Origin: Calditrichota bacterium
Lineage (GTDB): Bacteria; Electryoneota; B3-LCP
NCBI GenBank assembly: GCA_020051775.1
Contig: JAGVQJ010000036.1
Span: 1-40,788, forward strand
DNA length: 40,788 bases
Reading direction: 5' to 3'
In this document: positions 1 to 40,788 of the stretch, one piece after another
Numbering within the stretch: the stretch's first letter is position 1
How the letters are laid out: each line of letters opens with the position of its first letter
Position numbers and translations under genes: made by a program
The notes under the pieces: generated by a model
Seen by the model: the letters and a program-made list of their open reading frames with translations, nothing else
Told to the model about the DNA's origin: nothing
The model's database searches: none

Positions 1-1
1 A

Positions 2-175
2 AAAATTATCTTTATGAATAATTTATTGGAATTATCGATTAATAATGTATCAACCAAAATAGACTTATCAGGAAAACATGTCATCTTGGCAGGCAAGATT
101 CGCCTTCAAGCTTATAATTGCTGGGGATTAGTTAGGTACTTGAAATTTAAGTTATTGAGAAATCCTGTAGGTTGA
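2..175 (+). CDS. 3' end of an unidentified gene cut by the window edge
   Basis: One forward frame is open from base 2 to a TGA at 173-175, giving 57 codons with no start inside the window that is clearly real. The peptide mixes hydrophobic and basic residues and ends KLLRNPVG. It is AT-rich compared with the tag gene that follows. I do not recognise the family. It could be a chance open frame, since a 57-codon run in AT-rich DNA is only mildly unusual; reading through from the left edge and the sensible residue mix are the only support. Confidence 0.35.
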   Translation, partial: KIIFMNNLLELSINNVSTKIDLSGKHVILAGKIRLQAYNCWGLVRYLKFKLLRNPVG

Positions 176-221
176 AAAGCCAGAAGGAAAAAACAGCTAT
201 TATCCCGATATCCACGAAAGC

Positions 222-815
222 ATGGTTGACTCTAAAAAACCCCTCACCTCTTGCCCATGGCCCCGCGACAACCCCCTCATGATCGCCTACCACGACGCCG
301 AGTGGGGGGTGCCTCTTCACGACGACCGGAAACTCTTCGAGTTCATGCTGCTGGATGCGTTCCAGGCGGGACTAAGCTGGGAAATCATCCTGAAGAAGCG
401 CGAGAACTTCCGCCGGGCCATGCACGATTTCGATCCGGGGAAGATCGCCAGGTATACGCAAAAAGACCTGGATCGCCTGCTGACGGACGAGGGGATCATC
501 CGCAACCGGCTCAAGCTTCAGGCAGCCATAACGAACGCGCAGAGATTTCTGGAATTGCAGATGGAGTTCGGCTCATTTGACTGGTACATCTGGCAATTCG
601 TCGGTGGAACACCCATAGTGAATAAATGGAAGTCGCTCGCGCAGATTCCCGCCAAGACGAAGGAGTCCGACGCCATGAGCGCCGACTTGAAAAAGCGCGG
701 TTTCAAGTTCGTCGGTTCCACGATTTGCTACGCCTTCATGCAGGCCGCAGGGATGGTGAATGACCATGTGGTGGGATGCCATCGGTACCGTGAAATAAAT
801 GCGATGAAGCGGTAG
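222..815 (+). CDS. tag: DNA-3-methyladenine glycosylase I
   Basis: This base-excision repair enzyme removes 3-methyladenine from alkylated DNA in the cytoplasm. The 197 residues match the usual size of the Tag family. The N-terminus has the typical CPWPRDNPLMIAYHDAEWGVP stretch (shown here in part as YHDAEWGVP), which holds the conserved zinc-ligand Cys and the His, Asp and Glu of the family. It is followed by LFEFMLLDAFQAGLSW and, near the end, the conserved FVGSTICYAFMQA and the His/Cys pair of NDHVVGCHRY that completes the zinc site. No strong Shine-Dalgarno precedes the ATG. The stop codon lies inside a GC-rich palindromic repeat at 811-832. The next gene in the same direction is terC, 70 bases away; a functional link is not evident. 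Confidence 0.95.
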   Translation: MVDSKKPLTSCPWPRDNPLMIAYHDAEWGVPLHDDRKLFEFMLLDAFQAGLSWEIILKKRENFRRAMHDFDPGKIARYTQKDLDRLLTDEGIIRNRLKLQAAITNAQRFLELQMEFGSFDWYIWQFVGGTPIVNKWKSLAQIPAKTKESDAMSADLKKRGFKFVGSTICYAFMQAAGMVNDHVVGCHRYREINAMKR

Positions 816-832
816 AGCGGCAGGTTGCTGCC
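811..832. repeat. GC-rich hairpin word, left copy of an inverted pair around terC
   Basis: This 22-base element begins in the tag stop codon and contains ggcag-gttg-ctgcc, a 5-bp stem. An inverted copy with three mismatches is at 1867-1888, so the two copies flank terC. Confidence 0.6.
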
Positions 833-885
833 GACCTGACTTACCTCTGCCATTGCGGTAGATAATTGATTGCTTAGTGTTATTA

Positions 886-1845
886 ATGGACCAATCCATC
901 CTACTGTGGACGGGTTTCAACCTATTTGTCCTGATCATGCTGGCCTTGGACCTGGGCGTCTTCAACCGCAAGGTGCACGTGGTCACCATCAAGGAAGCTC
1001 TGATCTGGACGGGGGTGTGGATCGCCCTGGCGCTGGTCTTCAACCTGGGAATCTGGCGCTGGATGGGCGGCGGCCCAGCGTTGGAATACTTGACGGGTTA
1101 CCTGATCGAGAAATCACTCTCGGTTGACAACATCTTCGTATTCATTCTGGTATTCAACTACTTTCGGGTGCCGGCCACCTACCAGCACAAGGTGCTCTTT
1201 TGGGGCATCCTGGGAGCTCTGGTGATGCGTGCCATCTTCATATTCGCCGGTGTGGCGCTGATTGAGAAGTTCCACTGGATCATCTACGTCTTTGGCGGCT
1301 TCCTGGTGTTCACCGGCATCCGCCTCTGGTTGGAGAAGGGTAAGGAGATCCATCCTGAGAAGAATCCGCTACTGAAAGCCCTTCGCCGCTTGGTGCCGGT
1401 GACAGAAGGCTATGAGGGATCTAAGTTCTGGGTGCGGCGCGACAGCCGGATCTGGGCCACTCCTCTGATGCTGGTGCTGCTGGTCATAGAAACTACAGAC
1501 CTTGTCTTTGCAGTGGACAGCATACCCGCCATTCTGGCCATCACTCGCAACGAGTTCATTGTCTATACTTCCAATGTATTCGCCATTTTAGGCCTGCGTT
1601 CTCTCTACTTCGCTTTGGCCGGAGCTATGCGGCTGTTCCACTATCTACACTACGGTCTGGCTGCCATCCTGGTGCTGGTGGGCATGAAGATGTTGATATC
1701 GGACCTCTGGCATGTCCCCGTGGTATTGGCGTTGGGCCTGGTGCTGCTGATCCTATCAGGATCTATCACTGCTTCGCTGATTTGGCCGTTGCCGAAAGAT
1801 GTCCAACCGCAAGTGAAGGCAGAGGACAAGGCGGATCAGAAATAA
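886..1845 (+). CDS. TerC/Alx family integral membrane protein
   Basis: This is a polytopic inner-membrane protein of the TerC/Alx family, linked in other bacteria to metal ion (notably manganese) export, pH response and tellurite resistance. It has about 319 residues and at least seven hydrophobic segments spread over the length. The two conserved acidic membrane motifs of the family are visible: EKSLSVDNIFVFILVF near residue 70 and TTDLVFAVDSIPAILA near residue 200, followed by SNVFAILGLRSLYF. I chose ATG 886, where family members commonly begin MDQ. A GTG three codons upstream at 877 is the alternative; neither has a clear Shine-Dalgarno. The gene sits between inverted copies of a small palindrome (811-832 and 1867-1888). 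The substrate cannot be read from the sequence. Confidence 0.93.
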   Translation: MDQSILLWTGFNLFVLIMLALDLGVFNRKVHVVTIKEALIWTGVWIALALVFNLGIWRWMGGGPALEYLTGYLIEKSLSVDNIFVFILVFNYFRVPATYQHKVLFWGILGALVMRAIFIFAGVALIEKFHWIIYVFGGFLVFTGIRLWLEKGKEIHPEKNPLLKALRRLVPVTEGYEGSKFWVRRDSRIWATPLMLVLLVIETTDLVFAVDSIPAILAITRNEFIVYTSNVFAILGLRSLYFALAGAMRLFHYLHYGLAAILVLVGMKMLISDLWHVPVVLALGLVLLILSGSITASLIWPLPKDVQPQVKAEDKADQK

Positions 1846-1866
1846 TAAAGGCGAAGCCAAAAGCAC

Positions 1867-1888
1867 GGCAGCCTGCTGCCGCTCTACC
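1867..1888. repeat. GC-rich hairpin word, right copy of an inverted pair around terC
   Basis: The reverse complement of this segment matches 811-832 at 19 of 22 bases. It lies between the terC stop and the next gene and can fold by itself (ggcag/ctgcc). Confidence 0.6.
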
Positions 1889-1908
1889 GATAAACACTAG
1901 CCACTAAT

Positions 1909-2724
1909 ATGTCCGACTTCCTCCATACCACACTCGGTTCCACCGGCCTGAAAGTTCACCGCCTGGGCTTGTCCGCCACGTACTGGCCGGGCAAGAAAAC
2001 AATCCATGCCGCTCTGGATGCCGGGATTAACTACTTCTTCTGCTTCGGCATTGACAAGCAGATGTTGAAGGTACTCCGCGACTTATCCCCCAGCGACCGC
2101 CAGCGGATCGTCATCGCTTCTGGAGCGGGAACCTTTCTGCTCTACTATCAGAATTTAAAGAAGTCTCTTGAAAAACGCCTGCGCCAGTTGAGTACTGATT
2201 ATCTGGACGTATTTCTCTTCCTGGGCGTCACTAAGGAGAAATACTTTCCTGAAAAAGCGCGCGAAGAACTGCAACGCCTGAAGGAAGACGGCAAGGTGCG
2301 CTTCACCGGTATGTCCACGCACGACCGCCCCTTTGCCGGAAGGATGGCAGCCAAAGGCGCACTGGACGTTATTATGATGCGGTACAACGCTGCTCACCGG
2401 GGCGCTGAGCAGGATATCTTTCCCCATCTGGCTGCGCACAATCCCGGGATCGTTAATTTCACAGCCACGCGCTGGCGCTACCTGATCCGGCGGCAGAAGA
2501 GCTGGCCCAAAGACCGCCCCATCCCCACACCCGGACAATGCTACCGTTTCGTGCTGTCCAATCCTCACGTCCATGTCTGCATGACAGCGCCATCGAATGG
2601 GCGGCAGTTGCAAGAGAATCTGGCGTCGTTGAGTCAGGGGCCGCTGTCAGAGGAGGAGATAACGCTGATGCACGAGTATGGCGCCATCGTGCATGAGAAG
2701 ACGAAGCGGATGCCTTTAGGATAG
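1909..2724 (+). CDS. aldo/keto reductase-fold protein with a degenerate catalytic tetrad
   Basis: The protein (271 residues) has the aldo/keto reductase layout: N-terminal LGSTGLKVHRLGL, a GINYF strand, YLDVFLF, and the KEDGKVRFTGMSTHDRP segment, then a conserved RYNAAHRGAEQDIFPHL and CYRFVLSNPHVHVCMTAPSN region. The usual Asp-Tyr-Lys-His tetrad is not evident: the normal FDTA..YG is FFCFG, the lysine strand reads IVIASGAG, and the histidine position after YLDVF is LFLG. From memory, this resembles an AKR subfamily in which the NYF(Y/F)xG form is shared, so the change may be a family trait and not decay. It may have a different chemistry or a non-catalytic role. ATG 1909 follows no strong Shine-Dalgarno. 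The dCMP deaminase gene follows about 110 bases later. Confidence 0.8.
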   Translation: MSDFLHTTLGSTGLKVHRLGLSATYWPGKKTIHAALDAGINYFFCFGIDKQMLKVLRDLSPSDRQRIVIASGAGTFLLYYQNLKKSLEKRLRQLSTDYLDVFLFLGVTKEKYFPEKAREELQRLKEDGKVRFTGMSTHDRPFAGRMAAKGALDVIMMRYNAAHRGAEQDIFPHLAAHNPGIVNFTATRWRYLIRRQKSWPKDRPIPTPGQCYRFVLSNPHVHVCMTAPSNGRQLQENLASLSQGPLSEEEITLMHEYGAIVHEKTKRMPLG

Positions 2725-2782
2725 ATATTAAAATTGTCAGAATCGCCGATTAAACGGATGAAACAGATTTAACGGAATAGTT

Positions 2783-2813
2783 ACTCTGCGTTCTCTGTGT
2801 CTCTGTGGTGTGA
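2783..2813. repeat. ctctgcgttctctgtg-type dispersed word
   Basis: This quasi-tandem run of tctgcgt/tctctgtg words lies just before the dCMP deaminase gene and creates a spurious GTG start at 2797. A related word (tttgcgtcttcgcgtcttt, other strand) covers the acpS start at 21171-21198. I know similar text from intergenic regions of many environmental genomes; its function is unknown. Confidence 0.5.
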
Positions 2814-2832
2814 TAAGAAAGAGCCAACGACT

Positions 2833-3327
2833 ATGATCCGACCATCTTGGGACGACTACTTCATGCAGATCACTCACCTGGTGGCGACACGCGGCACCTG
2901 TTTACGCCGCAAGGTCGGAGCCATCCTGGTGAAGGACAAGCGCATCCTCTCTACCGGTTACAACGGTCCCCCTTCTGGCCTGCCGCACTGTGACGAACTG
3001 GGCGGCTGCCTGCGCAACCGGCTGAACATCCCCTCCGGCCAGCGGCACGAACTTTCACGCGCGCTGCATGCCGAACAAAACGCCATCATTCAGGCGGCCA
3101 TTCACGGCTTTTCGGTACAAGGAGCGGTGCTCTATTCCACTACGCAACCCTGCTCGATTTGCACCAAGGAACTGGTGCAGGCGGGCGTGCGCGAGTTCAT
3201 TATCGCCGAAGGTTACCCCGACGAAATGGCTTTGGAAATCATGAACCTGGCCGGAGTGGTCGTGCGGCATGTGCCGTTCACCCTGCCCACCATGCCCCCG
3301 TTTGGCCCCGCGGAGCCGACTCCATGA
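2833..3327 (+). CDS. dCMP deaminase / ComEB-like zinc deaminase
   Basis: This is a cytidine/deoxycytidylate deaminase-family enzyme (164 residues) that would convert dCMP to dUMP to supply thymidylate synthesis in the cytoplasm. The zinc-site motifs are complete: HAEQNAI (zinc His and proton-shuttle Glu) and PCSIC (two zinc cysteines). The N-terminus [33 protein letters not shown] is characteristic of the dCMP deaminase/ComEB branch, as is the GGCLR insert. I use ATG 2833 because the upstream GTG at 2797 lies in a dispersed repeat word and the family begins near RPSWDDYF. The stop overlaps the nrdR start by four bases (ATGA), so the two are probably translationally coupled. Both act in deoxynucleotide supply, which fits a shared operon. 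Confidence 0.93.
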
Positions 3328-3770
3328 GGTGCCCGCACTGCGATAAACTGGGCGCGCGCGTCCTGGACAGCCGCCCCCTGCGTCACGGAAAGGCCATCCG
3401 TCGGCGCCGTGAATGTGAACATTGCGGCTGGCGTTACACTACCTACGAACAAGTCGAGGAACGCCTGCCGGTCGTGGTCAAACACGACGGCCGCCGCGAA
3501 GCCTTCGACCGTGCCAAGCTGCTGCGCGGTCTGGAACTGGCCTGCACCAAGCTGCCCATCCCGCGCTCGCACTTAGAAGAGATCTGCGACGAGATCGAAA
3601 CCGCCATTTCCGATTTGGGCGTAGAAGAAGTCACCAGCCGCCAGATCGGCGAATCGGTCATGGATCGCTTGCGCCGCTTGAATTCGGTAGCTTACGTGCG
3701 CTTTGCCAGCGTGTATCGCCGCTTCGAGGACGCCGGACAGTTTAGGGAAGAGGTGGAGAGGTTGGGGTAG
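3324..3770 (+). CDS. nrdR: transcriptional repressor NrdR
   Basis: NrdR represses ribonucleotide reductase genes in response to nucleotide levels through its ATP-cone. The 148-residue protein begins [17 protein letters not shown] and has the four-cysteine zinc ribbon (CPHC and CEHC about 28 residues apart), the RRRRECEHC basic patch and GWRYTTYE, then an ATP-cone domain from about residue 46 ([17 protein letters not shown]) ending RRFEDAGQF. Length and domain order are standard. The same frame is open further upstream to 3159, but that part is antisense-like shadow of the deaminase; the ATG in the ATGA overlap is the credible start. The stop is followed by a G-rich quasi-repeat (3776-3804). 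Confidence 0.96.
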
Positions 3771-4397
3771 GATTTGGGGCTATGGTCTGGGGGCTAGGGA
3801 CTAGTGAAATGTGGGCGCGATAATTCGCGGCCTAATCGAGCGAAAATTCGCGGAATAGGCGAAAAGTCGCGAGCCACGGACTGATTTATTCATCCCCCCG
3901 TCCCCCCTTGACAATGGGGGTGATTCACGGGTCAATGGAGGATGAACATCCCTTAGAGGGATGAATTTCAGTACCCCCCAGCGAAGGCCTGGTGCCCCAC
4001 AGCTCAGCTGTGGGTTCATCATTAAACAGATCCCCCCGCCCTCCTTCTGCCTCGGAGTACCCAGGTGGGAAATAAGGGGGGGATTGTTCGATCCGACAAC
4101 TGATGGATCGATTGCATGAGGGGGAGGGGCGTTCTTTTCCGGGAGTATTCCCGTGCGGACCGCTACGCGGAAAACCCCCGGCTATTCACGTTCGACTCCT
4201 TCGGAGTCGGTTTAAATCAGCGAAATCCGTTTAATCCGCGGAAATCTGTGATTCAGACAAGAGTAATACTGAACTTCTGTCGGAGTCAGGCCCCGTAGGG
4301 GCGACTACGCCGGGCGATCTCGACTACGGGTCATGCTTCGTCGCTTCGCGCCAGAAGCATGCCACCCCCTCGACAACCTTACCAACCACCAACCACC
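3771..4397. other. gene-free stretch with clustered palindromes
   Basis: No convincing gene is present in these roughly 630 bases. They hold a patchwork of short inverted repeats: a 19-base palindrome at 3996-4014 (cccacagct/agctgtggg), a 7-bp stem at 4193-4209 (cgactcc/ggagtcg), and gcccc-gta-ggggc at 4290-4302. There are also three spaced near-copies of an a-rich word ending tcgcg between 3820 and 3875, a ggggctatgg/ggggctaggg word right after the nrdR stop, and an accaaccacc run before the terminator. A forward open frame at 4116-4298 has a composition dictated by these elements and is not credible. Confidence 0.6.
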
Positions 4398-4430
4398 AAA
4401 AAGAGCGACCCTTTCGGATCGCCCTTTTTT
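4398..4430 (-). terminator. intrinsic terminator of the VCBS-repeat protein gene
   Basis: Read on the minus strand this is a 9-bp stem (gggcgatcc with gggtcgctc) closed by a GAAA tetraloop and followed by five U. Two of its pairs are G-U on the minus strand but would be A-C mismatches on the plus strand, so it is built to work for the leftward gene that stops at 4450. Confidence 0.85.
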
Positions 4431-4449
4431 CGCAGCTCGTAGCTCGAAG

Positions 4450-6411
4450 CTATTTAACTAATATCATCTTCCCTGTGGCCGTTAACTTCCCCGCCTCGAG
4501 GCGATAGAGGTAAATCCCCGAGGGCTGATTCGATCCATCGAACGTCACTTCGTGTGTCCCAGCCTCTCGCCAGCCATCCACTAATTTCGCTACTATCCTC
4601 CCGGCAGTATCATACACTCGTAAACTGACCTGACTTGCGGCTTGCAGCTTGAAGCTGATCGCTGTAGAGGGATTGAATGGATTGGGAGATAACGAAGTTA
4701 TGAGTGATGAATTATGAGTTATGAGTAGTGGTTCGGCTTCGTTGAATTCCTCCCCAGTATTCGTCCATTCGCTGAATCCAGAATCCTGAATCCCGTTTCC
4801 CGCCTTGGTGAAAACGAAGGCTCCGCTGCTCCATTTTGTGTTAACGTTCGCACCTGCGAAGGTGACGTAATTATATACTCCGCCCGGCGCAGAGGCAGGG
4901 ACAGTTTGCGTACGCACGCGGGAGATACTGGATCCGCCCGGCAGAGTAATCCCGGTAGGCCCTGTCACCGGGCCATACTCGGATCCATCAGGCAGAATAA
5001 CCATATTCCACGCTTGGAATGTCGCCGCCGTGGCATCATGATTGGTGATCTGCACGCTGTAGCTGAAGGACCCACCGCTGGAGGGAATACTGATGGGCGG
5101 GTTCTGCGGAGTCAGCATCACGGTCACATTGGGGTGACCCGAAACATGCAAGTCCTCATATATCCAACTCGGTGTGGCGTACCAGCCGTAATATTCCGTC
5201 CCCATCCACAAGATTTCGTCGTAACTGTTTAGATTGGCATCCATGGACTTCACGCCTACGCGAATCGAAGGCGCCGATGTGAGTAACTGCTCTTCGGCAT
5301 AAGCCTGCCCATTCCAACCATAGGCGCGCAAGACGTTCAATCCCCTCATAGCGAATTCATCGCGTCCATCATTGTCGAAATCTCCGGTGGCGCCGTAGGT
5401 CCCGCCATAAGATCCATCCTGGAAGGAGACTTGACCTTGCAGTGTGAAACTGCCATTTTCGGCTTCGTAGATCAAGGCAGTCCAACCATTTTGTGAACCC
5501 GATCCGAGACAGACAATTTCGGAAAGACCATTGCCACCCATGTCCTCGGCGGCGAGACACTGGAACATATTCGGCACTTGCGTAGCCTGATAATAAACCT
5601 GCACCAGTGAATCGTTACCCGCCGACTCGTAGACCCAGAAGTCGCCGCCGATGTTGGTCACAGCGATTTCCATCAGGCCGTCGCCGTCGAAATCATCAAT
5701 GGCGTGCGTGCCCAGCGGCGAACCGGGTAATTGGACCTCGAATACCTGTTGAAACTGATTGTTGCCGGTATTCTCATAGACGGTAAGATGATTGTCCGAT
5801 CCCAGGGAATTGCGCGAATGGATAATTTCCCTCAGGCCGTCTTGATCCAAATCAGCGATGGAGGTAGCACCCAGAACGTTGGGGATCTGAGGCGATTGCC
5901 AAACCATTTGCGTGGCAAATTGCCCGATTGAGGGTGATTCCCACACCTGAATAGTATAGGCAATTTGTCCCACGACCTCGTTCAAACCGTCTCCATCGGC
6001 GTCGCCGCACACCTGGGGATAGAGCAGCGCACCGGTTTGCCAAACCTGGTAAAAGCCGTTGAATCCGTTGGTCTCAAACGTGCGCGTGGTGTAACCACCT
6101 GTGGCGTTGGCCAGGATCGTGATCTCCATCAGGCTGTCGCCATCGGCGTCACCGAACGCCATCTCATAGTTGCCCGCTGTTATCGTCGAACCGATGGCTT
6201 TCAGATTCACCACGTCCGTGGGCGGTGCGATCCAGGACTGGCCCGGGATGATAAAGGCACGCGCATCATTAGGTTGAACCGGAAAACCCAGCGGATCCAG
6301 GATGGGGAGGGGCCAGGTGTCCGTCGCGTCGGGCGAGGCCTGGGCTGTCGCCAACTGGCACAATCCCACTGCGACAAACGCGGCAAGCTTTAAGAGAGTG
6401 GATAGCTTCAT
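4450..6411 (-). CDS. secreted FG-GAP/VCBS-repeat protein with C-terminal sorting domain
   Basis: The 653-residue protein starts with a signal peptide (MKLSTLLKLAAFVAVGLCQLATAQA) and is probably exported and attached to the surface. Residues about 70-430 form repeated beta-propeller blades with calcium-binding style motifs such as DADGDGLNEVVG, DLDQDGLREI, DFDGDGLMEIAV and DFDNDGRDEFAM. A beta-sandwich region follows (residues about 440-550). The end is a type IX-like sorting domain: LSPNPFNPSTAISFKL, SLRVYDTAGRIVAKL and a final GKMILVK. A Shine-Dalgarno aaaggag is placed well before the ATG. The linker before the sorting domain (LLITHNSSLITSL) is encoded by a ttatgag-type repeat word otherwise seen between genes (4697-4729). 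The ligand or enzymatic role is unknown. Confidence 0.85.
   Translation of the reverse strand: MKLSTLLKLAAFVAVGLCQLATAQASPDATDTWPLPILDPLGFPVQPNDARAFIIPGQSWIAPPTDVVNLKAIGSTITAGNYEMAFGDADGDSLMEITILANATGGYTTRTFETNGFNGFYQVWQTGALLYPQVCGDADGDGLNEVVGQIAYTIQVWESPSIGQFATQMVWQSPQIPNVLGATSIADLDQDGLREIIHSRNSLGSDNHLTVYENTGNNQFQQVFEVQLPGSPLGTHAIDDFDGDGLMEIAVTNIGGDFWVYESAGNDSLVQVYYQATQVPNMFQCLAAEDMGGNGLSEIVCLGSGSQNGWTALIYEAENGSFTLQGQVSFQDGSYGGTYGATGDFDNDGRDEFAMRGLNVLRAYGWNGQAYAEEQLLTSAPSIRVGVKSMDANLNSYDEILWMGTEYYGWYATPSWIYEDLHVSGHPNVTVMLTPQNPPISIPSSGGSFSYSVQITNHDATAATFQAWNMVILPDGSEYGPVTGPTGITLPGGSSISRVRTQTVPASAPGGVYNYVTFAGANVNTKWSSGAFVFTKAGNGIQDSGFSEWTNTGEEFNEAEPLLITHNSSLITSLSPNPFNPSTAISFKLQAASQVSLRVYDTAGRIVAKLVDGWREAGTHEVTFDGSNQPSGIYLYRLEAGKLTATGKMILVK
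4697..4729. repeat. ttatgag quasi-tandem word inside a coding region
   Basis: Plus-strand text of repeated (g)ttatgag/gatgaa units. The same vocabulary forms an inverted repeat in the intergenic region 23440-23515. Here it is in frame and encodes the THNSSLITS linker of the secreted protein. Confidence 0.65.
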
Positions 6412-6535
6412 ACCAAACTCCTTTCAATGATGCGCCAGGCCTCACTCCTGCGAAGTAAGGTTGGACGCCACACTTGGCTCTGCAGAACGCCCTTTTACTT
6501 TTTTTGCCTTGCAGCTTTTAGCTTGAGGCTTCCTG

Positions 6536-8059
6536 CTATTTTATCATTAACAGTTTCCCCATGACGTCGTTCTCTTTGATGATTTCCGGTTTGGAATCCA
6601 CCAGGCCTAAGATGCGGTCGGGCAGGTACTTCTTGTTGACGATCACCATGATGACGTACTCGTCGAACCAATTGTCGTACATGGCCCAGTAACCGCCATC
6701 GCCTACATCGGTCCCCCAACTGTTCTCCACTTTCCATTTCAACGGTGTATCGTCTACCACGTCCACACCCACGAAGGCCATCGCGTGGTTGGTTTCTACG
6801 TTGCGATACAGCAAGTGCTCCGCCTTAGTGAACCGCGATTTCGTGCCGTAAATATCGTCATACTTGTACAATTCGGAGTTCAGGATGCCAGTCTTATTAT
6901 CCCGTTGAGGACCGATGTCCGCGCCGAACCATACTCCCTCATCGTTCAGGACCGACTGCAGCGCCGCCTTTTTCAGATCCACGATGCTGACGTTCAGGAA
7001 TTCACTATCCTTTTCGCCCCACATGTTGCGGCTGTTCTCCATAACGAAGCGTTTGTTCAAGTCGCGCGCGGGCACGTTGCCCAAGACCACATACTCCTCC
7101 ATCTTGGCTTTGACGTACTCTTCCGCAAATTGTAGAGGGGTATAAGTCTTCACCAGGCTGACTTTATCCTTGGCCAGATCTTTCAGTGCCTGGGTCTGAG
7201 CGAAATCCTTACTGTCGTTCCGGGATATGTTATCCATGATTTTAACCAATTCGTCCATCTTCCGTTCTTCATCCACTTTCGATTTGTAGCGGAAGGTGAA
7301 CTGCGTAGGCGGTACCCCCAAGTGGAAAGTCAGGATGTGGTAGATCTCCTTCAACAGCTCTTCTTTACGCGCGCGCAACTTTTCCACAGAAGCGCCCTTC
7401 TTATCCATGTCACGCAATTCGGCGGCGTCTTCCCGCAGTTTCTGGGTCAAAACATTATCCATTACCCCGGAATTTTCAGTGTGCTTAGTCTCGGGCATGG
7501 CACTCATCGGCACCACACCGTACTTCCTCACCAGATTGGAGAAGTATTCCCACCAACCGCCGTCGCCCACCGGATCAGTCAGGATGCGCTGAAAATTTTC
7601 GTCGCGCACGTCCATTTTGCGCCGCTTAATGACTTCTTCCAGGAAAGTATTGGACTTCTCGATTTTATCCCAGAAGAAGAGATAGTTTTGGGAAAACTCG
7701 AAGCTCTCATCCTCGATTTTCTCGATGACCGCCGGACGCAAAATATTCAAGCCGGCGTACATCCAGCAACGTCCCGACCCTTTCTGGTCGGTGATCTTCC
7801 CGGTTTTGATTTCGTGTGAAAAGTAGGGATTGTGATCCCGTAAAACCGAAGAGTTGACTGCAATTTGGCGTAGTTCGTTCTTCTGCACCGCGTCCATCAG
7901 ACGCTGCTCGTGGGCGTCCGGAGAGAAGCTCTTCTGCAGTTGGGCAATGTAAGCGCTATCCAGCGCACCAGGTTGAGTGGAAGGATGGGGATCTGCCGCC
8001 AGGCATAAGCTGGTTACCAAAAGGATCGGCAGTTGCATGGTGGTTAAAGTCTTCATCAT
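6536..8059 (-). CDS. secreted C1B-family cysteine peptidase (bleomycin hydrolase / aminopeptidase C type)
   Basis: This 507-residue papain-fold peptidase belongs to the bleomycin hydrolase/PepC family, which trims peptides from the N-terminus as a hexamer with the active sites inside. The catalytic set is complete: ITDQKGSGRCWMYAG (oxyanion Gln and catalytic Cys, near residue 98), TNHAMAFVGVD (His) and VENSWG (Asn). It ends GKLLMIK, consistent with the conserved C-terminal tail that dips into the active site in this family. Unlike the cytoplasmic relatives of about 450 residues, it starts with a hydrophobic signal-like segment (TMQLPILLVTSLCLAADP), so it is probably periplasmic or outside. 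Two ATG codons (8059, 8056) follow a GGGA; either may be used. An agcttttagcttgagg-type word overlaps the region after the stop. Confidence 0.92.
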   Translation of the reverse strand: MMKTLTTMQLPILLVTSLCLAADPHPSTQPGALDSAYIAQLQKSFSPDAHEQRLMDAVQKNELRQIAVNSSVLRDHNPYFSHEIKTGKITDQKGSGRCWMYAGLNILRPAVIEKIEDESFEFSQNYLFFWDKIEKSNTFLEEVIKRRKMDVRDENFQRILTDPVGDGGWWEYFSNLVRKYGVVPMSAMPETKHTENSGVMDNVLTQKLREDAAELRDMDKKGASVEKLRARKEELLKEIYHILTFHLGVPPTQFTFRYKSKVDEERKMDELVKIMDNISRNDSKDFAQTQALKDLAKDKVSLVKTYTPLQFAEEYVKAKMEEYVVLGNVPARDLNKRFVMENSRNMWGEKDSEFLNVSIVDLKKAALQSVLNDEGVWFGADIGPQRDNKTGILNSELYKYDDIYGTKSRFTKAEHLLYRNVETNHAMAFVGVDVVDDTPLKWKVENSWGTDVGDGGYWAMYDNWFDEYVIMVIVNKKYLPDRILGLVDSKPEIIKENDVMGKLLMIK

Positions 8060-8143
8060 CGAATCCCTTAGCTAAGATATATTGTTGCATATTAGACTAT
8101 CGGCAGGGCTATTTTGTTGCCCGTGTAATTGGACGGGAGGACT

Positions 8144-9328
8144 TTATATAATGGCCAGAACTTTTCCTACTTTTTCAAACGCTGCCAACGCTCGATCCAG
8201 ATCTTCGACCTCGTGCGCTGCTGATATCTGCACACGAATGCGCGCCTGGCCTTTGGGCACAACGGGATAGGAGAAAGCGATGACATAGATACCTTCCGCC
8301 AATAGGCGCGTAGCCATGTCCACCGCTGGTTTGGCTTCATGCAACATGATCGGTACAATGGGATGAATCCCCGGTTTTATGGCAAATCCTCGTTTTTTCA
8401 TCCCTTCCCTGAAGTACTGGGTGTTTCTGCTCAGTTTGTCTCTAAGGTCGGTGGATTCCTCGAGCAGATCTAACACCGAAAAGGTAGCGCCCACAATGAC
8501 CGGAGCCAGCGAATTTGAAAACAGATAGGGGCGGCTGCGTTGGCGTAGAGTATCAATCATCTCCTGGCGACCGGCGGTGGCTCCTCCCAATGCGCCTCCC
8601 AGCGCCTTTCCGAAAGTGGTGGTGACCAGATCCACCCGGCCTTCAACTCCGCAGTGTTCGGGTGTGCCCCGACCGGTAGCGCCAACGAACCCGGTGGCAT
8701 GTGAATCGTCCACCATGACCAGAGCATCATACTTTTCGGCCAGGTCGCAGATGCTTTTAAGATCGGCGATGTCGCCGTCCATGGAAAAGACGCCGTCGGT
8801 GACGATCATGCGGAAGATGCAAGATGATGACTCCTTGAGCTTTGCCTCCAAATCCTCCATATCGCCATGCTTGAATATCTGGCGACCGGCTTTGGACAGC
8901 CGCACGCCGTCAATGATTGAAGCATGATTTAGGGCATCGGTCAAGATGCAGCAATCCTCGGTCATGAAGGGTTCGAATACTCCGCCATTGGCGTCGAAAC
9001 AGGCAGCGTAGAGAATGGCATCATCCAGACGTAAAAAATTGGCCAACTTCCGCTCCAACTCTTTATGAATTTCCTGGGTGCCGCAGATGAACCGCACCGA
9101 AGAAGTCCCATACCCCCATTGATCCAGCGCTTGATGAGCCGCAGCGATCACCACCGGATGCGATGACAGACCCAGGTAATTGTTGGCGCAGAAGTTCAAC
9201 AATTCGCGCCCGTTGACTTTGATCCGTGCGCTTTGCGGGGATTGTATGATGCGTTCTTCTTTGAACAGTCCTGTAGACCGGAAATGGGCCAGCTCAGCGG
9301 AAAGTAGCGCTTTGAGTTTCGTGTACAT
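8144..9328 (-). CDS. alpha-oxoamine synthase, glycine C-acetyltransferase-like (paralogue 1)
   Basis: A PLP enzyme of the Kbl/BioF family (394 residues) that condenses an acyl-CoA with an amino acid, most likely acetyl-CoA with glycine to give 2-amino-3-ketobutyrate. Visible family landmarks are [16 protein letters not shown], the [14 protein letters not shown] segment, [10 protein letters not shown] (PLP-stacking and binding residues), the [13 protein letters not shown] lysine loop, and [17 protein letters not shown] at the C-terminus. It is clearly paralogous to the product of 17236-18483, but ends [10 protein letters not shown] without the KYGILGLGKK tail of that protein. No threonine dehydrogenase gene is adjacent, so the pathway is not fixed by context; BioF-like or other oxoamine synthase activity remains possible. 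Confidence 0.88.
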
Positions 9329-9407
9329 TTCAAGATATTACATAATGTAGGCAATTAGGGAGTAGATTCGCCCTTATAGCACAATTTAGGGTGAAAAAAG
9401 CTGGAAA

Positions 9408-9977
9408 TCAAGGGTTTGTTGGAGGTTTGTGGAGAAGGACGGCGTGGCTTCGAGGGATAATTAGTTGAGTGGCGATCGTCAGGCCTGCTGCCTGGGCTGC
9501 CTTCACCGTCACTTCGAAGGCAGAGGCCTTGACATGGCCGGTGGGTTCAGCCAGCAAGAGGACCCCGCCCGGTTTCAGGACGGAAGCAAGTTCTGCGAAC
9601 AGTTGCAAAGCGTCCGGCATTTCGTGGACTACCGCGAAGAGCAGCACGAAGTTCACATGGCCCGACAAGTCGCGAATACCCAGAGATTCTTGTGTGCACA
9701 GCCGGGTTTCGATCCGGCCCCCAAGTCCCGCCTTGCAAGCGCGTCTATCCAGTACGGTGAGCATCTTTTCCTGCATATCTACCGCGAAGACCTTGCCCTT
9801 CGGCCCAACCAGACGCGCCAACGGCAGCGTGAAAAATCCCATGGCGCTGCCTATATCCAGCGCTGTCATTCCCTCTTGGACGTAGGTCTTAAGGATCGCA
9901 GTGGGGTTCTGAATCAGTTTGCGCAACGGGCTGGCGAGCAGATAACCCACCCAGGGTGGACAAACGTGTTGGGGCAT
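9408..9977 (-). CDS. class I SAM-dependent methyltransferase
   Basis: A 189-residue Rossmann-fold methyltransferase of the UbiE-like branch. Motif I is MTALDIGSAMGFFTLPLA (residues about 39-56), followed by GKVFAVDMQEKML and, later, FVLLFAVVHEMPD and LKPGGVLLLAEPTGHV. The N-terminal HVCPPWVGYLLASPLRKL leader is typical of a family seen in many anaerobes; the substrate is unknown. I choose ATG 9977 because the four codons before it contain GGAG six bases upstream, which is a good ribosome binding site; ATG 9989 lacks one. A 7-bp hairpin (9995-10012) sits just upstream. It is preceded by the NTF2-fold gene on the same strand, 50 bases away, so they are probably co-transcribed. Confidence 0.85.
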   Translation of the reverse strand: MPQHVCPPWVGYLLASPLRKLIQNPTAILKTYVQEGMTALDIGSAMGFFTLPLARLVGPKGKVFAVDMQEKMLTVLDRRACKAGLGGRIETRLCTQESLGIRDLSGHVNFVLLFAVVHEMPDALQLFAELASVLKPGGVLLLAEPTGHVKASAFEVTVKAAQAAGLTIATQLIIPRSHAVLLHKPPTNP

Positions 9978-9994
9978 GGTCGTCTCCATTTAAA

Positions 9995-10012
9995 AGCCCC
10001 ATTGCTGGGGCT
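9995..10012. other. short hairpin between the NTF2-like and methyltransferase genes
   Basis: agcccca-ttgc-tggggct, a perfect 7-bp stem with a 4-base loop. It lies just 5' of the methyltransferase start on the minus strand. There is no U-run, so it is a weak terminator at best; it may instead be another dispersed palindrome. Confidence 0.5.
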
Positions 10013-10026
10013 TCATGGATTTAAAA

Positions 10027-10389
10027 TTACGCCGGGAAGAGTGCTGCATTATCCGTAAAGATCAAGTATTCTTTTATGCACTCCCCTTCCAGAGTCAAGA
10101 CGTTACAGAAAGGGACGGTGAGTGTGCTGGAATCCTGTCGTGTGTACGTTGCCAGACCGTGGTAAATCACCACTTTCGGCAAAGTCCAGGTCTGAAGTAC
10201 TTCATGATCCAAGGCTTTGAGAGCGCTGAAGAATCCGCCGACGTATGCGCCTATAGCGACTTTGCCATTGATCGGTTCCGCATTCCCGAAGCGGAATACG
10301 GCATCCTCGGCGAGAAACTTCAGGAAGGCATCCGTATCACGACGATCAATGCTTTGCATCAACTTGTTGACCCATTCTTGTCCTACCAC
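10027..10389 (-). CDS. NTF2/SnoaL-fold small protein
   Basis: A 120-residue protein with the cone-shaped NTF2/SnoaL fold pattern: an N-terminal helix ending in DRRDTDAFLKFLAEDAVFRFGN, then an INGKVAIGAYVGGFFSAL helix and alternating beta strands ending in VPFCNVLTLEGECIKEYLIFTDNAALF. Members include ketosteroid isomerase-like and polyketide cyclase-like enzymes as well as non-catalytic binding proteins; which one this is cannot be told. The start codon is GTG at 10389, with GAGG about nine bases upstream. It probably shares a transcript with the methyltransferase gene downstream. Confidence 0.8.
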   Translation of the reverse strand: MVGQEWVNKLMQSIDRRDTDAFLKFLAEDAVFRFGNAEPINGKVAIGAYVGGFFSALKALDHEVLQTWTLPKVVIYHGLATYTRQDSSTLTVPFCNVLTLEGECIKEYLIFTDNAALFPA

Positions 10390-10572
10390 CTCTCATACCT
10401 CACTTTCCATTAATAATCCACCGAAATCCAAGACATTCGGGTCTCCACCTCGCGAGAACTGTTAGGTATAAGTACGAGCATATACTATTTTCGGTTCCAA
10501 ATGAAAGAGGCAAGGAAGAGGTTATTGGATAGGATTTAAAGAGATGACAGCCGAATCTTTGGAGGGAACACC

Positions 10573-10980
10573 TCATCCGGAAAGGGTAACCGTCTTCGGC
10601 CATTTCTGAATGATCTGGAGGATTTCACGCACGTAGGCGCATTCACAATCCACGGAACAGGGGCGCATATCGTCCTTATAAAGGCAATATTTCGGGCAGT
10701 CTTCAGTACCGGTAGCGCGTTTTGAGGCAATCGGTCCATGGTATAAATTCTGAAAATGCCTGACTTGCATAGATAATGTGGTTCCACAGCTATGATTGAA
10801 TAAAAAAAGTCCAAATTTCAGGTCAATGAAGTTGGTTTGGTATCCAATAACGGAAATCTCAGGATCGGTCAGCAAGGATTTCTGGTCAGGCCAGGAAGAA
10901 TTGCACACAGCGCAATTTAAAAAGCCCTCAGCGAGTTTGGCATTTATCGCCACCGATTGTACCGGTTCGATCGCTTCCAT
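10573..10980 (-). CDS. cysteine-rich conserved protein of unknown function (paralogue A)
   Basis: A 135-residue cytoplasmic-looking protein with no signal peptide or membrane segment. Eight cysteines are shared in position with the neighbour at 11196-11570: a CxxC near residue 23 (CAVC), one in FNHSCGTT, two in CPKYCLY, and a cluster RPCSVDCECAYVRE near the C-terminus. Such spacing suggests bound metal (zinc or iron-sulphur), which is inference. Other shared blocks are DPEISVIGYQTNF and FGLFLFNHSC. ATG 10980 has an excellent AAGGAG six bases upstream; the frame continues 12 codons further but without a start of equal quality. I do not recognise a named family. The 177 bases upstream are AT-rich and probably hold its promoter. 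Confidence 0.75.
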   Translation of the reverse strand: MEAIEPVQSVAINAKLAEGFLNCAVCNSSWPDQKSLLTDPEISVIGYQTNFIDLKFGLFLFNHSCGTTLSMQVRHFQNLYHGPIASKRATGTEDCPKYCLYKDDMRPCSVDCECAYVREILQIIQKWPKTVTLSG

Positions 10981-11195
10981 GAAGCTCCTTATGTTCCAGC
11001 TAATCCTCTGAGTCAACCAAATTCATTAAATTACTTTTCCTTAAAAATACCACTAAATTGTTAATCCAGCAGCCTTAGTAATTTAACCGATTTTAATAAG
11101 GAAAGCAAATAATTACATGAAACTCATAACCACAAAGATAAAAATCCCCCCTCTACCGGCAGGATTTGCACCTTTAGAAACGGATTATTTGGGGG

Positions 11196-11570
11196 TTAGC
11201 TGTGCTTCGGCCAATCCCTTAGAATCGGAATAATCTCCCTCACCCAGGCGCATTCGCATTCCAAGGGACATGGGCGTACCTCGTCCTCATAAAGGCAATA
11301 TCCAGGACAGTCAGCCGCGGCCGTCAAAGCCTCGTTAAAAATCGGGCCGGAGTAAAGATCCTGTACTTCCTGAACCTTTATGGCGACCGTTGTTTTACAG
11401 GTGTGGTTGAAAAGAAACAGTCCCGCCTCTGGACGCTTGAAGTTGGTTTGGTATCCTACATAATCGAGTAACGGATCACTCAAAAATGCTGTTCGGTCAG
11501 TCCAAATTTCGCCGCACATCGGGCATTGCTTGAATACCTTAAGGAAAACTTCAGGCATAGTTTCCATCAT
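11196..11570 (-). CDS. cysteine-rich conserved protein of unknown function (paralogue B)
   Basis: This protein of about 124 residues is a diverged copy of the product of 10573-10980, on the same strand and directly upstream of it. All eight cysteine positions are kept: CPMC, FNHTCKTT, CPGYCLY and RPCPLECECAWVRE. The shared frame includes FLSDPLLDYVGYQTNFK and AGLFLFNHTC, and both end in a W-P-K motif. Two adjacent ATG codons (11570, 11567) follow GGGAG; the second has the better spacing. The family is unknown to me. Tandem duplication with full cysteine conservation argues that the cysteines are functional, perhaps as a metal site. Confidence 0.75.
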   Translation of the reverse strand: MMETMPEVFLKVFKQCPMCGEIWTDRTAFLSDPLLDYVGYQTNFKRPEAGLFLFNHTCKTTVAIKVQEVQDLYSGPIFNEALTAAADCPGYCLYEDEVRPCPLECECAWVREIIPILRDWPKHS

Positions 11571-11680
11571 GTCTCCCAATATGGTTATTAAGAATTACGG
11601 TAAAATATCACGGGATGGGAGGGTATTTCAGGATTATTTGAATGGGAAAGCGATAGAAGGTTGTGGATGAATTGGATTTG

Positions 11681-11709
11681 CCCGACCCTGCAGGATTGGC
11701 AGGGTCGGG
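11681..11709. terminator. hairpin after the secreted sorting-domain protein gene
   Basis: cccgaccctgc with gcagggtcggg, a perfect 11-bp stem and 7-base loop, 12 bases beyond the stop at 11721. No U-run follows on the minus strand, so termination strength is doubtful. Confidence 0.6.
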
Positions 11710-11720
11710 CGGGGGTTGGA

Positions 11721-12776
11721 TTATTTCAACAATACCAATTTTTGGAGGCGGCAAGTTTGATCTCCCAACAGACGAGCGAAATACACACCACTGGAGAGGG
11801 ACGAGCCATTGAAGGGGATGGCATAGGAACCGGCTGTCAGTTTCCCCTGATGCAGCCGAGCTACTTCTCGTCCCGTTAAATCCACGATAGTCAAAGCTAT
11901 TTCCATCGTGTGCGGCACCGCGAAGGATAATGTCGTCGTGGGGTTGAAAGGATTGGGACAAGGTGAATCCAGTATAAGCGTACTCGGTAGGGCGCTTTCA
12001 GCCGGTCTTGGTATCACCCCGGAAACGACATTTGTCGTTCGGAAAAAACACCCTGTGGTGAAGTTGGGATTGGTTTCATTTTGGTCAGATTCTATCCAGA
12101 GAATGGTTCCTATGCCGGGAACGTACCATTGGTAATTCCAATAAGTGAACACATAAGGAGGTGTACCACTGATAGTTATTTGATAAGTTCTGAATCCTTT
12201 AACTCTTAGACAGGAGTAAATTCCCATCTGATCTGTGACAGTTCCCCAAGCATCTACGGTGTAAACGGTCGAATCACATACTGTCCATTGATATTCATTG
12301 ATATAAGTTACTACCGAAGTCCATTGATCAAGGTAATCTATAGGGAATACCAACTGAGGCATTGAATTCTGGATAGTGTAAATAATCGGGGTTGGAAGCT
12401 CATCTTTTATTATGCCGCACATCACCAGGTGGGTGGCATCAAGAGTATAGTAAGTATATTCGTGTCTGGCATCGGAGGAATCGTAATGATGTGAACAGCG
12501 GTTCGCCTGAGGGAAAGTAGTAGGGAACGGCGTGGTTAACGGGTCCATCCAGTCGAAATCATGATGATCAGTAGCCGTCATGGCGGTAAAATCCCAGGTG
12601 CCATTTGGACCGGAGGTCCCTAAGTTTACAGGCACAAGCGCTCCGTCGTTATTCATTGTCGTGACTTGAGTGCCGGGATTTGTGGGAATATCATCCCACT
12701 GGAAAGTGATCTGTGACCAGGCCGATGTAGAGCTTATAATTGCCGCCACGACCAGCGCGTAAAACATGCCTTTCAT
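11721..12776 (-). CDS. secreted protein with C-terminal sorting domain
   Basis: A 351-residue exported protein. Residues 1-20 form a signal peptide (MKGMFYALVVAAIISSTSAWS). The middle part (residues about 20-260) is rich in aromatic and beta-forming residues and has no motif that I can name. The last 85 residues are a type IX-like sorting domain: PCPNPFNPTTTLSFAVP, ALTIVDLTGREVARL, AGSYAIPFNGSSLSSGVYFARL and a terminal QKLVLLK. A strong GGAGG precedes the ATG. It stands alone, with hairpins on the downstream side. It shares only the sorting domain with the secreted proteins at 4450-6411 and 23531-26305. Confidence 0.8.
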   Translation of the reverse strand: MKGMFYALVVAAIISSTSAWSQITFQWDDIPTNPGTQVTTMNNDGALVPVNLGTSGPNGTWDFTAMTATDHHDFDWMDPLTTPFPTTFPQANRCSHHYDSSDARHEYTYYTLDATHLVMCGIIKDELPTPIIYTIQNSMPQLVFPIDYLDQWTSVVTYINEYQWTVCDSTVYTVDAWGTVTDQMGIYSCLRVKGFRTYQITISGTPPYVFTYWNYQWYVPGIGTILWIESDQNETNPNFTTGCFFRTTNVVSGVIPRPAESALPSTLILDSPCPNPFNPTTTLSFAVPHTMEIALTIVDLTGREVARLHQGKLTAGSYAIPFNGSSLSSGVYFARLLGDQTCRLQKLVLLK

Positions 12777-12979
12777 GAGTCCTCCGTGATATTGATTGAA
12801 AGCGGGTGGTGAGTTAGTGCCGAAGCAAGATCAAGCTGCCTGTTCTCGGAGATAAGCCTCAGCATAATCCTTATGAAGGTTCTATATCGGCCAAAATAAC
12901 CTCATGATGGCGAAAAGTCAAGAGATTTCTTCGGTTATTATAGGAAGAAAGGTGACCATAGGTGGGTCCGGCAGCAAAT

Positions 12980-13008
12980 GCAACAAGGGGCTGATCACCC
13001 CTTGTTGC
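12980..13008. terminator. terminator-like hairpin after the OmpA lipoprotein gene
   Basis: gcaacaagggg with ccccttgttgc, a perfect 11-bp stem and 7-base loop, 24 bases past the stop at 13032. The flank on the minus strand begins attt, so it is only a short U-run. Confidence 0.7.
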
Positions 13009-13031
13009 ATAACATTTAAGCAGGAAAAGTT

Positions 13032-13706
13032 CTAATTGAGTTCACCTTTTTCCGCCGCCTTTTTCATCTTTTCGTTGGCGAAGATGGCAATCTCAACGCG
13101 ACGGTTTTGCTGGCGACCAATTTCCGTATCATTGTCGGCGACGGGGTTCGTTTCCCCGAGACCAAGCGTTGACAGTCTGGCCGGTTCTACGCCTAAAGCC
13201 TTATGATAATCGGCTACAGCCTGTGCCCGGCGTTCCGACAACTTCTGGTTATGCTCGTCTGTGCCGGTGTTGTCGGTGTCGCCTTCGATCAAGATGTTGG
13301 TATCCGGATATTTGTTCAGCACGGTGGCCAGTTGTTCGATATTGGATTTAGCTGCAGGTTGCAGGGTGGAGGAATTGACGGCGAAAAGTATCCCCGAGTC
13401 GAAAGTAATCTTAATCCCTTCGCCGACACGTTCGATTTTTGCGTTTTTCAGGTCTTCCCGCATCTCCGCTGCCTGTTTATCCATGTGATGGCCGATCAAG
13501 GCTCCCGCTGTTCCTCCGATGGCTGCGCCGATGATGGCTCCCGCAGCGGTATTGCCAAATTGATTGCCGATGATTCCGCCGATGACGGCTCCGCCACCCG
13601 CACCGATGGCGCCGCCCTGCAAGGCCTTACTGGCGCCGCAGCCGATCAAGGCGGCGGTGGAAATAATCAAAACCACGACAATGATCACATTATTACTGAT
13701 TTTCAC
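13032..13706 (-). CDS. glycine-zipper OmpA-family lipoprotein
   Basis: A 224-residue outer-membrane lipoprotein that would bind peptidoglycan through its OmpA domain. The signal peptide ends in a lipobox (AALIGC, Cys at residue 23). Residues about 30-75 are a glycine zipper with repeated GxxxG (GGAIGAGGGAVIGG, GAIIGAAIGGTAGALIG). Residues about 105-215 are the OmpA C-terminal domain, with ILIEGDTDNTGTDEHNQKLSERRAQAV and the RRVEIAI end. The layout is that of YiaD-like proteins. The start is GTG 13706, four to five bases after GGAGG. It is transcribed alone. Confidence 0.92.
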   Translation of the reverse strand: MKISNNVIIVVVLIISTAALIGCGASKALQGGAIGAGGGAVIGGIIGNQFGNTAAGAIIGAAIGGTAGALIGHHMDKQAAEMREDLKNAKIERVGEGIKITFDSGILFAVNSSTLQPAAKSNIEQLATVLNKYPDTNILIEGDTDNTGTDEHNQKLSERRAQAVADYHKALGVEPARLSTLGLGETNPVADNDTEIGRQQNRRVEIAIFANEKMKKAAEKGELN

Positions 13707-13851
13707 AGGTCCTCCATTTGATAGGATCGATATATTCTAAGATTTTACGCTAGGGCGGTCAAAGTCGTTGGCCTGTCTGTGAAATTGTACTCATGTAGAG
13801 GGGGGAGGTTCCGAGGGGGGAACTTAAAAGTGATCGCATATTAAAGGATAA

Positions 13852-13875
13852 ACCCGGCCTGCAAGCAGGCCGGGT
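13852..13875. terminator. terminator-like hairpin downstream of the TIR-like cassette
   Basis: acccggcctg-caag-caggccgggt, a perfect 10-bp stem with a 4-base loop, about 70 bases past the stop of the leftward TIR-like gene. The minus-strand flank is T-rich (ttatccttt). Confidence 0.65.
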
Positions 13876-13946
13876 CACGACACAGCCCAGCTTAGCGTAA
13901 TACTTGATGCACAAAAATCTTTTTAAGCATATCGTTGTTTCTTGAT

Positions 13947-15275
13947 TTAGTCTCTTCTCGCATCTTTTGGTGAGTTTACTCTTTTTTTATCATCTCGAGT
14001 GGTTTTATGGTTTATGATAAAATCAAGTTTGGTTAGTTTCGCGAAAATATTTTCAGACCTGGTTGTTGCTTTATTAGGAGTAAATAATTCTCTTCTAAGC
14101 CGATTAATCTCTTCGGTCAACAAAAAATTGTGGTGAGCAATAGAGTTCATCATTAAATTAGATAAATTTCTCACGGAACGTAAATTATAACACAGCTCTT
14201 CATAGTGAGCCGCTTCATCCTCAATGGTGAGATCCAGGTGATTTGAAAATTCCTCACAAATTGAGTGATGAACGGCACAATCTGTCAAAAATGCCACAAC
14301 ATTTGATTTGGCCAGATTCCCAACATTTGGGTTTTCATCGAATAATTTGAGAATCCTGTGATATTCATCCTTCAAATCCTCCGTCACTTTGTAAATGTTA
14401 TGAATGGTCGGAATAGTCACTGCAATTTGTCCGCCTTTTTGGTCTCCAAATGGAGTTAAAAAGCGGTCGCATAGGTGGGTGATTTTTGTCAGGATGTCCA
14501 ATATTTCAAACCCCCGGTTGAGTTTAATATTCCATCGCAGAAAATCGCAAACCAATCCAATGCTGGCCTTTCCCAGGCAACTGCTTCGAAAATAGTAGGA
14601 GAGGCATACTCTCTCGTATGACCAAAACGGAAAATACGTACCTGGCATGGCATATCTCACCGGATCTGGAAGCTGCTTAATTTTGTATCTTTTATTGTTG
14701 TTAGCCCGTTCTACAGTAGAGAGAATCGGTTTGGTCACCAGACTATCCGTGGCATCATCGGTCGAAGCGATTTCACAACCTGCTATTTTAAATGCTCCGA
14801 TGAGATCACCTCTGGTTGTGTAATTCACGGTGGAAATTTCATTCAATTGGATATATTGCATAAATTTAAATGAATCAGACATATGGATAAGGTTAAAGTA
14901 TCGAATATCTCCCACTTGCAATACGATTACTTGTTTGGTAAATGATTCACTCCGGACCATCAACATTCCCAACAATAAGATGATCTCAGGGTTTGGCTGA
15001 AAACCGTTATTATTTTCACCACCAATTGAAAAATCAAGAGTGGCCCTGTCCTCTGGCGTCAGCAGCACCACCACGGCTTGATGATTCTTGGAAATCGAGT
15101 TCGCAAAGTCTTCCTGCGTACTGCTGGACTTGATTGCATCCAGGGAAGATAATTCCGTACAAAAAAGGCCGAGTGAGTTCAGAAATTGGATCACGCGATC
15201 GGCACAACCGCGATCTGAACCCGAAACGAGAAGTACACTTTTCTTAAGCGGTGGTTTTCCTTTTCTTCCAGCCAT
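13947..15275 (-). CDS. TIR-like domain protein lacking the catalytic Glu, with an unknown helical C-terminal domain
   Basis: The 442-residue protein has an N-terminal nucleotide-binding TIR-like domain (residues about 12-165): SVLLVSGSDRGCADRVIQFL, QAVVVLLTPEDRATLDF, and the helix that in the family reads NVIFExG but here reads PEIILLLGM, so the usual Glu is Leu101. The linker (about 165-195) also matches the upstream gene product. Residues about 195-425 are mostly predicted helix with conserved-looking aromatic and cysteine residues (for example FWSYERVCLSYYFRS and HHNFLLTEEINRLRREL) and match nothing I know. GGAG precedes the ATG by five bases. The gene is 37 bases after the first TIR-like gene, so they form an operon. 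It is markedly AT-rich next to its neighbours, suggesting transfer. A defence or signalling role is inference. Confidence 0.8.
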   Translation of the reverse strand: MAGRKGKPPLKKSVLLVSGSDRGCADRVIQFLNSLGLFCTELSSLDAIKSSSTQEDFANSISKNHQAVVVLLTPEDRATLDFSIGGENNNGFQPNPEIILLLGMLMVRSESFTKQVIVLQVGDIRYFNLIHMSDSFKFMQYIQLNEISTVNYTTRGDLIGAFKIAGCEIASTDDATDSLVTKPILSTVERANNNKRYKIKQLPDPVRYAMPGTYFPFWSYERVCLSYYFRSSCLGKASIGLVCDFLRWNIKLNRGFEILDILTKITHLCDRFLTPFGDQKGGQIAVTIPTIHNIYKVTEDLKDEYHRILKLFDENPNVGNLAKSNVVAFLTDCAVHHSICEEFSNHLDLTIEDEAAHYEELCYNLRSVRNLSNLMMNSIAHHNFLLTEEINRLRRELFTPNKATTRSENIFAKLTKLDFIINHKTTRDDKKRVNSPKDARRD

Positions 15276-15312
15276 TTTAACTCCAGAATTGTGTACCCGA
15301 ACAGGTTAGAAG

Positions 15313-15882
15313 TTATATGGTAACAACCTTACTATTTCTCGACGAACGAGATTCGATCGTTGACCGGATTAGAGGTGATTTCAGGTAATCGTAATTGGAA
15401 AGCACATAATCGGGTATGACACAGCCGCATAGTTTTAAATTTGTTACAATTCGCTTCCTATTCTGAACATCAGTGGATTTCAGTTCGTTTATCTCAATCT
15501 TATGGATTCCCGTTAAATCCGAAAAAGGTCTAACAATTCCGACTTGTAGAAGTATCAGCCTCTTGTTAAATCCCTGCCATGCCATACCGGTTTCGAAGAT
15601 GACATTGGGTCTAGATATGTAACCTTCCTCACTTCCCAAACGAGAATCGAGTTTAGAGAACTCATCAGGTGTAAACAGCGCAATTATACCTTGAGCTGTT
15701 TTCATTGCCGTTTTAATAATTTGTATAATTGACGGCGGTGTCCCCAGCTCCTCACGACATTTAACTTGTAAGTCAGAGAATAACGGGCAATCAAGTCGCA
15801 AGCTCTTGACGAATAGTCTTACGGCTTCGGAGCACTCTGTGTCTTTCCCGGATATCAAAAAGACAGTTCTTGATTTTTCCAT
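15313..15882 (-). CDS. TIR-like nucleotide-binding domain protein (catalytic Glu kept)
   Basis: A 189-residue protein that is almost entirely the TIR-like domain of the kind found in CBASS Cap12 and prokaryotic Argonaute-associated effectors, where it cleaves NAD. The pattern is RTVFLISGKDTECSEAVRLF, GIIALFTPDEFSKLD, then RPNVIFETGMAWQGF with the expected catalytic Glu (about residue 97), and RLILLQVG and IHKIEIN. Its last 40 residues match the linker of the downstream 442-residue protein (KSPLIRSTIE against TKPILSTVE), so the two are full-length paralogues up to that point. ATG 15882 is preferred to the TTG one codon upstream; only a weak AG-rich sequence serves as ribosome site. It is AT-rich and first in a two-gene operon. 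Confidence 0.82.
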   Translation of the reverse strand: MEKSRTVFLISGKDTECSEAVRLFVKSLRLDCPLFSDLQVKCREELGTPPSIIQIIKTAMKTAQGIIALFTPDEFSKLDSRLGSEEGYISRPNVIFETGMAWQGFNKRLILLQVGIVRPFSDLTGIHKIEINELKSTDVQNRKRIVTNLKLCGCVIPDYVLSNYDYLKSPLIRSTIESRSSRNSKVVTI

Positions 15883-15885
15883 CAA

Positions 15886-16117
15886 TCATCTTTCTACTTG
15901 GTATTCGTTAGATCGCCGAGGGAATCCACAGCTCAGTTGTTATGAAAGTAAAACTTTAATTTTATTTAATCAACACAACACAGCCCCAATATACAACAAC
16001 GAAATCTCCTTGACAAGTCTTTTTTAATATTTTTGGATGCTTCAGAAACTCTCTAGGTCATTTCGCAACCGTAAAAAAATGCGTGCTATATTTATTCAAG
16101 TCGTTAGAGATACAAAA
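15886..16117. other. AT-rich leader region upstream of the TIR-like cassette
   Basis: No gene is visible in these roughly 230 bases. They must hold the promoter of the leftward TIR-like operon, but I find no convincing -35/-10 pair. A plus-strand TTGACA at 16010 has no matching -10 at 16-18 bases. A ccacagctcag word at 15928 resembles part of the palindrome at 3996-4014. Confidence 0.4.
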
Positions 16118-16133
16118 GCCCGATTTCTCGGGC
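16118..16133 (-). terminator. small terminator downstream of the TylF-type gene and kbl scrap
   Basis: gcccga-tttc-tcgggc, a 6-bp stem. On the minus strand it is followed by tttt, which fits an intrinsic terminator for leftward transcription. Confidence 0.7.
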
Positions 16134-16187
16134 ATCTGCTTGTTACATGGTTACTTGTATACTTGTATACGTGGTGACGTGTACACG

Positions 16188-16275
16188 TTCTCACATCCCA
16201 TACATCTCAATAATCACTTTCTTCCCCAACCCTAGGATGCCATACTTCGCGCCGACCTTCTTCCGGGCCGTCAGG
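16188..16275 (-). pseudogene. duplicated 3' scrap of the kbl gene
   Basis: About 88 bases match the 3' end of the Kbl gene at 17233-17320, roughly four bases in five by eye, with the same reading direction. In frame it still encodes KKVGAKYGILGLGKK and a terminal IEMYGM, against KKVGAKYGILGLGKK and IEKYGM in the intact gene. The upstream part of the enzyme is absent; the frame continues only into the antisense of the TylF-type gene end. The scrap and the intact copy bracket the methyltransferase gene. A quasi-tandem acttgtat word (16150-16185) adjoins its end. Confidence 0.8.
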
Positions 16276-16317
16276 TGTAGTATACTCCACCGCAAGGTCA
16301 TTGAGCTTAGGCGCTTT

Positions 16318-17115
16318 TTATTCTCGCTTTTTAACCATGCATTGGGTGTCCCACAAATGAATAAACTCCTCGGGAGTATCACGAAAATATTCATCGAAAG
16401 CGCGTTTAACGCCGGGACAAGTTTGTGAGTAATAATCGTGCGAGATTATAACGCCGCCGGTTTGCAGGCGGGGGTAAAAATATTTGAGACCGGAGAGGGT
16501 GGATTCATAGATATCGGCATCCAGATGCACGAAGCAGAATTCAGTATTTTCAGGAAGGTCGCCCGCCGAATCCGGAAAAAATCCCTTATGGAAAAAGCAG
16601 TTTGTATATTCTCTCAGATACTCTTGTACTTTTCCCAGACTGGTATCAGCAAAATCCCCCTCATGATGTTGATCAACCTTGCGGTCCACGGTAGGCATAC
16701 CCTGAAAGGTATCGAAAAGGTGCAGCGGCCGTTCGGCCTTGAATTCACTGATTAATTTGGCTCCGCCGCCTTTGTAGACCCCCAGTTCCGCTATCGCCCC
16801 GCCCAAGGGAAGCGTAGCTGTTAAATAGTGATAAATGTTGTAGGATTCTCTTAAAGTCAAAATCATCCGATCTTCACGAACCAGCCGCCACCAAGTCTCC
16901 AAAAACTTCTCCTCCGTCGTGATGGTGCAGTTTTTCAATTGGAGAAGACGAAAGACAAAGGACGGTTTGATGTTCCTGAATCGCGCCATTATTTTCATTA
17001 ATTTCATGAGGCTTACTCTGGAGGATTGCGGTTGGCTATCTACTATCTGGTCGCTGTTTATTACCCATGATGCAAGATTATAGGTTGATTTAATTTCAAC
17101 CCAATTTAAGGGCAT
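16318..17115 (-). CDS. TylF/macrocin O-methyltransferase-family protein
   Basis: A SAM-dependent O-methyltransferase of the TylF/MycF family, which in other bacteria methylates sugar hydroxyls on macrolides or surface glycans with help from a metal ion. Landmarks are GGAIAELGVYKGGGAKLI (SAM loop), LHLFDTFQGMPTVD, FCFVHLDADIYESTLSGLKYFYPRL (metal-binding acidic residues) and GGVIISHDYYSQTCPGVKRAFDEYF. Up to 265 residues are encoded; a start at about 17008 (MKLMKIMARF) is also possible and neither has a clear ribosome site. It lies between the intact kbl gene and a scrap of kbl, which suggests it was inserted or caught up in a tandem duplication. The substrate is unknown; no glycan cluster is visible nearby. 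Confidence 0.87.
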   Translation of the reverse strand: MPLNWVEIKSTYNLASWVINSDQIVDSQPQSSRVSLMKLMKIMARFRNIKPSFVFRLLQLKNCTITTEEKFLETWWRLVREDRMILTLRESYNIYHYLTATLPLGGAIAELGVYKGGGAKLISEFKAERPLHLFDTFQGMPTVDRKVDQHHEGDFADTSLGKVQEYLREYTNCFFHKGFFPDSAGDLPENTEFCFVHLDADIYESTLSGLKYFYPRLQTGGVIISHDYYSQTCPGVKRAFDEYFRDTPEEFIHLWDTQCMVKKRE

Positions 17116-17159
17116 TTGCGATTAATATCAACTACTTTCTTCACAATCTTTGCAAACCA

Positions 17160-17193
17160 AAACAGAGGCCCGAATTCCTTCGGGCCTCTGTTT
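17160..17193 (-). terminator. strong intrinsic terminator after kbl
   Basis: aaacagaggcccgaa-ttcc-ttcgggcctctgttt, a perfect 15-bp stem with a 4-base loop, 43 bases beyond the kbl stop. It is symmetric in A/T and could act in both directions. Confidence 0.85.
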
Positions 17194-17235
17194 GTTCACG
17201 CTTAGGACTAATGGCTAAGAGCTAATGGCCTTTTC

Positions 17236-18483
17236 TCACATCCCATACTTCTCGATGATCTGCTTCTTTCCCAACCCCAGAATTCCGTACTTCGCGCCGA
17301 CCTTTTTGAAGGCTGCAAGGCCTTTGTCCAGGTGCTTCTGGTCGTGAGCGGCGGAAAGCTGTGTGCGAATTCGCGCCTGGCCTTTGGGCACCACCGGGAA
17401 GAAGAATCCTACCACGTAGATCCCTTCGGCGAACATATCGCGGGCCACGTCTTGAGCTAACTTGGCGTTGTAGAGCATCACCGGCACAATGGGGCTATCG
17501 CCCTCTTTTATGTCCAGGCCGATCTCCTTAAGACCCTTGCGCCAGTAGTTCGTGTTCCATTCCAGCTTGTCGCGGCGCTCGGTGGTCTTGGAAATCAGGT
17601 CCAGCACCTTCAGTGCGCCCGATACGATAACTGGCGCTACCGTATTGCTAAACAGGTAGGGACGCGCCTTCTGACGGCACATTTCTACCAATTCCTTGCG
17701 GCCTGATACGCACCCGCCGGAAGCTCCACCCAGAGCCTTGCCCAGCGTCGTGGTGATGATGTCTATTTTGCCAACCACGCCGCCGTACTCGTGAGTGCCA
17801 CGTCCCATCTTGCCCATGAAACCGGAAGCATGCGAATCATCCAGGAAGACCATAGCGTTGTACTTTTCCGCCAGCGCCACGATCTGATCCATGTGCGCCA
17901 CATCGCCGTCCATGGAGAAGACGCCATCGGTGATAATCAGGCGGTAGCGTTTGTCCTGGTGCTCCTGCAGCTTCTCTTCCAGGTGCGCCATGTCAGAATG
18001 CTTGTAAGTGTCGGTCATGGCCTTGCACAGGCGCATGCCGTCCACGATGGAAGCGTGCACCAGACGATCGGAGATCATCACGTCCTGGTCGGTCAGCACG
18101 GCTTCGAAGACTCCAGCGTTGGCGTCCATGCAACTGGGAAAGAGCAGCGTATCTTCCGTCCCTAAAAACTCGGTCAGCTTTTTCTCCAATTCCCGATGGA
18201 TGTCCTGCGTCCCGCAGATGAAGCGCACCGAGGACATGCCGTAGCCTCGGGTGTTCAACCCTTCGTGCGCCGCCTGCACGACATCCGGGTGGCTGGACAG
18301 CCCCAAGTAATTGTTGGCGCACATGTTGATGACGTGCTTGACCGGCGACCCGGCCGGGAACTCGACCTCGATCTCCGCTCCCTGTGGAGCGTGGATATAG
18401 CGCTCTTCTTTGAACAGACCAGCCTCTTTTATGCCGCCCAGTTCAGTTTGATAGGCAGCGCGGGCTTTATCACTGTATGCCAT
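17236..18483 (-). CDS. alpha-oxoamine synthase, glycine C-acetyltransferase-like (paralogue 2, ACP-linked)
   Basis: A 415-residue PLP enzyme of the Kbl/BioF/serine-palmitoyltransferase family. It shows [63 protein letters not shown] (PLP lysine) and [21 protein letters not shown]. It is longer than paralogue 1 because of an ending KKVGAKYGILGLGKK plus a short tail. By sequence it looks like glycine C-acetyltransferase. By context it lies downstream of an acyl carrier protein, an acetyl-CoA-synthetase-like ligase and acpS, all on the same strand, so an acyl-ACP substrate or a lipid-type product should be considered. A strong terminator (17160-17193) ends the unit. The 171 bases separating it from the ACP gene are filled with three palindromes. 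Confidence 0.88.
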   Translation of the reverse strand: MAYSDKARAAYQTELGGIKEAGLFKEERYIHAPQGAEIEVEFPAGSPVKHVINMCANNYLGLSSHPDVVQAAHEGLNTRGYGMSSVRFICGTQDIHRELEKKLTEFLGTEDTLLFPSCMDANAGVFEAVLTDQDVMISDRLVHASIVDGMRLCKAMTDTYKHSDMAHLEEKLQEHQDKRYRLIITDGVFSMDGDVAHMDQIVALAEKYNAMVFLDDSHASGFMGKMGRGTHEYGGVVGKIDIITTTLGKALGGASGGCVSGRKELVEMCRQKARPYLFSNTVAPVIVSGALKVLDLISKTTERRDKLEWNTNYWRKGLKEIGLDIKEGDSPIVPVMLYNAKLAQDVARDMFAEGIYVVGFFFPVVPKGQARIRTQLSAAHDQKHLDKGLAAFKKVGAKYGILGLGKKQIIEKYGM

Positions 18484-18551
18484 AATCTCTCCACAGTAAG
18501 ATCAATTAACCTGCCGCCCAACCCTCAAGGGCAGGGCTGAACATTTCCCGA

Positions 18552-18634
18552 AGCCCCCTGGAGGGGGGCTCATTCTCTTCTCGAGCCCCGTTCACGGGGC
18601 TTATTGAATTCTCAGACCCGTCCCTGAGGGCGGG
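18552..18634. repeat. cluster of three GC-rich palindromes
   Basis: Three hairpins in a row: agccccc/gggggct at 18552-18570, agccccg/cggggct at 18584-18601, and cccgtccctgagggcggg at 18617-18634 with a G-T pair in the stem. Near-identical units occur at 20734-20747 and 23001-23080, so this is a dispersed palindromic family resembling REP elements. Confidence 0.75.
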
Positions 18635-18654
18635 GCTGCAAGGCGGATTGTATG

Positions 18655-18906
18655 TTACGCTTTTTTGAACCGATTCACCAGCGCAATGATGCTATTTACG
18701 GTGTCGAAAGCTTCGGGAGAAGCTTCGGCGTCCGGAATCTGGACGCTGTACTTTTTCTCCAGGAAGCGTTTCAGCGAAACCATCGAGAATGAGTCCACAA
18801 TGCCGCCGGTTATCAGCTTGGTATTTTCGTTGAGTTCGCGGTCGTCGTCCTCCTCCAGGTACTCGCGACGCACGTAATCTAGGATCATCTGTTTCATGTC
18901 ATCCAT
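18655..18906 (-). CDS. acyl carrier protein
   Basis: An acidic 83-residue carrier protein. The phosphopantetheine site is the Ser in GGIVDSFSMVSLKRFLEKK (the family's DSL/DSF motif, near residue 39), followed by the VQIPDAEASPEAFDTVNSIIALV helix-4 region. It differs from a typical housekeeping fatty-acid ACP and sits in a cassette: AcpS and an AMP-forming ligase upstream, Kbl-type oxoamine synthase downstream. It starts 39 bases after the ligase gene, with an AAGGAG in the gap, so they are co-transcribed. A dedicated role in carrying the acyl group for the neighbouring enzymes is plausible inference. Confidence 0.93.
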   Translation of the reverse strand: MDDMKQMILDYVRREYLEEDDDRELNENTKLITGGIVDSFSMVSLKRFLEKKYSVQIPDAEASPEAFDTVNSIIALVNRFKKA

Positions 18907-18945
18907 GGATAAGCTCCTTCTGTGGGGATTATTATCCCGTCTATA

Positions 18946-20649
18946 TTAGTCATTTTCTAATGTCGAAATGTCTCCAATCGGTTCGCCCCACTCTTGCGCG
19001 CGCAATACCCGCCGCATGATCTTCCCGCTGCGCGTCTTGGGCAAGGATTTCACGAATTCGATCTCCTGTGGCATGGCCAAAGGTGACAGCTTCTTACGGA
19101 TGAAATTCATGATCTCCAGCTCAAGATCATCGCCGGGTTGGAAGCCGGGTTTTAAAGCGACGAACGCCTTGACCACTTCCATATTGACCTGATCGGGCTT
19201 GCCCACCGCGGCCGATTCCGCCACCGCCGGGTGTTCTAAGAGCGCCGACTCGATCTCGAACGGCCCTACCAGATGCCCGCCGGTGTTGATCACGTCGTCG
19301 TCGCGCCCTACGAACCAGTAGTAGCCGTCGGCGTCAATGCTGGCGCGGTCGCCGCAGACGTACCAGCCATTCTTGAACTTGCTCTGATAAACGGTGGGAT
19401 TGTTCCAATACGTGCGCATCATGGAAGGCCAGCCCGGCTTCAAGGCGATCAATCCCACCGTGCCCGCCTTCGTGATCGGCTCGTAGGTTTTGAGATCCAG
19501 CACGGCTGCAGTGATGCCCGGGAACGGTTTACCCATGCTCCCCGGCTTGATCGGCATACCCGGCACATTGGTGATCACGATGCACCCCGTTTCCGTCTGC
19601 CAAAAGGTGTCATGGAACATCTTGCCGAAGGCTTCCTGCGACCATATCACGGCTTCCGGGTTCAACGGTTCGCCAACGCTGCACAAGTGTCTCAGGCAGG
19701 AGAGATCATGCTTCTTGACGACTTCAGTGCCTTCCCGCATCAACAGGCGGATGGCGGTGGGCGCCGAGTACCACACTGTGATTTTGTGTTTCTCGATGGT
19801 TTTATACCACCGCTCGGCGCTGAAACCGGCGTCCAACACCACCTGCGTGATGCCGTTGGCCCAGGGGCCGATGATCCCGTAAGAGGTTCCCGTCACCCAA
19901 CCGGGATCGGCATTGCACCAATAAATGTCATCGGGTTGCAAATCCAGAACCCATTTGGCGGTCAAGTATTGTGAAATGAGCGAATAGTGCACATGCTGAG
20001 CGCCTTTGGGCTGTCCGGTCGTGCCGGAAGTGTAGTGCAGCACAGATGGTGTCTCAGCCGTAGAGGGGAAAACTTCAAAACTTTCGACGCGCGGTTCTTT
20101 CTCCATGTTGTAGGCGATTTCACGGTCGCGCAGGGTTGTGGTTTCGTCCGCATCCACGATGATGATGTGGCGCAGCTCCGGCAGCGTGTTCAGGATCTTG
20201 CGCACCTTGGCGACGTGTTTCTTCTGCGTGAAGATGGCCGCTGTCTTGGCGTTGTCCAGGCGTGTGAACAGCGACTCGTCGCCGAAGGCGGAGAAGAGCG
20301 GTTGAGCCACTCCGCCCATTTTCAATATGCCTTGGAAGGAGAAGTACAATTCCGGTGCGCGATCCATGAAAATGCAGACCCGTTCGCCGGGCTTGATCCC
20401 CAACTTCTGCAGAAAAACTGCCATGGCATTGGTGATCGTGCGCATGTCATCGAAAGTGTATTTCCGAACCTTGCCCTCGTGGTCTTCGTGGATAAGCGCC
20501 AACTTTTTCGCCAGACCCTTCTGGCAGTTGCGGTCGCTTAAAAACCAGCCAATGTTGATCTTGTCGCCGGACTTATAATCTAACTCTTTTTCCGCTATGG
20601 ACCAATCGAACGATTTGAGTCGCTCTTCGTAAGTGCCGATGTTGCTCAT
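18946..20649 (-). CDS. acetyl-CoA synthetase-like AMP-forming acyl ligase
   Basis: A 567-residue ANL-superfamily ligase that would activate acetate or another short acid as an adenylate and pass it to CoA. Landmarks in order: YTFDDMRTITNAMAVFLQ, LHYTSGTTGQPKGAQH (P-loop), DIYWCNADPGWVTGTSYG, FWQTETG, YVCGDRASIDADGYYWFVGR, GPFEIESALLEHPAVAE and the C-terminal lysine motif KTRSGKIMRR. It is shorter than typical AcsA (about 650) and resembles the acetate-CoA ligase forms of Firmicutes and deep lineages. ATG 20649 follows a GGGAAC; the frame extends 18 codons upstream with a lysine-rich stretch that is unlikely to be part of the protein. It lies between acpS and the ACP gene. Direct loading of the ACP is possible but not shown by sequence. 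Confidence 0.9.
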   Translation of the reverse strand: MSNIGTYEERLKSFDWSIAEKELDYKSGDKINIGWFLSDRNCQKGLAKKLALIHEDHEGKVRKYTFDDMRTITNAMAVFLQKLGIKPGERVCIFMDRAPELYFSFQGILKMGGVAQPLFSAFGDESLFTRLDNAKTAAIFTQKKHVAKVRKILNTLPELRHIIIVDADETTTLRDREIAYNMEKEPRVESFEVFPSTAETPSVLHYTSGTTGQPKGAQHVHYSLISQYLTAKWVLDLQPDDIYWCNADPGWVTGTSYGIIGPWANGITQVVLDAGFSAERWYKTIEKHKITVWYSAPTAIRLLMREGTEVVKKHDLSCLRHLCSVGEPLNPEAVIWSQEAFGKMFHDTFWQTETGCIVITNVPGMPIKPGSMGKPFPGITAAVLDLKTYEPITKAGTVGLIALKPGWPSMMRTYWNNPTVYQSKFKNGWYVCGDRASIDADGYYWFVGRDDDVINTGGHLVGPFEIESALLEHPAVAESAAVGKPDQVNMEVVKAFVALKPGFQPGDDLELEIMNFIRKKLSPLAMPQEIEFVKSLPKTRSGKIMRRVLRAQEWGEPIGDISTLEND

Positions 20650-20697
20650 GGTGTTGTTCCCGTGTTTATTTTTTGGTTTGTCTTGTCGTTCCATCTT

Positions 20698-20749
20698 GCC
20701 CACCGCTAAAGCAATGGGCTACATCAATTAAAACCCCCTGAAGGGGGCT
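20698..20749. repeat. two palindromes between acpS and the ligase gene
   Basis: gccca...tgggc at 20698-20719, and ccccc-tgaa-ggggg at 20734-20747, the latter a unit of the family found at 18552-18634 and 23001-23080. Confidence 0.6.
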
Positions 20750-20786
20750 ATTCCGTAGTCGGGGTCGCCCTTGATGCCGACACAAC

Positions 20787-21179
20787 TTACCCTTCCAGCA
20801 GCACCGTAGCCGCCGCATATTCCTTCGTGTGCGACAGCGACGCGAACACGGTCTTCACGCCCAGGGTTTCGGCGTAAGTCTTCACCGCGCCGGAAAGGGT
20901 TACGTGGGGCTTGCCCAGGTCGTTGACCAGAATTTCGATCTCCTGCCATGACATGGCGCCGCGCTTTCCCGACGCCAACGCCTTGAACAACGCTTCCTTG
21001 GCGGCGAACCGCGCCGCGAAGTGCTGCTGGGGGTAGCGCTTACTCCGGCAGTAGGCGATTTCCGCGGGCGTGAAGAGCTCTTCGGCCAGGCCGTCTTTGT
21101 CAGCCAGGTCGCCCTTCATCCGCGCAACTTCGAGGAGGTCTATTCCGATTCCGAGGATCAATGGTTTTATCTCACGCAA
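20787..21179 (-). CDS. acpS: holo-[acyl-carrier-protein] synthase
   Basis: AcpS moves the phosphopantetheine group from CoA to the serine of acyl carrier proteins. The 130 residues contain ILGIGIDLLEVARMKG (magnesium-binding Asp), FTPAEIAYC, and HFAARFAAKEALFKAL (second acidic site), and end with VKTVFASLSHTKEYAAATVLLEG, all standard. No ATG is available near the expected start. TTG at 21179 (MREIKPLILGIG) and TTG six codons later are the candidates, and both lie next to a ctttgcgtcttcgcg-type dispersed word (21171-21198), so the natural start may have been altered by the repeat. Its product can activate the ACP encoded two genes downstream. Confidence 0.92.
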   Translation of the reverse strand: MREIKPLILGIGIDLLEVARMKGDLADKDGLAEELFTPAEIAYCRSKRYPQQHFAARFAAKEALFKALASGKRGAMSWQEIEILVNDLGKPHVTLSGAVKTYAETLGVKTVFASLSHTKEYAAATVLLEG

Positions 21180-21198
21180 AGACGCGAAGACGCAAAGG
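21171..21198. repeat. tttgcgtcttcgcg-type dispersed word over the acpS start
   Basis: On the minus strand this reads as three near-copies of (t)ctttgcgt or cttcgcgt and includes the first acpS codons. A relative is at 2783-2813. Confidence 0.55.
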
Positions 21199-21390
21199 AT
21201 TTATTTGGTATCACAAAGTACGTAAAATCCTTATGCGAAAATAATCACATAAATTACGGATTTTTTGGTGGGAAGTCAAGGGGTTTGAGGAAGAAGTGGG
21301 GATGAAGTGCTGGTATAAAAAGAAATGTTTAATAATGCTTGACATGAGCGAATAATTTATTAACTTATTAAAAATTTGGGGTAATATACC

Positions 21391-22341
21391 ATGAATAGAT
21401 TAGATGATTTGTTAACATATTCCTATCCAAATGTAACTAAAGAAGTTGCATGTAGTGGAGAGTTATTTCTTATTTTTAATACAAATGCCTTTAAATGGCT
21501 CGAATCTGCAGAAAGTAATTCAATCCACGCAGTTGTAACAGATCCGCCTTACGGTCTATTGGAATACACTCCAACCGAACTCGAGAAATTAAAGAATGGG
21601 CGTGGGGGGGTGTGGCGAATTCCACCTTCTTTCGATGGCTGTTTAAGAAGTCCATTACCAAGATTTACTGTCCTCGGTTTAACTGAGAAGAAGGCATTAT
21701 ATGAGTTCTTTACCGCGTTGGCGAAACATTTAATGCATGTTCTTGTCCCTGGAGCCCATGCTTTTATTGCCACAAATCCCCTTGTTTCCTATTTGGTTTA
21801 TAATCCGTTCATTGAAGCCGGTTTTGAAAAACGAGGCGAAATAATACGTGTGGTACAAACTTTAAGAGGTGGTGATAGACCTAAAAATGCTCATCTCGAA
21901 TTCTCTGATGTCACGGTGATACCTCGATCATGTTGGGAGCCTTGGGGATTATTCAGGAAACCGTGTGAAGGTCGTGTCCAAGATAACCTACGAAAGTGGG
22001 GGACTGGCGGATTAAAACGCATCTCCCCTAAAGAACCATTTAAAGATTTGATCATTTCATCACCTGCAAGAGGACTTGAAAGGGAAATAGCACCGCATCC
22101 ATCGCTGAAACCGCAGCATTTTATGCGCCAAATTGTGAAGGCATCATTACCCCTTGGCACCGGTACTATTCTTGATCCCTTTATGGGATCAGGTTCAACA
22201 ATTGCGGCTGCCTGTTTTAACGGGTATAAAAGCGTAGGATTAGAAATAAATCATGAATATTACAAACTCGCTAAAAAAGCAATCCCAAGGCTGGCAAATA
22301 TAAAATTAAATGGAGATGGACGGAATGGTTCAACAAAATGA
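21391..22341 (+). CDS. DNA methyltransferase, amino-methylating, beta-type motif order
   Basis: A 316-residue site-specific DNA methyltransferase. The catalytic DPPYG (near residue 51, in HAVVTDPPYGLLEYTP) comes before the SAM-binding LDPFMGSGSTIAAA (near residue 270) and is followed by GLEINHEYYKLAKKA. This is the beta-class order of N6-adenine or N4-cytosine enzymes. The gene is AT-rich unlike the acpS cassette on its left, suggesting transfer. Its 3' end overlaps the next gene, whose product is a likely cognate endonuclease, giving a compact restriction-modification pair. ATG 21391 has no strong Shine-Dalgarno; a TTGACA at 21339 lacks a good partner -10. The recognition sequence is unknown. 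Confidence 0.9.
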   Translation: MNRLDDLLTYSYPNVTKEVACSGELFLIFNTNAFKWLESAESNSIHAVVTDPPYGLLEYTPTELEKLKNGRGGVWRIPPSFDGCLRSPLPRFTVLGLTEKKALYEFFTALAKHLMHVLVPGAHAFIATNPLVSYLVYNPFIEAGFEKRGEIIRVVQTLRGGDRPKNAHLEFSDVTVIPRSCWEPWGLFRKPCEGRVQDNLRKWGTGGLKRISPKEPFKDLIISSPARGLEREIAPHPSLKPQHFMRQIVKASLPLGTGTILDPFMGSGSTIAAACFNGYKSVGLEINHEYYKLAKKAIPRLANIKLNGDGRNGSTK

Positions 22342-22933
22342 CTTTAATCCGCAGGTGAAATTGCCTCCCGGTTTGACAATCACGGCGATTAAAAAGACTA
22401 TTGAATATATGGAACGTGAATTGGCCGATCTTGTGGATATATATTTTGAACAAGCAAATGTATTTAGTGCAATCGTCGGTATTTTTGCTACCAAAGCACT
22501 TTCCACTCAAAGCATTTATGAAAAATGCAGGCATCTAGATATTGCACAGCAGAGATTCCCAGATCTCCACAAACGAGGATCTGGTGATAATCCATCACCT
22601 ATTGAATGCCTTGAATGCAAGGCGAGTAAACGAGCTTGGGCAGTTCAATCTCATTATGATCATTCGGGGTGGTACATAGTCTGGAGGTATTTAGTTGATC
22701 AGACTTGCTCCTTTGAACCAGACAGACCTGTGATCGTTTGGAGGGTAGATGTAATATTCATTGAGAAAGATGATTGGAAATATGAAGGGAGCAGCGCTGG
22801 TTCATCTGGCGGGGGGCGAACACATACTTTTGGACTAAAAAATCCTGCTCAGAAGTTGAAAGATAAAGCAGTATATAAAAGAATTGACGTAACTATTAGT
22901 GATGGAAAGGCAATTGCTAAGAATGGATCGTAG
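22325..22933 (+). CDS. probable type II restriction endonuclease
   Basis: A protein of about 202 residues whose gene overlaps the 3' end of the methyltransferase gene. The middle carries a candidate PD-(D/E)xK site: a D followed by PSPIECLECKASKRAWAVQ, with the E-C-K as the ExK pair. It continues with SHYDHSGWYIVWRYLVDQ and an alternate-hydrophobic VIVWRVDVIFIEKDDW strand. An internal Gly/Ser-rich loop (SSAGSSGGGR) follows. I cannot name the family with certainty; the call rests on the motif, size and coupling to a methyltransferase. ATG 22325 has GGAG nine bases upstream; ATG 22310 and 22316 are alternatives. It is AT-rich like its partner. Confidence 0.6.
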   Translation: MVQQNDFNPQVKLPPGLTITAIKKTIEYMERELADLVDIYFEQANVFSAIVGIFATKALSTQSIYEKCRHLDIAQQRFPDLHKRGSGDNPSPIECLECKASKRAWAVQSHYDHSGWYIVWRYLVDQTCSFEPDRPVIVWRVDVIFIEKDDWKYEGSSAGSSGGGRTHTFGLKNPAQKLKDKAVYKRIDVTISDGKAIAKNGS

Positions 22934-23000
22934 TAATTTTCCGCCCCATCGCCCCGCACCTCTGCTGTGAGTAGGTTAGGGCTGGGTGTATCATAATAAA

Positions 23001-23080
23001 CCCGACTCTGAAGAGTCGGGCCACCCGCCAGCCCCCTTCAGGGGGGTTCAATAGATGTAGCCCCGTCCTTCAGGGCGGGG
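23001..23080. repeat. cluster of three palindromes upstream of the small lipoprotein gene
   Basis: cccgactct/agagtcggg at 23001-23020, ccccc-ttca-ggggg inside 23031-23046, and ccccgtccttcagggcgggg at 23061-23080 (9-bp stem with one G-T pair). The last is a close relative of 18617-18634. The first could also end transcription of the restriction genes. Confidence 0.75.
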
Positions 23081-23094
23081 TGGAGGTTCAGCTC

Positions 23095-23388
23095 ATGTTA
23101 AAACTCATCTTTCTCCTCGCCTTCTTCGCTCTGTTGCTTTCCGGCTGCGCCGCCGGCCCCAACACCACTGCCCACACCCCCGACACTAATGGCCACATCG
23201 CCGGGTTCTGGCTGGGTTTGTGGCACGGGATCATCGCTCCGGTGACCTTCATCATCTCGCTCTTCAACGACAACGTGAGCATCTACGACGTCCACAACAA
23301 CGGCGGTTGGTACAATTGGGGCTTCGTCATGGGAGCCGGCATTCTCTCTGGCGGACTGTTTCGCGGCAGCCGCAAGCGTTGTGACTGA
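23095..23388 (+). CDS. small lipoprotein of unknown function
   Basis: A 97-residue protein with a lipoprotein signal peptide (MLKLIFLLAFFALLLSGCAAGP, lipobox LSGC, Cys near residue 18). The mature part has two hydrophobic segments (FWLGLWHGIIAPVTFIISLF and WGFVMGAGILSGGLF) separated by the polar NDNVSIYDVHNNGGWYN. This pattern occurs in a widespread small conserved family without known function. ATG 23095 has GGAGG eight bases upstream, which decides against the longer frame beginning at 23080. It lies directly after a palindrome cluster and is transcribed rightward, like the peptidase gene that follows. Confidence 0.82.
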   Translation: MLKLIFLLAFFALLLSGCAAGPNTTAHTPDTNGHIAGFWLGLWHGIIAPVTFIISLFNDNVSIYDVHNNGGWYNWGFVMGAGILSGGLFRGSRKRCD

Positions 23389-23439
23389 TCTGCCGATTTC
23401 TTCGCTCCTCCGCTTGCTTTCCCCCCGGAAAATGATTAA

Positions 23440-23515
23440 ATTATGAGTAATGAGTTATGAGTTATGAATAAACAAAAAGAACAAACTCATAACTCAGAAT
23501 TCATAACTCATAACT
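23440..23515. repeat. inverted ttatgag word array upstream of the C25 peptidase gene
   Basis: Left arm of repeated ttatgag/taatgag units (23440-23469) and right arm of actcataac units (23483-23515). A 16-base perfect inverted match, gttatgagttatgaat, pairs 23454-23469 with 23499-23514, so the transcript leader can fold into a long A-U-rich hairpin ending 17 bases before the start codon. Confidence 0.75.
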
Positions 23516-23530
23516 TCCCCGGAGCCTTCC

Positions 23531-26305
23531 ATGCGCCGAATCTTCGCCTTGTCTTTGATCGCCCTCGCTCTCCCCGTCCTGGCTCAAGTTGACTACCACA
23601 AGACCGTTGTCACCCGCTGGTCTGGGCCGGGACAACCCCTGACCTACGATCAATATCGCGCCGCAAATCCGGAACAACTGCTGGCGTGGTCGGAAATAGG
23701 GCGGGTATCACCCGCAACCGACGAAACCGGCCCGGTGCTGGTCGTGGTCGAATCTACTTTGCAAACCCCGTTGGCGCTGGAATTGGATCGCTACATGGAC
23801 GACCTGGCCGACGCCGGGTGGGAACCGATCCTGCTCGCCTGGAGCGGTGGCACCGCCGAAAATTTGCGCACGGTGATACAGCAGTATCAGGTGAGCGATA
23901 GCATCCTCGGCGCCGTCCTCATCGGTAATCTGCCGCAGGCGTGGTATGAACTGTACGAAGACTGGGATAACGACGGCCTGCCGGATGAACCGGTCATGGT
24001 GCAATTTCCCTGCGATCTCTACTTCATGGATCTGGACGGCTCATGGTATGATGGCACTTCCAATGGCATATTAGACACTCACCTGGGACCCTGGCCGCCG
24101 GATATTTTCGTGGGGCGCCTGCACACAACAACACTGTCGGGCAACCCGGTGGAACTGATGCGCAATTACCTCGATAAAAACCACGCCTTTCGTTCCGGGC
24201 AGCTCTACTTGCCGGGTAGGGGCTTGGCCTATATAGACGACGATTGGGCGGGTGGAGCCTCGCAATGGGCTGCCGCGCTGGCTCAAGGAGTAGGGTTGGT
24301 TGATCAGGTCAGCCACCCTGATTCCACCCGTGCCAGCGATTACCTCACGCGGCTGGATGACGGCTACTACGCCTACCTGTTGGCCTCGCACTCCTGGCCG
24401 CAGGGTCATTCCATGAAGGAGCAGGGCGGTACCGTTTGGAATAATGTGCTCAACACGCAGATCACTCAGGCGGACCCTCAAGCGTTCTTTTACAATCTCT
24501 TCTGCTGCAGCGCCTCGCGTTTCTGCGAGAGCGGTTACCTCAGCGGTTGCTACCTCTTCGCCGACACCTGGGGCTTGGAGGTATTGGGCTCGGCCAAGAC
24601 CGGTTCCATGCTCTACTTCGAAGACTACTACTCCTGGATTCAGCAGGGCGAATGCCAGGGCGAAGCTTTTCGCCGCTGGTTTGGGTTGCACGGTCAGGAA
24701 CCGGGTTCGGTCATGTGGGCCATGTCCTGGTTCTATGGCATGTGCGAAATGGGCGACCCGACGCTTTTCATGAAGGTGGGCATTGAGGTTAGTCAGGTCG
24801 AAGTCGTGGATGACGGTAGCCAGGGTAGCCAGGGGGACGGCGACGGCATCCCCGACGCCGGGGAAACCATCGCCTTGAATCTGACGATCCAGAACAACGA
24901 TCCCATCCCGCATAACCGTCTATGGGTCAGGCTCTATTCAACCTCCTCCGGGATCGGCTGGCTGGAAGATTCGGTTTATGTGGGAAATTTACCGGCTCAA
25001 GGAACCGCCCAGGTCAACGGCTTCACAGCCTGGCTGTCGAACTCGAATCCCGACAGTTCCACCTTGACCGTCTCCGCCCAAATTCAGGATGATGCGCTGC
25101 ACCTATGGGGCGACACTTTCACCTTGACGGTTCGCAGTCAAAAACTGGTGTTGCAGTATTATGACCAGCAGGAAATCTCCGGAGATGGTGATCCTTACGC
25201 GGAACCGGGCGAAATATTCAACCTGAATTTTACCTACACCAACTCTGGCGGGGACGAATCCGATTCCGGGACCTTTACCCTGACCAGTTCAGGCTTGTGG
25301 ATTGATCCCCAAGATACCACCATCTCCTTTCCGCCGATTGCGCCCGGCGTGAACGGAGCACCAGCCGCGCCGCTGCGGGTTGAAATTCTCTCAGGCTGCC
25401 CCAATCCTTATAATGAGATTTTAAATGCCTCCATTTCGCAGAGTGGTCCAATCCTCAGCAGCCAATACATCATCTTCTCCGTCGGAACTGAACTTCACTG
25501 GACCGATGCGATGCTGTTGCCGACCTATCCGCTGGTACACTACCCGGTCACGAACAGTTATCAAGACCAATGGCACGTCTCGGATACCCGTTATTACTCT
25601 CCCGCTCAATCCCGAAAATGCGGCAGCGCCGACATCGGCCCATACGCTCCCCAGGCTGACGGCGCGTTGGAGACGCCGCTCTTTTGGGTGGCGCAAGAAG
25701 GCCGTTTGACCTTCCAACACTGGATAGCAGCGGAAGAAGGATATGACGGCGGAATCGTGGAAATCAATTCGGGTTCGGGGTGGGAACGGCTGACGCCCGT
25801 GGGAGGTTATCCCGGCAATTCTCAGGGTAATGGTTCCTATCCCGGCGGTCCCTGTTACAACGGCCAGATGGATTGGTCGCCGGCGGAATTCGATCTGGGG
25901 GTTTACTCCGTTTTTGCCCGGCTGCGTTTCCGCTTCGCCAGCGATGTAGGCACCGAACTGGAAGGCTGGTATCTGGACGATATCACGCTGGACGGGAGCC
26001 TCATGCTGGCGGCTCCTGAGAAGCCACAAATATCGCCACCGCTTGAATTCCGGTTGTGTCAGAATCACCCCAATCCGTTCAACGCTACGACAGCGATCAG
26101 CTACAGGCTACCAGCTTCAAGCCAGGTAGATTTACGAGTGTACGATCTCACAGGAAGGCTGGTCGCTGCGTTGGTGGATGGTCGTCAGGAGGCTGGGAGC
26201 TATGAAGTCATTTTCGATGGAGGAGAACTGGCTTCGGGTTTATACTTCGTGCGGTTGCAGGTGGGGGAGTATGAGGCAGTGAAAAAGATGATGTTGTTGA
26301 AGTAG
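23531..26305 (+). CDS. secreted gingipain-like (C25/clan CD) peptidase with sorting domain
   Basis: A 924-residue exported protein. Residues 1-18 are a signal peptide. Residues about 60-410 resemble the C25 catalytic region: VLVVVESTL, SILGAVLIGNLPQAWYELYEDWDNDGLPDE, DIFVGRLHTTT, YYAYLLASHSWPQGH (probable catalytic His287) and FYNLFCCSASRFCE (probable nucleophile Cys325 or 326), closing with GDPTLFMKVG. The His-Cys spacing of about 38 fits clan CD. Two Ig-like modules follow (DGDGIPDAGETIALNL, DGDPYAEPGEIFNLNF), then a jelly-roll-like module with GWYLDDITLDG. The end is a type IX-like sorting domain: NHPNPFNATTAISYRLP, DLRVYDLTGRLVAAL and KKMMLLK. Its specificity is unknown. A ttatgag inverted repeat fills the leader. 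Confidence 0.85.
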   Translation: MRRIFALSLIALALPVLAQVDYHKTVVTRWSGPGQPLTYDQYRAANPEQLLAWSEIGRVSPATDETGPVLVVVESTLQTPLALELDRYMDDLADAGWEPILLAWSGGTAENLRTVIQQYQVSDSILGAVLIGNLPQAWYELYEDWDNDGLPDEPVMVQFPCDLYFMDLDGSWYDGTSNGILDTHLGPWPPDIFVGRLHTTTLSGNPVELMRNYLDKNHAFRSGQLYLPGRGLAYIDDDWAGGASQWAAALAQGVGLVDQVSHPDSTRASDYLTRLDDGYYAYLLASHSWPQGHSMKEQGGTVWNNVLNTQITQADPQAFFYNLFCCSASRFCESGYLSGCYLFADTWGLEVLGSAKTGSMLYFEDYYSWIQQGECQGEAFRRWFGLHGQEPGSVMWAMSWFYGMCEMGDPTLFMKVGIEVSQVEVVDDGSQGSQGDGDGIPDAGETIALNLTIQNNDPIPHNRLWVRLYSTSSGIGWLEDSVYVGNLPAQGTAQVNGFTAWLSNSNPDSSTLTVSAQIQDDALHLWGDTFTLTVRSQKLVLQYYDQQEISGDGDPYAEPGEIFNLNFTYTNSGGDESDSGTFTLTSSGLWIDPQDTTISFPPIAPGVNGAPAAPLRVEILSGCPNPYNEILNASISQSGPILSSQYIIFSVGTELHWTDAMLLPTYPLVHYPVTNSYQDQWHVSDTRYYSPAQSRKCGSADIGPYAPQADGALETPLFWVAQEGRLTFQHWIAAEEGYDGGIVEINSGSGWERLTPVGGYPGNSQGNGSYPGGPCYNGQMDWSPAEFDLGVYSVFARLRFRFASDVGTELEGWYLDDITLDGSLMLAAPEKPQISPPLEFRLCQNHPNPFNATTAISYRLPASSQVDLRVYDLTGRLVAALVDGRQEAGSYEVIFDGGELASGLYFVRLQVGEYEAVKKMMLLK

Positions 26306-26332
26306 TCTCGCGTCTCAAACCTCGAGTCTCAA
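26305..26332. repeat. gtctc/ctcgagtctc quasi-tandem word after the C25 gene
   Basis: Repeated gtctcgcgtctc and ctcgagtctc words start at the stop codon. They belong to the same kind of stop-adjacent low-complexity words seen at 3776-3804, 4431-4450 and 6505-6535. Confidence 0.45.
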
Positions 26333-26344
26333 TTTTCAAAAAAA

Positions 26345-26382
26345 AGCGTCAGGTCCTGGGCTTAAGCCTGTGACCTGACGCT
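26345..26382 (-). terminator. intrinsic terminator of the copper efflux operon
   Basis: agcgtcaggtc pairs with gacctgacgct (11 bp), enclosing a second small stem (gggctt/aagcct). On the minus strand the hairpin is followed by eight T, so it ends the leftward operon that stops at 26399. Confidence 0.88.
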
Positions 26383-26398
26383 ATTGTTGTAAGTTTGC

Positions 26399-26734
26399 TT
26401 ACTGGCGTTTCTTAAGGGTTGTCCGGAAGGCCGCGACCTGCTCCTCCGACATCTTCTCGGTGTTCATGCCGCAAATAGGGCATTTGGCGTTCGGATCGGC
26501 GCTGACGAATTCCGCATGCATGGGACAAACATATAGGGCCGGGGCGTTAAGCAGAACATTCTGCAAGCTATCTACAGCATTCATTTTATCGCTTTCGACT
26601 CCCTGTTGGCTGCCTGAGACTTTCGCCGCTTCCGTCTTCCGATCACCCTGGTTCTTTGAACATCCCACCACGATAACCGCCAGTAAAATCGCCAGAGAGA
26701 GCGGAAACAAGATATGTATGAGTTTACGATTCAT
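26399..26734 (-). CDS. lipoprotein with heavy-metal-binding (CPMH...CPxCGM) domain
   Basis: A 111-residue lipoprotein: signal peptide ending in a VVGC lipobox (Cys near 25), a charged linker, then a heavy-metal-binding domain YVCPMHAEFVSADPNAKCPICGM at about residues 68-91. The same domain opens the CusB-like protein of this operon. It probably binds copper or silver in the periplasm, anchored to a membrane. AGAGG lies six bases before the ATG. It is the last gene of the leftward operon, 20 bases after the RND pump gene, with a strong terminator behind it. Confidence 0.88.
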   Translation of the reverse strand: MNRKLIHILFPLSLAILLAVIVVGCSKNQGDRKTEAAKVSGSQQGVESDKMNAVDSLQNVLLNAPALYVCPMHAEFVSADPNAKCPICGMNTEKMSEEQVAAFRTTLKKRQ

Positions 26735-26754
26735 TTCGAACCTCTTTTGTTTGG

Positions 26755-29700
26755 TTATTCAATTACAGCAACTTCCTTACGTTTCCATAGGTAATATATT
26801 GCGGGGTAAACCAGCAGTTCAAGCGCAAACGAGGTGATTAACCCTCCCACCATCGGTGCGGCGATGCGCTTCATCAGATCCGAACCTGTCCCCGTAGACC
26901 ACATGATCGGCAGCAAACCAATAAACGCCGCGCACACGGTCATGGCTTTGGGGCGTACGCGCTTGACCGCGCCATGAACTATCGCCTCCACCAAATCGCC
27001 TGCCGTGCGTAGCCGCCCTTGGGTCTTGGCTTCGTTGTAGGATAGATCCAGGAACAGGAGCATGAATACTCCCGTTTCCGCATCCAGGCCGAGCAGAGCG
27101 ATCATCCCCACCCATACGGCGATGGAGATATTATACCCCAACAGGTAAAGCAGCCAGATAGCTCCTACGGCCGAGAAGGGCACTGCGAGCATCACGATCA
27201 GGGACTTGAATCCCGATTTCGTGTTCATGTACAGCAACGCGAAGATCAGCACCAGGGTTAGCGGCACGATGAATTTGAGACGTTCTTTCACTCGCAGCAT
27301 GTTTTCATACTGCCCACTCCAGACCAGCGAATAGCCCGTAGGCATTTTCACGGTCGCCGCCACCATCTGCTTGGCGTGTTCCACATAGCCGCCCACGTCC
27401 ACCTTGGCGGGATCGAAATCCACGAAAACATACCCCGCCAGTAGCCCATTCTCATCGCGGATCATGGCCGGGCCTTCGACGAGTTCGACGTCGGCGATTT
27501 CCACCATGGGAATCTGCCCGCGACCATCCGGGAGCGGCAGAAGCACTTGGCGCAGAGCCTCAAGATCATTGCGGTAGTCGCGGGCATAACGCACGTTTAC
27601 TCCGTACCGCGCCCGGCCTTCAACCGTAGTGGTTTGGTTGTCACCTCCAACGGCGGTCATCACCATCATGTTGGCGTCATCCACGGATAAACCGTAGCGC
27701 GCCAGTTGGTCGCGTTTCAGCACGAAATCGAGGAAATAGCCGCCCGCCACTCGCTCTGCATACACACTGCGAGTGTCGGGTACTTTTTGTATTGCTGCTT
27801 CGACTTCGAGCGCTAACTTCTGGATGACAGACAGGTCGCTGCCATAGATCTTAATCCCCACTGGTGTGCGGATACCCGTCGAGAGCATGTCCAGCCGGGC
27901 TTTGATCGGCATGGTCCAGGCGTTGCTGATGCCCGGCAACTGTAGCGTTTCATTCAGCTCAGCTACTAAATCTTCTTCGGTGATCCGGTCCCGCCAGGCT
28001 GTGCGCAGAATGCTTTTTAACCAGTCCGGAGCCCAACCGGAATACCAGCGGGGTTTTTCGCGCCACTCAGCCTCGGCTTTTAGCAATATCGTGGTTTCCA
28101 TCATGGTGAAAGGAGCGGGATCCGTGGACGTCTCAGCCCGACCGGCTTTTCCAAAAACGCGGTCTATCTCCGGGATGGTCATCAGGAGCTTGTCCTGTAT
28201 CTGCAGTGCGTTCTGGGCTTCGGTGACGGACATTCCCGGTTGAACCGCCGAGGGCATATAAAGTAGAGAACCCTCACGAAGAGGCGGCATGAACTCAGAG
28301 CCAAGTTTCAGGTAGATAGGGATCGTTGAGATGACGATAAGGACACTAACCAGGATCGTGGCTTTGGGGTACTTTAACACAAAACGGCAGGGTGGCTCAT
28401 ATATCCGATGTAATAATCTGCTGATGGGATGTTTTTCTTCCGAGTAGTATTTCCCGACGGCGAGCTTAGTTGCTGTCCAGGCGAGAAACTTGGGTCTGAA
28501 TTTATACGGTTCAATGCGCGCAAACATCATCCGCATGGCGGGGTCAAGCGTGATCGCCAAAATCGCCGCGATGGCCATGGCGAGGTTTTTCGAGTAGGCT
28601 AACGGTTTGAATAGCCGCCCCTCCTGATCCACCAGTGTGAAGATGGGCATGAAGGCCACGGCAATTACCAGGAGCGAGAAGAACACTGAGGGGCCTACCT
28701 CCATCAGAGCTTCGAGCCTTACTTTGTAGAAACTACCCTTCGATCCGGCAGCTTGCCAGTGGTAAATTTTGTTATAAGCATTCTCCACTTCCACAATAGC
28801 GCCGTCCACGAGCACGCCGATGGATATGGCGATTCCGGCTAATGACATCAAGTTCGCCGTTAATCCCATCATATACATCGGGATGAACGCTAATGCCACG
28901 CTCACTGGAATAGTGATGATGGGAACGGCTGCGGAAGGAATATGCCAGAGGAAGAGCAGAATGATAATGGCTACCACAATCATTTCTTCGATCAGTTTGC
29001 TCTTGACCGTATCAATGGCCCGGTTAATCAACTCAGACCGGTCATACGTGGTGATGATCTCTGTTCCTGGCGGCAGGGAAGGTTTGATCTCCTCCAGCTT
29101 TGCCTTCACCCGCTCGATGACGTTCAAAGCATTTTCCCCTTGCCGCATGACCACGATGCCGCCCACCACATCACCTTCTCCATTGTAATCTGCGATGCCG
29201 CGCCGCAACTCCGGCCCCAATTGCACTGTGGCCACATCCTTGACGGTAATAGGGGTTCCGTTTTCCGTCTTAAGTACCAGTTTCTCAAGATCAGCAATGG
29301 ACTTTACGTAACCACGCCCTCGCACCATGTATTCGCGGCCCGCAATTTCCACCAAGCGACCGCCGACGTCGTTATTGCCCTTCCGCACCGCCTCAATTAC
29401 AGCGTCTAAAGGCAAACCATAGTTGGCCAGCTCATTCGGATTGACGGTGATCTGATATTGACGAACCTGACCGCCCACGGTGGCAACTTCCGCTACGCCG
29501 GGGACGCTTTGGATAGAGTAACGCAGAAACCAATCCTGATAACTGCGCAGCTCATCGTTGGTGTTGTTGCCGGAACGATCAAGCAAAGCATATTGAAAGA
29601 CCCAGCCCAGACTCGTCGCGTCCGGTCCTAATTCCGTTTTGACGCCTTCCGGAAGTTGCGCCGTAATTTTTGACAGGTACTCCAATACTCGGCTGCGCGC

Positions 29701-30012
29701 CCAATATATATCGGTGCCGTCTTCAAAGATGACGTACACATAGCTATAACCGAAATCGGAGAAACCGCGGATGGCTTTCACCTTCGGCGCTCCAAGCAAC
29801 GCGCTGATTATGGGATAGGTAACCTGATCTTCGAGCAAGTCCGGGCTGCGATCCCACCGGGAATAAACGATGACCTGCGTATCGGAGAGATCGGGCAATG
29901 CATCCAGAGAGATGTGCCTCATCGTCCAGAAGGAGATCACCAGCGCCACCATCGTCGCGCCGATGATGAGGAAACGATTTTCCGCCGAGAATTTGATGAT
30001 CGCATTCAACAT
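26755..30012 (-). CDS. CusA/CzcA-family heavy-metal RND efflux pump
   Basis: A 1085-residue inner-membrane proton-driven pump that exports metal ions through a CusB/CusC-type channel. It has the RND pattern of one N-terminal membrane helix (FLIIGATMVALVISFWTM), a large periplasmic loop, a six-helix block, a second loop and a last six-helix block. Family marks are LPDLSDTQVIVYSRW, LGWVFQYALLDRSG, the membrane acidic residue in GIAISIGVLVDGAIVEVENAYNK, and GKAGRAETSTDPAPFTMMETTI with its Met pair. The latter favours copper/silver (CusA) over cobalt/zinc/cadmium (CzcA), but the exact metal is inference. Its ATG overlaps the CusB-like stop by one base (TAATG), a sign of translational coupling. 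Confidence 0.94.
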   Translation of the reverse strand: MLNAIIKFSAENRFLIIGATMVALVISFWTMRHISLDALPDLSDTQVIVYSRWDRSPDLLEDQVTYPIISALLGAPKVKAIRGFSDFGYSYVYVIFEDGTDIYWARSRVLEYLSKITAQLPEGVKTELGPDATSLGWVFQYALLDRSGNNTNDELRSYQDWFLRYSIQSVPGVAEVATVGGQVRQYQITVNPNELANYGLPLDAVIEAVRKGNNDVGGRLVEIAGREYMVRGRGYVKSIADLEKLVLKTENGTPITVKDVATVQLGPELRRGIADYNGEGDVVGGIVVMRQGENALNVIERVKAKLEEIKPSLPPGTEIITTYDRSELINRAIDTVKSKLIEEMIVVAIIILLFLWHIPSAAVPIITIPVSVALAFIPMYMMGLTANLMSLAGIAISIGVLVDGAIVEVENAYNKIYHWQAAGSKGSFYKVRLEALMEVGPSVFFSLLVIAVAFMPIFTLVDQEGRLFKPLAYSKNLAMAIAAILAITLDPAMRMMFARIEPYKFRPKFLAWTATKLAVGKYYSEEKHPISRLLHRIYEPPCRFVLKYPKATILVSVLIVISTIPIYLKLGSEFMPPLREGSLLYMPSAVQPGMSVTEAQNALQIQDKLLMTIPEIDRVFGKAGRAETSTDPAPFTMMETTILLKAEAEWREKPRWYSGWAPDWLKSILRTAWRDRITEEDLVAELNETLQLPGISNAWTMPIKARLDMLSTGIRTPVGIKIYGSDLSVIQKLALEVEAAIQKVPDTRSVYAERVAGGYFLDFVLKRDQLARYGLSVDDANMMVMTAVGGDNQTTTVEGRARYGVNVRYARDYRNDLEALRQVLLPLPDGRGQIPMVEIADVELVEGPAMIRDENGLLAGYVFVDFDPAKVDVGGYVEHAKQMVAATVKMPTGYSLVWSGQYENMLRVKERLKFIVPLTLVLIFALLYMNTKSGFKSLIVMLAVPFSAVGAIWLLYLLGYNISIAVWVGMIALLGLDAETGVFMLLFLDLSYNEAKTQGRLRTAGDLVEAIVHGAVKRVRPKAMTVCAAFIGLLPIMWSTGTGSDLMKRIAAPMVGGLITSFALELLVYPAIYYLWKRKEVAVIE

Positions 30013-31418
30013 TACTCTGCTCCTCCGGCAGCCGAGAGAGCGGCGCGGAGTGACGATTCCGAATCTATCAGGAAATTTGCCCGTGTGACAACCAATTCAC
30101 CCTCGCGAACGCCCTCCAGCACTTCAACCTGGTCGCCCGATTTTTCACCCAGAATGACCGAACGGGGTTGAAACTTGCCGTCACCGACAGCGACGAAGAC
30201 CATGTTCCCTCGCCCTGATGGAATTATAGCATCCGCCGGAATGATCAGTGCCTCATGGGCGGAACCCTGGAACAGCACTTCGGCGAACATTTCAGGCTTC
30301 AGCTCCAAGTTGGTGTTGTTAATGTTGATGCGGATTTTATAGGTTCGGCTTACCGGGTCGAGCACCGGGTCAATGAAATCAACGATGCCACTGTAGGTGT
30401 GATTCGGCAATGAGGCGAGGCTAATCTCTGCCTCCAGGCCCACTTTGGCCCGCGCTGCATCGGTCTGGTAGGCGTCCGCTAAAACCCACACCATACTCAG
30501 ATCGGTGACTTCGTAGGGGGTATCACCCATGTTTAGTGTAGAACCTTCGACGATGTTCTTGGCGGTTACGATTCCCGTCACCGGCGAAACTATGGTCAGC
30601 GCTTTCACGATTTCGCCAGTCTCTTCGAGCCGGTTGATTTGCGATTCCGAGACGTCCCAGAGTTTGAGCTTTTGCCGAGCTGCCACGATCATCATACTGT
30701 CCCTCACCGCGGCGCCGTTTTCTGAATATGATTCGCGTTTGTTGAGGGCAAGAAGATATTCGCGCTGTGCAGTCAATAATTCAGGGCTATATAAGGTGAA
30801 AAGTGGTTCTCCACGTTTAACCGGTTGTCCGATAAAGTTTACGTGAATGCGTTCAACGTAACCGGTAACTTTTACATTGACTCTTCTCACTTTTGTGGGA
30901 TCAGTCTGTACACGTCCGACGGTGCGCCATTTGGCGCTGAGTTCGCTATGGGTAACGGGCGCGGTGCGCAGTCCGATAAGCTGCTGGCGGGAAGGATCAA
31001 TGGTGACTTCCGCGCGGTTCGCCACAGTGCTCCCGCCTCCGGTGGTCTCGCTTTCATAGACTGGAATATAGTCCATTCCCATCTCGTCTTTACGTGGCGC
31101 CGGTGAGGTCTGCCTGGGATCCATAGGAGAACGGTAAAAGAGGATTTTCTTCTCACCCTTGCCAGTGCTCGTCTCTTGTGCGTTCGATACGCCGTCCATT
31201 TTAATCAGTTTCATACCGCAGAGGGGGCAATCTCCAGGATGATCCTGGATGATTGTCGGATGCATGGGGCAGGTATAGGATTCTTTAACCGCTTGGGCAC
31301 TGGAAACCGCGGTTCGGTTGGGCGTTCGGTTATCGGTTATAAGCCAGACGTTTAATCCCAGACTGAGGAGCGCCACGACTATGACCAACCAAATCCATGA
31401 AACCTTACGGGAATTCAT
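30012..31418 (-). CDS. CusB-family periplasmic adaptor with N-terminal heavy-metal-binding domain
   Basis: A 468-residue membrane-fusion protein that links the RND pump to the outer-membrane channel. Residues 8-28 form an uncleaved or signal anchor helix. Residues about 47-75 are a heavy-metal-binding domain (ESYTCPMHPTIIQDHPGDCPLCGMKLI), and a second, cysteine-less relic follows (FYRSPMDPRQTSPAPRKDEMGMDY). The adaptor core has the usual ANRAEVTIDPSRQQLIGLRTAPV, VTGYVERIHVNFIGQPVKRGEPLF lipoyl half-motif and SPVTGIVTAKNIVEGSTLNMGDTPYEV. AAGGAG in the end of the upstream gene precedes its ATG. It is the second gene of the leftward operon. Confidence 0.93.
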   Translation of the reverse strand: MNSRKVSWIWLVIVVALLSLGLNVWLITDNRTPNRTAVSSAQAVKESYTCPMHPTIIQDHPGDCPLCGMKLIKMDGVSNAQETSTGKGEKKILFYRSPMDPRQTSPAPRKDEMGMDYIPVYESETTGGGSTVANRAEVTIDPSRQQLIGLRTAPVTHSELSAKWRTVGRVQTDPTKVRRVNVKVTGYVERIHVNFIGQPVKRGEPLFTLYSPELLTAQREYLLALNKRESYSENGAAVRDSMMIVAARQKLKLWDVSESQINRLEETGEIVKALTIVSPVTGIVTAKNIVEGSTLNMGDTPYEVTDLSMVWVLADAYQTDAARAKVGLEAEISLASLPNHTYSGIVDFIDPVLDPVSRTYKIRININNTNLELKPEMFAEVLFQGSAHEALIIPADAIIPSGRGNMVFVAVGDGKFQPRSVILGEKSGDQVEVLEGVREGELVVTRANFLIDSESSLRAALSAAGGAE

Positions 31419-31421
31419 TCC

Positions 31422-32756
31422 TTATCTCCTTCCTACCAATCGCTCCAACTCGGCTCGTGCCATGTGCGCTTCCGAAAGCGCCATGGCCTGATCCATCTTC
31501 TGCATGACGACCTGCATCAGCGCAACGTTCAGCGACATGAAGGGAATCAAGCCGGTTTGATACTCAGGCAACGAGGCTTGAAAAATCTCTTCTGCGCGGG
31601 GTAAGAGCGTATCCGAAATCAGCCTGTAAGTCGCTTGAGCAGCCTGCAAACGATTGTAAACCTGCCGGACTTCATCACGCAAATTAATCCCTCCGGCCTG
31701 ATAATCGGCCTGAGTCTGGCGCAACCTGGCCTCGTTTTCCGCGACCTGAGCGCCCTGATTATTCCGACCAAACAATGGGAGGGGAAAAGCAGCCTGCAGG
31801 GACAGCATGTCCCGTTGTTCCATGGGATCAGTCAAACCCATCGCGATGGCATCCGGTCCGGGATTTAGATAGCCGCGAAAGCCATATTTGACCGTCAAGT
31901 CTACGTCCGGCCACCAATCGAGCCGGACACGCTTTAGTTCAAACTCAGCCACTTTCACTTTTTCCTCTTGAGCCTGCCGATATGGTATTTGCTCCAAACT
32001 GGGGCCAATCAGATCTTCCAGCGACGGAAGCGCTTCCGGTGCGGATAAGGGTATAGGGTCATGCAAGCCTTCAGTCGAAGTTCTCCCCAGTGCCAACGCC
32101 AGCCTCGACCGAGCATCAGCGATGCGACGATCAGACTCAATGACGCGCTTGCCCCATTGATCAAATTCTAATTGCGCTCTTAAGATGTCCGCCCGACTTC
32201 CCATTCCCGAAGACGTCATAATTCCAGCAGTGGTGACCATGTCTGCAGCTCGATTTCGGGCTTCATCCAAGGCAGCACTGACCACCAGGTTTCCGGCCAG
32301 GTCGTAATAGGCCATGCGCACCATGGAGATCATGGTCAGTTGCATCTGCTCATATTCAGATCGCGTAGAGGCTTCGGACGCTTCCTGAGCCTGTTTCGCT
32401 GCACTGAGTTTCCCAGGGAAGGGGAGACGCAGCATGAATCCGATCTCCGTGGCGGTCATCCCCTCTTCGTGGAAATCAAGCGAAGTGGGCAGGTTCATGA
32501 TCCCCAACATGAGGTTGGGATTCATCCACCCCCCGGCCATGCGGATTCGAGCTTCCTGAGCTTCGATCATCGCCCGCATGGAATTGAGATTCGGGTGGTT
32601 CGCCAACGATTCCTCGATGTACGAATGCAGTAGACTATCCTGCCCGGCGGGCAAAGGCGCCGGACTGAATTGAGTTCTTCCTGCCGCATTGAATATCAGA
32701 AATGCAGCACCAATAAGCAAAATGCGGGGTGGGGTTCGTGCCATACCTTTGATCAT
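31422..32756 (-). CDS. TolC/CusC-family outer-membrane efflux protein
   Basis: A 444-residue outer-membrane channel component with a signal-like N-terminus (RILLIGAAFLIFNAAGRTQFS) and the two long alpha-helical repeats of the TolC family. Visible marks are SYIEESLANHPNLNSMRAMIEAQEARIRMAGG, FMLRLPFPGKLSAAKQAQ, and in the second repeat LSLQAAFPLPLFGRNNQGAQVAENEA. It is the first gene of the leftward metal efflux operon. The start could be ATG 32756 or the ATG four codons later. I find no convincing promoter in the 200 bases upstream. It probably forms a tripartite complex with the next two products. Confidence 0.9.
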   Translation of the reverse strand: MIKGMARTPPRILLIGAAFLIFNAAGRTQFSPAPLPAGQDSLLHSYIEESLANHPNLNSMRAMIEAQEARIRMAGGWMNPNLMLGIMNLPTSLDFHEEGMTATEIGFMLRLPFPGKLSAAKQAQEASEASTRSEYEQMQLTMISMVRMAYYDLAGNLVVSAALDEARNRAADMVTTAGIMTSSGMGSRADILRAQLEFDQWGKRVIESDRRIADARSRLALALGRTSTEGLHDPIPLSAPEALPSLEDLIGPSLEQIPYRQAQEEKVKVAEFELKRVRLDWWPDVDLTVKYGFRGYLNPGPDAIAMGLTDPMEQRDMLSLQAAFPLPLFGRNNQGAQVAENEARLRQTQADYQAGGINLRDEVRQVYNRLQAAQATYRLISDTLLPRAEEIFQASLPEYQTGLIPFMSLNVALMQVVMQKMDQAMALSEAHMARAELERLVGRR

Positions 32757-32894
32757 AGTTCTTGAGATAGGGATTGCGTCAAGATTTCAATCGCTTACAT
32801 GAATTCTCTGATAAAGTACGTTCCTTATTCAACCTATGCGTCGAAAAAAAGTTGCATATTCTTTAACAACACACAAAGATTGTGGCTGGTAAAA

Positions 32895-32925
32895 GAAAAA
32901 CGGGATCGCTTCCCTGACCCCGCCT
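32895..32925 (-). terminator. possible weak terminator after the response regulator gene
   Basis: On the minus strand a short G/C stem (cggg/cccg with an inner loop) is followed by tttttctttt. The T-run is good and the stem is weak. Confidence 0.4.
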
Positions 32926-32961
32926 CAAGTAATGGGTTTGATTCTGCTGTGGAGCAGCCCA

Positions 32962-33372
32962 CTAATCTCCCTCTAAAAACATCCTCCCCACGGAGCTGAC
33001 CGCCTTGCATACTAATTTACCCTGTTTCAACGGTTCTTTCGGGATCAGCACGTCCACGCCCCAAATCGTCAGGAAGGGTCGCGATAACCGCAACACGAAG
33101 GGAATATTGAATCCCGTGCTGGCGACAATTAACACACCCCGGTAACCGTTCCGCCGAATCTTGCGAATAAGCCGTAATCCTGCTGTCTGATTCTCCATCG
33201 TGATATCTGTCACGATGAGCGTATATTTTTCCACCCCGGTCTTCAGCAGAGTTTCCAACCCTTCCCGCGCTGACCAGGCCCGGTCGAATTTATAACCACG
33301 CGGCTCTAGGTGTTCCTGCAAGAGCCTGGCGTAGTCATCGTTATCGTCTATCATCAAAGCCGGTTCGATCAT
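32962..33372 (-). CDS. stand-alone response regulator receiver protein
   Basis: A 136-residue protein that is only a CheY-like receiver domain, without an output domain. The phospho-site set is complete: acidic pair in MIDDND (residues 8-12), phosphoacceptor Asp56 in IVTDITM, Thr in ASTG, and the invariant Lys in LIPKEP. ATG 33372 overlaps the stop of the upstream ABC exporter gene in ATGA, which argues for this start over the GTG or other codon nine residues earlier. No histidine kinase is encoded nearby. Coupling of a receiver to an exporter suggests that it may act through protein contact; that is inference. Confidence 0.88.
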   Translation of the reverse strand: MIEPALMIDDNDDYARLLQEHLEPRGYKFDRAWSAREGLETLLKTGVEKYTLIVTDITMENQTAGLRLIRKIRRNGYRGVLIVASTGFNIPFVLRLSRPFLTIWGVDVLIPKEPLKQGKLVCKAVSSVGRMFLEGD

Positions 33373-35195
33373 GTCGCGGTCAAGAATTGTTGCTGGCACA
33401 AACGGTTAAAAAGATCGCATCGTGCCAGTAATTCGTTATAAGTTCCCTGATCCACTATGCGACCTTTGTCCAGAACCACAATGCGGTCGGCGCGGCGCAC
33501 CGTAGCCAATCGGTGCGCGATTACCACCAATGTATGGCTCCGGCTCAAGGATTCCATCGCTTTTTGAATCAGGCTCTCGGATTCGCTGTCCAATTGTGAA
33601 GTGGCTTCATCGAATATAATTACCGGTGGGTTTTGCACCAACGTGCGGGCGATGGCCAACCGCTGCTGTTGCCCTCCGGAAAGCCGCAACCCACGATCGC
33701 CAATTTGGGTTTGATAACCTTGGGCCTGCGCTCGGATGAAGTCGTCGGCATACGCCAGTTTTGCCGCGTCTGTGATTCTCTCCAGGCTCACTTGATCATT
33801 GCCGTATCCGATATTGGCGGCGATGCTGTCATTGAAAAGTACAATTTCCTGGGATACCACTCCGAAAAGCCGCCGCAGGTCAGCGGGATTAATCTCCCGC
33901 AGGTCGTTTCCATCAAGAAGGATGCGACCGGAAGTGGGATCATACAGCCGGATCATCAATCCGGCCAGAGTGGTTTTGCCTGATCCGGAAGGCCCCACGA
34001 GCGCCACTGTTTCACCCCGCCGTATTTGCAGATTTACATCTGAAAGAGCCTCACTTAAACCAATGTCATATTTGAAACCGACTTTATCGAAAATAATGGT
34101 TTCAACCAGTGTGAGGGCGCTTTTGGGCTGGATTGGTGCGGGTAAACGATCCTGCTCGTCCAGAATGGCGAAGATCCGGTCTGCCGAAGCCGAAGCAATC
34201 TGGATGATGGTATAGGAATTCCCCAGCGATTTTAACGGAGCCATGATGGCAAACAAGACCGCAACGAAGCGCATGAAATCTTCTGCGTCCATGGCCTTGG
34301 AGGCGAAGACCAGCCACCCGCCGTAAATCAGAATCAGGGTGATGATGGCCAGCCCGAGGATTTCGGTGCCCGGTACGTTTAGAATGTCGAGACGACGCTG
34401 CCTCAAGGAATGCTTGAAGTATTTGTTCGTAGCCTCGGCGAAACGGGCGCTTTCGGAGGCTTCCGTGCCGCTGACCTTTATCAGTCTCACCCCTCCTAAC
34501 CGTTCCTGCAGGATATGCGTGAGATGGGACATAGCCTCTTGCATTCGGGCGCTTTTACGTTTCAAGCTCTTGCCCAGACGATCAATCATGATGCCCGCTA
34601 CGGGGAGTAGCAGTAGCGCCATCAGAATCAACTTCCAGGAAATCGTAACCAGCAATCCAATGAAAATCAGAATTACGAAAGGATCTCTCATGAGAACGGT
34701 GATAACCTTCATGAGGCTGTTGTTCAGGGTAGCAACGTCATTCAGGATGACGGAGGTCATTTCACCGCCCTTACGCTTATGAAAAAAGGCCAGTCGTTGC
34801 GACAACAGATGAGAGTAAAGCCGGTCACGCACATCCTTGATGACCCGCATCTCGACGAACGTAGTGCACCAATATTGGAGGACGTCGAAGATGTTCCGAA
34901 AGAAAAAGGCCAGGAAAAATATGATCCCCACCCGCACGACGACGTCGAAGCGGTCGCCGCCGCCGATGATCTGCCACGCGAGGTTTTTTAACTGGTCATT
35001 CAGGTTGGTGGCTGGATTGATGGAGATCGGTGCGGCGGCCGGATCGGCTGGGATGAAAATGCTGGTGACGAACGAAGCTGAAAGCCAGATGGCAACGGCG
35101 TTGAACAACGCATAGAATAAAGATGCAAGGTAAGCCAGGATCAGAGTTTTACGGTAGGGTTTGACAAGGGCAAGAAGCCGCAGGTAGGATTTCAT
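33369..35195 (-). CDS. MsbA-like ABC exporter (fused membrane and ATPase domains)
   Basis: A 608-residue half-transporter that would act as a homodimer in the inner membrane, exporting a lipid, peptide or drug. Residues about 1-330 hold six membrane helices. The ATPase domain follows, with Walker A GPSGSGKTT, Q-loop VVSQEIVLFND, signature LSGGQQQRLAIA, Walker B VIIFDEATSQLDS and the His of VIAHRLAT. The membrane half shows the MsbA-like FHKRKGGEMTSVILNDVATL block. ATG 35195 (MKSYLRLL) is preferred to a TTG/ATG ten codons earlier, because family members begin there; neither has a strong ribosome site. The gene ends in a four-base overlap with the receiver gene. The substrate is not evident. 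Confidence 0.92.
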   Translation of the reverse strand: MKSYLRLLALVKPYRKTLILAYLASLFYALFNAVAIWLSASFVTSIFIPADPAAAPISINPATNLNDQLKNLAWQIIGGGDRFDVVVRVGIIFFLAFFFRNIFDVLQYWCTTFVEMRVIKDVRDRLYSHLLSQRLAFFHKRKGGEMTSVILNDVATLNNSLMKVITVLMRDPFVILIFIGLLVTISWKLILMALLLLPVAGIMIDRLGKSLKRKSARMQEAMSHLTHILQERLGGVRLIKVSGTEASESARFAEATNKYFKHSLRQRRLDILNVPGTEILGLAIITLILIYGGWLVFASKAMDAEDFMRFVAVLFAIMAPLKSLGNSYTIIQIASASADRIFAILDEQDRLPAPIQPKSALTLVETIIFDKVGFKYDIGLSEALSDVNLQIRRGETVALVGPSGSGKTTLAGLMIRLYDPTSGRILLDGNDLREINPADLRRLFGVVSQEIVLFNDSIAANIGYGNDQVSLERITDAAKLAYADDFIRAQAQGYQTQIGDRGLRLSGGQQQRLAIARTLVQNPPVIIFDEATSQLDSESESLIQKAMESLSRSHTLVVIAHRLATVRRADRIVVLDKGRIVDQGTYNELLARCDLFNRLCQQQFLTAT

Positions 35196-35223
35196 AGAAT
35201 GGGGACAACCGCATTGATTTAAC

Positions 35224-35256
35224 ATAGGGGCGATTTTAAAAATGAACCGCCCCTAT
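35224..35256. other. hairpin between trpB2 and the ABC exporter gene
   Basis: ataggggcg pairs with cgcccctat (9 bp) around a 15-base A/T-rich loop. There is no T-run beyond it on the minus strand. It may be a weak terminator for trpB2 or a dispersed palindrome. Confidence 0.5.
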
Positions 35257-35286
35257 AATCTTGATACACTGGGAATTGGCTTATTT

Positions 35287-36576
35287 TTAGAACTTGAGGA
35301 CTTCGTCGTAACCATCCATGTCCATAAAGCCGTGCCCGGAAATGTTGAACGCAATGGCCTTTCCGGCGTTTTCCGGTTTCTTTGCCTCCTCTATGGCACA
35401 AGCGATGGCATAAGCAGATTCCGGGGCCGGCAGAAACCCCTCGGCCCGCACAAAGTCCCGCATCAGACCGAAAACCTTTTTCTCGTCTCCGGGGTACGCG
35501 ATGGTGTCAATGTACCCTTTATGCCGTAGGAAACTGAGCAAGGGTGAGCAGGCGTGGTAACGTAGTCCGTCTCCTTTGATCGGCGCCATATTGAGATGAT
35601 GCCCCAGGGTGTACATCTTCAGCAATGGGGTCATCTCGGCGTAATCGGCGAAGTCGTACCGATACTCTCCTTGGAGGTTCGGCGCGACTTGGCTCTGAGC
35701 GCCAATAAAGCGGATCTTCTTGCCTTTCGTCAGTACTTCACCGAGGAACGGGAGCGTAAAACCACCGAAGTTCGAACCGCCGCCCAGGCAAGCAATCATA
35801 ATGTCGGGATAATCTCCGAACTTCTCAAACTGCTTTTGGGTTTCTAAACCGATGATCGTCTGGTGCGTCAGCACGTGATTCAACACGGAACCGAGCGAGT
35901 ACGTGGCCTTGGGGTCTTTCAGCGAATCTTCGAGTCCTTCGGAAATTGCGATGCCCAGCGATCCGGGGTGGTTGGGATCCTTGCTGAAGAGCTTGCGGCC
36001 GAATTCCGTTTTGTCGCTGGGTGAAGCGAACACTTCCGCGCCGAACAATTTCATCAGGTTGCGGCGTTGTGGTTTCCAGCTATAGACAGCTCGCACCCAG
36101 TAAACCGTGCATTTCATGCCCGTCAATGCGGCGGCATAGGCCAGAGCCGTACCCCATTGACCCGCCCCCGTCTCCGTTGTCAACCGCTCGAAACCCTCTT
36201 TCTGGGCGTAATAGCATTGAGCTAAGGCGGTATTGACTTTGTGGCTGCCGGTGGGGCTGTAAAATTCGCTCTTGTAGTAGAGACGAGCTTTCGTCCCAAG
36301 CCTTTTTTCCAGGTTCAACGCGCGAAACAACGGGCGTGGACGCCCGGCCTGAGCGTACAGACTGCGCAGGTCTTCCGGGATGGGTATCCAACGGTCCTGT
36401 GAAAATTCCTGCTTCAAACACTCCCCGATCAACATCTTGGGGAGATTGGCGATCCTGGATTCCCCTGTTTCCGGATCCAGTGGCGGGGGAAGCGGTTCAG
36501 GCAGATCCGCCTGAATGTTGTACCATTTATCCGGTATCTCCTCCACGGAAAGATTGACCTGACGCAACTCTGGCAT
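35287..36576 (-). CDS. trpB2: tryptophan synthase beta-like protein, TrpB2 type
   Basis: A 429-residue PLP enzyme that condenses indole and serine to tryptophan. It is of the longer TrpB2 kind that works without TrpA: N-terminal extension with DKWYNIQADLPEPLPPPLDP, RPRPLFRALNLEKRLG, the PLP lysine in SPTGSHKVNTAL, ETGAGQWGTALAYAA, GGGSNFGG (phosphate loop) and ISGHGFMDMDGY. No trpA or other trp genes are near. A tryptophanase-family gene lies upstream on the same strand, so free indole is the likely substrate. AAAGGAGG precedes the ATG. Its own promoter (36712-36740) gives a leader of about 130 bases. Confidence 0.93.
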   Translation of the reverse strand: MPELRQVNLSVEEIPDKWYNIQADLPEPLPPPLDPETGESRIANLPKMLIGECLKQEFSQDRWIPIPEDLRSLYAQAGRPRPLFRALNLEKRLGTKARLYYKSEFYSPTGSHKVNTALAQCYYAQKEGFERLTTETGAGQWGTALAYAAALTGMKCTVYWVRAVYSWKPQRRNLMKLFGAEVFASPSDKTEFGRKLFSKDPNHPGSLGIAISEGLEDSLKDPKATYSLGSVLNHVLTHQTIIGLETQKQFEKFGDYPDIMIACLGGGSNFGGFTLPFLGEVLTKGKKIRFIGAQSQVAPNLQGEYRYDFADYAEMTPLLKMYTLGHHLNMAPIKGDGLRYHACSPLLSFLRHKGYIDTIAYPGDEKKVFGLMRDFVRAEGFLPAPESAYAIACAIEEAKKPENAGKAIAFNISGHGFMDMDGYDEVLKF

Positions 36577-36711
36577 ACTGCCTCCTTTATCCCTGGGTAT
36601 GACGACCTGTGATGATTTATGATGATGATCCGTTACTTTTCAGGCGTAATAATGGTACCGCAGGTTAGTCGCTGGCACACAAATCAAGCAGAGCAGAACT
36701 ATAGCAAACAA

Positions 36712-36740
36712 AATATAGGGATACCGGCTATTAAAGTCAA
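36712..36740 (-). promoter_or_regulatory. sigma70-type promoter of trpB2
   Basis: On the minus strand TTGACT (36735-36740), 17 bases, TATATT (36712-36717). The box and its surroundings (caacaa.cgcTTGACT) recur in front of the tryptophanase-family gene at 38323-38351. Confidence 0.75.
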
Positions 36741-36773
36741 GCGATTGTTGGGGTTTTACACAAAAGCGGACAT

Positions 36774-38273
36774 TCAAACGTTGATATCCTTAAACCGGAA
36801 TCGCGCCTTGAAATGGCGAAGAGCCAGTTCCCTACCATAGGTGATTTCCACGCCCGGAATGCGATCCCTGCGGTCGTGTAGGAGCTTCAAACTCTCGGCT
36901 ACCGACTCAAGATCGGCATCCTCATAACGTAATCTCGGCACGGCGAAGCGCACGAAATTGACTTCGGGTAATTTCTCCTCGCCAGTGGCGGGATTCCAGG
37001 TGCCGAAGGCGAAATAACCCAGCTCGCAACCGCGTGTGCCATATGCTGAGAGCAGCAGCGCGGTTAAGGATATGCCGCCGAAATCGCCGGGTTGCATCTT
37101 TGTGCCTTCAAAGAAGCGGTTGACGTCCAAATAGACCGCGTGACCGCCAGTCGGTTCCAGAATGGGCAAACCGTAGTCCAGAATGTGATTCCCGAAGCGC
37201 TTCACCTGGCCGATGCGGTATTCCAGATACTCGTCCCGAGCAGATACTTTCAGACCCACGGCCAACGCCATGATATCCCGCCCGGAAAGTCCTCCATAGG
37301 TGGGATGCCCTTCCTTTTGAATCTGATAATTGAAGATGGCGTCAGGAATGTGCGGATATTTATCAAGAAATAGCCCGCCTTCCTTGAAAAACAGACCCCC
37401 ACCCATATTCACCATGCCATCTTTCTTGAAGGAGATCGTGAAACCGTCTGCGTAGGTGAACATTTCATGGACAATCTCCGGAATGCTCCGTTCGGTATAG
37501 CCCTCCTCGAACTGCTTGATGAACCAGGCATTTTCCGCAAAACGGCAAGCATCGAAAAACAGAGGCACATGATACAAATGGGCGATCAGGAACACCTCCT
37601 TGATATTCGCCATAGAGACCGGCTGGCCACCGCCCGTGTTGTTGGTCAGGGTCAGGTAAGCCACCGGAATCCTATCGTTGGAATTTTTCAGCAGTTCTTC
37701 AAATCGCTGCACATCCATATTCCCCTTAAAATGAGAGCTGCTGGCGGGATTGCGCAGTTCCGGCGAGAACAGATTTAAAGCTTCGATGTGGTTGGCTTCG
37801 ATGTTGGCCTGAGTGGTGTCGAAGTGACCGTTATTGGGGATGAGTAAATTCGATCCCAGAGCGCCCAGGGTGGTGAATAACGCATCTTCGCAGGAACGTC
37901 CCTGGTGGAAGATGAACGCATTATGCACCAATCCCGGTCGGTCGCTAAAATACTCCGACCCAAACGTCTCCCGGATGGCTTCCCGGAGTTTGAAGTAGCC
38001 TCGATTGGATCCATAAGATTCATCTCCCAGGTGCAGCGCCGCCCATTGTTCATTGGACATAGTCGTCGTCCCGGAGTCAGAGAGCAGGTCGCAGCCCGTC
38101 ACCATATCGGCAGGAAAGTTGAACACGTTCAGCCCAGCTTCATCCAGCGCCCGGGTTCGTTCCTGGGGCGTGTATAATCCCTTGAATTCTACCGAGTGGT
38201 TGAAGTAAGGCCGCGGTTGGACTTTACGCTGGGCTTCAGGTGTGAAAGTTCTAATCAGGTCGTTGGTATTCAT
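36774..38273 (-). CDS. tryptophanase / tyrosine phenol-lyase family enzyme
   Basis: A PLP-dependent beta-eliminating lyase of about 499 residues that would split tryptophan into indole, pyruvate and ammonia, or tyrosine into phenol, pyruvate and ammonia. Family marks: NVFNFPADMVTGCDLLSDSGT, YGSNRGYFKL, FHQGRSCEDALF, TNNTGGGQPVSM, FFDACRFAENAWFI and the lysine loop FTISFKKDGMVNMGGG. The C-terminal part has GGHAVYLDVNRFF and AYGTRGCELGYF. Pairing with trpB2 favours tryptophanase, but the substrate-choosing residues were not aligned. ATG 38273 (MNTNDLIRTF) follows GGAG closely; the GTG at 38282 is an alternative. It has its own strong promoter just upstream. Confidence 0.88.
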   Translation of the reverse strand: MNTNDLIRTFTPEAQRKVQPRPYFNHSVEFKGLYTPQERTRALDEAGLNVFNFPADMVTGCDLLSDSGTTTMSNEQWAALHLGDESYGSNRGYFKLREAIRETFGSEYFSDRPGLVHNAFIFHQGRSCEDALFTTLGALGSNLLIPNNGHFDTTQANIEANHIEALNLFSPELRNPASSSHFKGNMDVQRFEELLKNSNDRIPVAYLTLTNNTGGGQPVSMANIKEVFLIAHLYHVPLFFDACRFAENAWFIKQFEEGYTERSIPEIVHEMFTYADGFTISFKKDGMVNMGGGLFFKEGGLFLDKYPHIPDAIFNYQIQKEGHPTYGGLSGRDIMALAVGLKVSARDEYLEYRIGQVKRFGNHILDYGLPILEPTGGHAVYLDVNRFFEGTKMQPGDFGGISLTALLLSAYGTRGCELGYFAFGTWNPATGEEKLPEVNFVRFAVPRLRYEDADLESVAESLKLLHDRRDRIPGVEITYGRELALRHFKARFRFKDINV

Positions 38274-38322
38274 GTTCTCCACGTGAGTCAGGTTATGGGT
38301 TATTCTACTTTAAGCCCTAAAA

Positions 38323-38351
38323 AATATAGGCCATTCAATCCCCCAAGTCAA
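38323..38351 (-). promoter_or_regulatory. sigma70-type promoter of the tryptophanase-family gene
   Basis: On the minus strand TTGACT (38346-38351), 17 bases, TATATT (38323-38328), with upstream caacaaacgc and downstream tttt. It matches the trpB2 promoter in both boxes, in spacing and in about ten flanking bases. Confidence 0.78.
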
Positions 38352-38372
38352 GCGTTTGTTGTGTTTCTTCTC

Positions 38373-38401
38373 TTGCTTTTAGGCTGCTAATTCGGTATAT
38401 T
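38373..38401 (+). promoter_or_regulatory. promoter of the rpiB-like gene, divergent from the tryptophanase promoter
   Basis: TTGCTT (38373-38378), 17 bases, TATATT (38396-38401). The start point would be near 38408, leaving a leader of about 27 bases. Its -35 box is 21 bases from that of the divergent leftward promoter. Confidence 0.6.
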
Positions 38402-38434
38402 TTTTTCTTATACTTGGCGCCGGCGGATGAATTT

Positions 38435-39034
38435 ATGAAAATCATGGATGAAAAGCAGCTTATTTCGTTCATAAAGAGAGGAGAACGAATCATCTTCCTT
38501 AAGGGGGCTCGCCTGACGCCGTCAGCTCAAGATCTGGTACGGCGGCATGGACTTAAAATCGTCGAAGAATCTGCAGGATACATACCCGCCGTGGCCGCGG
38601 TCCATCGGGTAGCCATCGGCAGCGACCACGGTGGTTTCCATCTGAAGGAATATTTGATAAAACATCTTGAAAGTGCCGGATATTTCGTTCAGGATGTCGG
38701 TACTACAAGTACGGAGGCCGTAGATTATCCCGATTTTGCATTTGAGGTGGCTCGCCAGGTGGCCGAAGGCAAAGCCGACCGGGGTGTTATAATAGACAGC
38801 CTCGGGAACGCCTCGGCGATATGCGCAAATAGAATTCGTGGCGTGCGGGCAGCGGTTTGTTGGACCGTGGAAGTAGCGAAGTCCGCTCGCAGCCATAATG
38901 ACGCCAATGTAATTACCTTGGGTGGAAAAATCATGAACCATGATCAAGCCGGGGATATTCTGGACGCATTCTTGAAGGAGCCATTTTCCGGCGGCCGTCA
39001 CGAAACGCGAGTTCGCAAGATCGAAGCCCTGTAA
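38435..39034 (+). CDS. RpiB/LacA-family protein with N-terminal extension and Asp in place of the catalytic Cys
   Basis: A 199-residue protein. Residues about 55-199 are the ribose-5-phosphate isomerase B fold: VAIGSDHGGFHLKEYL, DVGTTSTEAVDYPDFA, RGVRAAVCWTVEVAKSARSHNDANVITLGG. In ordinary RpiB the active loop reads CGTGIGMS; here it is DSLGNASA, so the catalytic Cys is Asp and the phosphate loop is altered. Residues 1-50 form an extra domain with ISFIKRGERIIFLKGARLTPSAQDLVRRHGLKI. The TPSA.D...+.G+ pattern recalls N-terminal segments of proteins from bacterial microcompartment loci; that comparison is from memory. The activity may therefore differ from Rpi. ATG 38435 is chosen; TTG 38414 and ATG 38444 are alternatives. 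Confidence 0.82.
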   Translation: MKIMDEKQLISFIKRGERIIFLKGARLTPSAQDLVRRHGLKIVEESAGYIPAVAAVHRVAIGSDHGGFHLKEYLIKHLESAGYFVQDVGTTSTEAVDYPDFAFEVARQVAEGKADRGVIIDSLGNASAICANRIRGVRAAVCWTVEVAKSARSHNDANVITLGGKIMNHDQAGDILDAFLKEPFSGGRHETRVRKIEAL

Positions 39035-39063
39035 CGGAACCTCACTCCCAGGTTGGGGTTTAA

Positions 39064-40581
<1,518 letters not shown>

Positions 40582-40584
40582 TAT

Positions 40585-40788
40585 TTACGCCGGCAGTTTA
40601 CTGACAAAGTTATAAAGCTTCGATTTATAATTGGAAGCGTTATTACGGTGGATAACCCCCTTGCGAGCCAGAGAATCCAAGATGGACATTGCTTGGCGCA
40701 GGTTATCCTTGGCGGCCGTCTGCGATTCCGATTCCCTGACTTTGCGAATCACACTGCGCATCTGTGAACGATAGGCGCGATTGCGGAC
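40585..40788 (-). CDS. rpsT: 30S ribosomal protein S20, C-terminal part, cut by the window edge
   Basis: The minus strand encodes 67 residues up to the stop at 40585-40587. They match the S20 family: RNRAYRSQMRSVIRKV, an alanine-containing middle helix (TAAKDNLRQAMSILDSLA) and the signature RKGVIHRNNASNYKSKL near the end. S20 binds 16S rRNA and is about 87 residues long, so roughly 20 N-terminal residues lie beyond the window. The gene runs convergent to guaB with only three bases between the stops, and no hairpin separates them. Confidence 0.93.
   Translation of the reverse strand, partial: VRNRAYRSQMRSVIRKVRESESQTAAKDNLRQAMSILDSLARKGVIHRNNASNYKSKLYNFVSKLPA

Follow-up and report, generated by a model that had tools for sequence, protein, structure and literature searches.

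The window, i.e. the whole stretch of DNA analysed here (40,788 nucleotides of a Calditrichota bacterium, contig JAGVQJ010000036.1), carries on its minus strand the gene of a 653-aa FG-GAP protein ending in a T9SS type A sorting domain. By profile search this domain runs from residue 575 and scores 37.9 bits against TIGR04183, the curated cut-off of which is 23, so that the protein belongs to that family. The features considered below are as follows.

4450..6411, minus strand: gene encoding the 653-aa protein, with FG-GAP repeats (FG-GAP_3, 76.6 bits) and, C-terminally, the T9SS type A sorting domain (TIGR04183, see above)
4774..4797 (Tandem Repeats Finder 4774-4793), minus strand: third in-frame period-7 array, word GGATTCA, read NGIQDSGF, in a loop before the linker
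4693..4725, minus strand: linker array, word TCATAAC (TTATGAG on the plus strand), read LITHNSSLITS (lag-7 segment; model pLDDT)
4633..4656, minus strand: site B array AGCTTCA AGCTGCA AGCCGCA AGT, read SFKLQAAS, in a beta-hairpin of the sorting domain
4430..4451, minus strand: period-7 array AGCTTCG AGCTACG AGCTGCG, overlapping the stop codon and extending downstream
4379..4402 (Tandem Repeats Finder 4381-4399), no strand assigned: period-7 array ACCAACC on the gene's downstream side, with no long ORF across it
23438..23516, no strand assigned: inverted pair of TTATGAG-type arrays, intergenic and hairpin-forming
23531..26305, plus strand: neighbour gene, also ending in a T9SS sorting domain, with SYRLPASS at site B and no lag-7 array above threshold there

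An initial annotation had described an array of the word TTATGAG as being translated in frame just before the sorting domain, and this is confirmed: on the minus strand the array encodes LITHNSSLITS, residues 563-573 of the protein (THNSSLITS corresponding to 4693-4719), and Tandem Repeats Finder places it at 4696-4726 with period 7 and 4.4 copies. The intergenic inverted repeat that the annotation had put at 23440-23515 is real as well, its arms (23438-23467 and 23487-23516) being 87% complementary with a 17-nt perfect core; it folds with −26.8 kcal/mol (z −8.0), and the other strand with −29.2 kcal/mol (z −6.8). The coding array of the linker does not fold (0 kcal/mol), and an RNA structure there was ruled out. 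The array at site B, which is stronger than that in the linker, had been overlooked.

In the window module as modelled by AlphaFold2 from 45 module sequences (mean pLDDT 86.6; pTM 0.49, a low value that makes the mutual placement of the two domains unsure), residues 106-117 have pLDDT <50 and cover most of LITHNSSLITS (model residues 103-113); most of the linker segment is predicted to be disordered. Site B (model residues 126-133) runs from the last residues of one strand (122-129) through a turn into the next strand (133-140), and NGIQDSGF (79-86) lies in a loop. Judging by the sorting domain that follows it, the linker peptide would be exported as protein. Solved relatives are weak by sequence: FlgD for the sorting domain (0.0063) and, for the domain before the linker (residues about 463-531), which is common to most paralogous modules, the biofilm matrix protein RbmA, which it resembles in its profile (4kkp, E 1.2e-06).

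The window has 10 occurrences of TTATGAG where 4.1 would be expected, a count reached by 1 of 100 shuffles; since such single-word statistics in the window are too weak to decide, whole-genome counts were used. The doubled word TTATGAGTTATGAG is found 39 times in the 4.07-Mb genome, against 0 for the reversed control. TTATGAG forms 26 clusters, eight of which lie in frame in linkers of sorting modules; most of the others have no long open frame through the array. Outside genes, these arrays often form inverted pairs and hence potential hairpins (loci L005, L013, L019 and L024; window 23438-23516). Some non-sorting genes end inside a TTATGAG array (L024, i.e. G000:C136, near locus base 1900; L005; L008), which then supplies their last residues and stop, e.g. 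KKQSHNS and the stop codon in L024.

Heptanucleotide arrays across the sorting modules

The genome holds at least about 150 stretches with relatives of the C-terminal module. The sample comprised 114 stretches, which cover 148 of the about 150 listed places, and 26 further stretches; the 114 together with the window gave 139 usable modules. Two of 141 motif matches were excluded: an upstream PSPY match in L136, and a minus-strand PNPFNPTTTLSFAV row of the window, which could belong to another gene as a genuine sorting motif.

A segment with at least 12 of 14 self-matches was scored as an array, a threshold that, like the AGYT pattern used below, was chosen after examples had been seen. In the 139 modules with their 3′ flanks, lag 7 gave 91 such segments and six other lags (4, 5, 8, 10, 11 and 13) together 3, which places the tandem 7-nt unit above chance and the arrays among heptanucleotide repeats. 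Site B is above the threshold in 45 of the 139 modules; by place, site B accounts for 45 lag-7 segments, the linker for 14, the upstream part for 5 and the rest of the domain for 0, while 21 more fall within 100 nt 3′ of the stop and 6 within the 200 nt beyond. In-frame period-7 arrays are thus a feature of the linker and of site B; period-7 arrays also occur just after the stop and rarely elsewhere in the module. Because 7 is not a multiple of three, a 7-nt periodicity in a folded, conserved domain cannot stem from protein repetition.

Lag-7 identity is 0.431 at site B against 0.336 in synonymous codon shuffles (z 17.0) and 0.271 in the linker against 0.243 (z 8.3), with 0 of 200 shuffles as high at either place; the related modules behind these figures are not independent of one another. 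Neither the upstream part nor the remainder of the domain shows a lag-7 excess over synonymous shuffles (z −0.2 for both). Some other lags deviate from the shuffles as well (6, 9, 11 and 12 in the rest of the domain, z 5.9-8.0; 10 at site B, z 3.2), so the shuffle test is imperfectly calibrated, yet almost only lag 7 gives arrays.

The words at site B are tied to the residues they encode. Numbering from the P of PNPF as 0, the word classes GAG, CAG and AAG pair residues 12 and 14 as E-R (14 cases), Q-S (24) and K-Q (19), respectively, and the codons that the heptads demand are used in 12 of 14 (CGA), 19 of 24 (TCA) and 29 of 29 (CAA) cases, against 10%, 11% and 40% elsewhere in the modules. 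AG stands at all three phases in 59 of 139 modules, and in 52, 49 and 49 of these the preceding base matches between heptads, where the best of 10,000 shuffles reached 35-36 (of 59). Even the third base of Ala codons follows the word, with GCG in 9 cases of the G class and GCA in 8 of the A class. Words vary between paralogues, and the three heptads within one site B array tend to match.

All this bears on an explanation at the protein level, according to which selection favoured the linker and strand peptides, and the periodicity follows as a by-product from shared ancestry, from codon usage and from the conserved pattern I-S-[YF]-x-L-x-x-x-S. The motif alone does account for the rise of lag-7 identity to its shuffled value, pattern and length of the encoded peptides are canonical, and the NNA codons at residue 14 could come from one ancestor; but the motif falls short of the identity observed, and neither the letters shared across heptads in 49-52 of 59 modules, Ala third bases included, nor the forced rare codons suit it. 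From the synonymous shuffles, codon choice and heptad matching, we judge a purely protein-level origin very unlikely.

Genome-wide, the AGYT pattern was counted 160 times against 3 in the reversed control. AGYT arrays were considered as general intergenic repeats in the source genome and rejected as such, 14 of the 19 loci beyond the first modules being site B of further sorting domains (17 arrays). In distant genomes they may be general intergenic repeats; the AGYT loci of G027, G101 and G055 have no long ORF over the array (10 among the matches listed, several overlapping). Within sorting genes, to which the count of arrays 3′ of the stop was confined, period-7 arrays often begin at or just after the stop (window 4430-4451; L156, L162, L175, L181, L200 and L216).

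Replacement of linker residues by repeats

The THNS-type peptide was found in 12 of the 139 modules, in a single frame and orientation. As a sign of protein-level origin, the initial annotation had named orthologues that keep the peptide with unrelated codons; what was found is that the same heptad words write all 12 copies, and that the peptide is absent from both full-length orthologues. These were found in two family genomes at 41% identity, with linker identities of 2/21 and 5/21; neither carries an array in its linker or at site B. Six modules contain another heptad word, TCATCCT, intact or as remnants, which is read S[SA]F[IL]L.

Every THNS-type copy has either TCATCAC or a TCAGC form as its third heptad. 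With TCATAAC at that place the frame would run TCA TAA, and it is this in-frame TAA that the variant heptads avoid. The order TCATAAC, TCATAAC, TCATCAC, TCATAAC also ends a non-sorting ORF, which has its own stop inside the array (L024), and TCAGCAC is present in arrays of L011, L012 and L028, outside sorting genes. Since readable variants exist outside sorting genes too, they need not have arisen inside a gene.

The arrays replace residues at constant length. Eight of 11 measurable THNS-type copies have a linker of 19 residues, which is also the median of 92 others, and the distance from PNPF to VYD is 23 in 42 of 45 array modules and in 87 of 94 others. Insertion of the array was rejected on these grounds. 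The annotation's picture of a repeat that had entered a tolerant linker is therefore right in essence and too narrow. The same repeat does lie outside sorting genes as well as in this linker, where it is read in frame and mostly predicted to be disordered, but it replaced residues and added no piece. Nor was it a one-off entry, since other repeats occupy the same linker slot and the sorting domain itself carries arrays, with site B as the stronger case.

Further translated repeats may be at hand in other linkers: a GGTR-type peptide in four of them (L134, L146, L207 and L223), for which all four use a GGAGGGACGCGC-like DNA word, and the peptide FLKRGG, from a palindrome-like stretch in the L134 linker, look like such repeats.

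Spread, descent and probable copying of the arrays

Protein search found relatives in candidate division LCP-89, in the SURF_9 MAG and in more distant phyla. By the same threshold, site B arrays are present in 9 of the 28 family-genome modules and in 6 of 17 named LCP-89/SURF_9 modules, two groups that overlap in organisms; none was found in 29 modules of other families of the phylum, 12 of Lake Pavin and Modern_marine MAGs or 18 of other phyla. The trait is thus seen only in the LCP-89/SURF_9 family, with 0 of 59 modules outside it. SURF_9 uses the alternative word CGGCTAC, read GYRLPAP. AGYT arrays were counted in 42 of 118 genomes, a loose figure since some genomes are equally high in the reversed control.

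If the arrays of one ancestral module had simply been inherited by gene duplication, with no later DNA process, the agreement of all 12 THNS-type copies in frame, orientation and word order would be expected, as would the two L216 copies, which are identical over the array. Against such descent, different words occupy the same slot among paralogues and sister genomes, and on the module tree (138 of 139 modules, one being too short) the word class requires 56 changes, against a shuffled mean of 58.3 (range 52-63), as if scattered at random, although with 82 of 135 forks open this tree is weak and independent origins are inseparable from recombination on it. Linker type likewise requires 18 changes against 18.6 shuffled. 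One pair of modules, of L152, is 0.71-0.96 alike from position 72 to the stop and 0.88 before position 24, but only 0.58-0.67 at site B. We regard descent alone as quite unlikely.

Nine chosen pairs of modules were compared for copying, and whole sorting domains are common to genes that differ upstream of the linker, in one case including the 3′ flank. That case is L156/L200, alike from PNPF through the stop and the TTATGAA array after it (most 24-nt bins 0.88-1.00, the lowest 0.71, up to position 360), with an upstream likeness of only about 0.4-0.7 and the break at the linker. L207 and L208 also part at the linker, the shared side here being the upstream one, with 93% likeness.

Another reading gives the arrays a selected function as recombination joints, by which sorting domains would be swapped between secreted proteins. 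Arrays do flank the domain, in the linker and after the stop, and L156 and L200 share domain and 3′ flank to beyond the terminal array, with a left edge at the linker and a heptad array there in one copy. Domain homology alone could, however, drive the same exchange; the linker array is present in just 14 of 139 modules; and the nine pairs were chosen, with array-bearing and array-free linkers uncompared. A selected role as joints consequently appears unlikely to us.

Candidate origin of the arrays and known repeat systems

The reading that we favour, and consider somewhat more probable than its alternatives taken together, is that the linker peptide is a translated DNA-level heptanucleotide array and that, in this lineage, sorting domains serve as a sink for repeats of that kind. 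Copying of 7-nt units, by polymerase slippage or realignment and by ectopic conversion between paralogues, would write and homogenise the words, as their products suggest. Selection would purge copies that bring a stop, a frame shift or a broken strand pattern, and survivors would for that reason be found in the disordered linker and in turns. Cassette copying of whole sorting domains could then spread the arrays; the THNS-type copies, with their single frame and orientation, most likely go back to one or two original events and were spread by copying.

A bolder proposal, which we hold to be doubtful, is that an active DNA process keeps rewriting ~21 nt in many sorting-domain genes with 7-nt words that are homogenised within genes and changed between genes and species. 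If so, the beta-hairpin covariation E-R, Q-S and K-Q would be made by DNA mechanics and not by protein selection, and the arrays may act as joints for the shuffling of export tags.

Heptameric repeats are over-represented in bacteria and lie near stop codons, and polymerase slippage over a 7-nt segment is cited as their proposed cause in the part of the literature available to us (PMC4692102). The G-rich heptameric repeats of Xanthomonas and Nostoc described there resemble the present ones in their 7-nt unit, in arrays close after stops and in having several words per kind, but they are under-represented in coding regions, and the available part of that report mentions no recurrent site in one protein domain (PMC4692102). 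TAACTGA heptamer direct repeats are known from Beggiatoaceae, Cyanobacteria and Bacteroidetes (MacGregor 2015, PMC4679880). According to the portion of that paper at hand, they share with the heptads described here the 7-nt unit, few copies per array and a dispersed distribution, with some arrays overlapping stops and some translated, and are themselves mostly intergenic; one reverse reading, LSVISYQ, is close to the Q-type site B peptide ISYQLSVIS (PMC4679880). The coding copies of TAACTGA reported in the same portion are found in unrelated proteins, mostly at their ends and outside known domains, with one dominant word, whereas here many words occupy fixed places in one domain family (PMC4679880).

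As far as the accessible text goes, the palindromic elements of Rickettsia and other translated small repeats are, as here, dispersed DNA repeats fused in frame; those of Rickettsia, however, are insertions of 100-150 bp that add residues, while the arrays studied here measure 21-33 nt and are length-neutral (PMC2229807). With distances and linker lengths the same with and without arrays, they do not belong to that type. The tandem repeats of Borgs are similar, in the excerpt considered, in that DNA-level repeats shape disordered parts of often extracellular proteins, but the repeats in Borg ORFs have units divisible by three and yield amino-acid repeats (PMC9879509). The present unit of 7 nt yields none and lies outside the Borg type.

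Our searches of open-licence papers turned up no account of heptads that return at set places in a folded sorting domain, and no paper joining tandem repeats with sorting domain and candidate phylum; on T9SS together with gene conversion, one paper was listed (PMC5266723). Repeats with a 7-nt unit are already known, coding examples among them; what seems to be new is that they recur at the same places in a folded domain. On the favoured reading, a DNA process would reach into coding sequence and visibly shape the sequence of secreted proteins at their export tag, an internal signal, and DNA repeats would here account for residue covariation of the kind usually read as structural contact. Each genome has dozens of parallel copies and sister genomes use other words, which makes the system a natural test bed for the origin and spread of heptameric repeats in bacteria.

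Besides the heptads, a palindrome of about 27 bp (GTCGGGGTC..GGGCGACCCCGACTA) is dispersed through the genome, with 24 exact sites (L312-L335) and 0 in the control. Five of the 24 exact copies fall at two loops of sorting domains, where they are translated in frame as SGSGATPT; the remaining copies are either outside ORFs of 150 codons or in frames that are doubtful. In the available part of the work on GTAG/CGTC-tagged REPs, some of which are intragenic, these are likewise short palindromes, mostly outside long ORFs and sometimes in frame; the likeness concerns palindrome and copies alone, and the in-frame copies here are all in sorting domains (PMC3733652). A variant of the palindrome is in frame in the linker of L189, and site B of L208 holds another palindrome. 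In the window, a variant copy lies outside genes at 20756-20770 on the minus strand.

Follow-up and report, generated by a model that had tools for sequence, protein, structure and literature searches.

Two adjacent paralogous genes in the window (the whole 40,788-nucleotide stretch of DNA that was analysed), here called A and B, encode TIR domains of unequal condition: that of A keeps the residues of a NADase active site, while that of B has lost them and is joined to a helical region without recognizable relatives. The pair may be an acquired immune cassette, in which the NADase A is gated by B through TIR-TIR contacts and the helical region senses the trigger, a reading to which a probability of about 0.5 is given. 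The features concerned are the following:

15313-15882, minus strand: gene A, 189 aa from the ATG at 15882, with an alternative in-frame TTG at 15885
15592-15612, minus strand: catalytic motif of A, R91-P-N93-V-I-F-E97, equivalent by alignment to SfSTING R78, N80 and E84
15276-15312: gap of 37 bases between A and B
13947-15275, minus strand: gene B, 442 aa from an ATG, a PF10137 match and paralogue of A
14685-15275, minus strand: residues 1-197 of B, predicted pseudo-TIR and tail, homologous to A over its full length
14973-14993, minus strand: motif N95-P-E97-I-I-L-L101 of B, replacing R-x-N-x3-E
13950-14684, minus strand: residues 198-442 of B, about 245 residues beyond the TIR, predicted helical with low confidence, candidate sensor or regulator
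15988-16016, minus strand: promoter-like site TTGTCA-17-TATATT, about 105 bases 5' of A, with 10/12 matches
13851-13876, minus strand: terminator-like hairpin 3' of B, of 11 pairs including 8 G-C
16118-16133, minus strand: terminator-like hairpin 5' of A, setting A and B apart from a TylF-type gene

Both proteins score above the curated Pfam cut-off (24.7 bits) of PF10137 (CAP12-PCTIR_TIR, the TIR of CAP12 and Pycsar effectors), A with 57.6 bits (E=1.6e-15) and B with 29.3 bits (E=9.3e-7, residues 14-126). In the TIR-STING protein SfSTING, the NAD+ site is formed by R78, N80 and the catalytic E84, together with D110 from the opposite TIR (PMC9402430). Alignment of A to SfSTING, made via a related TIR, places R91, N93 and E97 of A at the first three positions and D122 at the DD-loop Asp D110, so that A keeps the R-x-N-x3-E motif and all four equivalent residues. 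By these residues, A looks like an enzyme of the TIR NADase type. At the likely nicotinamide-stacking position it has Phe where relatives commonly have Trp, a replacement that might change its activity. Structure prediction of the single proteins, which a preliminary description of this DNA had proposed as a check, gave a TIR fold for A (AlphaFold, pLDDT 90.7), and a fold search placed this model near TIR-STING (ranks 2-4), SEFIR/MyD88 TIR and SPARTA, with TIR-STING and the SPARTA TIRs as the closest bacterial folds.

By contrast, the residues of B at the SfSTING R, N, E and D positions are N95, E97, L101 and L129, the last of these being a less certain replacement because B has an insertion in the loop at that point. 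The B TIR is on this evidence a predicted pseudoenzyme, lacking the R, N and E and probably also the Asp. This split between a live and a dead domain was missed in the preliminary description, which treated the two TIRs as equivalent. Loss of the catalytic residue is unusual, since the Glu is kept in 35 of 39 distinct PF10137-type TIRs, counted in loci found by profile without any motif requirement; a second set, found by motif pattern, was set aside for this count, its pattern having admitted only E or L at the catalytic residue. Apart from B, the Glu is missing from the CATRA-protein TIR at an Actinoplanes locus (L102), from locus L148 and from part of locus L157. The degenerate domain is nevertheless predicted to fold, with pLDDT 70-93 over most of its length, and a fold search with it returned TIR-STING first, with the SPARTA TIRs also ranking high. 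No useful match came from searching PDB sequences with A, with B or with the TIR alignment. Because its TIR is degenerate, B is more likely a regulator or sensor than a second enzyme.

The two TIRs are recognizably related to each other (BLASTP E=2e-18, 27% identity over 192 positions), bearing out the earlier claim of paralogy, and the homology extends past the Pfam domain into the tail (..PLIRSTIESR.. in A, ..PILSTVER.. in B). A and B also share a 4-residue insertion (INELKSTD in A, LNEISTVN in B) that is absent from the other aligned relatives. In a tree of 51 TIRs they are sisters (support 91/72), and 97% of the bootstrap trees group them in a single clade. This join would be weak by itself because both branches are long (3.8 for B, 2.25 for A), and is backed by the shared insertion and the homologous tail beyond the Pfam domain. 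The simplest history would be duplication of one TIR gene, after which B lost its activity and gained the helical region (or A lost that region).

The helical region had been described as an unassignable domain of about 230 residues, and so it proved: residues 198-442 of B are predicted to be all-helical with low confidence (block-mean pLDDT 32-76, zero alignment depth), as expected for a region without relatives. Searches with it gave no match beyond chance in Pfam or PHROGs and none among PDB sequences, and no relative was found by protein search in 386 genomes, nor, for this part of the protein, among plasmids and phages (queried with whole B) or in IMG/VR (close relatives only). Assignments as HEPN, CATRA or Death-like were tried and received no profile match at loose thresholds, and no known fold was assigned, the predicted model being too weak as a search query. 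The best genome match (locus L027) overlaps a Fic-type protein and is ascribed to chance; a STAR_dimer match (E=0.07, 20 residues) and fold matches to viral polyproteins are likewise chance results of helix composition.

The layout of the locus is as first described, with two adjacent leftward open reading frames separated by 37 bases. B is preceded directly by a GGAG ribosome-binding sequence, while sites resembling the promoter-like site 5' of A are no commoner in the region upstream of A than in shuffled sequence. The reported AT-richness also holds: G+C is 40.7% in A and 40.5% in B versus about 50-57% across most of the window, and codon usage deviates in parallel, with a similarity to the host of 0.54 for A and 0.59 for B versus 0.65-0.79 in 16 other genes of the window. 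A and B thus both stand out as acquired genes, by base composition as well as by codon usage. The site appears to be variable, since other genes and DNA follow the kbl gene in a relative (G004), although no clean empty site was observed there.

The surrounding genes are chiefly metabolic and secretion-related. Neither a CD-NTase nor a short Argonaute occurs among the scanned neighbours, in agreement with the earlier statement that no cyclase or Argonaute is nearby. The closest defence-type gene, 5.5 kb away, encodes a type II DNA methyltransferase. It belongs to an AT-rich, codon-atypical methyltransferase pair (21391-22933, plus strand; PADLOC MTase_II, E=2.8e-117) and is overlapped by a 207-aa open reading frame without Pfam or PADLOC match, possibly its restriction enzyme. 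The proposal of a candidate defence system stands in part: the use of this TIR family in defence and the foreign composition favour it, but no dense defence island surrounds the locus.

Several repeats occur in the window. Two paralogous genes resembling 2-amino-3-ketobutyrate CoA ligase (8144-9328 and 17236-18483, 56% identical) lie on either side of the variable region containing A and B, and the 3' end of the second, kbl-like gene is present as an 88-base, 80% identical copy at 16188-16275, beyond the TylF-type methyltransferase gene (16318-17115); this copy is a kbl remnant of duplication or insertion. Two tandem paralogous small Cys-containing open reading frames without Pfam assignment are found at 10573-11579 (73% identical over 108 bases of DNA).

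A-type TIRs are present in many phyla and on IMG/VR contigs, and their neighbours include type I restriction genes, a Thoeris ThsA-macro gene in Amycolatopsis (L074), and CATRA-N and TPR-CHAT genes in L102. Among 117 proteins neighbouring A-type TIRs, 11 match the PADLOC candidate PDC-M14A. A separate recurrent arrangement, seen in actinobacteria (L019, L020, L037, L046, L057 and others), consists of a TIR of about 300 aa with an extra C-terminal domain, directly followed by a Cys-rich protein; this is the type that matches PDC-M14A and constitutes a recurrent two-gene candidate system, and in L057 two TIR units lie near each other.

For the conserved two-gene pairing that the preliminary description had proposed to survey among homologues, the homologues were lacking: the searches recovered neither another A-B pair nor a homologue of the helical region, and the nearest analogue is a single CATRA locus in Actinoplanes. 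Of 386 genomes sampled for relatives and 299 from the order of Actinoplanes, just two, that of the window and that of L102, showed separate TIR genes side by side. No A-B-like pair occurs in the five remaining genomes of the window's family, one of which (G002) has a TIR protein of different architecture. In L102 (positions 3510-8952, Actinoplanes sp. RD1), a protein joining CATRA-N to a degenerate TIR (motif D-H-D-V-L-L-R), a stand-alone active TIR of 189 aa and a TPR-CHAT protein are encoded in series; judged by these motifs, it is an independent case of the live/dead TIR arrangement.

TIR NADases work in assembled form, a neighbouring TIR ordering the BB loop and contributing residues to the site (PMC9402430; PMC10474274); therefore a dead TIR could either complete or block the active site of A. 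With the site kept in A and lost in B, which carries the extra helical region, A and B resemble an enzyme and its built-in regulator or sensor, probably serving antiviral defence. A plant precedent is the contact of the RRS1 TIR with the RPS4 TIR, by which RPS4 is held in check as long as its sensor partner has not been triggered (PMC9528088). In the mechanism proposed here, the cassette would have arisen by horizontal acquisition and duplication of a single TIR gene, A retaining the NADase site and B losing it while carrying the helical region that probably receives the trigger. The dead TIR of B would dock onto the TIR of A via the usual TIR-TIR surfaces and, in the resting state, keep A inactive or dispersed. 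On meeting a trigger (e.g. a phage component), the helical region would cause B to nucleate or release assemblies of A, and degradation of NAD+ by A would then arrest growth of the infected cell (abortive infection). Binding of A to B, NADase activity, trigger sensing, abortive infection and the role in defence are all steps that we infer.

Adjacent active and dead copies of one domain, foreign in composition, would also suit a toxin-antitoxin system, the toxin being A, as a NADase with constitutive activity, and the antitoxin B, mainly as a dead-TIR cap that neutralizes it; capping of this kind would need no sensor. Such a system would act on loss or degradation of B, and would serve maintenance of the cassette as much as defence. 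Yet the toxin gene would come first and the putative antitoxin would be the larger of the two, 245 of its residues forming an extra region unneeded for simple neutralization, and the window contains no plasmid, integrase or tRNA context; this explanation is considered unlikely. ThsB proteins make a messenger of the cyclic ADP-ribose type, and A could do the same, with B or a distant effector responding. The A-type TIR beside ThsA-macro in Amycolatopsis fits such signalling, and the pseudo-TIR of B might still hold a nucleotide, but B is without the residues that do so in SfSTING, and no effector gene adjoins A and B. The genome has no match to the ThsA-macro model PF20016, for which the control was weak; the STALD model PF18185 likewise had no match, a result without weight because its control matched nowhere. 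Signalling of this kind is judged distinctly unlikely.

The long branch of B and its C-terminal region without relatives could alternatively reflect decay: B would then be a copy of A in the course of degeneration, joined to unrelated sequence and without function, and A alone would be of importance. An intact frame of 442 codons with a good ribosome-binding sequence, and a TIR still recognized by PF10137 and predicted to fold confidently, make this improbable. A housekeeping or regulatory NAD- or nucleotide-binding pair outside defence would accord with the ordinary metabolic neighbours and the lack of a dense defence island, but hardly with the foreign composition, the lack of the pair in the five other family genomes searched, or the repeated association of this TIR family with defence genes, and is thought very improbable. 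The reading as an immune cassette gated by B is preferred.

A more specific and more tentative proposal, which we regard as possible though open to real doubt, is that A and B correspond, in bacteria, to the paired immune receptors of plants, a NADase TIR being held and switched by its dead sister TIR with a new helical sensor. Catalytically silent TIR adaptors such as MyD88 and TRIF are central to animal immunity, as are TIR pairs to plant immunity; the characterized bacterial TIR systems, to our knowledge, use enzymatic TIRs. If the proposal is true, the pairing of an enzyme with a dead TIR adaptor would have arisen at least twice, given the Actinoplanes CATRA locus. An operon of live and dead sister TIRs would provide a minimal, testable model of how duplication gives rise to dead adaptors that then take control of a NADase, and B would add an uncharacterized candidate sensor domain.

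Among known systems, bacterial TIR-STING/CAP12 (SfSTING, PDB 7un8) shares the PF10137 TIR with both A and B, and the R-x-N-x3-E motif and DD-loop Asp with A. CBASS Cap12/TIR-STING differs in having a STING domain and a CD-NTase, neither of which is found in A, B or their scanned neighbours, and in A-B the TIRs are divided between two proteins, one of them predicted to be dead. The CATRA/TPR-CHAT locus of Actinoplanes resembles A-B in its TIR family and in combining a stand-alone active 189-aa TIR with an adjacent helical protein carrying a degenerate one, but there the extra part is CATRA-N/C, is N-terminal and has TPR-CHAT next to it, whereas the helical part of B is unrelated and C-terminal; CATRA models gave no match to it up to E 10, and no CHAT occurs among the scanned neighbours. 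In Thoeris (ThsA macro and the TIR protein ThsB), an A-type TIR can adjoin ThsA-macro, as in L074, whereas no ThsA, of the macro or the SIR2-SLOG type, adjoins A-B. PADLOC PDC-S35 is matched by A in its TIR half only (profile positions 87-216 of 245, E=6.5e-11), PDC-S35 profiles having about 80-130 residues ahead of the TIR that A lacks; PADLOC does not describe PDC-S35 as paired with a dead TIR, unlike A. In SPARTA, TIR oligomerization puts a NADase TIR under the control of a sensor module of its own (PMC10474274), resembling the model proposed for A-B, but with a short Argonaute and APAZ, neither being present among the scanned neighbours. The plant proteins RPS4/RRS1 likewise form a pair, in which the sensor-bearing member restrains the other by TIR-TIR contact (PMC9528088); these are full NLR receptors with sensor domains unrelated to that of B, and the likeness is one of logic only. 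On its domain and motif content, the A-B pair is best placed with TIR-NADase immunity, as a candidate system distinct from CBASS Cap12, CATRA, SPARTA and PDC-S35.

Follow-up and report, generated by a model that had tools for sequence, protein, structure and literature searches.

A linked pair of TIR genes with a kept and a lost NADase site in a Calditrichota bacterium

Why would a bacterium carry, directly beside a gene for a TIR protein with an intact NADase site, a second gene whose TIR has lost that site? This question is raised by two neighbouring genes in a window of 40,788 nucleotides (the whole stretch of DNA analysed here; positions 1 to 40,788 of contig JAGVQJ010000036.1, assembly GCA_020051775.1). 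We address it by examining the gene layout, the residues of the two active sites and the predicted folds, and by comparing the pair with related TIRs in other genomes.

The two genes and their surroundings

The locus comprises the following features.

13947–15275, minus strand: long gene, encoding a 442-residue protein in an open 442-aa frame (PF10137, E 9.3e-7)
15313–15885, minus strand: short gene, encoding a 190-residue TIR-only protein, with its start probably at the ATG of 15882 (PF10137, E 1.6e-15)
13750–16250, no strand: A+T-rich island of ~2.5 kb, defined by composition (GC about 0.37–0.44), with the two TIR genes as its sole content

The short gene lies upstream of the long gene on the same strand, separated from it by 37 bp, which is an operon-like layout. 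A ribosome-binding site (GGAG) stands 5 nt before the ATG of the long gene, and the long frame remained open in none of 2000 shuffles (0/2000). The genes that flank the island have a GC content of about 0.48–0.58, and in G013, the nearest relative examined, the region downstream of the kbl orthologue has no counterpart of the island. The genes nearest to the pair encode an OmpA-like protein, a TylF methyltransferase and kbl; no CD-NTase or nucleotide cyclase gene was found among them, and a CBASS or Pycsar reading of the pair was dropped because it has no cyclase gene nearby.

Several other features of the window were recorded. The 3' end of kbl is present as an 88-nt copy of 80% identity (16188–16275 versus 17233–17320), located 1045 bp past the intact kbl end with the TylF-type methyltransferase gene in between, an arrangement suggestive of a scar left by insertion or recombination. 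Paralogues of the kbl type (2-amino-3-ketobutyrate CoA ligase) flank the TIR pair at 8144–9328 and 17236–18483. Tandem paralogous cysteine-rich proteins of 147 and 127 aa, for which a Pfam search gave no match, are encoded at 10573–11016 and 11196–11579 (both on the minus strand). A second A+T-rich patch holds, at 21391–22933, a type II DNA methyltransferase gene (PADLOC MTase_II, E 3e-117) and, overlapping and following it, the gene for a 207-aa protein; this candidate restriction enzyme had no match in Pfam or PADLOC.

Both TIR proteins scored above the curated cut-off of PF10137 (24.7 bits), the model of the CAP12/Pycsar TIR family, with 57.6 bits for the short protein and 29.3 bits for the long one. 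The two are 27% identical over nearly the full length of the short protein (BLASTP, E 2e-18), and the long protein, as far as this comparison tells, amounts to a divergent version of the short one with about 245 further residues joined on. In the phylogeny the window TIRs are sisters to each other with an SH-aLRT value of 93–94, which is below the usual threshold, lies between long branches and is not decisive; both proteins also have a common 4-residue insertion and alignable tails. Because the window TIRs branch together and have this insertion and these tails in common, the pair probably arose by a duplication after which one copy lost its site. The PADLOC candidate model PDC-S35 also matches both TIRs (6.5e-11 for the short and 8.6e-4 for the long protein), with the match confined to the TIR part; to our knowledge, this candidate has no proven function. 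Single-protein scans found no relatives of the long protein in GTDB contigs or viral contigs and none of the short protein in viral contigs, and tblastn of the window TIR proteins in phages gave no match. The phylum's 38 other genomes contained no match to the long protein, and neither a full-length homologue of it nor an orthologous pair was found in the collections or Calditrichota genomes searched.

The NADase triad is kept in the short protein and lost in the long one

In SfSTING, R78 and N80 coordinate the phosphodiester and the ribose, and E84 is the catalytic residue (PMC9402430). Columns were identified by profile alignment of the window proteins to SfSTING (7UN8), with residue roles following that study, and the following features were located.

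15583–15612, minus strand: motif RPNVIFETGM of the short protein, with Arg92, Asn94 and the catalytic Glu98 (codon 15592–15594), from the alignment and the SfSTING profile
14964–14993, minus strand: motif NPEIILLLGM of the long protein (residues 95–104), with L101 encoded by TTG at 14973–14975, from the alignment and the profile
14859–14900, minus strand: DD-loop region of the long protein (residues 126–139) with an insertion of ~6 aa, from an alignment in which gap placement is ambiguous
14751–15245, minus strand: TIR fold of the long protein (residues 11–175), from AF2 and Foldseek
13950–14690, minus strand: C-terminal 247 aa of the long protein (residues 196–442), predicted by AF2 to be all-helical, a candidate sensor or assembly region

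The short protein has R92, N94, E98 and D123 in the columns of SfSTING R78, N80, E84 and D110; the triad and the DD-loop Asp are kept. Its AF2 model has a pLDDT of 88 and finds its best fold match in SfSTING 7UN8 (E 6e-5), and from sequence and model together the short protein is predicted to be an active NADase.

In the long protein, the columns of R78, N80 and E84 are occupied by N95, E97 and L101, and the R-N-E triad is absent. L101 stands opposite Glu98 in the BLASTP, MAFFT and HMM alignments, in a motif that aligns without gaps and is anchored by the invariant Gly, so that the replacement of the catalytic Glu by Leu101, claimed in the preliminary description, is confirmed. When ten plasmid-borne relatives are aligned with the pair, the Glu column holds Leu in the long protein and Glu in all the other eleven. 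At the position of SfSTING W33, assigned by eye, the short protein has F36 and the long protein L42. Glu97, which had been named as an example of an acidic residue that might occupy the catalytic position instead, lies one helical turn ahead of that position, in the AF2 helix alphaC that begins at P96; at the level of sequence it falls in the N80 column and is therefore ruled out as a replacement for the catalytic Glu. The column of SfSTING D110, the Asp of FSDxxG, contains L129 in the long protein (the Asp being lost) or, under another gap placement, D134 (the Asp being displaced).

The AF2 model of the long TIR has pLDDT values of mostly 75–93, and its strands and helices alternate as in TIR; its Foldseek matches are weak, with MilB first (best E 4.6e-3) and TIR-STING next. 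The proposal of an active and an inactive partner of the same fold is thus borne out by sequence and modelling, the short protein combining an intact motif with a good TIR model and the long protein keeping the TIR fold around a wrecked motif. The helices of the C-terminal region are of low AF2 confidence. This region gave no Pfam hit above the cut-off, no PDB sequence match and no useful fold match, and no relatives of it were found in the collections, in 40 Calditrichota genomes or among the open reading frames of the gathered loci.

Glu-less TIRs beside Glu-bearing TIRs in other genomes

The 210 aligned family TIRs, a set that includes a GTDB scan by a pattern that itself contains the Glu, comprise 194 with this residue, and the 111 TIRs from motif-free profile searches comprise 95; the latter proportion (86%) is to be read as rough because some regions were fetched for looking like pairs or weak hits. 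Among the 16 Glu-less TIRs fetched, the Arg has also been lost in 15 and the Asn in 13, and the D110 column is still acidic in eight, all of the CATRA type, in keeping with what a partner that completes a mate's site would need.

The Glu-less TIRs are concentrated next to Glu-bearing ones, or in fusions with them, and this is seen in at least three architectures unrelated to one another: the window pair, a CATRA pseudo-TIR with a TIR-only protein or a CATRA-TIR, and PfkB-TIR doublets in which Glu is changed to Gln. An Actinoplanes locus (L094) encodes a CATRA-N protein with the C-terminal TIR motif DHDVLLRAGL, followed by a 201-aa TIR-only protein with RPNVLFEAGM, and an Amorphoplanes locus (L077) encodes a CATRA protein with APAVLVTAGM that is divergent from a Glu-bearing CATRA-TIR. 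Four loci of the Micromonosporaceae group (L156–L159) have the same CATRA pairing, the Glu position being taken by Arg or hit by a deletion of two residues; across all these CATRA-N/C pseudo-TIRs, the Glu position is Arg, Thr or deleted. We found no published description of a CATRA pseudo-TIR paired with a Glu-bearing TIR. At L167 and L168, tandem PfkB-TIR genes encode one Gln-bearing (DQNIVHQAGI) and one Glu-bearing (RQNVVHEVGL) protein, and at L169 a Gln-bearing and a Glu-bearing PfkB-TIR are fused.

Another TIR lies within ~6 kb of 10 of the 16 Glu-less TIRs versus about 16 of the 95 Glu-bearing ones by a hand count (Fisher 3e-4, which is indicative only, related loci being counted as if independent). 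The remaining six Glu-less TIRs, all of the CATRA type, are without a nearby TIR, and some of these genomes carry a TIR-only gene elsewhere. In the tandem TIR pairs of L048, L080, L165, L171 and L172 both Glu residues are intact, so a tandem arrangement does not always mean a live/dead pair. The trees call for four changes to account for the loss of Glu; strongly supported branches force four losses in the first tree and only two in the second, from which long branches and motif columns were left out. No description of inactive, pseudo- or degenerate bacterial TIR partners was found in the open-licence literature.

A possible division of labour and its alternatives

We regard it as slightly better than an even bet that the pair is a two-gene NAD-targeting conflict module, in which the dead TIR is a sensor/adaptor subunit controlling the short TIR NADase. 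The short TIR-only protein would be the effector, cleaving NAD+ once its TIRs are brought together. The long protein, with its catalytically dead TIR and C-terminal helical region, would contact the short protein TIR-to-TIR, and would either keep the short protein switched off pending a trigger or nucleate an active assembly upon sensing. In this division of labour, NAD+ cleavage would fall to the short protein, and the long protein, as a sensor/adaptor subunit and not a second enzyme, would link this cleavage to an input via its C-terminal region. In view of the family membership and of the type II DNA methyltransferase gene 5–6 kb away, the function of the module is probably anti-phage.

When SfSTING packs into filaments, the active site of a TIR is completed by D110 from the TIR opposite, and the NADase is thereby switched on (PMC9402430). 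Given that TIR NADases become active through assembly, a catalytically dead copy still able to pack could nucleate, complete or cap a live one, and the loss or displacement of the mate-completing Asp in the long protein leans slightly towards restraint or pure scaffolding. The occurrence elsewhere of independent pairs that combine a Glu-less with a Glu-bearing TIR makes the role of regulator or scaffold first suggested for the long copy more likely, and the mixed filament suggested along with it is a guess from the family precedent of SfSTING filaments. Several findings count against the sensor/adaptor reading: no orthologous pair was found in the genomes searched, the C-terminal model is of low confidence, the mate-completing Asp is lost or displaced, and the six CATRA-type Glu-less TIRs stand without a nearby partner.

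The long protein might instead be an antitoxin-like inhibitor, the dead TIR of which caps or poisons the assembly of short TIRs in uninfected cells until it is lost or displaced on infection, without acting as a specific sensor. Dead copies of oligomerising enzymes are natural dominant-negatives, such roles of inactive enzymes have been proposed in related conflict systems (PMC7159879), and a long protein that had really lost the mate-donated Asp would be a poor activator. However, the 247-aa extra region exceeds what an inhibitor needs, and other dead partners bear conflict-system domains such as CATRA; we therefore consider a pure inhibitor rather unlikely.

That the long gene is a meaningless duplicate decaying under relaxed selection seems to us quite improbable: although its protein lies on the longest branch of its tree and no orthologue was found in the collections and genomes searched, the 442-codon frame is intact, with a ribosome-binding site and operon-like spacing, the TIR fold is kept in the model, and independent live/dead pairs occur elsewhere. 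We give very little credence to the idea that its TIR-like fold has adopted another chemistry, of the N-glycosidase or deoxyribosyltransferase-like kind, via E97 or another acidic residue. The weak best fold match of the model is indeed MilB, a CMP N-glycosidase, and E97 lies on the same helix as the catalytic position, but all four pocket columns (W33, R78, N80 and E84) are changed and the alphaC motif is nearly all Ile, Leu and Met.

Known systems resemble the proposed sensor/adaptor pair in different respects. Among CAP12/Pycsar TIRs, the short protein keeps the R, N, E and DD-loop Asp of its best fold match SfSTING; no STING or cyclic-nucleotide-binding domain was found in the window proteins, and, compared with SfSTING, the window TIR is split between two proteins, one live and consisting of the TIR only, the other a dead TIR joined to a region of no known family. 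In plants, ~90% of TIRs keep the Glu, and the Glu-less ones are apparently mostly sensor-type TNLs that are genomically paired with a signalling-competent one, the TIR of RRS1, paired with RPS4, being the explicit example (PMC7282519). The window pair is like RRS1/RPS4 in that the genes are linked, one TIR bears the Glu and the other lacks it, and the Glu-less protein has an extra domain, which in RRS1 is a sensor domain; it differs in belonging to another TIR family and in that no NB-LRR was found. The CATRA proteins (PF20269/PF20270) are likewise Glu-less TIRs fused to a domain and situated beside a Glu-bearing TIR, whereas no CATRA domain was found in the window pair, in which the Glu was lost independently on the tree, to L as opposed to R, T or a deletion. 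In SPARTA (TIR-APAZ/short Ago), the TIR NADase is activated by assembly, which fixes the BB-loop, the active state being taken up by only some of the TIRs (PMC10474274); its inactive units are conformational and not mutated, and no Ago or APAZ was found adjoining the window pair. Human FAM118A/B was dropped as a live/dead sirtuin analogue, because both partners were mutated there for catalytic-dead controls, which makes it no clear example of a pseudoenzyme.

We tentatively suggest, at somewhat less than even likelihood, that sensor/executor TIR pairs have arisen repeatedly in bacteria as a prokaryotic counterpart of the paired TNLs of plants, with a linked TIR NADase governed by a Glu-less TIR fused to a sensing domain. 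The window pair would then represent a new architecture, composed of a TIR-only protein and a pseudo-TIR with an uncharacterised helical region. If this is true, the loss of Glu in one of two linked TIRs would be a recurrent way of splitting sensing from NAD+ cleavage, in bacteria as in plants, and such loci would provide small two-gene systems for studying how a live TIR is controlled by a dead one.
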